From a bacterium (GTDB lineage: Bacteria > Bdellovibrionota_C > UBA2361 > OMII01): a stretch of 37,471 nucleotides of DNA. The notes beneath the pieces are model-generated. The model was not told where the DNA came from. It did not search any database and saw nothing but the letters and a program-made list of their open reading frames with translations. Numbering within the stretch: position 1 is the first letter of the stretch; each line of letters starts with the position of its first letter. The position numbers were made by a program, and so were the translations under genes. Shown here one piece after another: positions 1-37,471 of this stretch. The stretch spans positions 1 to 37,471 of the forward strand of contig JAFMJG010000008.1 of NCBI GenBank assembly GCA_017853605.1, written 5' to 3'.

Positions 1-1
1 G

Positions 2-901
2 ATCGTTCTCGTTGGCGGCAATGAGGGAGAAGCCTCGCTAGCCTTTACGCAGGCCGGCTCAAGGCGGCTTGAGCTGCGGGGGGATGGCGAGTCGGTGCAC
101 TCGTTGACGCTCAACTGGGATGGTGATGCCTACCCGCAGCAGCTCTCGGGGGCGGGGCTGGGGTGCTTTAACCTTTTGTCGCAGCAGGCCGACGCCTTTA
201 TAATGAGGGACATGAGGCTTGCCTATTCGTGTGGCGCCCCTGGAAAGGGGGGAGCGTGCCCGCCGATAGAAATTGAAACCCGGATCTATGACGCAGATGA
301 CGCAACAGGGCAGCGGTTCTCTGCCTCAGTCATCAAGCGCCGTGGCACCGAGGCGAACGAGGAGGTTGTGGTGCCGTTCTCAAACCTCGTGCGGGAGGGG
401 CCGCGGGGGCTGGCCCGCCCGACCTGTGTGGGCGCTATCTCGATCACCTTTCGTTTCGAGGGACAACGCGATGTGCGGCTCGCCTTAGGCCCGATATACA
501 CGAATGGAGCCGACGGCCTGACCTTCGTGCCTACTGCAACTCCGACTGCCACATCCACGGCCACTCCCTCTGCCACCCCCACAGCTACTGCAACGGAGGC
601 TGCAGCTCCGGCGCTGCAGGGTGAGGGCGGCGCTCAAACAGCCGTCGCGGCTGTTGCGGCATCTCCTCTTCCAGCCGCGCTGGGCTCGCCAGCTCCCGCT
701 GTTACGCCCCTTCCTACAGTTCCCCTCCCAGGATTTGGCACCCCAGCCCGCCTGGAGGTTTTTGACGATGAGGAGCTTGAAAGGGTCTCGCTGCCAAAGG
801 TCCCCCAGTTGGAGGAGGGCACCCGCCCGACTCCATCGTCCTTTGTGACGGAGCGGGAGGGGGATGTGGTTTACGGTTCGGTAGCCTCTGGCGCGCCGTA
901 G
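2..901 (+). CDS. Thr/Pro-rich probable exported protein, 5' partial
   Basis: I do not recognise a family. The reading frame is open from base 2 of the window with no stop, so this is the 3' part of a longer gene; a GTG at 95 could serve as a start but nothing requires it. About 175 residues form a mixed, beta-rich looking domain with several Cys (for example in LGCFNLL, YSCGAP, GGACPP and RPTCVGA), which could form disulfides in an exported protein. A low-complexity linker of TATP/SATPTA repeats follows (bases about 529-600), then an Ala/Pro-rich stretch and an acidic tail. Thr/Pro linkers like this are typical of secreted or surface proteins. No transmembrane or sorting signal is visible at the C terminus, and any signal peptide would lie outside the window. 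It ends 46 bp before ispH. Confidence is high that it codes, low on function. Confidence 0.7.
   Translation: MVLVGGNEGEASLAFTQAGSRRLELRGDGESVHSLTLNWDGDAYPQQLSGAGLGCFNLLSQQADAFIMRDMRLAYSCGAPGKGGACPPIEIETRIYDADDATGQRFSASVIKRRGTEANEEVVVPFSNLVREGPRGLARPTCVGAISITFRFEGQRDVRLALGPIYTNGADGLTFVPTATPTATSTATPSATPTATATEAAAPALQGEGGAQTAVAAVAASPLPAALGSPAPAVTPLPTVPLPGFGTPARLEVFDDEELERVSLPKVPQLEEGTRPTPSSFVTEREGDVVYGSVASGAP
529..600 (+). repeat. Thr/Ala/Pro codon repeat tract
   Basis: This is an imperfect tandem array of short units encoding Thr-Ala-Thr-Pro or Ser-Ala-Thr-Pro inside the first gene. The units are degenerate at the DNA level. It encodes the linker between the folded domain and the C-terminal tail and may vary in length between strains. 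Confidence 0.5.
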
Positions 902-912
902 GGGCCGGCGCG

Positions 913-941
913 TGGACTAGGGCTGGGCGGAATGCTACGCT
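913..941 (+). promoter_or_regulatory. candidate ispH promoter giving a leaderless mRNA
   Basis: TGGACT (913-918, 4 of 6 matches to the -35 consensus) is separated by 17 bp from TACGCT (936-941), which is preceded by TGC as in an extended -10 box. The expected transcription start, six to seven bases downstream, falls on the A of the ispH ATG at 948. No Shine-Dalgarno sequence precedes that ATG. This is a visual match only. Confidence 0.3.
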
Positions 942-947
942 CCTTTC

Positions 948-2180
948 ATGCCGAAACAGTTCGACATACCGAGGTCATATCGCTCAGACCTAATCGGAGA
1001 GATTAAGAAACGCCGGGCTGCCTCCGATTCCCGCAAGGAGAACCTCTGGCCAACAGAGATAGATCTCGGCCCTGTGGTGTTCCGCATCGCGCGGTTCTTC
1101 GGGTTCTGCTACGGCGTTGAGAACGCCATCGAGATCGCGTATCGGGCGCTAGAGGAGAATCCCGACAAGCGCGTCTTCATCTTGAGCGAGATGATCCACA
1201 ATCCGAACGTCAACGCCGATCTCGTGCGGCTGGGAGTCAAGTTTCTCCAGACAGCGGATGGCGAGCAGCTCATTCCTTTCTCGACGCTTCAGCGTGACGA
1301 CATCGTCATCATTCCTGCCTTCGGCACGACGAGAGAGACCTTTGAGGCCCTCGAGGCTCTGGGCATCGACCCCCAGCGGTACAACGCCACTTGCCCGTTT
1401 GTGGAGAAGGTGTGGAAGCGTGGCCGACAGCTCGCCCAGCAGGGATACGGAATAGTCATCCACGGCAAGCACACTCACGAGGAGACGCGGGCCACCTTCT
1501 CCCATATCCGAATAGATGGCCCGAGCGTCGTGGTGCGCGATCGCGCGGAGACAGCCCAGTTGGCGCGGCACATTCGCGGCGAGCTGCCTCCGGAGCAGTT
1601 CTATGCAGAATTTGCGGGGAGGTTCTCGCCAGGATTCCGGGTGCCTGAGGATCTGGAGCGGCTGGGAGTCGTCAACCAGACCACGATGCTTGCGGAAGAG
1701 ACCCATGAGATAGCCCTGATGGTGAAGGATGCCCTTGCGGCACGTTTCGGCGAGGCTGCGCTGCCCCAGCACTACGCGGACACGCGCGATACGCTGTGCT
1801 ACGCGACCTCAGAGAACCAGCGGGCGATGCGCGGGTTGCTCGAGGCATCCGGGGATCTCGCGGTTGTGGTCGGCGGATACAACTCATCAAACACGAGCCA
1901 CCTCGTCGAGCTTGCGCAGGGAAGGCTTCCGGTTTTTTACGTTCGGGACGCGGACGAGATCCGTGGGCCTACGGAGATTCGCCACCTTGAGCTGGCCACC
2001 GGACGGCGGGAGCGCACACGCAACTGGCTGCCGCAAAAACGGCCCCTCACCGTGCTGATATCTGCTGGGGCTAGCTGTCCCGATGCAATGGTGGAGGCCG
2101 TTATAAGCAAGATAGCTGGCTGTTTTCCGGATGCCCGGCCCCTGCAGGTCCCGGTCGGGGATCTCGCAGTAGCCCCCTAA
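948..2180 (+). CDS. ispH: 4-hydroxy-3-methylbut-2-enyl diphosphate reductase (long form)
   Basis: This is the last enzyme of the MEP isoprenoid pathway, reducing HMBPP to IPP and DMAPP with a [4Fe-4S] cluster. The three cluster cysteines are visible: C54 (FFGFCYGVENA), C149 (NATCPFVEKVW) and C284 (DTLCYATSENQ). The HGKHTHEET segment (172-180) aligns with the region holding the catalytic acid, and GGYNSSNTSHL (309-319) is the substrate-binding SSN motif. At 410 aa it is far longer than the roughly 315 aa enterobacterial enzyme. It has an N-terminal extension of about 40 residues and an insertion around 190-240, as in the cyanobacterial/plant-type long form. The ATG at 948 has no SD. The last 80 bp overlap the convergent DUF2334 gene. 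The polyprenyl synthase at 28536-29582 would use its products. Confidence 0.95.
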   Translation: MPKQFDIPRSYRSDLIGEIKKRRAASDSRKENLWPTEIDLGPVVFRIARFFGFCYGVENAIEIAYRALEENPDKRVFILSEMIHNPNVNADLVRLGVKFLQTADGEQLIPFSTLQRDDIVIIPAFGTTRETFEALEALGIDPQRYNATCPFVEKVWKRGRQLAQQGYGIVIHGKHTHEETRATFSHIRIDGPSVVVRDRAETAQLARHIRGELPPEQFYAEFAGRFSPGFRVPEDLERLGVVNQTTMLAEETHEIALMVKDALAARFGEAALPQHYADTRDTLCYATSENQRAMRGLLEASGDLAVVVGGYNSSNTSHLVELAQGRLPVFYVRDADEIRGPTEIRHLELATGRRERTRNWLPQKRPLTVLISAGASCPDAMVEAVISKIAGCFPDARPLQVPVGDLAVAP

Positions 2181-2916
2181 GGCCGCGGGCTCCCGCGTAG
2201 GCCAGCATAAACGACGCATTTCCCACCTTTGTGGCGAGCGAGGAGCTTGCGCCCGAGACCTCGGCTGCAAAGCTTGAAAAGCGCAGCGGGCGGCGCAGGA
2301 ACTCGCGAACCTGCGCGACAGCTCTCGGCCCCATATCGTTAGTGTGGAGGCAGATTGTGATGCTCCCAAAGGGCAGCACGCGGGGGCGCCACAGCTGCTG
2401 CGGCACGCAGATGATCCCGTGCATGCAGACGGGAAAGAGCGATACTCCGTCAGTGATAGCCCTAAAGCCGCATGCAGCGAGCGCGCGCAGGGTGTTCACG
2501 TCAAACGAGTGGTTTGGGGCCATGAAGTAGGGGGTGGCGAGCCCATGAGAGTCCAGAATTTTGTAGCCCTCGTCGATGCGGCACAGCTGTGACGAGTAGG
2601 AGTCACCGGCAAATTCAGAGAACTCCTTAATTCCGAAAGCACGGCCGATCAGCTGCAGCCCTGGGCGGAACGAGAGGGTGTGCTGGTATCCGTGCTGCGC
2701 CACGTCGACGAGCCCCTCGTCCCGGAGCTGGCGAAGGGTCTGCCAGAAGTCTCGCCGGGGCCGCTGCCGGACGAGGGCTTGATCGAGGTTGTCTGGCACG
2801 ATTCCCAGGAGAGGACGGACCTTAGAGCGGCGAAAGAGGGCCATGAGGCCCCAGAAGCGCCCCCAGTCCATCGTCGGGGTGATATCGTCGAGCCGGAACA
2901 CGTATCGCGCGCGCAT
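2101..2916 (-). CDS. DUF2334/NodB-fold polysaccharide deacetylase-like protein
   Basis: This is a 271 aa cytosolic-looking protein of the DUF2334 type, related to the NodB polysaccharide deacetylases. The N terminus has the paired aspartates of the metal site (FRLDDITP, D10-D11). The HGYQH motif (H75 and H79) supplies the usual histidine ligands, and PNHSFD (about 155-160) resembles the third motif. No signal peptide is seen. It is the last gene of the minus-strand operon and starts 2 bp after the preceding acyltransferase-like gene. The last 80 bp, encoding a Gly/Pro/Arg-rich tail, are antisense to the end of ispH. The substrate is unknown; deacetylation of a lipid-linked or exported glycan is an inference from the family. 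Confidence 0.85.
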   Translation of the reverse strand: MRARYVFRLDDITPTMDWGRFWGLMALFRRSKVRPLLGIVPDNLDQALVRQRPRRDFWQTLRQLRDEGLVDVAQHGYQHTLSFRPGLQLIGRAFGIKEFSEFAGDSYSSQLCRIDEGYKILDSHGLATPYFMAPNHSFDVNTLRALAACGFRAITDGVSLFPVCMHGIICVPQQLWRPRVLPFGSITICLHTNDMGPRAVAQVREFLRRPLRFSSFAAEVSGASSSLATKVGNASFMLAYAGARGLRGLLRDPRPGPAGAGHPENSQLSCL

Positions 2917-2918
2917 AG

Positions 2919-3674
2919 TCAGGCCCCCCTGCGCATGAGCGCAAGCGCTGCCTTGCCGACCATCGAGTTTGGCCGGTACCCGTTAAACTCTGTGACCTCA
3001 CTGCCGCCAAATTCGCGCTTAAAGCGGGCGATGGCGGCTTTCGCCGGATCCTCATCCCCAGACGTTACCCCTCCCAGGTCGTACTGAAGATACCGCTGCC
3101 CATGAAGGAGCTCTATCTCGTGCCAGTGTAGCAGCCGATTCGCCCGGCCGATGAGGTTGCGCGCCCCGCTGTCATCCGACCCTCGGAAGTGAGAGGCCGA
3201 GTAGAGCAGCCTTGCCCTGCGTATCAGGGGATCGCGGACGTAGGCATGCATCGCAAGGGTGGAGTCCTTTCCGTCGGTAACGGAGGAGATGATGAGGGCT
3301 CCGGCGTCCTTGAGTGCTCGCAGCTTTGCGCGGTTCGCCCTGGGAAGGGATTTCTGGCGCGAGAAGCCGTCAAAGAACCGGCAAAAGCGCTCGAGATCAA
3401 CCTCAGAGGGAGTTGTTGTCAGGGATGGGATGCACCCCTCCCGCTCAGCGCGCCGTATCCGGTAACGGCCGTTGCTCGAGATGCGCTCAAAGAGCAGGCC
3501 GGGGCTCTGGCTGAGGTCGATGATATGGGTCCTGAAGGGCACGAAGCCGGGCTGCGGGTTGCGGGCCTGGACGAAGAGCGATAGCGCCGAGTGCGGATCG
3601 GGTGGCGTGTCCGCCGCAGCGAAGAAGATGTCGCTTATGGGGATGCCGAACTTCGAGCGGAGAATGGTCACCAT
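2919..3674 (-). CDS. GNAT/FemAB-like acyltransferase (YDLGGV type)
   Basis: This 251 aa protein has a recognisable C-terminal acyl-transfer fold. The segment YLQYDLGGVTSGDEDPAKAA followed by ARFKREFGG (about 200-230) resembles the end of FemAB and BioF2-like GNAT domains, where a Phe-Lys-x-Gly-Phe-Gly type stretch lies at the substrate site. The central SSVTDGKDSTLAMHAYV is the usual beta-strand pair that reports an acyl-CoA or aminoacyl binding domain. It lies between two other operon genes, 7 bp after one and 2 bp before the next. It probably acts on a cell-envelope precursor with its neighbours, but the substrate cannot be read from the sequence. The ATG at 3674 has GAGG upstream. Confidence 0.75.
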   Translation of the reverse strand: MVTILRSKFGIPISDIFFAAADTPPDPHSALSLFVQARNPQPGFVPFRTHIIDLSQSPGLLFERISSNGRYRIRRAEREGCIPSLTTTPSEVDLERFCRFFDGFSRQKSLPRANRAKLRALKDAGALIISSVTDGKDSTLAMHAYVRDPLIRRARLLYSASHFRGSDDSGARNLIGRANRLLHWHEIELLHGQRYLQYDLGGVTSGDEDPAKAAIARFKREFGGSEVTEFNGYRPNSMVGKAALALMRRGA

Positions 3675-3681
3675 CGGGGCC

Positions 3682-4395
3682 TCACTGCGGGTTTTGGGGC
3701 TGAAACGGGGAAAACGGGGAGAGGTAGGTCAGGGGAGAGAAGACGCGCCGGTGGACAAGCCCGCCGCAGAAGGAATAGTCGCGGCGGATGAGGTAGGGGA
3801 CAAATCCTGCTTTTCGGCATCCGCGCAGCGAGGCCTCATTAAGGTGGTCGACAAATGTAATCCCTAGGCGGGCGCCCTGTGACCGCACGATTTCGCAAAT
3901 TCTGCCCATGGCAGCCGGCATAATCCCAAGGCCCCGAAAGTCTGGTGGGGTGTAGGCGTTCTCGAAGAGCGCCTCGTCCCTCATGAGGGGAGGAAAGCGC
4001 CCCTTGAAAAATGACCGGATGCGGGTGTTGTCCTCCGCCCGCAGTACCCATTGAATGAAACAGATGCGCCTCGAGGCGGGCTCCTGGGCCACAAACCCTT
4101 GGCCTAGGCACTGCGAGGCATGTGACTCTCGGATCGCCAGCTCGCGCCGCTCGTGCCAGGAGCTGGGCCCTCCGGTTGAGGAGAGCAGTGCGAGGATCTC
4201 GGCTCCTGAGGCAGTGCGCACCTCGATGGGAATCCTGGCGCAGGGGATGGGCGCTTCGGACCGGAGATCCCGCTGCAGCCCGACTGACACACGCGTTCGC
4301 ATTGCCTGGTCGCGAATGCCGCGCGCCACGCCGGCGGCATCGCGGTTTCGGAGCATTTCGAGGAGGTGATGCATCAGGCTAGTCGAGGATGGCAC
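3682..4395 (-). CDS. GNAT family N-acetyltransferase
   Basis: This 237 aa protein carries a GNAT core in its second half. FENAYTPPDFRGLGIM (about 144-159) is the motif A strand and pyrophosphate loop with the R-G-x-G-like element, and DHLNEASLRGCRKAGF (about 184-199) is the typical motif B with the N-x-x-S and K-x-G-F elements. The N-terminal 100 residues are less conserved-looking. The annotated start is GTG at 4395; an in-frame ATG at 4374 is an alternative, and neither has a good SD. It lies 85 bp downstream of the FemAB-like gene and 7 bp upstream of the next acyltransferase-like gene. The substrate is unknown. Confidence 0.8.
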   Translation of the reverse strand: MPSSTSLMHHLLEMLRNRDAAGVARGIRDQAMRTRVSVGLQRDLRSEAPIPCARIPIEVRTASGAEILALLSSTGGPSSWHERRELAIRESHASQCLGQGFVAQEPASRRICFIQWVLRAEDNTRIRSFFKGRFPPLMRDEALFENAYTPPDFRGLGIMPAAMGRICEIVRSQGARLGITFVDHLNEASLRGCRKAGFVPYLIRRDYSFCGGLVHRRVFSPLTYLSPFSPFQPQNPQ

Positions 4396-4480
4396 GCGGG
4401 GATTCTAGAGCCTGCCCCCGTGGCTATCTATGATTCGGAGCAGTCGTCATGTGCGGCTCTCGGGCGAAAAGGCGATACAG

Positions 4481-5677
4481 CTAGTTTTTGCTGTGCCCCA
4501 AATCCTGGGGGTCTCCCCAAAGCTTGTGGCGTATCGCCCGCAGCGACAGCGCAACCTTGCCGACAGCAGCATGGGCGGCCCTGCCGCGCAGCGATGGGCG
4601 AAAGATGTAGCAGGTGTCGTGGCGCTGCAGGGACGTTGACCAGACGCTTTTCCAGAGAGCATTTGGCCCCAGAAACTCGAACCGTGTTGCCCCGACCCTC
4701 GTGATGTCCTGGATCGCGTATTGCATGAGGAGGTGACCGGGGGAGAAGTCCCGAAACCGCTCATCGTAGGCGACCTTCGGCGTGTAGTAGATCCCGCTCA
4801 TGAAGAGCCCGAGCTGCGTGGCGATGGGCCTCCCGTCAAGAACGAGGGAGAGCACCTTGAGATACCCATGGCGCGCGGCTTCGGCTGTGGCCATCTCGTA
4901 AAAGTGCAGCGCCGCTGGGTGGTGTGCGATTGCGGAGCGCTGGGCCCCCTTCCAGCCGGAGGACTCCAGGGTGAAGAAGCTCTTGATGGCCTTATTGGGG
5001 GGATTGTTCTCCGTGACAAACTCCACCGTGCCGTGGGCGCGCAACTTGTCGAGCTTGCCCTTGAGCCGGTTGCGAAAGCTTCGATAGCGCTTTGGGCACG
5101 TGGCGAAGGGATCTGCGCCGGGGGGGAGGTCCAGGTAGGGGCTAAGCCGCGTCCTCCAGCGCAGCGTCGGGAAGCCATCGCGCTTCGCAAGCTCCATAAC
5201 CTCGCGGAAGGCCGCCCCCTCGGTGACGTCATCCAGGACCAAGGCGCTCCACCAGCGGTCATCCTTGAGGCTCTCCCACGTTGCGGCCGCTGCAGGTTGG
5301 CGATCGGCCGCAGCCGTGATCAGGTCAGAGCGGCAGGCATGCGGAGAGGTGATCCCCCGGAGCGTTTTGGCGGGCAGACGTGACATTAAGCGGGTCGAGC
5401 GCACAAGGGGGAGCACGCTCGCCAGGCGCCCCTCTCGGCGCGTGGTGATGAGCAGGGGTGAGTGTTTGGGCCAGAAAGAAGATGCTGTGGCGCCGACCCA
5501 CTCCGGCTGAAGGAAGGGAACGGCTGCCGTGCCGCTTCCCACGATTGAGCGCCACTCCTGTTCTAGGGCGCGCATCGCACCCCCATGTTCCAGCACGGAG
5601 ACGTTCAGCGCAGGGCCGCCTGCAGTGCGTTCATGGTGACTACGCTGGGGCTCGGGAATGCTGGCCATATCGGCCAT
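4481..5677 (-). CDS. FemAB/BioF2-like acetyltransferase (Acetyltransf_6 type)
   Basis: This protein resembles the GNAT-fold proteins often found in exopolysaccharide clusters. The N-terminal half has FLQPEWVGA and LLITTRREGRLASVLPLV, the usual opening strands of this family. The C-terminal half has SLVLDGRPIATQLGLFMSG, then YDERFRDFSPGHLLMQYAIQ and GATRFEFLGPN, the diagnostic order for BioF2-like/FemAB domains. The start is uncertain. I use ATG at 5677 (398 aa), because the 41 residues before it are Pro-rich and unlike the family. However, an in-frame TTG at 5800 overlaps the stop of the upstream small gene as TTGA, so coupled translation from 5800 (439 aa) is possible. The family transfers acyl or aminoacyl groups; the target here is unknown. 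Confidence 0.8.
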   Translation of the reverse strand: MADMASIPEPQRSHHERTAGGPALNVSVLEHGGAMRALEQEWRSIVGSGTAAVPFLQPEWVGATASSFWPKHSPLLITTRREGRLASVLPLVRSTRLMSRLPAKTLRGITSPHACRSDLITAAADRQPAAAATWESLKDDRWWSALVLDDVTEGAAFREVMELAKRDGFPTLRWRTRLSPYLDLPPGADPFATCPKRYRSFRNRLKGKLDKLRAHGTVEFVTENNPPNKAIKSFFTLESSGWKGAQRSAIAHHPAALHFYEMATAEAARHGYLKVLSLVLDGRPIATQLGLFMSGIYYTPKVAYDERFRDFSPGHLLMQYAIQDITRVGATRFEFLGPNALWKSVWSTSLQRHDTCYIFRPSLRGRAAHAAVGKVALSLRAIRHKLWGDPQDLGHSKN

Positions 5678-5796
5678 GCACTGTAGCGGAGCGTGCAATG
5701 CTCGCGTGTGAGGCGGAACAGGGAGGGGACCTGGTCGATGGGGGAGGGAGGGGAAGCTGCCCAGGGCAGGGGCTCTGGGCAGCTTCGGAAAAAACC

Positions 5797-6159
5797 TCAA
5801 GCGGTCGCGCGGGTAAATCTCTCATGGAGCATCTCCCGGAACCGCTTTGATGGGTGGGTGGCGTCTGGGTCAAACGGGTCTATGACCTGCTTGTTGCCCA
5901 CTCGCACCCGAATCCACCTCCGTAGAATCGCCGCGAAGCTTGAAGTCGCCCCACGAGCAGCCCGAGTTCGCGCGCCTTGCTTCGGTGCCTTTTTAAGGGA
6001 GCACCTAACGAATCGCTCAAAGGCGCTGGCGAGCTCTGCTGCCTCCTGCTCAACAGACGACTCCTCGTCCTGAGTGTCGCGTTGCCTCCGCAAGGGTGGC
6101 GAACTGGGGTCGCCATCCTCGAAGAATTCACTGCTCTCTGACAAGCTGCTGGAATGCAC
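5797..6159 (-). CDS. small basic/acidic protein of unknown function
   Basis: I recognise no family. The protein has 120 aa. The first 35 residues are acidic and Ser-rich and likely disordered. The rest is Arg-rich and helical-looking, with AELASAFERFVRCSLKKA and FAAILRRWIRVRVG. Coding status rests mainly on a strong SD, GGAAGGAGG at 6176-6168, placed 8 nt before a GTG start. An overlapping frame at 5880-6242 lacks an SD and has a less natural composition. It is the first gene of the minus-strand acyltransferase operon. Its TGA stop shares bases with a TTG (TTGA) in frame with the next gene. A regulator or complex partner of the downstream enzymes is possible but not shown. Confidence 0.6.
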   Translation of the reverse strand: MHSSSLSESSEFFEDGDPSSPPLRRQRDTQDEESSVEQEAAELASAFERFVRCSLKKAPKQGARTRAARGATSSFAAILRRWIRVRVGNKQVIDPFDPDATHPSKRFREMLHERFTRATA

Positions 6160-6167
6160 GGCACAAA

Positions 6168-6176
6168 CCTCCTTCC
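6168..6176 (-). promoter_or_regulatory. strong ribosome binding site deciding a GTG start
   Basis: The minus strand reads GGAAGGAGG, followed by 8 nt and GTG at 6159. This is one of the strongest Shine-Dalgarno matches in the window and is the main evidence that the small gene at 5797-6159 is translated. Confidence 0.7.
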
Positions 6177-6465
6177 GTAGAGCGCGCGCACGTATCCGGC
6201 AAGGAATGCCGTTTCGCTTGCGCGCATGCCCAAAAAGAACAAGAAAAACCGAAAACCACCCTCCAGCTCAGAGCCTTGCGCCTTGCATGGCGACTTCGAG
6301 CTGGGGAATGGCCCTTAGGAACTGCACGACCAGTTAGTAAGAAAGAGCGAGACCCGCGACTGTACCCCTCCTGCCGGGCATGTCAATGAGTGTCGCGCGA
6401 GAGAGCCATGGCGCAATCCCACGGGCGGCAAGCAGGGGCTTAGGATGCACGGGCGTCGTTGGGGG

Positions 6466-6471
6466 TATGAT
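6466..6471 (+). promoter_or_regulatory. candidate -10 box of the PfkB kinase gene
   Basis: TATGAT has 5 of 6 matches to the -10 consensus and lies about 50 bp before the ATG at 6522. The expected -35 position does not match well, so a regulator or an alternative spacing would be needed. Confidence 0.3.
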
Positions 6472-6521
6472 TTTCGTCTCCCCTCGGGTAGGATCTCGGC
6501 GAACAGCCGGAGGGTGGATAG

Positions 6522-7505
6522 ATGAAATCTATTGATGTGAGCGGTATAGGGAACGGAATTGTGGACGTGTTTGCTGACGTGTCCGAGCAGCAGTTTGCTC
6601 CCCTGGGGTTCGACAAGGGCACGATGCGCCTGGTGGAGACCGCTGAGCAGAAGCAACTGCTCGGCGCCCTTAGTTCCGGCAAGCCTGCGCTCGTGAGCGG
6701 CGGCTCTGTCGCGAATTCAACAATTATCATCTCCCAGCTCGGCGGCAAGAGCGCTCTTTACTGCTGCCTGGCAGATGATGACTTTGGCAGGTTCTACCGG
6801 GAGGAGTGCATCTCATTGGGCATGAAGGTGCCTGTGCCCCTGGCCTCGCGAGGGTCTACGGGAACGTGTGTTGTTCTCGTGACCCCGGATGCGGAGCGGA
6901 CGATGCGAACGTCGCTTGGGGCGTCTCTTGACCTGTCAGATCGGCACATCGATCCAGCGGCGATAGCTGAATCAAAGTGGGTCTTCATCGAGGGGTATGT
7001 CTTCTCAAATTCCGACGCCGGCCGCTCTGCTATCCGGGAAGCGATAAAAGTTGCGCGGGAGTCGAAAACAAAGGTGGCGGTGACGTGTTCTGACGCGTGG
7101 ATCGTTTCTGGCTTCGGGACGCACCTCGATGAGGCGCTAAAGCAAAGCGATCTCCTATTTGCCAACGAGGAGGAGGCGGCTGCCTTGGCAGGCGGGGAGA
7201 GGGATATTGCCAAGGCTGGACGCATCCTTAAGGATCGCGTGCCGCACGTCGTGCTTACGGCAGGCGCGCGCGGCGCCCACATTTGGTGGGAGGGCGAGGA
7301 GTTCCATGTGCCGGCCTTCCCGTGTGAGCCTCGGGATCTTACAGGGGCCGGGGACGCGTTTGCGGGTGGATTTCTCTACGGCATCAACCACGGCCTAACC
7401 CCGGTTGAAGCGGCCCGTAAGGCGTGCTTCCTGGCCCATAACGTCATCATCCAGGTCGGGGCTCGCTTGAAGGGAGACGTCCGGAAGTTGTGGGCATCGG
7501 CATAG
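6522..7505 (+). CDS. PfkB family carbohydrate/nucleoside kinase (adenosine kinase-like)
   Basis: This is an ATP-dependent ribokinase-family enzyme that phosphorylates a sugar or nucleoside. GGSVANS (60-66) is the substrate-binding Gly-Gly motif. The C-terminal signature DLTGAGDAFAGGF (272-284) contains the anion hole GAGD and the catalytic base D278. At 327 aa it has the normal length. The pattern of an N-terminal GIGNGIVDV, then GGSVAN, resembles adenosine kinase-like members more than fructokinases, but the substrate cannot be assigned safely. The ATG at 6522 has GGAGGG about 8 nt upstream. It stands alone, with a 257 bp gap to the next gene. Confidence 0.9.
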   Translation: MKSIDVSGIGNGIVDVFADVSEQQFAPLGFDKGTMRLVETAEQKQLLGALSSGKPALVSGGSVANSTIIISQLGGKSALYCCLADDDFGRFYREECISLGMKVPVPLASRGSTGTCVVLVTPDAERTMRTSLGASLDLSDRHIDPAAIAESKWVFIEGYVFSNSDAGRSAIREAIKVARESKTKVAVTCSDAWIVSGFGTHLDEALKQSDLLFANEEEAAALAGGERDIAKAGRILKDRVPHVVLTAGARGAHIWWEGEEFHVPAFPCEPRDLTGAGDAFAGGFLYGINHGLTPVEAARKACFLAHNVIIQVGARLKGDVRKLWASA

Positions 7506-7723
7506 CAAGCCGCTGCTCGCGTGCCACGCCCGCTGCAATACGCAACGGTGCCTAGGGGCGCTTTTGGTGGCTTTCTGCCCTTAACTGTTTGATATTCCTA
7601 GGCCTGATTTGCGTAGTGATTTCTAGGCATTTAGCATGTCACACCGGGGGCCCAACCGCTCCATATCAGGGTGGAGTTAGTTCGAAATAGTAATAGGCGA
7701 GTTGGCTGCAAAGCCTCCGATGT

Positions 7724-7748
7724 CGTTAGGGCAAACGTAGCGCTAACG
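7724..7748. repeat. inverted repeat just before the gene at 7763
   Basis: CGTTAGGGC (7724-7732) and GCGCTAACG (7740-7748) form a 9 bp inverted repeat with one mismatch and a 7 nt loop. It ends 14 bp before the ATG at 7763, next to the purine-rich ribosome site. It may be an operator or an mRNA hairpin affecting translation. The rest of the 257 bp gap (7506-7762) shows no gene and no clear terminator. Confidence 0.4.
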
Positions 7749-7762
7749 TGGGGATGTGAAGC

Positions 7763-8950
7763 ATGGCAAATTTTCAAGAAAGCCGCTTTTTGGGGCTCTC
7801 ACCGCGAGCTGTTTGGCTGACCTTGGCGATTGCGGGGGTAGTTGTCGGCCTTTTCTTCGTGCCCCCTGCCTTGAAGCTCCTGGTCGATAGCTCTGGGAAG
7901 CCGAAGCAGAGGAGTGCGGCAGCCGTAGCCCCTCCAGTGAGGCCAGAGGCCGAGCAGAAAGCCGCCATGAGTCCAGAGAAGCTCCAGCAGGTGAGCTCTT
8001 CGATAAGCCCTCAAGCAGTAGAGCAGAAGCAAGCGCAGAAGCCGCAGCCCTCCAAGAAGGGTGACACAAATGACTCGTCCGGGGGATTTTTTTCGGGATG
8101 GGACTTCAAGGTCAAAGCCCGTGGAGCGGGTGATGGCGGAGGAGTTCCTGCTCCTCCAGGGCTCTCTATAGAGAGAATCGGCACAAAGGAGGCGCAGGCC
8201 TTCTTCAAGGGTGGAGTGGCCGACATTAAGCGGTTTATCAAGCGTGAGCGTATTCCACCGGGGCCACAGGCGGACTCCATGATGACGTTTGCCTCTGCTA
8301 TCGGGGAGCTCGCTTCGGGGGTTAAGGGGATCTCAGCTGAAGAGATAGTAGGCCGCCTAGCCGCCCTGCATGCGCAGACCCTCCGCGACCTCTCGGCAGC
8401 GGGGGCAGACCGCGGCGCGCTCATGACCTGGCTCTCCTTGCCGGTTGTGTCCTTTGTTGATGCCGAAACCGGCGTGCACGCCACGGCCAAGATTCGCCAG
8501 CTCTTTATCCCTCGCATGGTCCTCCTGTCGGCCTCGATTGTCGAGCGTGCCCCGCCGGTCTACGGTCTTGGGCAGGGAGCGATGGCAAGCGCGAGGCTGC
8601 AGTTCGCAGTTCGTAGCAGCGATGTGCAGTCAATACGAGTCATAAACAACGGCGAGCTGGTCAAGGACTTAAAGCTCGGCCACCCAAATGCCCAGGGCGA
8701 CCGCGTAGTGCGGCTGAACGGCGATGCGACCGGCGTTTGGACGTTCGTGGCCTTCGACAAGTTTGGAGGGCGGCCTTACAGCCGCAGCTATGCGTTCTAC
8801 CCCAAAGTCATGGGATTTCCGCAGGACCCAAGCGGCCTGTATGAGATCGACTTTGTGCCGGGTTCGGCGCCCAACGCGATCGACAAGTTCTTCTTTGTCG
8901 GAAGCTCCGAAGGCCGGCGCACCAGCGACCCGATTATATCGAGATTCTAG
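7763..8950 (+). CDS. unknown inner-membrane anchored protein
   Basis: I recognise no family. The protein has 395 aa. One transmembrane helix lies near the N terminus (about 17-40, AVWLTLAIAGVVVGLFFV), with few charges before it, so the bulk is probably periplasmic. A Lys/Gln/Pro-rich linker (about 45-125) follows, then an alpha-helical segment (about 135-215). The C-terminal half is beta-rich: ARLQFAVRSSDVQSIRVING-like strands, then ATGVWTFVAFDKFGGRPYSR, suggestive of an Ig-like or sandwich fold. The ATG at 7763 is preceded by GGGGATGTGAAGC. It ends 37 bp before the convergent end of tpiA. A structural or scaffold role is conceivable but not shown. Confidence 0.8.
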   Translation: MANFQESRFLGLSPRAVWLTLAIAGVVVGLFFVPPALKLLVDSSGKPKQRSAAAVAPPVRPEAEQKAAMSPEKLQQVSSSISPQAVEQKQAQKPQPSKKGDTNDSSGGFFSGWDFKVKARGAGDGGGVPAPPGLSIERIGTKEAQAFFKGGVADIKRFIKRERIPPGPQADSMMTFASAIGELASGVKGISAEEIVGRLAALHAQTLRDLSAAGADRGALMTWLSLPVVSFVDAETGVHATAKIRQLFIPRMVLLSASIVERAPPVYGLGQGAMASARLQFAVRSSDVQSIRVINNGELVKDLKLGHPNAQGDRVVRLNGDATGVWTFVAFDKFGGRPYSRSYAFYPKVMGFPQDPSGLYEIDFVPGSAPNAIDKFFFVGSSEGRRTSDPIISRF

Positions 8951-8987
8951 CGCCAGCTCGCTGCTGAAACGGCTACGGAAGCGCTGC

Positions 8988-9758
8988 CTAGCCGCGCGCT
9001 ACCGGCGACTCCTCTGCTATTGCGATGAGGCTAAGCCACTGGTCAACCTTTATGCTGGCGCCTCCGACGAGCGCCCCATCGACTTCGGGCAGCGCGAGGA
9101 TTTCGGCGAAATTTCCCGGATTCACGCTGCCCCCGTAGAGGATGACTGGGCTGCTCGTGAATTGTTTGCGGGCCCACAGCGATTCGATGCAGCGGTGAGC
9201 CTGGCGAATCTCCTCGAGAGCTGCCACTTTGCCAGTCCCGATCGCCCACACCGGCTCGTACGCAAGAACAACCCGCCCGGCCGCATCTCGGGACACGGAC
9301 TCAAGCACCGGTGAAAGCTGCTCCTCCAGCACCGTCTCAGTGCGTCCTGCCGACCGCTCGCCCTCCGTTTCGCCGATGCAGACCACTGCAGTGAGGCCGG
9401 CTGCAAGAGCCCCCTGGGTGCGCTGGGCCACCTGCTGGGAGGATTCCCCGAAAAGGGTCCTGCGTTCGGAGTGACCAACCAACGAGAAGGCGATGCCCAG
9501 ATCCGCGAGGAACACCGGAGATGTCTCGCCCGTGAATGCGCCTGACGCTGCCCAGTGAACGTTTTGGGCCCCGACCACAATTGAGGTGCCTGCCAACTCT
9601 GCGCACACGGGCGCAAGGCTCACCGTCGGGGGAGCAACCCAGACGTCCGTGCGGGCGGTTTTCGGCAGCCCCTCCCGAAGCTTGAGCGCGAACGCCGCTG
9701 CCTGGGAGGGCCCGAGGTTCATCTTCCAGTTGCCGATGAGGAGGTGCCTGTTGCGCAT
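8988..9758 (-). CDS. tpiA: triosephosphate isomerase
   Basis: This glycolytic and gluconeogenic enzyme interconverts dihydroxyacetone phosphate and glyceraldehyde 3-phosphate. All catalytic residues are present: N10 and K12 in GNWKMN, H96 in GHSERR and E168 in AYEPVWAIGTG. The phosphate-binding YGGSVNPGN lies at 208-216. The length of 256 aa is typical. It lies 27 bp downstream of gapA on the same strand, so the two are probably co-transcribed. No phosphoglycerate kinase gene lies between them, although pgk often sits in this position. Confidence 0.97.
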   Translation of the reverse strand: MRNRHLLIGNWKMNLGPSQAAAFALKLREGLPKTARTDVWVAPPTVSLAPVCAELAGTSIVVGAQNVHWAASGAFTGETSPVFLADLGIAFSLVGHSERRTLFGESSQQVAQRTQGALAAGLTAVVCIGETEGERSAGRTETVLEEQLSPVLESVSRDAAGRVVLAYEPVWAIGTGKVAALEEIRQAHRCIESLWARKQFTSSPVILYGGSVNPGNFAEILALPEVDGALVGGASIKVDQWLSLIAIAEESPVARG

Positions 9759-9785
9759 GGGTGCCCCAGAAAAAGTCGCAGAGGC

Positions 9786-10799
9786 CTAGAGGCTCTTTGC
9801 AATCATCTCTGTCACGTCGCACATGCGCGCCGAGAATCCCATCTCGTTGTCGTACCACGCCACCACCTTAGCGAGGCGCTTCTGGACGACCATCGTAGAG
9901 AGCCCATCAACCGTTGAAGAGTGCGTGTCGCCAACGTAGTCGATCGAAACGAGCGGCTCGCTTGAGAACCCGAGGATGCCCTTGAGGGAGTTGTCGCTTG
10001 CGCTCTTGAGGGCGCGATTGATCTCCTCTGCCGAGGCGTCCTGGCCAAGCTCTGCGACGAAGTCCACGACCGACACGTCCGCTGTCGGGACCCGAATCGC
10101 AAAGCCATCGACCTTGCCTTGCAGCTCAGGGATGACCAGCCCGACTGCCTTCGCTGCGCCAGTAGTTGTGGGGATCATCGACAGGGCCGCTGCGCGAGCC
10201 CGCCGCAGGTCCTTGTGGGGCAGGTCGAGGATCTGCTGGTCGTTTGTGTACGAGTGCACGGTGGTCATTGTCCCTCGCACAACACCGAAATTCTCGACGA
10301 GAACCTTCGCTACCGGGGCCAGGCAGTTGGTGGTGCACGAGGCGTTGCTTATGATGTGGTGCTCAGACGGGTTGTAGGATGCGTGATTAACCCCGAACGC
10401 CAGCGTCAGATCCGGGTCCGGCGCTGGGGCCGAGATCAGCACCTTCTTTGCGCCCGCCTGAATGTGCAGAGAGGCCTTGTCCTTCTTCGTGAAGATCCCT
10501 GTGCACTCAAGGACGATTGAGACGCCCATGGCGCCCCACGGGAGCTTGGCAGGGTCCTTCTCAGCCAGCACCTTTATCTCTTGGCCGTTTACCTTGATGC
10601 ACCCTTCGCCCGCCTCGACCGTTCCAGGGAACCGGCCGTGAACGGAGTCGTACTTGAGCAGGTGCGCCAAGGTGGCAGGGTCGGTGAGGTCGTTGATTGC
10701 GACCACCTTGACCAGCTTGGAGGGGTGGTTAGTGAAAAGCTGGCGCAGAATATTGCGCCCGATACGTCCGAAACCGTTGATAGCGATCGACACGCTCAT
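9786..10799 (-). CDS. gapA: glyceraldehyde-3-phosphate dehydrogenase
   Basis: This NAD(P)-dependent enzyme oxidises glyceraldehyde 3-phosphate to 1,3-bisphosphoglycerate. The Rossmann motif INGFGRIGR is at 7-15. The catalytic cysteine is C155 in SNASCTTNC, and the base H182 is in [10 protein letters not shown]. The acidic D37 after VVAIND suggests an NAD preference. The start is ATG at 10799 (337 aa), because AAGGAG lies 7 nt upstream; a further in-frame start 21 bp upstream would swallow that SD. It leads the gapA-tpiA unit. A TATAAC box lies upstream at 10846-10841. Confidence 0.97.
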
Positions 10800-10840
10800 G
10801 AGGATCTCCTTTTTAGGCACAGCACATGCTGTCGACGGCA

Positions 10841-10846
10841 GTTATA
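10841..10846 (-). promoter_or_regulatory. candidate -10 box of gapA
   Basis: On the minus strand TATAAC (5 of 6 consensus matches) lies 41 bp before the gapA ATG. The -35 position (TTTCTT, 17 bp upstream) is poor. The 149 bp region between gapA and tolQ must hold promoters for both directions; a C-rich/G-rich imperfect hairpin at about 10873-10897 is also present. Confidence 0.35.
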
Positions 10847-10948
10847 ACCCCCTGTCTATTAAAAAGAAACATCCCCTCCCACGTCTGGTGTGGGGGGGCG
10901 GTATGTGGCATATTTCAGGGCGCAATTTGAGTTTTTGGAGGAATTCTC

Positions 10949-11677
10949 GTGGATCCAGTCAACGTGCCGCCCCTCGCGGCGACTCCGGTCGCTGAAGCCC
11001 CCAGCATCCTTAACATGGTTTTTGGCTCAGGGGTGGTCGTTCAGAGCGTCCTCATCCTCCTGATACTCCTCTCGGTATGGAGCTGGGCAATCACGATCGC
11101 CAAGACGATCCAGTTCCGGAAGGCCCAGAGCACCTCAAGCGAATTTGCGCAGGTCTTTTGGGACTCGCGCAACTTTGCCCGAATCGACGAAACCTCGCGC
11201 CGGCTCATCGATAGCCCGCTTGCAACGGTTTTCGCTTCCGGCTACCGGGAGCTGCTGCTCACTCTTCAAGAGAACAAGGATGCAGGCAAGACAACTGCGG
11301 CGGATCCCTCAGGGGAGCTGGGTACGGTTGAACGTGCGCTGCGCCGCGCAGAGCTGGAGGAGACCCATCGCCTAGAGCGAGGGGTTACCTTCTTGGCGAC
11401 AGTTGCGAGCGCCGCCCCGTTTATTGGGCTGTTTGGGACGGTTTGGGGCATCATGAACGCATTCCACGGCTTGAGCGAGGCGAAGAGCTCTACTATTCAG
11501 GCGGTCGCCCCTGGCATCTCGGAGGCCCTGGTAGCCACGGCGGTGGGCCTGGCGGCGGCCATCCCGGCAGCAATCGCGTTCAACTACTTCTCGGCATCCA
11601 TCCGCAAGTTTCGCCAGTCAATGGACAGCTTTTCGGAGGAGTTCCTCAACATCGCCCGCCGCTACTTTGTCCGTTAG
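10949..11677 (+). CDS. tolQ: Tol-Pal system proton channel subunit TolQ (ExbB/MotA family)
   Basis: This inner-membrane protein forms the proton-driven motor with TolR and powers TolA for outer-membrane invagination at division. Three transmembrane segments are seen: about 30-52, 143-168 (ATVASAAPFIGLFGTVWGIM, the conserved family signature) and 186-212. The 242 aa length and the large cytoplasmic loop between the first and second segments fit TolQ/ExbB. I call it TolQ rather than ExbB because tolR, tolA, tolB and pal follow. The start is GTG at 10949 with GGAGG about 7 nt upstream. Confidence 0.93.
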   Translation: MDPVNVPPLAATPVAEAPSILNMVFGSGVVVQSVLILLILLSVWSWAITIAKTIQFRKAQSTSSEFAQVFWDSRNFARIDETSRRLIDSPLATVFASGYRELLLTLQENKDAGKTTAADPSGELGTVERALRRAELEETHRLERGVTFLATVASAAPFIGLFGTVWGIMNAFHGLSEAKSSTIQAVAPGISEALVATAVGLAAAIPAAIAFNYFSASIRKFRQSMDSFSEEFLNIARRYFVR

Positions 11678-11704
11678 GTAAAGGCGCAAGGCGAGGGAGG
11701 CACT

Positions 11705-12136
11705 ATGGCGAGCAACTTTCAGTCCGACACAGACGGCCCGATAGCAACGATCAACGTCACGCCGCTTGTGGACGTGATGCTGGTGCTGCTGGTGATCTTC
11801 ATGGTCACGGCGCCGATGCTTCAGCAGGGCGTTGAGGTGGACCTGCCGAAAGCCACCACGGCGCCCCTGAAGGGCTCAAGCGAGCAGATCGTCATCTCGA
11901 TTGACAAGGCTGGCACTGTGTTTCTCGGCGCAGGAAACCAGGTGCCGCTTCCAGAGCTTGCGGACAAGGTGAAGGCGATCTTCGCCAACAAGCCGCCGCA
12001 GGAGCACAAGGTATACATTAAGGGCGATGCCTCGCTTGGCTACGGCCGCATTATGGAGGTGATGGCTGCCCTGCACGAGGGCGGTATTACCCAGATCGGG
12101 CTGGTTTCTGCGGCTCCAGAGGGGAGAGGGGCTTAA
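11705..12136 (+). CDS. tolR: Tol-Pal system protein TolR (ExbD family)
   Basis: This is the partner of TolQ in the motor. One transmembrane helix (about 22-41) contains the essential protonatable aspartate D23 in NVTPLVDVMLVLLVIF. The periplasmic domain (about 45-143) ends with the usual dimerisation fold. The length of 143 aa is normal. The ATG at 11705 has GGAGG 4 nt upstream and lies 27 bp after tolQ. Confidence 0.95.
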   Translation: MASNFQSDTDGPIATINVTPLVDVMLVLLVIFMVTAPMLQQGVEVDLPKATTAPLKGSSEQIVISIDKAGTVFLGAGNQVPLPELADKVKAIFANKPPQEHKVYIKGDASLGYGRIMEVMAALHEGGITQIGLVSAAPEGRGA

Positions 12137-12152
12137 GAGGGGCGTCGAAACA

Positions 12153-12983
12153 TTGATCGTGAGCTCGCTAGAAAGAAAACCGAGCGACTACCACAACGCG
12201 GGGCTGGCTTTGTCGGTGGTGGGGCACCTGGTGCTCGCGTACGTCGTCTTTGTCGAGGTTTTTCCGAATCTTGGAGAGTTCCCGGAGCCGGTCGTCTACT
12301 CGATTTCAATAGAGAGCGGCAAGAATCTCGGGGGTGCCAGCCAGGTTCCCAAGGATGACAAGAAGAGCGAGCTGGCCCCAATCAAAAACGTGACGGCCCC
12401 TGAGGAACAGGCGTCTCAAGCTGAGGAGATGAGGGCGGAGAAGGCCGAGGAGCCGGCGGAGGATGCTGAGGTGAGCTCCCAGGAGGCCAAGCCAACCCCG
12501 CGCCCGACAGCCAAGCCCACGGCCACCAAGACACCGGCGAAGAAGCCCGGCGAGAAAGCAAAAAAAAGTGACGGGGACAACGTCGATAAGCGGCTCCAAG
12601 CGGCGCTTCAACGGTACCTTGGGGAGTCGGCAGATGCGGGCGGGAAAGGCTTTGGGGCTGCGTCTGTGGGGGGCAGCGGAATGGGGGGCGGCGTTGTCCG
12701 GCCCAAGGAGTTCTTCATCTACGAGAAGATCGTTCGAAGCCGGATCAAGGAGGCTTGGCGATGGTACAGGAAGGACACTGAGTACATCACGCAGGTTGCT
12801 TTTGAGATTGAGCCAGACGGGCTAATTAAAAACGTGCGCGTGGTCAAAGGATCGGGTGATGGCAGCTTCGATGAGTCCGTTGTTCGTGCGGTCACAAAAG
12901 CGAGCCCGCTGCCTCCGCCCCCACAGGTGGTGTACGAACAGTACTTCAAGAGCGTCCGCATAACCTTCGATCCTAGGGAGTAA
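12153..12983 (+). CDS. tolA: TolA-like energy transducer with TonB C-terminal domain
   Basis: This 276 aa protein links the TolQR motor to the outer membrane. A single transmembrane helix lies at about 17-38. A Lys/Glu/Ala/Pro-rich periplasmic stalk (about 65-155) follows, then a Gly-rich hinge. The C-terminal TonB-like domain (about 190-276) contains RIKEAWRWY, VAFEIEPDGLIKNVRVVKGSG and SFDESVVRAVTKASPLPPPP. This is the classical pattern of TonB/TolA C-terminal domains. The start is TTG at 12153, with GTG at 12159 as an alternative; the SD (AGAGGGG) is weak and distant. Position between tolR and tolB supports TolA over TonB. Confidence 0.88.
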   Translation: MIVSSLERKPSDYHNAGLALSVVGHLVLAYVVFVEVFPNLGEFPEPVVYSISIESGKNLGGASQVPKDDKKSELAPIKNVTAPEEQASQAEEMRAEKAEEPAEDAEVSSQEAKPTPRPTAKPTATKTPAKKPGEKAKKSDGDNVDKRLQAALQRYLGESADAGGKGFGAASVGGSGMGGGVVRPKEFFIYEKIVRSRIKEAWRWYRKDTEYITQVAFEIEPDGLIKNVRVVKGSGDGSFDESVVRAVTKASPLPPPPQVVYEQYFKSVRITFDPRE

Positions 12984-13080
12984 CGGGTCGCCAAGGTTTT
13001 GCCCACCGCGGGTTGCGCCCGGCGCGACACTAGGGCATTTTTACCCAGTGCGTGCATGCCTTTATCTCCAGGAGAGCCCC

Positions 13081-14373
13081 ATGAAGAAGTTTCTCGTCGC
13101 CGCAGCTGCGGTGCTTGTATTGCCGGCGGCTTCTCAGGCCCAGACGGATCTCTATGTCAGGGGGGCAGGCAGGCTCATCCCTATCGCGCTCCCCAAGCTC
13201 TGTAACCAGAGTGATGAGCAGGGGCCAGCCAGCGAGATCCCATCCACTATCGCCCGTGACTTGGACCTCTCGGGGTACTTCGAGGTGCTCGACCAGAAGG
13301 GCTACATCGAGACGCCCGGCAAGTGCGGGCCGCCGGAGGGCACGGCCTTCTCGGACTGGACGGTTATCGGAGCAGAGGGGTTAGTTAAGGGTGAGGTGCT
13401 CTCAGAGGGGGGCGGCCTGACTGTGCGCCTCTACCTGCTTGATGTGCAAAAGGGCATCAGGGTGGTCGCGAAACAGTATACAGATGCGGAGCCCGAGCAG
13501 GCTAAGGTAATAGCCCACAAGTTTGCAAATGAGGTCATGAAGTACTACACCGGCTTGGCCGGGCCATTCGGAAGCCGAATTGCATTTTCCTCTCGTGTGG
13601 GGAGATTCAAGGAGCTCTTTGTAATGGACATGGATGGGTCAGAGATCACACAGCTCACCAACGAGCGTGGCCTGGCCCTCTCCTCAGCGTGGGATCCGTC
13701 AGGCACCAAGCTGGTGTATACCAGCTTTCGTAACCGGGTGCCGGACCTCTTCGTCCTCGACGTTGCTTCAAAGTCCGCCCGCCAGCTCACAAAAACCACC
13801 GAGCTAGAGGTCGGGGCGCACTTTCTCAACGAAAGCGAGGTGCTGGCATCCCGGACCGAAGGTGCGGACAGCGACATCGTCCTTCTTGACCTGGACGGCA
13901 AGGTGCGCCGGAAGCTCACCCCGCTCAACCGGGCTATAGACGTTTCTCCGGTGCCGTCTCCGGACGGCTCAAAGGTCATATTCTGCTCGAACAGGGGCGG
14001 GGGCCCGCAGATCTATGTCATGGGAGTAGATGGCTCAAATCCGCAGAGGGTTAGCTTCGTGTCCTCGAATTACTGCACCTCTCCGGCGTGGTCTCCCACG
14101 GGGGATAAGATCGCGTACGTATGCCGGGCTGACGGAAATTTTCAGCTGTTTGTGAGCAGCCCGGATGGATCAAACGCCGTTCAGCTTACCAGCTCTGGGA
14201 CGAACGAGGACCCTGAGTTCTCCCCTGATGGGCGCTACTTAGTGTTTTCGACATCATCGTTCGGGGATGGCCGGAGCATCGCTATCATGCGGGCAGATGG
14301 CTCTAATCTCAAGCAAGTTGCCAAAAGTAGGGGCGGTGATTTTGAGCCCGCCTGGGGTCCTAGCCCCCGCTAG
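13081..14373 (+). CDS. tolB: Tol-Pal system periplasmic beta-propeller TolB
   Basis: This periplasmic protein of 430 aa binds Pal and TolA. A signal peptide is clear: MKKFLVAAAAVLVLPAAS, with cleavage likely after SQA at about residue 20. The N-terminal alpha/beta domain (about 25-160) is followed by at least five PD40 propeller repeats (about 165-430), seen as SPDGSKVIF, SPTGDKIAYV and SPDGRYLVF units. The start is ATG at 13081 with CAGGAG upstream; an in-frame GTG at 13048 would add residues before the signal peptide. It ends 350 bp before pal, an unusually wide break for this operon. Confidence 0.95.
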   Translation: MKKFLVAAAAVLVLPAASQAQTDLYVRGAGRLIPIALPKLCNQSDEQGPASEIPSTIARDLDLSGYFEVLDQKGYIETPGKCGPPEGTAFSDWTVIGAEGLVKGEVLSEGGGLTVRLYLLDVQKGIRVVAKQYTDAEPEQAKVIAHKFANEVMKYYTGLAGPFGSRIAFSSRVGRFKELFVMDMDGSEITQLTNERGLALSSAWDPSGTKLVYTSFRNRVPDLFVLDVASKSARQLTKTTELEVGAHFLNESEVLASRTEGADSDIVLLDLDGKVRRKLTPLNRAIDVSPVPSPDGSKVIFCSNRGGGPQIYVMGVDGSNPQRVSFVSSNYCTSPAWSPTGDKIAYVCRADGNFQLFVSSPDGSNAVQLTSSGTNEDPEFSPDGRYLVFSTSSFGDGRSIAIMRADGSNLKQVAKSRGGDFEPAWGPSPR

Positions 14374-14723
14374 CCTCGGGATAGGTCAGGCGTGAGCGGA
14401 ATCATCGCAACCTGAAGATCTCAGCGGTTACCTTCTTGCAAACTTGCATGTTGTAAAGTATCAAGGGCATTACCGCGGAACACAAAAATCCGGAACACGT
14501 CCTTTGGGTTAACGCCTAATGAGCGGGGTTGCAAAGTCGGATAAGAGTGGGAAGGGGGCCCCGAGCGGGCTTGTTTCGGGAGGCAGGGCTGATGGAGGCG
14601 TCAGTCGTGCCTTTCGGTACGGCCTTACCGGAGGTTTTCATTTGAGCTTAGGCCGCTCCCTGATGTGTCTGGGGTTAGCGGCTGGGGCTGAAAAGAGATT
14701 AGGCAATATTTCGGGAGGAAATT
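14374..14723 (+). other. intergenic region before pal with a candidate promoter
   Basis: These 350 bp separate tolB from pal. I see no convincing gene: a frame opening at 14519 runs into pal out of frame and has no SD. The region holds a promoter candidate at 14436-14464, a short direct repeat CGGAACAC (about 14475-14500), and G-rich stretches. It would give pal a leader of about 250 nt. Confidence 0.4.
14436..14464 (+). promoter_or_regulatory. candidate promoter for pal
   Basis: TTGCAA (14436-14441) and TATCAA (14459-14464), each 4 of 6 to consensus, are spaced 17 bp apart. With the terminator just after pal, this suggests that pal can be made from its own transcript. Confidence 0.35.
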
Positions 14724-15161
14724 ATGCGAAGTTTGAAAGTTCTAGCAGTAAGTTTCGTAGCAGTATTGGCCACAGGTTGCCATTGCCGCACGACAGGCGA
14801 TATGGGCAACGTTCCGCCACCAACCGGTGATGGTCCGCTGAAGGACATCCACTTCGCGTTTGATTCGTCAAAGCTTGATGCTGACGCTAAGAGCACCCTC
14901 AATGCCAATGCTGACTGGCTCAAGATGAATGCCGGAAAGAAGGTACAGGTTGAGGGCCACTGCGATGAGCGCGGAACTGCAGAGTACAACATGGTGCTCG
15001 GAGCTCACCGCGCCAAGGCTGGAGCTGACTACCTGAAGACGCAGGGTGTTCCTGCTTCAGATATCAGCACTGTAAGCTACGGAGAGGAGCTTCCGCTCGA
15101 TCCAGCGCACAACGAGGCTGCTTGGGCTAAGAACCGCCGCGATCACTTCAAGGTTGACTAG
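14724..15161 (+). CDS. pal: peptidoglycan-associated lipoprotein Pal
   Basis: This outer-membrane lipoprotein anchors the envelope to peptidoglycan through an OmpA-type domain. The signal peptide ends with a lipobox at LATGC, giving lipidated C19. The OmpA C-like domain (about 38-145) has IHFAFDSSKL, the Pal hallmark EGHCDERGTAEYN, the GAHRAKA helix and the final KNRRDHF. D and R residues in these motifs bind meso-diaminopimelate. At 145 aa it is slightly shorter than usual at the C terminus. The ATG at 14724 has GGGAGG about 6 nt upstream. Confidence 0.95.
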   Translation: MRSLKVLAVSFVAVLATGCHCRTTGDMGNVPPPTGDGPLKDIHFAFDSSKLDADAKSTLNANADWLKMNAGKKVQVEGHCDERGTAEYNMVLGAHRAKAGADYLKTQGVPASDISTVSYGEELPLDPAHNEAAWAKNRRDHFKVD

Positions 15162-15180
15162 TCCCCGCAGTTAAAGTCTT

Positions 15181-15196
15181 GCGGTTGCAGAACCGC
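15181..15196 (+). repeat. short hairpin after pal
   Basis: GCGGTT, a GCAG loop and AACCGC form a perfect 6 bp stem 19 bp after the pal stop. It lies just upstream of the intrinsic terminator and could help protect the pal mRNA 3' end. Confidence 0.35.
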
Positions 15197-15206
15197 GGCT
15201 TAAGAT

Positions 15207-15256
15207 GGGGCCTTAGGGCGGCTTATTGAGGCCAGCCCTAAGGCCCCACTTTTTTT
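15207..15256 (+). terminator. strong intrinsic terminator between pal and cpoB
   Basis: GGGGCCTTAGGGC (15207-15219) and GCCCTAAGGCCCC (15235-15247) are perfect 13 bp complements with a 15 nt loop, followed by AC and seven T (15250-15256). This is a textbook rho-independent terminator. Its T-run ends 13 bp before the cpoB ATG, so cpoB expression must come from read-through or an undetected promoter. Confidence 0.9.
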
Positions 15257-15269
15257 GGAACGAACTGGT

Positions 15270-15980
15270 ATGATGCGCGTTGCTCTCTCTCTTGCCCTGC
15301 TAGCCTCAACAGTGGGGTGCTCAAGCTTCGACCTTGGCAAAAAGGTGGCCCGGCTGGAGCGCCGTATCGACGACATGAGCGCTTTTCAGCAGGAGCAGAC
15401 TGAGACTATTAATTCTTTAGATAGCCAGCTAAAGCTCCTGTCAGGCCGACTGGAAGAGCTGGAGTTCGGCCAGCACAAGAGGGTGGGGACGGACCTCGCT
15501 GCCATGAAGGAGGATATTTCGGCGTTGAGGCGCCGTGTGCCGCCGCCGACTGCGGTGCCGGTTGCTGAGCTGGATGCCGATGAGGTTTGGGCCAACCAGC
15601 TGCCCGCAGAAACTGCCCAAATCTTTATGGATGCCCTCGCGGCCCTGAGGGATGGGCGCTTTGCTGATGCGCTCCCGCTCCTGCAGAGCGCTGCTGGCCA
15701 AGCTGACTCCTCTGACAGGGCCGGCGTGATCCTGTTTTGGCAGGGAGTGGCGTATGATGGACTGAGCGACAATAAGGGGGCGTTGCGCTCTTACGCTGAG
15801 GCGGTTGCGAGGTTTCCAAAGTCGCCCCGAGCGCCGGCTAGCCTTGCGCGGCAGGCTGAGGTGCTTGTCAGGCTGGGAGACAAGCAAACCGCGAGGGATA
15901 GCCTTAAGAAGCTCATCAAGGACTACCCGAAGTCACCAGAGGCTACGGCGGCCAAGGAGCGGCTCAAGGAGCTAAAGTAG
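15270..15980 (+). CDS. cpoB: Tol-Pal associated coiled-coil/TPR lipoprotein CpoB (YbgF)
   Basis: This protein coordinates peptidoglycan synthesis with Tol-driven outer-membrane constriction in known systems. The signal sequence MMRVALSLALLAS ends at VGC, suggesting a lipoprotein (E. coli CpoB is soluble). A coiled-coil segment (about 25-75, KKVARLERRIDDM and SQLKLLSGRLEELE) mediates trimerisation in the family. The C-terminal part (about 112-236) has TPR repeats, including the typical FPKSPRAPASL and YPKSPEATAAKERL. The start is ATG at 15270 or 15273 (236 or 235 aa); a TTG at 15255 lies within the terminator T-run and is rejected. Confidence 0.9.
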   Translation: MMRVALSLALLASTVGCSSFDLGKKVARLERRIDDMSAFQQEQTETINSLDSQLKLLSGRLEELEFGQHKRVGTDLAAMKEDISALRRRVPPPTAVPVAELDADEVWANQLPAETAQIFMDALAALRDGRFADALPLLQSAAGQADSSDRAGVILFWQGVAYDGLSDNKGALRSYAEAVARFPKSPRAPASLARQAEVLVRLGDKQTARDSLKKLIKDYPKSPEATAAKERLKELK

Positions 15981-16028
15981 CGTTGCTCGCGGGGTGCTGT
16001 GCCCCGGGCGCTCGCCAAGCGAGGGTGA

Positions 16029-16970
16029 ATGAATTTTGAATCGCGTGCTAGGCTCGCCCGTTATCCCCGTGCGCTCCCCCAAAAATGGCGAGGTGGGGCG
16101 GTTGCTATTGGAAACTTTGATGGGGTTCACCTCGGGCATGAGCAGGTTGCCCGGGTGCTGGCGCGTGTTGCGCGGGAGAGGCCGCGCGTTGCGCTTTCAT
16201 TCTATCCGCACCCGATTCGGGTGCTGCGGGGTGGTGATGAGCCACGGTGCCTCAGCAGCGTGAGAGAGAAGGCCGAGAGGCTTGCGCAGCTCGGAGTTCA
16301 AGTCCTCTACCTCGTGCACTTCACCAAACAGTTCTCTCGCATGGAGGCCGCCCAGTTCCTTGATGACGTGTTGGTGCGCGCCCTCGGTGCCGCCGACGTT
16401 GTTGTTGGAGAGGATGTCGCCGTGGGACGGGATCGGGAGGGCGGCCTTGAGTATCTTGCGCGCGAGCTGCCCAAGCGCGGCATCCGGCTGCACGTGGTGC
16501 CCCGATTCGAGCTGGACGGGGTGCGGCCAGGCTCGCGTGCGGTGCGTTCGCTGGTCGAAGGGGGGGACGTTGCGGCGGCCGCCCGCTTGATCGGCGAGCC
16601 CTTCACGATATCGGCCCGTGTCGGGCATGGGGACAAGCGGGGCACCGCTATCGGGTTCCCGACAGCGAACATCACCGTGCCGCACAGGCTCATTCCGAAG
16701 AGGGGCGTGTATGCCTGCCTCGTGGAGGTATTGGGGCAACGTTACGAGGCGGTTGCGAATATCGGAGTGCGCCCGACATTTGATGGGGACCGCGAGCGCC
16801 TTGAGGTGCACATTCTCGATTTCAGCGGGGGGAGCCTGTACGGCAAGCGGATGCACGTCAGCTTTGTCGCACGGCTCCGGGATGAAAAGAGATTCTCCTC
16901 AGTCGATGAGCTGCGCGCGCAGATCGCTGCAGACATCACCCTTGCGCGGGGGCTTCTGGCCCATGGCTAA
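16029..16970 (+). CDS. ribF: bifunctional riboflavin kinase/FAD synthetase
   Basis: This 313 aa enzyme makes FMN and FAD from riboflavin and ATP. The N-terminal adenylyltransferase domain has GNFDGVHLGH (28-37), the nucleotide-binding HxGH-like motif, and SFYPHP (57-62). The C-terminal kinase domain has the GFPTAN signature (209-214), then RGVYAC and VANIGVRPTF (about 241-251). The stretch VGEDVAVGRDREGG (126-139) replaces the more usual VGxDFxFG form, a mild deviation. The ATG at 16029 has GAGGGTGA upstream. The last 8 bp overlap rluD, so the two are translationally coupled. Confidence 0.95.
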   Translation: MNFESRARLARYPRALPQKWRGGAVAIGNFDGVHLGHEQVARVLARVARERPRVALSFYPHPIRVLRGGDEPRCLSSVREKAERLAQLGVQVLYLVHFTKQFSRMEAAQFLDDVLVRALGAADVVVGEDVAVGRDREGGLEYLARELPKRGIRLHVVPRFELDGVRPGSRAVRSLVEGGDVAAAARLIGEPFTISARVGHGDKRGTAIGFPTANITVPHRLIPKRGVYACLVEVLGQRYEAVANIGVRPTFDGDRERLEVHILDFSGGSLYGKRMHVSFVARLRDEKRFSSVDELRAQIAADITLARGLLAHG

Positions 16971-17940
16971 GGGGGAGATCCGGTTTGAGCACATCGGCAA
17001 CCCGGCGCGTCTGGACAGGACGGTAGCTGAACGGGCTGGTGAAGAGTGGGGTATCACCCGCTCCCAGGCGGAGCGCATGATCGAAGAGGGGCGGGTATCA
17101 GTAAATGGGCGAGCGGTGCTCAAGCCTGCATTCAAGGTAGCGCCCGGGTCATGGATTGAGGTCCAGCCACCCCGCGACAGCAAATCAACCCTAGCGCCCC
17201 TTGAGCTGCGCCTCGACGTGCTCTATGAGGACGATCACCTCCTCGTGATAAACAAGCCCGCTGGGCTTTCTATGCACCCTGGGGCTGGAAACGCCTCACA
17301 TACCTTGGCAAATGCGGTTATTGCCCATGTTGGGAAGGGTCAGCTCGCAGTTGGTTCGGCTGACAGGCCCGGTATCGTCCACCGGCTCGACAAGGACACG
17401 ACGGGGGTGGTGGTCGTCGCAAAATCTGCCGCAGTGCTTGCATCCCTCTCGAAGCAGTTCGCGGAGCGCTCTATCGGCCGCTGTTACCGGGCTCTTGTAT
17501 TCACCACGCCTCGTGCGCGGCGGCAGGTGCAGTTAAGTGACAACGGGACGGTCAGCGCCCCTATTGGCAGGCATCCTCGAAACAGGAAGATGATGTGCAT
17601 TTCGGAGCAGGGACGGGCCGCTATCACTGACTGGCGGGTACTTGAGCGGTTTGCGCACGGAACGCTGGTTGAGTGCTCGCTCCGAACGGGGCGCACCCAC
17701 CAGATCCGCGTGCACATGGAGCACATCGGCTCGCCGGTGATAGGCGATCGAACCTACGGTGATTTCTCGAATCTTCCGGCGGAGCTCCGCCAGGCCTCAG
17801 AGATGCTCGGACGGCAGGCGCTGCACGCTGCAGCCTTGGCCTTCACTCATCCTGTAAGCGGAAAGCGGCTCTCCTTTGAGGCACCGCTTCCGTTAGATTT
17901 TCGTATGGTGCTTGATCTCTTCCGGCAGAAAGTCGGATAG
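16963..17940 (+). CDS. rluD: 23S rRNA pseudouridine synthase, RluD family
   Basis: This RNA-modifying enzyme belongs to the RluA/RluC/RluD family. An N-terminal S4 RNA-binding domain (about 15-62) contains ITRSQAERMIEEGRVSVNG. The catalytic domain carries HRLDKDTTG (140-148) with the active-site aspartate D143. It also has INKPAGLSMHPG (96-107) and LRTGRTHQIRVHMEHIGSPV. The S4 domain and length (325 aa) favour RluD, which modifies 23S rRNA helix 69, over RluC. The start is ATG at 16963, inside the last codons of ribF; a longer in-frame opening from 16618 would be antisense-like sequence within ribF. Confidence 0.92.
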   Translation: MAKGEIRFEHIGNPARLDRTVAERAGEEWGITRSQAERMIEEGRVSVNGRAVLKPAFKVAPGSWIEVQPPRDSKSTLAPLELRLDVLYEDDHLLVINKPAGLSMHPGAGNASHTLANAVIAHVGKGQLAVGSADRPGIVHRLDKDTTGVVVVAKSAAVLASLSKQFAERSIGRCYRALVFTTPRARRQVQLSDNGTVSAPIGRHPRNRKMMCISEQGRAAITDWRVLERFAHGTLVECSLRTGRTHQIRVHMEHIGSPVIGDRTYGDFSNLPAELRQASEMLGRQALHAAALAFTHPVSGKRLSFEAPLPLDFRMVLDLFRQKVG

Positions 17941-17975
17941 TCTTGGCGCATCGCAGCGTTCTTCCGATAGCGGGC

Positions 17976-18003
17976 GCAGAGCACCGGCAAAGAGGTGCTC
18001 TGC
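17976..18003. repeat. perfect 10 bp inverted repeat between rluD and the DUF2490 gene
   Basis: GCAGAGCACC (17976-17985) and GGTGCTCTGC (17994-18003) are perfect complements with an 8 nt loop. No T-run follows, so it is not a standard intrinsic terminator. It lies 38 bp before the ATG at 18042, which has no clear SD. It may be a regulatory or mRNA-stabilising hairpin. Confidence 0.55.
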
Positions 18004-18041
18004 AGGCTGCGGCGACTCCCGAAAAAACATGGGGCACCCCT

Positions 18042-18737
18042 ATGCGTCGGTTCCTTCAGCTGCTCGTCCTCATCCTGCCCATAGTTGCCGTAAGCTCGCC
18101 TGCCCACGCCCAGCAGACAGACTTTGAAGGGTGGTTCCAGTTCGTGACGAATGTCGGCCTCGATCCCGACCGTAGCTGGGTGTGGACGCTGGAGGATCAG
18201 CCTCGGCTCGGCGATGACTGGAAGAAGCTCAACACCAACATTATACGGACCTTCGTCACCTACAACATCGACAGGAACTTCGGTGTGTCGATCGGGTACC
18301 TGTGGGGGCCCACCTTCTACAACTCGAAGTACCAAAGCGTCTATCGCGACGAGAACCGCACCTTCCTTCAGCTCGGGTACAAGCACGATGGAGGGGGGAT
18401 CTGGTGGTACCACCGCTACCGCCAAGAGCAGCGCTTCATCGAAAACACCGATGGGGCCGTTTCCAATCGTGCTCGCTACCTCCTGCGCGCCAGCTACCCA
18501 CTGGCAGCTGACGAAAAGTGGGGGCTCACGGGCTACAATGAGATCTTCGTTAACTTTAATGGGGTGCCAAACGGCCCCACTGGCGGCTACGACCAGGACC
18601 GAATCTTCTTTGGCCCGTACCTTATCGTGGATAATGCTCGCTACGAGGTCGGGTTTCTTGAGCAGCACACCCAGCGGTTTGGCCTTGAGCCGCGCTGGGC
18701 GCAGGTGCTGATGTTTATGGTCTCGGTGGACTACTGA
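18042..18737 (+). CDS. DUF2490-like outer-membrane beta-barrel protein
   Basis: This 231 aa protein has a signal peptide MRRFLQLLVLILPIVAVSS, likely cut after AHA (about residue 24). The mature part consists of amphipathic, aromatic-rich beta strands, such as GWFQFVTNVGLDPDRSWVW, FGVSIGYLWGPT and YNEIFVNFNG. It ends in a strand with a terminal aromatic residue (VSVDY), a feature of outer-membrane barrels recognised by the BAM machinery. The pattern fits DUF2490, whose role is unknown. The in-frame start at 17943 would place 33 residues before the signal peptide and is rejected. It may be read with rluD or from a separate promoter. Confidence 0.8.
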   Translation: MRRFLQLLVLILPIVAVSSPAHAQQTDFEGWFQFVTNVGLDPDRSWVWTLEDQPRLGDDWKKLNTNIIRTFVTYNIDRNFGVSIGYLWGPTFYNSKYQSVYRDENRTFLQLGYKHDGGGIWWYHRYRQEQRFIENTDGAVSNRARYLLRASYPLAADEKWGLTGYNEIFVNFNGVPNGPTGGYDQDRIFFGPYLIVDNARYEVGFLEQHTQRFGLEPRWAQVLMFMVSVDY

Positions 18738-18983
18738 TGACGTGGTCGCGCTCGGGGGCTCCTACGGCGTGCCAACCCCGCCCCTTGACTGGGATGTGGG
18801 GATATTGTCGCGATGACTCCGTTTATGACCGCAGTGGGTTGACGAGGCCGGGGTCGGGGAGTACTCTAATTTGAAGATTCGACCCAGCCGAGCCATAGCC
18901 CAAAAAGCAAACGACTAGACTCGACTTAAGGCCTGATAAAGAAATTTATTAGCTCTGCTAGTTAACCTCTAGGAGTTGTTGCG
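18738..18983 (+). other. leader and promoter region of the inorganic carbon operon
   Basis: These 246 bp precede the SulP gene. Besides the promoter candidate at 18839-18867, an AT-rich segment at about 18935-18965 includes a near-palindromic TAAAGAAATTTATTA. No gene or terminator is visible. The AT-rich block stands out in this GC-rich window and is a likely control region. Confidence 0.4.
18839..18867 (+). promoter_or_regulatory. candidate promoter of the SulP-DabA operon
   Basis: TTGACG (18839-18844, 5 of 6 to the -35 consensus) and TACTCT (18862-18867, 3 of 6) are 17 bp apart. Transcription would start about 110 nt before the SulP ATG, giving a long AT-rich leader. Confidence 0.4.
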
Positions 18984-20654
18984 ATGTTTTATCGTGATGG
19001 GGCTTGTGTTCCCAAGCCGTCGGCTGTTCCTGCTGATGGACTAAGTGGCTTAAAACAGAATTGGCGCAAAGACCTCACTACGGGTCTCCTGGTATCTCTC
19101 ATCGCCCTTCCTCTCTGTCTCGGAATCGCGATGGCAAGTGGCTTCCCTGCGTTCGGTGGATTGGTGACCGCCATCGTCGGGGGCATCGTGGTCGGCCCCC
19201 TGTGTGGATCCCGGCTTTCAATTAAGGGCCCTGCGGCCGGGCTCATAGCGGTTTCTCTTGCGTCGGTTGAAGCGCTTGGGGCAGGGGACAGCTTCGCAGG
19301 ATACCGGTACACACTTGCGGTGCTGGTTGCTGCGGCGCTTCTCCAGATGGTGTTCGCTACCCTCCGTTTTGGGCGGTTTGGCGACTTCTTTCCGGCATCC
19401 GTGGTGCATGGGATGCTCGCTGCAATCGGCATCATCATCTTCTCCAAGCAGGTGCACCCCCTCCTTGGGGTCAAGGCGATTGCGCGAGACCCGATCCCCC
19501 TTTTGCTTGAGATCCCACATTCCCTAGTGAAGATGAATCCTGAGGTCGCGCTCGTCGGCATCACGAGCGTCATAATTGTGGTCTTCGCCGGCAAATTCCT
19601 GGGGCAGCTCGCCAAGTACTTCCCTGGGCCGCTCTTGGCAGTAGTCTCGGGCATGGGTTTCTGCCTCTTCTTTGACTTCGCGCACCCGCACCAGTACACG
19701 TGGTACTCAGATGCCTACTCGGTAGACGACAAGTTCCTGGTAGACCTGCCGAGCAATTTCGTGGCGGGCATCACCTTCCCGGATTTTGCAAAGCTCTTTT
19801 CGCTTCAGTCGCTTGAGTTCGTGCTCATGTTCGCGCTGATAGGGTCGATTGAGTCGCTCCTGACCGTGAAAGCAGTAGACACGATAGATCCGTACAAGAG
19901 GCACTCAAGCCTCAACAGGGACCTGGGGGCAGTAGGATTTGGCAACCTCCTTACGGCCATGTTAGGGGGGTTGCCGATGATATCCGAGGTCGTCCGCTCG
20001 TATGCAAACGTTACGTACGGCGCAAAGACGCGGTGGTCAAACTTTTTCCATGGCGCTTGCCTGCTGCTTTACGCAGTAGTGCTGGCGGACGTAATTCACC
20101 TTGTGCCGGTTGCGGCATTGTCAGGCGTCTTGTGCGTAACCGGCTTCCGCCTCGCTAGCCCCAAGCACTTCAAGGAGTGCCGGAGGGTTGGGCTTGACCA
20201 GTTTATTGTCTTCTCGGGAACCGTCCTGGCGACCCTGCTGACCGACCTTCTGTTGGGGGTGTTCATCGGAGTGCTGCTCCAGTACCTCGCCTGTCTAGTG
20301 ATGGGAGCGCCTCTTCGGTCGCTCGCGTCACGGGTGAAGCCGGGGATCGCCGATGGCAACGGGGAGATCTGCATCAAGATGCCGGCCAACTGCTTCTTTG
20401 GGAACGTGATCAGCTTCAAGAGCGCGCTGCAGAGAGCCTCTGACATGCCGCTGCGCCTTGACTTCTCGGAGACGGTGCTTGTCGATCACTCGTTCATGCG
20501 AGAGGTGAGGGCCGTGGAGTGCGCCGCGTCGCAGGAGAGCCGCAGTTTTGCCACGCCGGGACTCGAGCGGCTGGCCCCCGTGAGCTCCCATTATGAGGCG
20601 GCACGATCCTTGCGCTGCAAGAGCGCCCACATGGGCGAGCTCGCGCGCCCTTGA
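18984..20654 (+). CDS. SulP family inorganic anion (probable bicarbonate) transporter
   Basis: This is a 556 aa polytopic SLC26/SulP transporter. The N-terminal LTTGLLVSLIALPLCLGIAMASG (about 31-53) and GPAAGLIAV (82-90) are the family's conserved opening and core motifs. The segment NFFHGACLLLYAVVLADVIHLVP followed by AALSGVL (about 354-383) matches the conserved late membrane part. A C-terminal STAS-like domain (about 445-556) contains RLDFSETVLVDHSFM. SulP proteins carry sulfate, bicarbonate or other anions. Direct linkage to dabA makes bicarbonate the best guess, but this is inference. The ATG at 18984 has TAGGAG about 9 nt upstream. The stop lies 11 bp before dabA. Confidence 0.9.
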   Translation: MFYRDGACVPKPSAVPADGLSGLKQNWRKDLTTGLLVSLIALPLCLGIAMASGFPAFGGLVTAIVGGIVVGPLCGSRLSIKGPAAGLIAVSLASVEALGAGDSFAGYRYTLAVLVAAALLQMVFATLRFGRFGDFFPASVVHGMLAAIGIIIFSKQVHPLLGVKAIARDPIPLLLEIPHSLVKMNPEVALVGITSVIIVVFAGKFLGQLAKYFPGPLLAVVSGMGFCLFFDFAHPHQYTWYSDAYSVDDKFLVDLPSNFVAGITFPDFAKLFSLQSLEFVLMFALIGSIESLLTVKAVDTIDPYKRHSSLNRDLGAVGFGNLLTAMLGGLPMISEVVRSYANVTYGAKTRWSNFFHGACLLLYAVVLADVIHLVPVAALSGVLCVTGFRLASPKHFKECRRVGLDQFIVFSGTVLATLLTDLLLGVFIGVLLQYLACLVMGAPLRSLASRVKPGIADGNGEICIKMPANCFFGNVISFKSALQRASDMPLRLDFSETVLVDHSFMREVRAVECAASQESRSFATPGLERLAPVSSHYEAARSLRCKSAHMGELARP

Positions 20655-20665
20655 GGGAGGAACGG

Positions 20666-23600
20666 ATGGCGCGTGCAGGCCATATAGAGGACCTCCGGCA
20701 GCTGCGCTCTGTAGAGGAGATGATTGAGCGGATCGGGAGCTTCCTCCCATCGCAGGGCCCGCTGCGGACCTTTGTCCACCACAATACGCTTCACCACTTT
20801 GAGGACCTGGAGTTTTTTGAGGCTCTCGATGAGGCAGCGGGGGTCTTTGCCGCGAATACTGCGTTCCCAGAGACCACGTACCAAGGGCTGTGCCGTTCGG
20901 GCCGAATCGACCTGACTGACATCAACCGGGTGCTGGCGGAGCAATCCCTCGATGGCGCGATGTGGCTGTTGGGGGCTTCGCGCCGGAAGATGGTGCGATC
21001 GTTGATGCTTGCGGCGCCGGTGCCGCTCACAGCAGAAATGTTGCGGTGGAGACTCCTTGAGAAACGCTACCTGGACCGGTTTCACCCCGAGGTGAGTGCC
21101 AGCAAGGCGCAGCACATAGTCCAGTCGGACTCGCGGATTGCTGAAAGCCTTCTGCGCTACTGGCTCGATGCCTACGCCTCAATCGTGAAGGACTGGCATC
21201 AGGAGTGGCTGCATGAGCTGGTGGATGTGCACGAGCTCATGCACAGCCCGCAGGATTCCTGGACGGAAGGGGACTCACTCAGGCTGATGTGGATCGCCTC
21301 TATCGTCGTGGCTCGAGAGGTGTTGGCAGCGCGACCAGATTTTGGGGCAAGCCACCGCAGGCCGGCTAAGCATACCCCGATTGAGGAGACGGTGAATCCG
21401 TACCTAATCAAGTTTACGGCGTCTTTTCTCGATGCTGGGCTGGCCTACCTCACAATGTACGACCGAACGAGGGGCCTGCTGTGGGCCTTCTTCGCGCACA
21501 TGAGGAACACCTCGGCGGTACGGCCAACCTGGCTGCGGGGCGACCTGTCGCGGTTTGATGGGCTAAGGGCCTGCGATATCATAGAGCAGATCCTCCGCTC
21601 GCGGGGCGTCCCAGAGCCGGAGTGGGGGCAGTACTTGCTCGACAAGGCGCTGATCCTGAAGGGGTGGGGCGGCTTAGTCAGGCAGAGCGAGCTTGGAGTG
21701 TCAGGGGTCGCCACCCGTGCGGAGCTGCGCGATTTTCTCGCGGTGCGCCTGATGCTGGAGGAGCTCGCTGACGGCTACTACTCGCGCCACCCGCATCGCA
21801 TGCCGAGTTACGGCGATGAGGACCAGGAGTTCGAGCTTACCAGACCAGGCTTGGCGGATGTGGATGACGAAGCGACCCGCATTCGCACGACTGCCTACCA
21901 CCTCTTTCATGCCTTTCAGCTCCTGCCGTGCGCAGGGAGCGAGATCCTCGGCTTAAGCGCCGCAGAAAGGGAGGATCTGGTCTCCCTGGCTTGCCGTTTC
22001 GACGCCCCTGAGAGGTGCCGCGTGTGGCATCAGGCCTACGAGTGGAACCTGTACTCCCGAGCAGCCTCGGCGATTCTGGCGGTCAACCGGGAAAGGGGAC
22101 AGAAGCGGGCCTGCGAGCCGGCCTGCCAGGTTGTGTGTTGCATCGACGACCGGGAGGAGTCCTTTCGCCGCTACCTGGAGGAGATTAACGAAGGGTATGA
22201 GACGTTCGGCACAGCGGGGTTTTTCGGGGTGGATGCTGAATTTCACAGCCTCTATGAGCGCCCCGCGCCCTTCTGCCCCGTCAATGTCGTGCCAACCCAC
22301 TCGATTCAGGTCACAGCCCGTCGGGGCTCTGAGGGGCGGCTGCTGGGGCTCCAGCGGGTGAAGACACTCCAGTCGGACGTGGAGATGTTTATCGACAGCA
22401 AGTCTCGCTCCCTTGTCAGGGGGTGGTTGCTGGCTCTCGGCGGGATTGTCGCGCTTGTCCCGCTGTCACTGTCGACCCTCGCTCCCCGCCTGATGCACCG
22501 GGTGCGGGTGTACCTAAAGAGAGCCCTCCTCAATCCGGCAGATGAGAGCTCCATCGTGTTTGCCGAGGAGGAGGGGGCTGAAGACACGGGACGGTTCACG
22601 CTTGATGAGATGGCGCTGCGCGTGCGCACCCTGCTGCAGACAACTGGGCTAAGCCGGCATCTGGCCCCCCTCGTGGTTGTGATGGGCCACGGGTCATACA
22701 GCACCAACAATCCCTACCGCTCTGCGTACGACTGTGGCGCGTGTGGAGGCCGGCCGGGGAGGCTGAATCCCCGCGTGTTCGCCCTGATGGCGAACCGCAG
22801 GGATGTCCGGGAGAAGGTGAGAGAGCAGGGGATTGAGATACCGGAGGCAACGCAGTTCGTTGGGGCGTTCCACAACACGACCACGGACGCAGTGGAGTAC
22901 TTCGACCTAGATTCCATATCCTCGGCGAACCGCAAAGTTTTTGAAAAGTTCCGGGCTGACGTCGAGGTGGCACGCGCCCAAAATGCCCTTGAGCGTTGCC
23001 GCAGGTTTGATGACGCAGAGGTGTCAACGGTATCGCAGGCCATCGCCCACGTTGAGTCTCGCGCGCACCACATCGCCCAGCCCCGGCCCGAGTACGGGCA
23101 TGCCACCAATGCGATATGCGTGGTCGGCCGCAGGGAGATCACCAAAGGGCTCTTTCTCGATCGCCGGGCGTTCCTCGTGTCATATGACAAGGCTGCCGAT
23201 CCTGAGACCGCAGCCCTCCGAAACCTGCTGCGCGCGGTTATTCCGGTGTGCATGGGCATCAACCTGGAGTACTTCTTTTCGGCCCTCGATAACCAGCGGT
23301 ATGGGGCGGGAACCAAGCTCCCGCACAACGTAACATCGCTGCTTGGCTTGATGACCGGCTACTGCAGCGACCTTCGGACGGGCCTGCCAGCCCAGATGAT
23401 AGAGATTCATGAGGCCACGCGCCTCCTGGTGATTATCGAGCAGGAGCCTGACAAGATACTTGAGTTGCTGTCGCGCGAGCCCGAGCTGGACCGAGTGGTG
23501 AAAAACCGTTGGGTGGTGGTGATGGCCTACCGCGCAGAGGCGAACGAGCTGTTCCTGTTCGACCATACCCAAGCTTTTGTCAAGCTTGAGGGTGCCATAG

Positions 23601-23689
23601 GGGGCCTTCGGAGCGTGGCGTCATCCCTCGACTGGGTAGTTGGCAAAAAGGAGCACCTTGAGTTTGTGCGGATCGGGAGGGCCACCTGA
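20666..23689 (+). CDS. dabA: DUF2309 inorganic carbon transport subunit DabA
   Basis: DabA is the carbonic anhydrase-like, zinc-binding subunit of DAB energy-coupled inorganic carbon pumps. It is thought to hydrate CO2 in one direction at the membrane. The zinc-site residues are present: C492 and D494 in CCIDDREES, H675 in VVMGHGSYS and C690 in YDCGAC. The H-to-C spacing of 15 equals that of the characterised Halothiobacillus protein (H524, C539). The protein is 1007 aa and mostly soluble, with one hydrophobic stretch at about 583-605. The opening LRTFVHHNTLHHFEDLEF (about 33-50) is the family N-terminal signature. The start is ATG at 20666 with GGGAGGA about 5 nt upstream, rather than the in-frame TTG at 20651. 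The stop overlaps the next ATG by one base. Confidence 0.95.
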   Translation: MARAGHIEDLRQLRSVEEMIERIGSFLPSQGPLRTFVHHNTLHHFEDLEFFEALDEAAGVFAANTAFPETTYQGLCRSGRIDLTDINRVLAEQSLDGAMWLLGASRRKMVRSLMLAAPVPLTAEMLRWRLLEKRYLDRFHPEVSASKAQHIVQSDSRIAESLLRYWLDAYASIVKDWHQEWLHELVDVHELMHSPQDSWTEGDSLRLMWIASIVVAREVLAARPDFGASHRRPAKHTPIEETVNPYLIKFTASFLDAGLAYLTMYDRTRGLLWAFFAHMRNTSAVRPTWLRGDLSRFDGLRACDIIEQILRSRGVPEPEWGQYLLDKALILKGWGGLVRQSELGVSGVATRAELRDFLAVRLMLEELADGYYSRHPHRMPSYGDEDQEFELTRPGLADVDDEATRIRTTAYHLFHAFQLLPCAGSEILGLSAAEREDLVSLACRFDAPERCRVWHQAYEWNLYSRAASAILAVNRERGQKRACEPACQVVCCIDDREESFRRYLEEINEGYETFGTAGFFGVDAEFHSLYERPAPFCPVNVVPTHSIQVTARRGSEGRLLGLQRVKTLQSDVEMFIDSKSRSLVRGWLLALGGIVALVPLSLSTLAPRLMHRVRVYLKRALLNPADESSIVFAEEEGAEDTGRFTLDEMALRVRTLLQTTGLSRHLAPLVVVMGHGSYSTNNPYRSAYDCGACGGRPGRLNPRVFALMANRRDVREKVREQGIEIPEATQFVGAFHNTTTDAVEYFDLDSISSANRKVFEKFRADVEVARAQNALERCRRFDDAEVSTVSQAIAHVESRAHHIAQPRPEYGHATNAICVVGRREITKGLFLDRRAFLVSYDKAADPETAALRNLLRAVIPVCMGINLEYFFSALDNQRYGAGTKLPHNVTSLLGLMTGYCSDLRTGLPAQMIEIHEATRLLVIIEQEPDKILELLSREPELDRVVKNRWVVVMAYRAEANELFLFDHTQAFVKLEGAIGGLRSVASSLDWVVGKKEHLEFVRIGRAT

Positions 23690-25041
23690 TGGGCGCGCTG
23701 CAGGCAGTCGCTTGTGCCATTTTCTTTGGGCCCCTGGCCTCGCTTGTAGTCCTTGGGCTCGTGGGATTTACCCCCCTTCGATCACGTGAACGGCTGATTA
23801 AGAGGGTAGTGGCCACGGGCCAGTCGGCGGCGTTTGTGAGTGGCGTTGCCCTTGCTGTGGTGATGGTGCGGCGGTACCTCGCCAGCGGCTCTCTAGAGCC
23901 GATCGACATCTTTCACTACCACTTCTTCTCATTCAACCACCACGTCGTTGAGATCGGCCTGCGGCTCGACCTGCTCAACATCTGGTTCGTGCTGATGGCG
24001 ACAACCCTCTCAAATATCGTGGGAGTCTTTTCGCAGCACTACCTGCATCGGGACCCGGGGTTCTACCGGTTCTTTTTCCTGATTGTCCTATTCCTAAATG
24101 GGGTGCTCATCGTGTTCCTCGCCAGCAGCTTCCAGGCGCTTTTTATTGGGTGGGAGCTGGTTGGCATCACGTCCGCCCTGCTCATATCGTTCTTTACTGT
24201 CCGGCGAGAGACCATCGACAACGCCCTCCACGCATTCTGGGCATACCGGGTTTGCGACGTTGGGCTGCTGTGCGGCGCGGCGCTGCTTGCGGCTCACCTG
24301 CCCGCCGACCAGTTTGCGCTTGGCGCGGGCCTTCCGCGGGCGCTCCCAGGCGAGCTTGCATACCTGGTGCCGTTTCTCTTCCTCTTTTCTGCAATGGGTA
24401 AGTCTGCGCAGTACCCCTACTCCTCGTGGCTTCCCCGCGCGATGGAGGGCCCAACATCCTCGAGCGCGATTTTTTATGGCGGGCTTTCAATTCATGCTGG
24501 CGTGTACCTCCTTCTCCGCTTGCGGCTGCAGTACGAGGTGCCCACAGCGATGCTCGTTGCCACCGCCGCCGTCGGGGCGATCTCGTGTGTCTATGGCGTC
24601 TTGCTCAGCCAGGTCCAGAGTGACGTGAAGAGCGCACTCGCGTATGCGTCTCTCTCCCAGGTAGGGATCATGTTTGTCGAGATAAGCCTCGGCTGGTACT
24701 ACGTGGCAACGATTCACTGCATCGGGCATGCGTTCCTGCGCACCTACCAGATACTTAAGTGCTCATCCATCATTCACCAGTTTGTGGCATTTGAGGACGC
24801 TCACCAATTCGACGCTGAGAGGGCAAAGGCGAAGTTTCTGCCGCTGCTGCTCCCGGCAGGGGCGCTGAGCAGGGGGTTCAGCATAGCTTTTGACCTCGCG
24901 CTGAGGGCGGCATCCGGACGGAGCCTGCTTGTCATGAGCCTTGAGCGGCTGTCGCGGCGGCTTCAGGAGGGAGAGGAGCGCTGGATCTCGTTCATCTCTG
25001 GTTCGGGGCGGGGTGGCGGCCGGGGAGGGGAAGGATCATGA
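23689..25041 (+). CDS. dabB: DabB-like proton-conducting membrane subunit (NuoL/MrpA fold)
   Basis: This 450 aa polytopic protein is the energy-coupling partner of DabA. Complex I antiporter-subunit residues are retained: E156 in FIGWELVGITSALL, K238 in MGKSAQYPYSSWLP and K314 in SDVKSALAYASLSQVG. The segment AMEGPTSSSAIFYGG (251-265) corresponds to the discontinuous helix AMxGPTPVSAL of NuoL. The motif HAFFKALLF appears as HAFLRTYQILK. At 450 aa it is clearly shorter than NuoL (about 610) and lacks the long lateral helix; the last 40 residues are basic, Gly-rich and cytosolic-looking. It starts in a TGATG overlap with dabA and ends in an ATGA overlap with the next gene. Confidence 0.9.
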   Translation: MGALQAVACAIFFGPLASLVVLGLVGFTPLRSRERLIKRVVATGQSAAFVSGVALAVVMVRRYLASGSLEPIDIFHYHFFSFNHHVVEIGLRLDLLNIWFVLMATTLSNIVGVFSQHYLHRDPGFYRFFFLIVLFLNGVLIVFLASSFQALFIGWELVGITSALLISFFTVRRETIDNALHAFWAYRVCDVGLLCGAALLAAHLPADQFALGAGLPRALPGELAYLVPFLFLFSAMGKSAQYPYSSWLPRAMEGPTSSSAIFYGGLSIHAGVYLLLRLRLQYEVPTAMLVATAAVGAISCVYGVLLSQVQSDVKSALAYASLSQVGIMFVEISLGWYYVATIHCIGHAFLRTYQILKCSSIIHQFVAFEDAHQFDAERAKAKFLPLLLPAGALSRGFSIAFDLALRAASGRSLLVMSLERLSRRLQEGEERWISFISGSGRGGGRGGEGS

Positions 25042-26462
25042 ATGCGGCCCAAGAGACCGCCACTCTGGTGGCGCTCGTTGCAGCCTTTGTGCTCTCGTCG
25101 CTTTTTGCGCTCGTGCGGGAGCGCCGTGGAGTCAGGGGCTTTGGCCGGGGCTTTGCTGTCATCATGGCGCTTGCCGCGGTGGCGATGACCGTGCTCCAGA
25201 GCGTTGAGTTCCAGATGGAGCCAGGCGGGATCGCTATGGGGCCAATGGTTGCGAATCGTCACGCTGCATACGTCGACAAGCTCACTTTTGAGGCGAAGTA
25301 CCTCTGCTCAGTTGTCAGCTCAGTGCTGTTTCTCGGGGCCGTGCTCTTTACGCCTTCGGTTCCCCTTGTGCGCTTGCGGATGAGCAGGATCTTCCTGATG
25401 CAGGCCCTCGTGTTCTCCCTGGTTGAGGTCCAGCGCGTGACGAACTTTCTTCTCATTGGGGCCCTCCTCATCCTCGTGTGCATAGGGGAGGCGCGCCACT
25501 ACTCCCAGAGCCTCAGGGCAGATGAGCGGCGCGAGGTTCGCGGCAACGCCTTTGTGCGCTACCAGTGGGTTGCGCTCGCTGCAATCTTCGTCTGCCTGGG
25601 CTTGCGCGTGCTCGCACGGATCGGCGTGGCGGAGGCGAATCCGGCCCTTCAGGCGGTCGACCTCGGCATGCTCTGCGTCGCATCAGCGGTTGTTGTTGGG
25701 CTGTTCCCTTTTCACGGGTGGGTAGTGCCATTTCTCGGAGCGCCACGCAGCACCATCTTTCTTCCCCTCCTCTGCCTCGAGATGGGGATGCTCTTTTTCT
25801 TCCGCCTCTACGCGCCGATAGTTACCCAGTACATGAGCCACTCATACCTGCTCATGATCGTGCCAGTGGCGGGGCTTATATACTCGGCCCTTCTTTTCTT
25901 CGGTGAGCAGCGGCTTAAGCGCATCCCAGGATGCCTGTACCTGAGCCACGTCTCCCTCATGGCGCTTAGCGCCAGCGGCTTTGAGTCCATGGGGATAACC
26001 ACGTCGATGATAGACGGCGTAAACGTGCTGCTGGCTGTCCTTGGGCTGCTTGGCGTGTGCTCTCTCTTGACTGCCCGGTTCGGGGTTCGGGGGGTGCTGG
26101 CGCCCTCGGGCCTGGGGGCGCGATTCCCCGAGCTGGCCGTGTGCTACCTGGTCTGCGTGCTCTCCCTAGTGGGGTTTCCGGGAACGCTGGGATTTATCGA
26201 GGAGGAGGTTGCGCTCGGCCAGGGCCTGGAGCATCACGCTTTCTTGGTTGGGGTGGTCGCTATGGCGCTGACGCTTAACGGATTTTCTGGCTTTCGCCTC
26301 TTTGCGCGGATTTTTTATGGCCAGCCGCTCGAGGGGGGAGATCCGGAAACCGCGCTCTCGTTCCGCGAGAGGGTCGTCATTATATCAATTGTGGCGCTCA
26401 TTATCCTTAACGGGGTAGCCCCGAGGCTGTTGGTCCGCTCGCTCACAGATTTCGCTTCCTAG
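25038..26462 (+). CDS. second, divergent complex I antiporter-like subunit of the DAB operon
   Basis: This 474 aa polytopic protein, about 12-14 hydrophobic segments by eye, has the proton-conducting transporter fold of NuoM/NuoN. The best anchor is VVGLFPFHGWVVPFLGAPRS (about 219-238), matching the K-x-P-x-x-x-W-x-P-x-x-x-x-A-P region of NuoN/NuoM. The lysine that normally precedes it is not there (V220-G221). A charged E130 in the FSLVEVQRV helix may stand in for the conserved glutamate. It overlaps the preceding gene by 4 bp (ATGA), so the two are probably made in equal amounts. Characterised DAB systems are DabA plus one DabB; this extra subunit is the unusual part. It ends 46 bp before pgeF. 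Confidence 0.85.
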   Translation: MNAAQETATLVALVAAFVLSSLFALVRERRGVRGFGRGFAVIMALAAVAMTVLQSVEFQMEPGGIAMGPMVANRHAAYVDKLTFEAKYLCSVVSSVLFLGAVLFTPSVPLVRLRMSRIFLMQALVFSLVEVQRVTNFLLIGALLILVCIGEARHYSQSLRADERREVRGNAFVRYQWVALAAIFVCLGLRVLARIGVAEANPALQAVDLGMLCVASAVVVGLFPFHGWVVPFLGAPRSTIFLPLLCLEMGMLFFFRLYAPIVTQYMSHSYLLMIVPVAGLIYSALLFFGEQRLKRIPGCLYLSHVSLMALSASGFESMGITTSMIDGVNVLLAVLGLLGVCSLLTARFGVRGVLAPSGLGARFPELAVCYLVCVLSLVGFPGTLGFIEEEVALGQGLEHHAFLVGVVAMALTLNGFSGFRLFARIFYGQPLEGGDPETALSFRERVVIISIVALIILNGVAPRLLVRSLTDFAS

Positions 26463-26508
26463 AATCAGGGATACCGGCTGGGGCGGGCCCAGGAGCCTTG
26501 CACTGCGC

Positions 26509-27288
26509 TTGCTGGTGCGGGAAGCTCGCGATGGCATGGACCCTAGCTTTGGTTTTGTTCAGCACGGCCCCTTTGAGCTCCTCGTGTATCTTCCGTGGTG
26601 GCGCGCAGGCGTGGTTCACGGGATGACGATGAGGCGCCATGCATTCAGGGGTGATTCGGCGGCGAGGGATGTCGGAGCCTTGTGTGAGAGCTTCCGTGTC
26701 GAGGACCTTGTTGTTCCGCGGCAGTGCCACGGCAACGGCGTGCTGGATCTCCGGCCGGAGTCTGTGCGACGCGCGCTTGTCGAGAGCTCTCTTGGGCGCC
26801 TCTGTCGTTTTGAGGAGGGGGACGCGCTTCTCATTCCGTGCGACCAGGGCACCGGCGGGCCGAGGCTTGCGTTTGGCGTCATGAGCGCGGATTGTGTTCC
26901 GGTGCTTCTGCGCGCAGGCACAGGTTGGGCAGCTGTGCATGCAGGGTGGCGCGGCCTTGCAAACGGGGTTATCGAAAGGGCGGTTAAGGGGCTGGGCGGG
27001 GTCGTCGAGGGTATCGTGTTCGCATCTGCCGGAGGGGCGGCTTACGAGGTCGGGCGTGAGGTGGTCGAGGCGATCGGGGCAACGGCCGCCTTTGAGCCTG
27101 TGCGGGGAAGGGATGACCGGGCTCTTCTCGACACGGCTGCCACGGCAGTCAACCAGTTGCGGCGTGTCGCCAGGGAGGCGCATCTGGCATCCGCCGGTAT
27201 CTGCACCATTCAGGAGCCGAGGTTCCACTCATTCCGTCGTGATGGCGAAGCTGCGGGCCGGGGCATCACGTTTGTGGTCCCGCCGTAG
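26509..27288 (+). CDS. pgeF: purine nucleoside phosphorylase/peptidoglycan editing factor (YfiH, laccase domain)
   Basis: This multicopper-laccase-domain protein of the YfiH/LACC1 family is about 259 aa. The zinc site is intact: H74 in RQCHGNG, C129 in SADCVPVLL and H144 in AVHAGWRG. The GPxIxxxxFEVG motif is replaced by FASAGGAAYEVG (170-181). Family members act on purine nucleosides and, in E. coli, prevent misincorporation into peptidoglycan. The start is unclear. TTG at 26509 is used here; AGGAG at 26491-26495 is 13 nt away, and better spaced (7 nt) for an in-frame CTG at 26503. ATG at 26536 is another option. It may be co-transcribed with the DAB genes. Confidence 0.88.
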   Translation: MLVREARDGMDPSFGFVQHGPFELLVYLPWWRAGVVHGMTMRRHAFRGDSAARDVGALCESFRVEDLVVPRQCHGNGVLDLRPESVRRALVESSLGRLCRFEEGDALLIPCDQGTGGPRLAFGVMSADCVPVLLRAGTGWAAVHAGWRGLANGVIERAVKGLGGVVEGIVFASAGGAAYEVGREVVEAIGATAAFEPVRGRDDRALLDTAATAVNQLRRVAREAHLASAGICTIQEPRFHSFRRDGEAAGRGITFVVPP

Positions 27289-27597
27289 GCAGATTGCCTA
27301 CCCCGACCTTCTGCCTGCAGGCCAGGGGGCGAGCTCAAGGCAAAGGCTATCTTTTTGGATACACCGGCATTTTTGTGGGCACGCAGGCTGTTGCGGCATC
27401 AGCGATGGGCGCGGAGAGGGCTTCCCACGCGTGAGAGGCGCAAACGTTTCAGCCAAAGTGTGGAATAGCCGATTCTTTACTCCAGAGGGGCGCAACGGTG
27501 GTAGGATAGGGGGACACGAAGTTGCGTGTTTCGGGACTACCGTTGTTCAACCTTTCTCCGGGGAGGAGCCTCGGAGCTTTTTGATGGGAGATGAGTA
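27289..27597 (+). other. intergenic region without a recognisable gene
   Basis: These 309 bp lie between pgeF and the DUF465-like gene. Frames crossing it lack an SD and look random. A TAGGAT box at about 27503-27508 could be a -10 element for the next gene, though no good -35 accompanies it. No terminator hairpin with a T-run is visible after pgeF. Confidence 0.3.
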
Positions 27598-27828
27598 ATG
27601 GAGCGTGCTGAGCGAGAGCTGATCGAGCAGTCAATGGGCGGAAACTTTGAGCTTAGAAAGTTATATGAGCAGCATAGGGAGTTCGAGGCCCGACTTCATA
27701 AGCTGGCTAGGCAGTCGTTCCTTACTCCTGCTGAGGAGCTTGAGGAGCGCAAGCTCAAACAGCTTAAGCTCAAGGGAGTGGAGCGCATGCTCTACCTCGT
27801 TGGCTCCTACAGTGGCGCCACCCCCTAG
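27598..27828 (+). CDS. DUF465/YdcH-like small coiled-coil protein
   Basis: This 76 aa, highly charged helical protein has the YdcH-like layout: a first helix LRKLYEQHREFEARLHKLAR, a short turn with SFLTPAEEL, then a second helix EERKLKQLKLKGVERM. The segment from the LYEQHREFEARL helix to the L-K-L-K-D-like segment is the DUF465 hallmark. Function is unknown in the family. The ATG at 27598 has GGGAGATGAGTA upstream. A strong terminator follows 37 bp after the stop. Confidence 0.8.
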   Translation: MERAERELIEQSMGGNFELRKLYEQHREFEARLHKLARQSFLTPAEELEERKLKQLKLKGVERMLYLVGSYSGATP

Positions 27829-27865
27829 ATCTCGGCCGGGCGCCTGCTGCCTCGGCGTAGAAAGT

Positions 27866-27896
27866 GAAATGGGACCTCTCGGGGTCCCATTTCTTT
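27866..27896. terminator. intrinsic terminator, possibly bidirectional
   Basis: GAAATGGGACC (27866-27876) and GGTCCCATTTC (27883-27893) form a perfect 11 bp stem with a 6 nt loop, followed by TTT on the plus strand. It sits between two convergent genes and is flanked by an A-rich side, so it can end transcription from both directions. Confidence 0.8.
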
Positions 27897-27921
27897 GGCA
27901 GACAGTCTTGAGGCGCTGTCC

Positions 27922-28236
27922 CTACGCCGCCCTTCGCCGCGTACGAATCTTCGTCTTGGCGTTGAGGATTGCGTAGCGCGTTTTGTCAGGATCGAAACCG
28001 AAGTAGCGGCAGATAGAGTGGAATGAAAGTATGTACTCCTCGTCCTCGTCCATCAGGTAATTGAGAGCCTCCTGCCTGAGCTCGGGCCCAGAGTTGAGGT
28101 CTTCAATTGTCCGAAGAATCATAGCCCTCATTAACTCGCTGACCGCCGTGTATCCTTTCCCGCCGAGATACGCGAGGTCCATTTCAGGTAACCGGTCCGA
28201 ATTGCTCACCACAGACTCCGTGAAGATTAAAGCCAC
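27922..28236 (-). CDS. small protein of unknown function
   Basis: I recognise no named family. The protein has 104 aa. The first half resembles a helical region (GYTAVSELMRAMILRTIEDL). The second half has FHSICRYFGFDPDKTRYAIL, which looks like a small helix-turn-helix style element of the type S-F-x-x-I-C-x-x-F-G-x-D-P, and a very basic tail KTKIRTRRRAA that could bind nucleic acid. The start is GTG at 28236 with AAGGAG 5 nt upstream, a strong SD. It stands alone, ending opposite the terminator at 27866-27896. A DNA-binding or transcription-linked role is a guess. Confidence 0.75.
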   Translation of the reverse strand: MALIFTESVVSNSDRLPEMDLAYLGGKGYTAVSELMRAMILRTIEDLNSGPELRQEALNYLMDEDEEYILSFHSICRYFGFDPDKTRYAILNAKTKIRTRRRAA

Positions 28237-28358
28237 GTTTACTCCTTCGAAGCTGCCTTCATATGCGCGACGCCCGCCAAGAACGGTCCAAGCGGAGAGA
28301 GTGGCGCAACATGCAAGCAGGCCTCTAAAACCTGTGAGCTAACACAATTGAACCAGCC

Positions 28359-28378
28359 GTCTGGGGTCTCCCCTAGAC
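28359..28378. repeat. short inverted repeat
   Basis: GTCTGGGG and CCCTAGAC-type arms pair over 8 bp with one G-T and a 4 nt loop. There is no T-run on either strand, so it may be an operator, an RNA hairpin or chance. Confidence 0.35.
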
Positions 28379-28435
28379 GACAAACTAAAGGGGGTTATGG
28401 CAGGCATCGGGCCGGGGGGCGCTTAGCAACGCCAG

Positions 28436-28457
28436 AAAAAGCCCCGCTGAGGGGGCG
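28436..28457 (-). terminator. intrinsic terminator of the polyprenyl synthase gene
   Basis: On the minus strand GCCCC, a 6 nt loop and GGGGC are followed by five T (complement of AAAAA at 28436-28440). It lies about 80 bp after the stop at 28536. Confidence 0.65.
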
Positions 28458-28535
28458 TTAACGGGAGGGGTCTAGAGGTGTCTGGATTGGTCGTTTTCTG
28501 GCTCTTCCGCCGCCCTGCTCAGGCTGCCTGCCCCT

Positions 28536-29582
28536 CTACAGGACCCGCTCCAACGCGAAGTCTACCACTGCGAGGAGCGCCTCACCCTCTGGGTTGAGGG
28601 CCGTGAGATCGCCCCCCAAGGCCTCTGTAAGCGCCTTGGTGGCATCATCAGCGTAGCGCCTGGCGAGCCTCTTGGCCTCTGCAACTACGGGACCAGAGGC
28701 GAGCGTCTTGAGGGCGCTCTCGACCCATGGCTGCTCCGATGGCTCTGTTAAGGGAGGTGCCAGAAGCCGCTCGGCAACAGGATCGCCGGATTCTAGCCAC
28801 AGCACGTTCACGAGCGATGGCTTTCGCTCAAATAGGTCCAGCCCCTGTCGCTTGCCAAGGGTAGCCTCATCGGAGGTGACGTCGAGGATGTCATCAATCA
28901 CCTGGAACGCGATCCCCAGAGATTCGCCAAAGGCGCCCATCAGGCGCTGCTGCTCTCGCGACGCGCCATTCAGGTGAGCGGCGCAGAATGCGGCGAGGCG
29001 GAAGAGTGACGCGGTCTTGCGCTTCGCTATCGTCAGGCTGCTGGAGGTGGTGTGGCGCTCAACGTGCAGGGGAGACTCCAAGGCCTCGCCCTCGACAAGC
29101 TCAATGCACGCCTGCTCGGTGGCACCAACGATCACGTCATCAAGCTTGGCGCAGAGGCCAAAGGCCCGAGTGAGGAGAAAATCCCCTGAGAGCAGGGTGG
29201 CAGCGGTTCCGAACTTGGCGTACGGGGAGGGCTTATGGCGGCGTGTTGGAGACTGGTCGATGATGTCGTCGTGCATCAGCGTTGCCATGTGGATCAGCTC
29301 GATGCCTGCTGCGACGTCGAGGACGTCATCGCTAATCTGCGCCGAGCCCAGGGCCTTCGAGCACAGCAGCGTGAGCACAGGGCGGATGCGCTTTCCGCCG
29401 AGGCTCAGCAGGTACTCGGGGATCTCCCGCATAGCGGTGACGTCTGAGTGAAAACAGGAGCGAATCACGGCCTCGACCTCCGCGAGCTCGGGCACGAGCG
29501 AGAGGGCGTGGGCGAACCGCTCTTTGGCAGAGGGCTGAGCTGGCCTGCGAGCCGTGGGATCGGATGGTTGAGCTGCGCTCAT
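28536..29582 (-). CDS. ispB: long-chain polyprenyl diphosphate synthase (IspB-like)
   Basis: This trans-prenyltransferase extends FPP with IPP to make the quinone side chain. Both aspartate-rich motifs are seen: D105-D106-x-x-D109 in TLMHDDIID, and D230-D231-x-x-D234 in FQVIDDILD. GGKRIRP (62-68) and RHKPS follow the family pattern. The residue five before the first motif is alanine (A100 in HMATLMHDD), as in octaprenyl synthases, which argues for a long product rather than GPP or FPP. The start is ATG at 29582 (348 aa); a further in-frame GTG at 29636 would extend the N terminus by 18 residues. The terminator at 28436-28457 follows. tRNA-Glu lies upstream on the same strand. Confidence 0.9.
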   Translation of the reverse strand: MSAAQPSDPTARRPAQPSAKERFAHALSLVPELAEVEAVIRSCFHSDVTAMREIPEYLLSLGGKRIRPVLTLLCSKALGSAQISDDVLDVAAGIELIHMATLMHDDIIDQSPTRRHKPSPYAKFGTAATLLSGDFLLTRAFGLCAKLDDVIVGATEQACIELVEGEALESPLHVERHTTSSSLTIAKRKTASLFRLAAFCAAHLNGASREQQRLMGAFGESLGIAFQVIDDILDVTSDEATLGKRQGLDLFERKPSLVNVLWLESGDPVAERLLAPPLTEPSEQPWVESALKTLASGPVVAEAKRLARRYADDATKALTEALGGDLTALNPEGEALLAVVDFALERVL

Positions 29583-29680
29583 GGCGAGCTTGTACCACAC
29601 TAGCCCCGGCTGTTCCACGCGAGGGCTCGCTGCCAAGGGGCTTTCGGCGCGAGGCAGCGCCGATTCCTCCGAGGGAGGAG

Positions 29681-29755
29681 TGTCCCCAACGGGATTCGAA
29701 CCCGTGTCTTGACCGTGAAAGGGTCACGTCCTAGGCCAGGCTAGACGATAGGGAC
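29681..29755 (-). tRNA. tRNA-Glu (anticodon TTC)
   Basis: The minus strand folds as a complete cloverleaf. The acceptor stem GTCCCTA pairs with TGGGGAC (one G-T). The anticodon stem TGACC/GGTCA encloses the loop CTTTCAC with anticodon TTC at 29719-29717. The T arm ACGGG-TTCGAAT-CCCGT is standard. No CCA is encoded, so it is added after transcription. Confidence 0.95.
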
Positions 29756-29948
29756 CTGGGGGAAGAGGGCGAACGAAACTGGACGCTCGCCTGTACGGAA
29801 CCGCCATGACCGCAGGAGGCTAGCGCCTTCCTCGCCGTTCAAAAAGCCTGTACAAGGAGCGTGCCCTCAACCGGAGCGCTACTGTTAACCGAGAAGAGGG
29901 GCGGGGTCAACCCTCGGACCCCTAGGGAGCTGTTTTCACTGAGCCGGT

Positions 29949-31121
29949 ATGCCTTCTTTGTCGCTTGAAGCCCTTCGTGCGCTCGCCCTGAAAGCCGGGT
30001 TGTCGGTAGTGGGTGTCACTGGCGGAGAGGCGCTATCTCTCGACCGGGAGAGGCTGGCGGAATGGCAGAGCCGCGGCTTTGCGGCGGGGATGGCGTATAT
30101 GTTGAGGCCCGCGGAGCTCCTCTCAAGCCCAGCTCGGATTGAGCCGGAAGCCTGCAGCGTTATTTCCGTTGCCGTCTTCTACGACCGTCGCCCGAGGGCT
30201 CCGCTTGCTCCGGGCCACGGCCGGGTTGCCCGCTACGCCTGGGGCCGTGATTACCACAAGGTGCTGAGAAAGAGGCTCGAGCAGCTCGTAGGGCTAGTTC
30301 AGGCCGAGGTCGGCGAGCGGTTTCCATACCGTGTTTTCTCTGATTCGGTGCCGCTGCTTGAGAGGGCGATGGCCGTGCGCGCGGGCGTGGGGTTCGTCGG
30401 CAAGAACACGATGGTAATCATCCCCAAGCGGGGGAGCTTCTCTTTCTTGGGGGAGATCTTGTGGGGGGTCTCAGTCGATGGAGGCGCGCCGCCGGCGCGC
30501 GCGGCGGGGCGATGCGGCAGCTGCTCTCGATGCCTCACCGGCTGCCCAACAGGAGCGTTCGTCAGCGAAAGGGTGATGGATGCTGGGCGGTGCATATCGT
30601 ACCTGACGATCGAAAAAAGGGGATGGCTGCTGCCGGAGGAGCGACAGATGCTCGGCGCTTGGATCTTCGGATGCGACGTGTGCCAGGACGTTTGCCCCTT
30701 TAACGCGGCCCCCTTGAGAAGGGCGCAGGAGGCGGAGGTGCCTGAGCTCGGCCCAGCGTTTGGAGTGGGGGAATCGCTTTCTTTGGCTGAGGTGCTAGCG
30801 CTGCGAGATGAGAGCGCGTTCCTGTCGCGCTTTGGGGGGACTGCCCTGATGCGGGCGAGGCGAGAGGGGCTGCTCCGGAATGCCGCCGTCGTCGCCGCTA
30901 ACACAGGGGCTGCCGAGCTCATTTCAGCTCTCTCTGGGGTGTCTGCCGAAGATTCGTCGCCTGTGGTGAGGGGCCACGCCCTATGGGCTTGCGCGGCGTT
31001 GGTCGAGCGCGAGGGTGCGCCCCGGGCGCCGCTTCGGCAGCGGCTCTCTGCTGCCCTACGCGACCCCTGTGGTGAGGTCGTTCGAGAGGCTGAAGAGCTT
31101 TTGTCTCGGTTGCCAAATTGA
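29949..31121 (+). CDS. queG: epoxyqueuosine reductase QueG
   Basis: This enzyme performs the last step of queuosine synthesis in tRNA, reducing epoxyqueuosine with cobalamin and two [4Fe-4S] clusters. The ferredoxin-like cluster ligands are visible: C189, C192, C195 and C199 (CGSCSRCLTGCP), C215, and C242, C245, C249 (CDVCQDVCP). SDSVPLLERAMAVRAG (131-146) carries the catalytic aspartate D132 and GFVGKNT the cobalamin-side signature. The C-terminal region (about 300-390) has HEAT-like repeats for tRNA binding. At 390 aa it is full length. The ATG at 29949 has no clear SD. Downstream genes follow within 27 bp. Confidence 0.95.
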   Translation: MPSLSLEALRALALKAGLSVVGVTGGEALSLDRERLAEWQSRGFAAGMAYMLRPAELLSSPARIEPEACSVISVAVFYDRRPRAPLAPGHGRVARYAWGRDYHKVLRKRLEQLVGLVQAEVGERFPYRVFSDSVPLLERAMAVRAGVGFVGKNTMVIIPKRGSFSFLGEILWGVSVDGGAPPARAAGRCGSCSRCLTGCPTGAFVSERVMDAGRCISYLTIEKRGWLLPEERQMLGAWIFGCDVCQDVCPFNAAPLRRAQEAEVPELGPAFGVGESLSLAEVLALRDESAFLSRFGGTALMRARREGLLRNAAVVAANTGAAELISALSGVSAEDSSPVVRGHALWACAALVEREGAPRAPLRQRLSAALRDPCGEVVREAEELLSRLPN

Positions 31122-31147
31122 CGGCCAGGCGGGAGACTGCGTCAGGC

Positions 31148-31741
31148 ATGAGACATAAGCTTCAAACCTGTATCGTCATCCTCTCTGGCTGCCTGCTGCT
31201 GGCAGGGTGCGCGCCGGAATTTGGCCTCGACATGAAGGTTCCGAGCCTTCCCGATCCCTCGGGGATCTCGGATGGCGGGGCTGAAGCGGCCTCACTTCGC
31301 GTTCGCATCGGCGCCTTTTCGGACGCCAGGCCCTCCTCTACGATCGCCGTCATAGACGGGCGGGAGATTCCTGCGCAGGGTTCTCTCTCGTTAGTGGTTC
31401 AGGAGGCGTTCCAACGATACTTTCACGATGCGGGGATGAAGGTGGTGATGCTTGATGCGCCGATAGTTAGCGGCGAAATCCTGGAGTGGAAGGCCCGCAT
31501 CAGCCCCGGATTCCCCGTCTCAGAAGCGACAGCAAGCGCCAAAATTAGGGTTGAGCTGAAGGACTCTCAGCGCCACATGCTGTTTCGGGGGGTGTTCACC
31601 GGGGAGGCAACGGGGAGCCATCCCCTTCTCGATGAGGAGAAGGTGCAGCAGCTGCTTGGCCTTGCGATGGCGGGGGCGATAGAGCGGGCTGTTAGGGAGG
31701 GCGGCATCCAGTCGCGCCTCTCTCAGGGAAGGATCGAGTGA
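31148..31741 (+). CDS. lipoprotein, YajG-like
   Basis: This 197 aa probable lipoprotein has the signal MRHKLQTCIVILSGCLLL with lipobox LLLAGC and lipidated C21. After a Pro-rich tether, the domain begins LRVRIGAFSDARP, then IDGREIPAQG, SLVVQEAFQRYFHDAGMKV and an IxLKDxx-type strand. This resembles YajG and related outer-membrane lipoproteins, though the identity is not certain. The start is ATG at 31148; a longer frame from 31118 precedes the signal peptide. It overlaps the next gene by one base (TGATG). Confidence 0.75.
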   Translation: MRHKLQTCIVILSGCLLLAGCAPEFGLDMKVPSLPDPSGISDGGAEAASLRVRIGAFSDARPSSTIAVIDGREIPAQGSLSLVVQEAFQRYFHDAGMKVVMLDAPIVSGEILEWKARISPGFPVSEATASAKIRVELKDSQRHMLFRGVFTGEATGSHPLLDEEKVQQLLGLAMAGAIERAVREGGIQSRLSQGRIE

Positions 31742-32643
31742 TGCAATCGTCTGGCGGCGGGGGGAGCGCCGACAGCGCGACCGCCCAGCGCTTCGTTGGC
31801 ACGGTGCGAGAAATTGTTCGGCGGGTCCTGCCGTTGATAAAGGCGGCGCATGAGGCGCCGTCCCGGGAGGCGTTCACAAAGGGGGATGGGAGCCTCGTCA
31901 CGGCTACGGACCGTGACGTTGAGCGCGCCTTCATTGAGGCGCTGCGCGTCGCGATTCCTCACCTGCCGATCGTTGCCGAGGAATCGGAAGCCGAGCGCGC
32001 CAGCGGTTTTGCCGGGCTGTGCAAGGATTTCTATAGCGTGCTCTCCAGTGGCGCAAGCGTTGCCGTCATTGACCCGATTGATGGCACCAAAAACTTTGTC
32101 CATGGGCGTCGGGAGTTCTGCGTTGCTGCTGCCCTGGTGGCCGCCCGGGACGAGGGCGTGTGGCCAATCACCGGTGTTGTCGCGATTCCGGCCGAGGACC
32201 GCATGTTTTGGCCGGGCCCGGAAGGGGTTGTTGAGGAGTGCATATCCACCGGAGAAACTAGCCCGCTCGTTCGCCGGAGGGATTCGGCGGTCGCGGTTTC
32301 GGCCAGCTCAGCGGACCGCACATGGCTTGAGGGGGAGGCGCTCAAGCTCCAGGCTCCCTGGGTTTCGAGTGGCTCCAGCGTCTACGACATGATGGGAACG
32401 GTAACGGGGCGGCTGAAAGGATCTGTCGTCGGGTCGCAACGATTCTGGGATGTCCTCGCCCCACTGGCGCTCGCTGTCCGGCTTGGCATTGAGTTGCGTG
32501 ACCTAAAGAGCGGGGGCACGGTGCAGAGCTTGGGAGCTCACGACCTGAGCCAGGACATCATGAGCCGTCCGTGGGGGCTGGCTAGGCGCCTTGTCCTGGT
32601 GCCTGCCACCGACAGCCTGGAGGAGATAGTTCGGAGGGCCTAG
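31741..32643 (+). CDS. inositol monophosphatase/CysQ-family phosphatase
   Basis: This Mg-dependent phosphatase belongs to the IMPase/FBPase/CysQ superfamily. Metal-binding residues are present: E80-E81 in IVAEESEAE, DPIDGTKNF (111-119, the family signature) and W236-D237 in FWDVLAPLAL. TATDRDVERAF (54-64) is the N-terminal motif. The DPIDGTKNF form is shared by IMPases and by 3'(2'),5'-bisphosphate nucleotidase (CysQ), so the substrate is not settled. The start is ATG at 31741 with AAGGA 7 nt upstream. The stop overlaps that of the convergent lipoprotein gene by 4 bp. Confidence 0.88.
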   Translation: MQSSGGGGSADSATAQRFVGTVREIVRRVLPLIKAAHEAPSREAFTKGDGSLVTATDRDVERAFIEALRVAIPHLPIVAEESEAERASGFAGLCKDFYSVLSSGASVAVIDPIDGTKNFVHGRREFCVAAALVAARDEGVWPITGVVAIPAEDRMFWPGPEGVVEECISTGETSPLVRRRDSAVAVSASSADRTWLEGEALKLQAPWVSSGSSVYDMMGTVTGRLKGSVVGSQRFWDVLAPLALAVRLGIELRDLKSGGTVQSLGAHDLSQDIMSRPWGLARRLVLVPATDSLEEIVRRA

Positions 32644-33152
32644 TGGGGCCCAGGAGTGGGCCGCCGCGTGCCCGCTGCTTCCTCCTCGGCGGTCAGCTCC
32701 TTGGCTATGCGGTCTAGCATGGCGTCAAAGAGGAGGGAGTCCCTGTCACGAAAGGCTGTCAGCACCTCAAGCGCTTTTTTTCTCTCCCCATGCTCCTCGT
32801 ACCACCGCCCAACGGCCCGGTACCGATCTGAGATGAGGGGGGGATCTACCTTGTGCGATTCAGCCTCCTGGTAGGTTGCCAGGGCCTGCGCCGGCAGGTT
32901 TTGGCCAAGTTGCACATCGCCGATGAGGAGCAGGTAAAAGTACGGGTTCTCCCATGATGGCCTGTCAGTGATTGCGAGCCTGTCGGCCATGTGCTCGCGG
33001 TACAGCGAGATCGCCTCATCGTAGTCGCCCTCTCGGGTGAGCTCATCTGCTCGCCTTACCTTTTCGGGGCCCGAAAGGGTGTCAACACACCCGGCCAGCA
33101 GCAGCGCAACTGGGACTAGGTAGCCGAGGAAACGGAAAGCAGGAGAGGGCAT
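32640..33152 (-). CDS. TPR-like lipoprotein
   Basis: This 170 aa protein has the signal MPSPAFRFLGYLVPVALL followed by LLAGC, a clear lipobox. The mature part has TPR-like helix pairs: EKVRRADELTREGDYDEAIS, then PYFYLLLIGDVQLGQNLPAQ and YRAVGRWYEEHGERKKALEV. It resembles small TPR lipoproteins used in outer-membrane assembly or secretion, but no specific family is assigned. The start is ATG at 33152; the long in-frame extension to 33290 lies before the signal peptide. It lies 61 bp downstream of the acyltransferase gene on the same strand. Confidence 0.75.
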   Translation of the reverse strand: MPSPAFRFLGYLVPVALLLAGCVDTLSGPEKVRRADELTREGDYDEAISLYREHMADRLAITDRPSWENPYFYLLLIGDVQLGQNLPAQALATYQEAESHKVDPPLISDRYRAVGRWYEEHGERKKALEVLTAFRDRDSLLFDAMLDRIAKELTAEEEAAGTRRPTPGPH

Positions 33153-33213
33153 CCAGGCATCATACGGCTGTGCGACGGGGCTGTCGATGCCGTATGCTCC
33201 GGCAGGGCCGGTC

Positions 33214-34188
33214 TCAGCCCTCGCGCCGTGGCTGTGCGAGCTGGCTCCGAAGCCACTCCGTGTAGCGCGAGGTCGAGAGCCTCTCCCCATCCGGCCGGGA
33301 GCGCCAGCGCTTGTGGAACCACACCCACTGGCCTGGAAAGCGCCGCACGAGCCTCTCCAATCGGGCGTTGTACTCAGCGAGCAGCGCTTCGGCCGTTAAG
33401 GAGCTTTCGAACTCTTCTATGAAGGTCTCAAAGTGTAGGGGGCCGGTGCGGAACATGAAGGCTGACACAAAGCGGGCGTTGCACCGCTGGCCAAGCGCGA
33501 TGAGAGCGGAGGGGGTCTTGGCTGCCTCGCCGAAAAACGGGGCGTAGATGCTCTCCACATCTGTGTCCTGATCAATGAGGGCCGCGACCGTGCGGCGCTC
33601 CTTCATGCACGCCACGAGCCTCTTTACCCCTGTCCGATCGGAGCGCCAAATAGTTTCGATGCCATACCCCTCGCGGATGCTCCGCAAGAGCTCCTGCCCG
33701 GCTTGGCTTCGCGCCTCGCGGCCCACCGTCGTAAGGGGCACGCCCCGTGCAATCGTGTAGGCCGCAAGGAGATCCCAATTGCCAGTGTGGCCGGTCAGCG
33801 CGATTAGCGGCCGCTTGTCGAGGAGCCACTTCTCGACTTCAGGCCACTGCGGGGCCTCAATGCACGATGAGGAGCGGGCGAGGAGAGGCGCCAAGTTGAG
33901 GCTCTCCATCAGCGTTTGCCCGGCGTTTCCGAAGGATCGGGCGGCCAGGATTCGGGAGGAGCTGCCAAAAAATCGCCCAAGCTGCAGCCGCGCGACTCTC
34001 TGATCTCGAAGGGGGAGGAGCCCAATCAGGAATCCCACGCCGTAGCCGATGCAGCTGCGCACCCCGACGGGAAGGGCTCCCAGGCTACGCAGCGCCGCAA
34101 CGAGCAGGCGTCCCTGGAGAGGGATCGATGAGCCAAGCTCACCTGAAGCCTGGCCAGGCAGGGCGTTCTTTACAGCGGGGTCGGCCAT
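33214..34188 (-). CDS. lpxL: lipid A acyltransferase, LpxL/HtrB family
   Basis: This inner-membrane late acyltransferase adds a secondary acyl chain to lipid A or to a similar acceptor. The catalytic HX4D motif is H134-T-G-N-W-D139. The second block RTVAALIDQDTD (about 198-209) and the late FPGQWVWFHKRWRSRP (about 284-299) match the family. An N-terminal membrane stretch (about 40-62) anchors it. At 324 aa it is full length. The ATG at 34188 overlaps the upstream M50 gene by 19 bp. The acyl chain and acceptor cannot be told apart from LpxM-type enzymes here. Confidence 0.9.
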   Translation of the reverse strand: MADPAVKNALPGQASGELGSSIPLQGRLLVAALRSLGALPVGVRSCIGYGVGFLIGLLPLRDQRVARLQLGRFFGSSSRILAARSFGNAGQTLMESLNLAPLLARSSSCIEAPQWPEVEKWLLDKRPLIALTGHTGNWDLLAAYTIARGVPLTTVGREARSQAGQELLRSIREGYGIETIWRSDRTGVKRLVACMKERRTVAALIDQDTDVESIYAPFFGEAAKTPSALIALGQRCNARFVSAFMFRTGPLHFETFIEEFESSLTAEALLAEYNARLERLVRRFPGQWVWFHKRWRSRPDGERLSTSRYTEWLRSQLAQPRREG

Positions 34189-35270
34189 TCTGTTTCGTCA
34201 TCCGTATGGGGTGAGCCCTTAATCTCTTTCATGATGAGAAAGTCCGCAATCCGGTCTGCAACAAGCAGCCCAACAAATTCCCCGCCCTGGCTTACATTGG
34301 CGACGTGGCACTGCCCCTCCTCAAGCGTCGCGAGCGCCTGATCGAGCCGTGTCTCGCCCTCGATGCGGGGCAGCGAGCGCATTGCGATCGCTGAGATGTA
34401 CTCATCCGGCTGGGTGGCGGCATGCTCGAGGATGTCCTCCCGAAAAGCGATGCCGAGCGGCTCGTCTCCCATCGTGACAAGGTACAGGGGCTGGAGCGAG
34501 GTAAGCGCGATTCGAAGCGCCTGAGAGATAGTTGTCCCGTGCGGGATAGACTCAAGCTTGTGGCGCGGCACCATGACGTCAGCGGCCGTAAACGCTGAGG
34601 CAATTGTGCGCGTGTCAGCCCGGAGACGCTCCTGCTCTGCGCCGATCGCTATGATGACAGCAACGATAAGAAGCATCGGCTGCCGAAGGTACAGGGCAGC
34701 GGCGACCATCATGAGGCAGATGCCTCGGCTCACGAGCGCTGCGATTCTCGTTGGACGGCCCACGTGAAGCAGGGCCAGCAGCGCCCGCAAGACCCGCCCC
34801 CCGTCCATCGGCAGCGCTGGGAGCAGGTTGAAGAGCGCGAGCGCGACATTGGCGGCGAAGAGCTTCTCCAAGAAGCCTGGCAGGGGCTGTGCGCCTGCCG
34901 GCACTGGGAAGCCAACGAAGGGCAGGAGGGCGAGGGCAATCAGCACGTTTACCAAGGGTCCGGCGAAAGCGATTCCCAGCTCTGCCCAGGGAGCTGGCTG
35001 GGAGGTAATCGACGCGATTCCTCCGAATGGGTAGAGGGTGATGTCTCGAGTCTGTATCCCGAAGCGCCGCGCGATGAGTGCGTGCCCGAGCTCATGGGCG
35101 AGCACGCAGCCGAAGACGGCGCTTATGAGGACGCCCTCACGCAGGGGGTTCGCTGAGCCGGATGCGAAGACGAGCCACACCAAGAGGATGAGAAACGTCA
35201 CGTGCACGCGGATGGCTATTGAGGCTATCGAACCGACCTCGACTGCCCAACTTGAGTGGTGCTGGCTCAC
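34170..35270 (-). CDS. M50 family intramembrane metalloprotease with CBS domains
   Basis: This is a site-2-protease-like zinc protease cleaving substrates inside the membrane. The first metal motif is H59-E-L-G-H63. The second aspartate, D156, lies in NLLPALPMDGGR (148-159). Several transmembrane segments surround them (about 19-38, 47-68, 98-120, 135-155, 175-200). Two CBS domains (about 225-355) follow, as in group-III S2P homologues, and may sense adenosine nucleotides. The start is GTG at 35270, with GGGAGGA 5 nt upstream; a long in-frame opening to 35507 is rejected. A TATAAT box lies at 35306-35301. It overlaps lpxL by 19 bp, so membrane quality control and lipid A acylation share a transcript. 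Confidence 0.9.
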   Translation of the reverse strand: MSQHHSSWAVEVGSIASIAIRVHVTFLILLVWLVFASGSANPLREGVLISAVFGCVLAHELGHALIARRFGIQTRDITLYPFGGIASITSQPAPWAELGIAFAGPLVNVLIALALLPFVGFPVPAGAQPLPGFLEKLFAANVALALFNLLPALPMDGGRVLRALLALLHVGRPTRIAALVSRGICLMMVAAALYLRQPMLLIVAVIIAIGAEQERLRADTRTIASAFTAADVMVPRHKLESIPHGTTISQALRIALTSLQPLYLVTMGDEPLGIAFREDILEHAATQPDEYISAIAMRSLPRIEGETRLDQALATLEEGQCHVANVSQGGEFVGLLVADRIADFLIMKEIKGSPHTDDETEWPTPL

Positions 35271-35275
35271 GCAAA

Positions 35276-35282
35276 TCCTCCC
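35276..35282 (-). promoter_or_regulatory. ribosome binding site deciding the GTG start of the M50 gene
   Basis: The minus strand reads GGGAGGA, then 5 nt, then GTG at 35270. It fixes a start that removes about 79 low-quality residues from the longest open frame. Confidence 0.75.
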
Positions 35283-35291
35283 GCGCGAATG

Positions 35292-35318
35292 GTACACCCA
35301 ATTATAGGCAAAGTGTAC
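35292..35318. repeat. inverted repeat flanking the M50 -10 box (candidate operator)
   Basis: GTACAC (35292-35297) and GTGTAC (35313-35318) are perfect complements 15 bp apart, so arm centres are 21 bp, or two helical turns, apart. The -10 box lies exactly between them, as expected for a repressor operator. Confidence 0.5.
35301..35306 (-). promoter_or_regulatory. consensus -10 box of the M50-lpxL-lipoprotein operon
   Basis: On the minus strand this is a perfect TATAAT. The -35 position 17 bp upstream (GCGGGG) does not match consensus, so activation or an alternative contact may be needed. Transcription would start about 24 nt before the GTG start. Confidence 0.6.
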
Positions 35319-35322
35319 TGGG

Positions 35323-35338
35323 ACCCCGCATTCGGGGT
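35323..35338. repeat. short hairpin in the M50/dehydrogenase intergenic region
   Basis: ACCCCG, a CATT loop and CGGGGT form a perfect 6 bp stem. It overlaps the -35 zone of the M50 promoter. The remaining bases to 35498 are GC-rich, and no clear promoter for the dehydrogenase gene was seen. Confidence 0.3.
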
Positions 35339-35498
35339 GGTCGTAGGCCTGCTTGGAAACATGCCCGCCGGCGGAGCTGCATGGTAGGAAGCACGCTCCG
35401 AGGGGGGTGGCTCCGGCGTCGGGCGCACCCCGCCCGCGGGGATGGGATCTGGCACTCGCCGGCCAGGCCGCCGCGCAGTCCCGAAGAGAGAGGAGATA

Positions 35499-36788
35499 AT
35501 GCAGCAAGTGTTACCGCGTGTTGGGGTCGTGGGGCTAGGCTACGTCGGGCTTCCAGTCGCCCTAGCGATAGGAAAAGCCTTCCCTGGCACGGTTGGGCTC
35601 GATGTCGATGTCCAGAAGATACACCAGCTCTTGCAGGGGGTTGATCCGACCGGTGAAGGGCTCGAGGAGGTAGTCCAGGCCTCAGCGGTGAACTTCACCA
35701 CCGAGCCCAAGAGCCTCTCCCAATGCGATGTGGTGATCGTTGCCGTGCCTACTCCTATTGACGAGAACCGGCAGCCGGATCTCTCTGCGATGTTGGCTGC
35801 GAGCGCCGCAGTTGGCCGTAACCTGAAACGGGGAGCCGTGGTGGTGTACGAGTCAACTGTGTACCCGGGCGTGACTGAGGAGGTCTGCGGCCCAGTGCTG
35901 GAGCGGGAGTCGGGCATGAAACGGGGGGAGGGCTTCTTTCTTGGGTACTCCCCGGAGCGGATAAATCCAGGCGACAAGGAGCACACCTTCGAGCAGGTTG
36001 TGAAAGTCGTTGCCGGAGAGGACCGCCGGACAACGCAGCGCATCGCGGAGGTTTACGGCGCAGTTGTGAAGGCCGGACTTCATCAGGCCCCCAGCATTCG
36101 GGTGGCCGAGGCTGCAAAGGTTATCGAGAACACCCAGCGAGACCTCAACATAGCTCTAATGAATGAGCTATCGATTATTTTCGATAGGATGGGCCTCAGG
36201 ACCCAGGATGTGCTCGAGGCGGCCGGGACGAAGTGGAACTTTTTGCGCTTCTCGCCCGGGCTCGTCGGCGGGCACTGCATAGGGGTGGACCCGTACTACC
36301 TAACCGCCAAGGCCCAGCAGCTCGGCTACCTCCCGCAGGTGATCTTGGCGGGGCGGCGCATCAACGATGACATGGGGCGCTTTGTTGCGCAGCGAACCGT
36401 CAAGCTCATGATTAACGCCGGCATACCCATCAAGGGCGCCCGCGTAGGCATAGTGGGAGTCACCTTCAAGGAGAACGTTACAGACATCCGAAACAGCCGC
36501 GTTCCAGACATCGCAGAGGAGCTCCAAGCCTTTGGAGTGCAGCCGCTGCTGCACGATCCGCTCGCGGATGGGCACCGTTTCAAGGAGGAGTACGGGCTTG
36601 AGCTTCGGCCGTGGAGCGACCTGCGAGGCGTGCAGGGGCTCGTGCTTGCAGTGGGCCACAATGAGCTTATTCAGCGCCCTGTTGAGGAGATGGCAGGGGT
36701 GATCGCTTCGGGAGGCGTATTCGTGGACGTCAAGTCAGCCGTGAGGCGAGAGCTGCTGCCAGCGCACGTATCTTACTGGAGCTTGTGA
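35499..36788 (+). CDS. tviB: UDP-N-acetylhexosamine 6-dehydrogenase (TviB/WbpO-like)
   Basis: This nucleotide-sugar dehydrogenase of 429 aa oxidises UDP-GlcNAc or UDP-GalNAc to the uronic acid using NAD. The Rossmann motif VVGLGYVGLP (10-19) opens the protein. YSPERINPGD (150-159) is the family signature, K207 in EAAKVIEN is the catalytic lysine, and C260 in GGHCIGVDPYYL is the catalytic cysteine. The overall pattern is closer to TviB/WbpO than to UDP-glucose dehydrogenase. The start is ATG at 35499 with GAGGAG about 3 nt upstream. Its stop overlaps the ATG of the epimerase gene (TGATG), so the two form one unit. Confidence 0.92.
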   Translation: MQQVLPRVGVVGLGYVGLPVALAIGKAFPGTVGLDVDVQKIHQLLQGVDPTGEGLEEVVQASAVNFTTEPKSLSQCDVVIVAVPTPIDENRQPDLSAMLAASAAVGRNLKRGAVVVYESTVYPGVTEEVCGPVLERESGMKRGEGFFLGYSPERINPGDKEHTFEQVVKVVAGEDRRTTQRIAEVYGAVVKAGLHQAPSIRVAEAAKVIENTQRDLNIALMNELSIIFDRMGLRTQDVLEAAGTKWNFLRFSPGLVGGHCIGVDPYYLTAKAQQLGYLPQVILAGRRINDDMGRFVAQRTVKLMINAGIPIKGARVGIVGVTFKENVTDIRNSRVPDIAEELQAFGVQPLLHDPLADGHRFKEEYGLELRPWSDLRGVQGLVLAVGHNELIQRPVEEMAGVIASGGVFVDVKSAVRRELLPAHVSYWSL

Positions 36789-37471
36789 TGGTGTGGGAGC
36801 CCCTCGTGCGGCAGCAGCGGACGTGGCTGGTAACTGGCGCTGCGGGCTTTATCGGCTCGCATCTTGTCGAGCAGCTCCTCTCTCTCGGGCAGCGCGTCGT
36901 GGGTATCGACAACTTTGCGACGGGCAAGCGTCGTAATCTGGAGATCGTGCGCGAGGGTGCGGGGGGAGCGAGGGCCGCTCTGCTGACCTTCTTTGAGCAG
37001 GACATCAGGGACAGGGAGGGGCTTGCCAGCCTGGTGCAGAAGCACGTTCCAGACGTCATTCTGCACCAAGCGGCTCTCGGCTCCGTGCCGCGATCGATCG
37101 CTGACCCCATCACCTCGCACCAGGTTAACGTCGATGGATTTGTGAACGTTCTTGAGGCCGCGCGGATCAACGGTGTACGGCGGGTGGTCTACGCGTCTTC
37201 CAGCTCGGTGTATGGTGACATGGATGGCGCTGCCAAGGTCGAGGAGCGGATCGGAAGGTGCCTCTCGCCCTATGCCGCCACGAAGCGTGCCAATGAGATC
37301 TATGCTGGCGTGTATGGGCAGACCTATGGGCTGGAGACGATCGGCCTCCGGTACTTCAATGTGTTCGGCCCGCGCCAGGATCCGGACGGCCCCTACGCTG
37401 CCGTGATCCCTCGCTGGCTCTCGGCGATGTCATCCGGAGCCGCCACGACGATCTTCGGCGATGGGACGACC
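36788..37471 (+). CDS. tviC: UDP-N-acetylhexosamine C4-epimerase (TviC/WbpP-like), 3' partial
   Basis: This extended SDR protein runs off the window with 228 residues present. The NAD motif TGAAGFIGSH is at 16-25. The catalytic Y162-x-x-x-K166 pair lies in SPYAATKRANE, with serines in YASSSSVYGD (135-144). The later segments LRYFNVFGPRQDP and YAAVIPRW match WbpP/TviC, which interconvert UDP-GlcNAc and UDP-GalNAc. With the upstream dehydrogenase it would supply UDP-GalNAcA, an acidic sugar for capsule, Vi-like antigen or O-antigen. About 100-120 residues are probably missing at the C terminus. Confidence 0.92.
   Translation, partial: MVWEPLVRQQRTWLVTGAAGFIGSHLVEQLLSLGQRVVGIDNFATGKRRNLEIVREGAGGARAALLTFFEQDIRDREGLASLVQKHVPDVILHQAALGSVPRSIADPITSHQVNVDGFVNVLEAARINGVRRVVYASSSSVYGDMDGAAKVEERIGRCLSPYAATKRANEIYAGVYGQTYGLETIGLRYFNVFGPRQDPDGPYAAVIPRWLSAMSSGAATTIFGDGTT

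Follow-up and report, generated by a model that had tools for sequence, protein, structure and literature searches.

What would a DabA-type carbonic anhydrase do with two antiporter-like membrane subunits, when the described DAB pumps use a single DabB? The question is raised by four plus-strand open reading frames in the genome of an uncultured bacterium from a small phylum (46 genomes). The window, by which we mean the whole stretch of 37,471 nucleotides that was analysed, holds them in the order SulP (18984-20654), DabA (20666-23689), a NuoL-like protein (23689-25041) and a NuoM-like protein (25038-26462). The last two are referred to here as DabB_L and DabB_M.

The operon and its relatives

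The original prediction described these genes as a variant DAB operon, and its account of their packing is borne out by the open reading frames, which are spaced by 11, -1 and -4 bp. The DabA start is placed at the ATG at 20666; a TTG at 20651 is open too. Pfam and NCBIfam assignments and the nearest solved relatives agree on a SulP-family anion transporter of 556 aa (PF00916, 1e-53; closest solved sequence 6ki1, E 1.7e-22), DabA, a zinc beta-carbonic-anhydrase-like subunit of 1007 aa (PF10070, 1e-205; solved DabA2, 9rd0_A, 6e-61), DabB_L of 450 aa, a NuoL/DabB-like protein (PF00361, 2e-33, and PF00662; nearest to NuoL/ND5), and DabB_M of 474 aa (PF00361, 1e-12, over profile positions 75-286 only; nearest to NuoM/ND4). 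A scan for promoters and terminators gave nothing above chance. As the prediction had asked to be checked, the four-gene order recurs elsewhere, in the same genus, in another family of the order, in another family of the class and in other phyla, so the arrangement is not a chance one. Two further genes adjoin the operon. A PgeF-like gene (26509-27288) begins 46 bp after DabB_M and lies likewise 3' of the operon in loci L020 and L026, and was not found beside it in other loci. A DUF2490 protein with a weak barrel-like match (window 17943-18737) recurs beside SulP/DabA in L019 (4241-4933), L023 (7651-8340), L026 (1-759), L044 (1792-2529) and L084 (3414-4142), and adjoins SulP in Verrucomicrobia too.

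The match of DabA to PF10070 spans the whole profile (1-747). Its zinc site, C492, D494, R496, H675 and C690 (22139..22735, plus strand), aligns with C351, D353, R355, H524 and C539 of DabA2, which places the four zinc residues named in the prediction where it had put them. All catalytic residues tested in DabA2, the zinc ligands and the Asp-Arg dyad, are thus conserved in the window DabA, and the zinc-site residues are invariant in 107 aligned DabA sequences, bar one gap at C690. With its Cys2His zinc ligands, its dyad and an adjacent NuoL-like partner, the operon groups by sequence with the DAB/DAC systems, as predicted. We considered and rejected the idea that it is part of Complex I: a separate set of genes of the NuoL, NuoM and NuoN types lies on contig 59 of the genome, and the window operon is not a nuo operon with a quinone module.

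The combination of genes was known before, from a COGNAT study of 2017. The accessible part of that paper (PMC5700660) describes DabA (YbcC, COG3002) upstream of a NuoL homologue in clusters that frequently include a sulfate permease and NuoM; it assigns no function there, and its only hint at mechanism is that the number of subunits may be linked to the number of ions moved. The window operon has this clade C arrangement and is the same kind of cluster, for which that part of the text holds no residue or fusion analysis. In the openly accessible literature we found no description of the function or mechanism of the SulP-DabA-NuoL-NuoM cluster. The operon is a real and widespread DAB variant, noticed before but uncharacterised. 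What is new here is a residue-level case for a split channel.

We surveyed the 80 named loci nearest to the window DabA and the genomes of the host phylum. The clade extends to Planctomycetes, Verrucomicrobia, Acidobacteria, Myxococcota, Armatimonadota and one actinobacterium. DabB_M is present in 60 related loci, and the loci with DabB_L and no DabB_M have at most 679 bp of contig left. Two Schlesneria loci (L051, L059) have a DabA of the clade and neither DabB within about 6 kb. Apart from these two, DabB_M is missing only at contig ends and is a fixed partner. The second membrane subunit is accordingly integral, as predicted; wherever enough sequence is available, we found no case of its absence beside the other three genes.

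SulP behaves differently from the fixed partner. It lies upstream on the same strand in 16 loci, downstream in 15 and upstream on the opposite strand in five, and is absent from nine loci with at least 2.5 kb of sequence on both sides. Its absence and its opposite orientation lead us to reject it as an obligatory component; the original prediction had counted it as part of the system, and it is better regarded as optional, though frequent. An identification as BicA is not supported, at 132 bits against the NCBIfam BicA equivalog cut-off of 880, and the protein also falls under the NCBIfam sulP cut-off (151 against 380 bits).

Two further occurrences of such genes were seen. One genome of the host phylum (G028) has two kinds of DabA, one of the SulP-linked clade and the other from a one-DabB system (L017, L018). 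The 'och' operon of Leptospirillum, described as oxidative-stress genes (PMC9080137), encodes a 553-aa NuoL-like protein and an 823-aa DUF2309 protein that look like DabB and DabA.

The membrane finger of DabA

In the cryo-EM structure of DAB2, a two-helix finger of DabA2 inserts into DabB2, where its Glu444 stands in for NuoL TM12b Lys399/Asp400 in the half-channel on the periplasmic side; activity is lost in both the E444A and the E444Q mutant (PMC13144422). We compared this position in three groups: the two-subunit clade of the window, the one-DabB systems (13 plasmid-encoded, one from the host phylum, and DabA2) and a sister group of Nitrosomonas-type and other sequences. The DabA-linked plasmid records examined were all of the one-DabB type and served as the comparison set.

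The window DabA keeps a hydrophobic finger (residues 580-613; 22403..22504, plus strand) without the glutamate of DAB2, the aligned residue being Ala. Throughout the two-subunit clade the position is non-acidic (77/77; Ala 42, Gly 14, Ser 10, Thr 5, Pro 4, Gln 1, Val 1), against Glu in 15 of 15 one-DabB sequences. It is Asp in 10 of 15 members of the sister group and acidic in all 29 further DabAs of an unrelated class (Asp 19, Glu 10). The exact position relies on aligning a short hydrophobic stretch; independent of that, only 1 of the 77 sequences of the clade has an acid within nine residues of it. The clade is monophyletic in the DabA tree, so these patterns may reflect a single ancestral event, and the sequence counts overstate independence.

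Elsewhere in DabA, His812 (in RPEYGHATN; gene 20666-23689) stands at the site of DabA2 Leu658, which itself stands in for the Gln/His of carbonic anhydrase; the residue is His in 76 of 76 sequences of the two-subunit clade and Leu in 15 of 15 one-DabB sequences.

The two membrane subunits

DabB_L is a shortened NuoL-like protein. Its AF2 model (pLDDT 88.9, pTM 0.88) has TM1-11 and two further, short helices; its alignment with NuoL covers about 370 columns. After TM11 there are 81-125 residues in the DabB_L proteins of the clade, against 168-204 in the DabB of one-DabB systems. TM12-15 are missing and with them, therefore, the helices of the outer half-channel. Residues of the inner half are retained. 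Glu156 (24154..24156, plus strand), the TM5 ion-pair Glu equivalent to NuoL E144, is Glu in 67 of 67 sequences of the clade and in 0 of 14 one-DabB proteins, and Lys238 (24400..24402, plus strand), equivalent to NuoL K229 in TM7, is Lys in 67 of 67. In TM11, His343, His347 and Arg351 (24715..24741, plus strand) correspond to His, His and Lys of DAB2, the last being Arg in 65 of 65 sequences of the clade and Lys in 14 of 14 one-DabB proteins; in TM8, Tyr (67/67) replaces His (14/14). Ion pairs known from the subunit interfaces of Complex I, and lost from one-DabB systems, are thus retained in DabB_L.

The model of DabB_M (pLDDT 88.4, pTM 0.90) shows a complete NuoM/MrpD antiporter fold with TM7 and TM12 broken, and the best Foldseek matches are MrpD, NuoM, NdhD and NdhD3. 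Among 60 sequences the TM5 Glu and the TM8 Lys are lost and the TM7 Lys is mostly Arg (Val in the window). The family has only two conserved acidic columns, window residues 390 and 444, the latter unrelated to Glu444 of DabA2. Glu390 belongs to a run of TM12b acids, Glu388-390 (26199..26207, plus strand); it lies one position after NuoM Glu407, aligns with NuoL Asp400, and is acidic in 58 of 59 sequences (Glu 40, Asp 18). Across the alignments the key columns of the subunits are nearly invariant.

Could DabA and DabB_L work alone in the manner of DAB2, with DabB_M structural or regulatory and another residue in place of the finger Glu? The Lys and His residues of the inner half-channel and all zinc residues are kept, and the finger is still hydrophobic. 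We nevertheless find this rather improbable: 76 of 77 fingers have no acid within nine residues of the position, Gln or Ala cannot replace the Glu in DAB2 (PMC13144422), and the conserved TM12 acid of DabB_M is left unexplained.

Natural fusions join the two proteins. A Competibacteraceae MAG (L086) encodes a whole DabB_L and a whole DabB_M in one 1045-aa chain. In L024, a locus of the window's class that the DabA tree places within the clade, DabB_L is joined to the C-terminal, outer-half part of DabB_M only, with the TM12 acid retained; its DabA has no finger acid, and no separate DabB_M or SulP was found near the fusion. These observations bear on the two-subunit motor suggested in the original prediction, in which DabB_L and DabB_M would each conduct ions and move more protons per CO2, in line with the ion-number idea of PMC5700660. 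The complete NuoM-like fold of DabB_M, with both broken helices, speaks for it, as do sister-group clusters with up to four antiporter-like subunits. Neither channel looks complete, though, since the window DabB_M is without the TM5 Glu, TM7 Lys and TM8 Lys of an inner half and DabB_L is without TM12-15, and L024 makes do with the outer half of DabB_M. Such a motor is unlikely, and fits the data less well than one split channel.

The sister-group clusters, of Nitrosomonas, Nitrotoga, Methylococcus and Magnetococcales type (L077, L093, L099, L101, L103, L104, L106, L108), apparently have a larger membrane arm. Four DabAs of this group (L087, L093, L098, L108) have no finger acid, and the TM12 of their DabB_M-like proteins, where seen (L093, L108), reads FDxxH, with His at the acid position. 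The Nitrosomonas-type group shows that the acid swap is not strictly reciprocal in every group of DabA.

A proposed divided proton channel and the carbon supply

From these observations we propose a vectorial carbonic anhydrase of DAB/DAC type, powered by the proton motive force, in which two membrane proteins share one proton channel between them; we place this reading just on the probable side. It is favoured because DabB_M accompanies DabB_L in all loci with enough contig, because the finger acid essential in DAB2 is missing from the clade yet present in one-DabB DabAs, because DabB_M retains an acid aligned with NuoL Asp400 and has lost the TM5 Glu and TM8 Lys, because DabB_L is truncated after TM11 and keeps the TM5 Glu, and because the fusions join DabB_L to DabB_M or to its outer half alone. 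Subunits of Complex I have their N-terminal repeat on the cytoplasmic side and their C-terminal repeat on the periplasmic side, and protons have been suggested to hop from TM12 of NuoM to TM5 of NuoL (PMC10212512). In our model, a periplasmic proton would enter DabB_M by its outer half-channel and reach Glu390. With DabB_M and DabB_L docked as in Complex I, this TM12 acid would hand it to the TM5/TM7 ion-pair site of DabB_L (Glu156/Arg187, Asp190/Lys238), and the inner half-channel of DabB_L, which would lie below DabA, would release it into the cytoplasm. Relayed by the acid-free finger, this transfer may open the zinc site for one-way hydration of CO2 to bicarbonate. The acid of the outer half-channel, finger Glu444 in DAB2, would thus be supplied by DabB_M, and, as in DAB2, the proton motive force would drive protons inward. 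SulP would be an accessory that probably moves a related anion, perhaps bicarbonate.

Several observations count against a split channel. Simulations cited in PMC11496545 point to a possibly prohibitive barrier to proton transfer between antiporter subunits. DabB_L still has some of a lateral path of its own, in which the TM8 His is changed to Tyr and the TM11 Lys to Arg. The exchange of acids is incomplete in the sister group, and the residue patterns stem from one monophyletic clade.

How does the system compare with known ones? It shares with DAB2 of Halothiobacillus neapolitanus (DabA2-DabB2, PDB 9rd0) the DabA zinc site and a NuoL-like partner with TM1-11, the TM7 Lys and the TM11 His residues. 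DAB2 has one full-length 15-TM DabB, the finger Glu444, a TM11 Lys and a TM8 His, and has lost the TM5 Glu; the window system, by contrast, has two membrane subunits, no finger acid, the TM5 Glu, TM11 Arg, TM8 Tyr and an optional SulP, and with neither a finger Glu nor a single 15-TM DabB it falls outside the DAB2 subtype. Cyanobacterial NDH-1MS, which pairs NdhF3 and NdhD3 with the CO2-hydrating CupA (PMC6981117), offers an example of a NuoL-like and a NuoM-like subunit that carry a zinc protein for CO2 hydration on their cytoplasmic face, and it too has the interface ion pairs on the NuoL-like subunit. NDH-1MS differs in being an electron-driven Complex I assembly with a full-length NdhF3 and with CupA in place of DabA; in the window, the zinc protein adjoining the pair is a DabA (PF10070). 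A broader claim is possible, though a shade short of probable: that the essential channel residue has moved from the DabA finger of one-DabB pumps to TM12 of a second subunit, so that inner and outer halves lie on two proteins, as a redox-free counterpart of NdhF3-NdhD3-Cup in several phyla.

The window genome has one DabA, three beta-carbonic anhydrases and three SulP genes. Two tandem beta-carbonic anhydrases and two tandem SulP genes lie elsewhere in it (G000), on contig 62 (L111, L112) and contig 136 (L128, L130). No match to RuBisCO, PEP carboxylase or pyruvate carboxylase was found in this genome, which is 96.6% complete. CO2 fixation by the RuBisCO route is therefore unlikely, a carboxysome-type CO2-concentrating mechanism is rejected, and the bicarbonate would go to other carboxylases. 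With three carbonic anhydrases and none of these enzymes, it is not evident why a carbon pump would be needed, and the SulP is distant from BicA; the complex might then run outward, an exergonic DabA reaction expelling ions as suggested in PMC5700660, which predates the characterisation of DABs, or the anion that SulP and DabA handle might be one other than bicarbonate. We judge this quite improbable, because all catalytic residues tested in DabA2 are conserved and because MpsAB, a DabAB homologue of a heterotroph, is reported to serve carbon supply (PMC6689103). MpsAB of Staphylococcus supplies carbon in a bacterium without CO2 fixation; it has a single MpsA, and a plasmid copy (L125) has the finger Glu, the TM11 Lys and no TM5 Glu.

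What would a split channel mean? If our model is correct, an antiporter-like subunit has been taken apart by nature into two half-channels, which bears on proton conduction and handover in Complex I; the system is small enough for a growth-rescue test in E. coli. Clusters that are usually annotated as NADH dehydrogenase subunits and sulfate permeases would gain a function, and carbonic anhydrase chemistry would have a second way of being coupled to proton flow, in many bacteria possibly without CO2 fixation.
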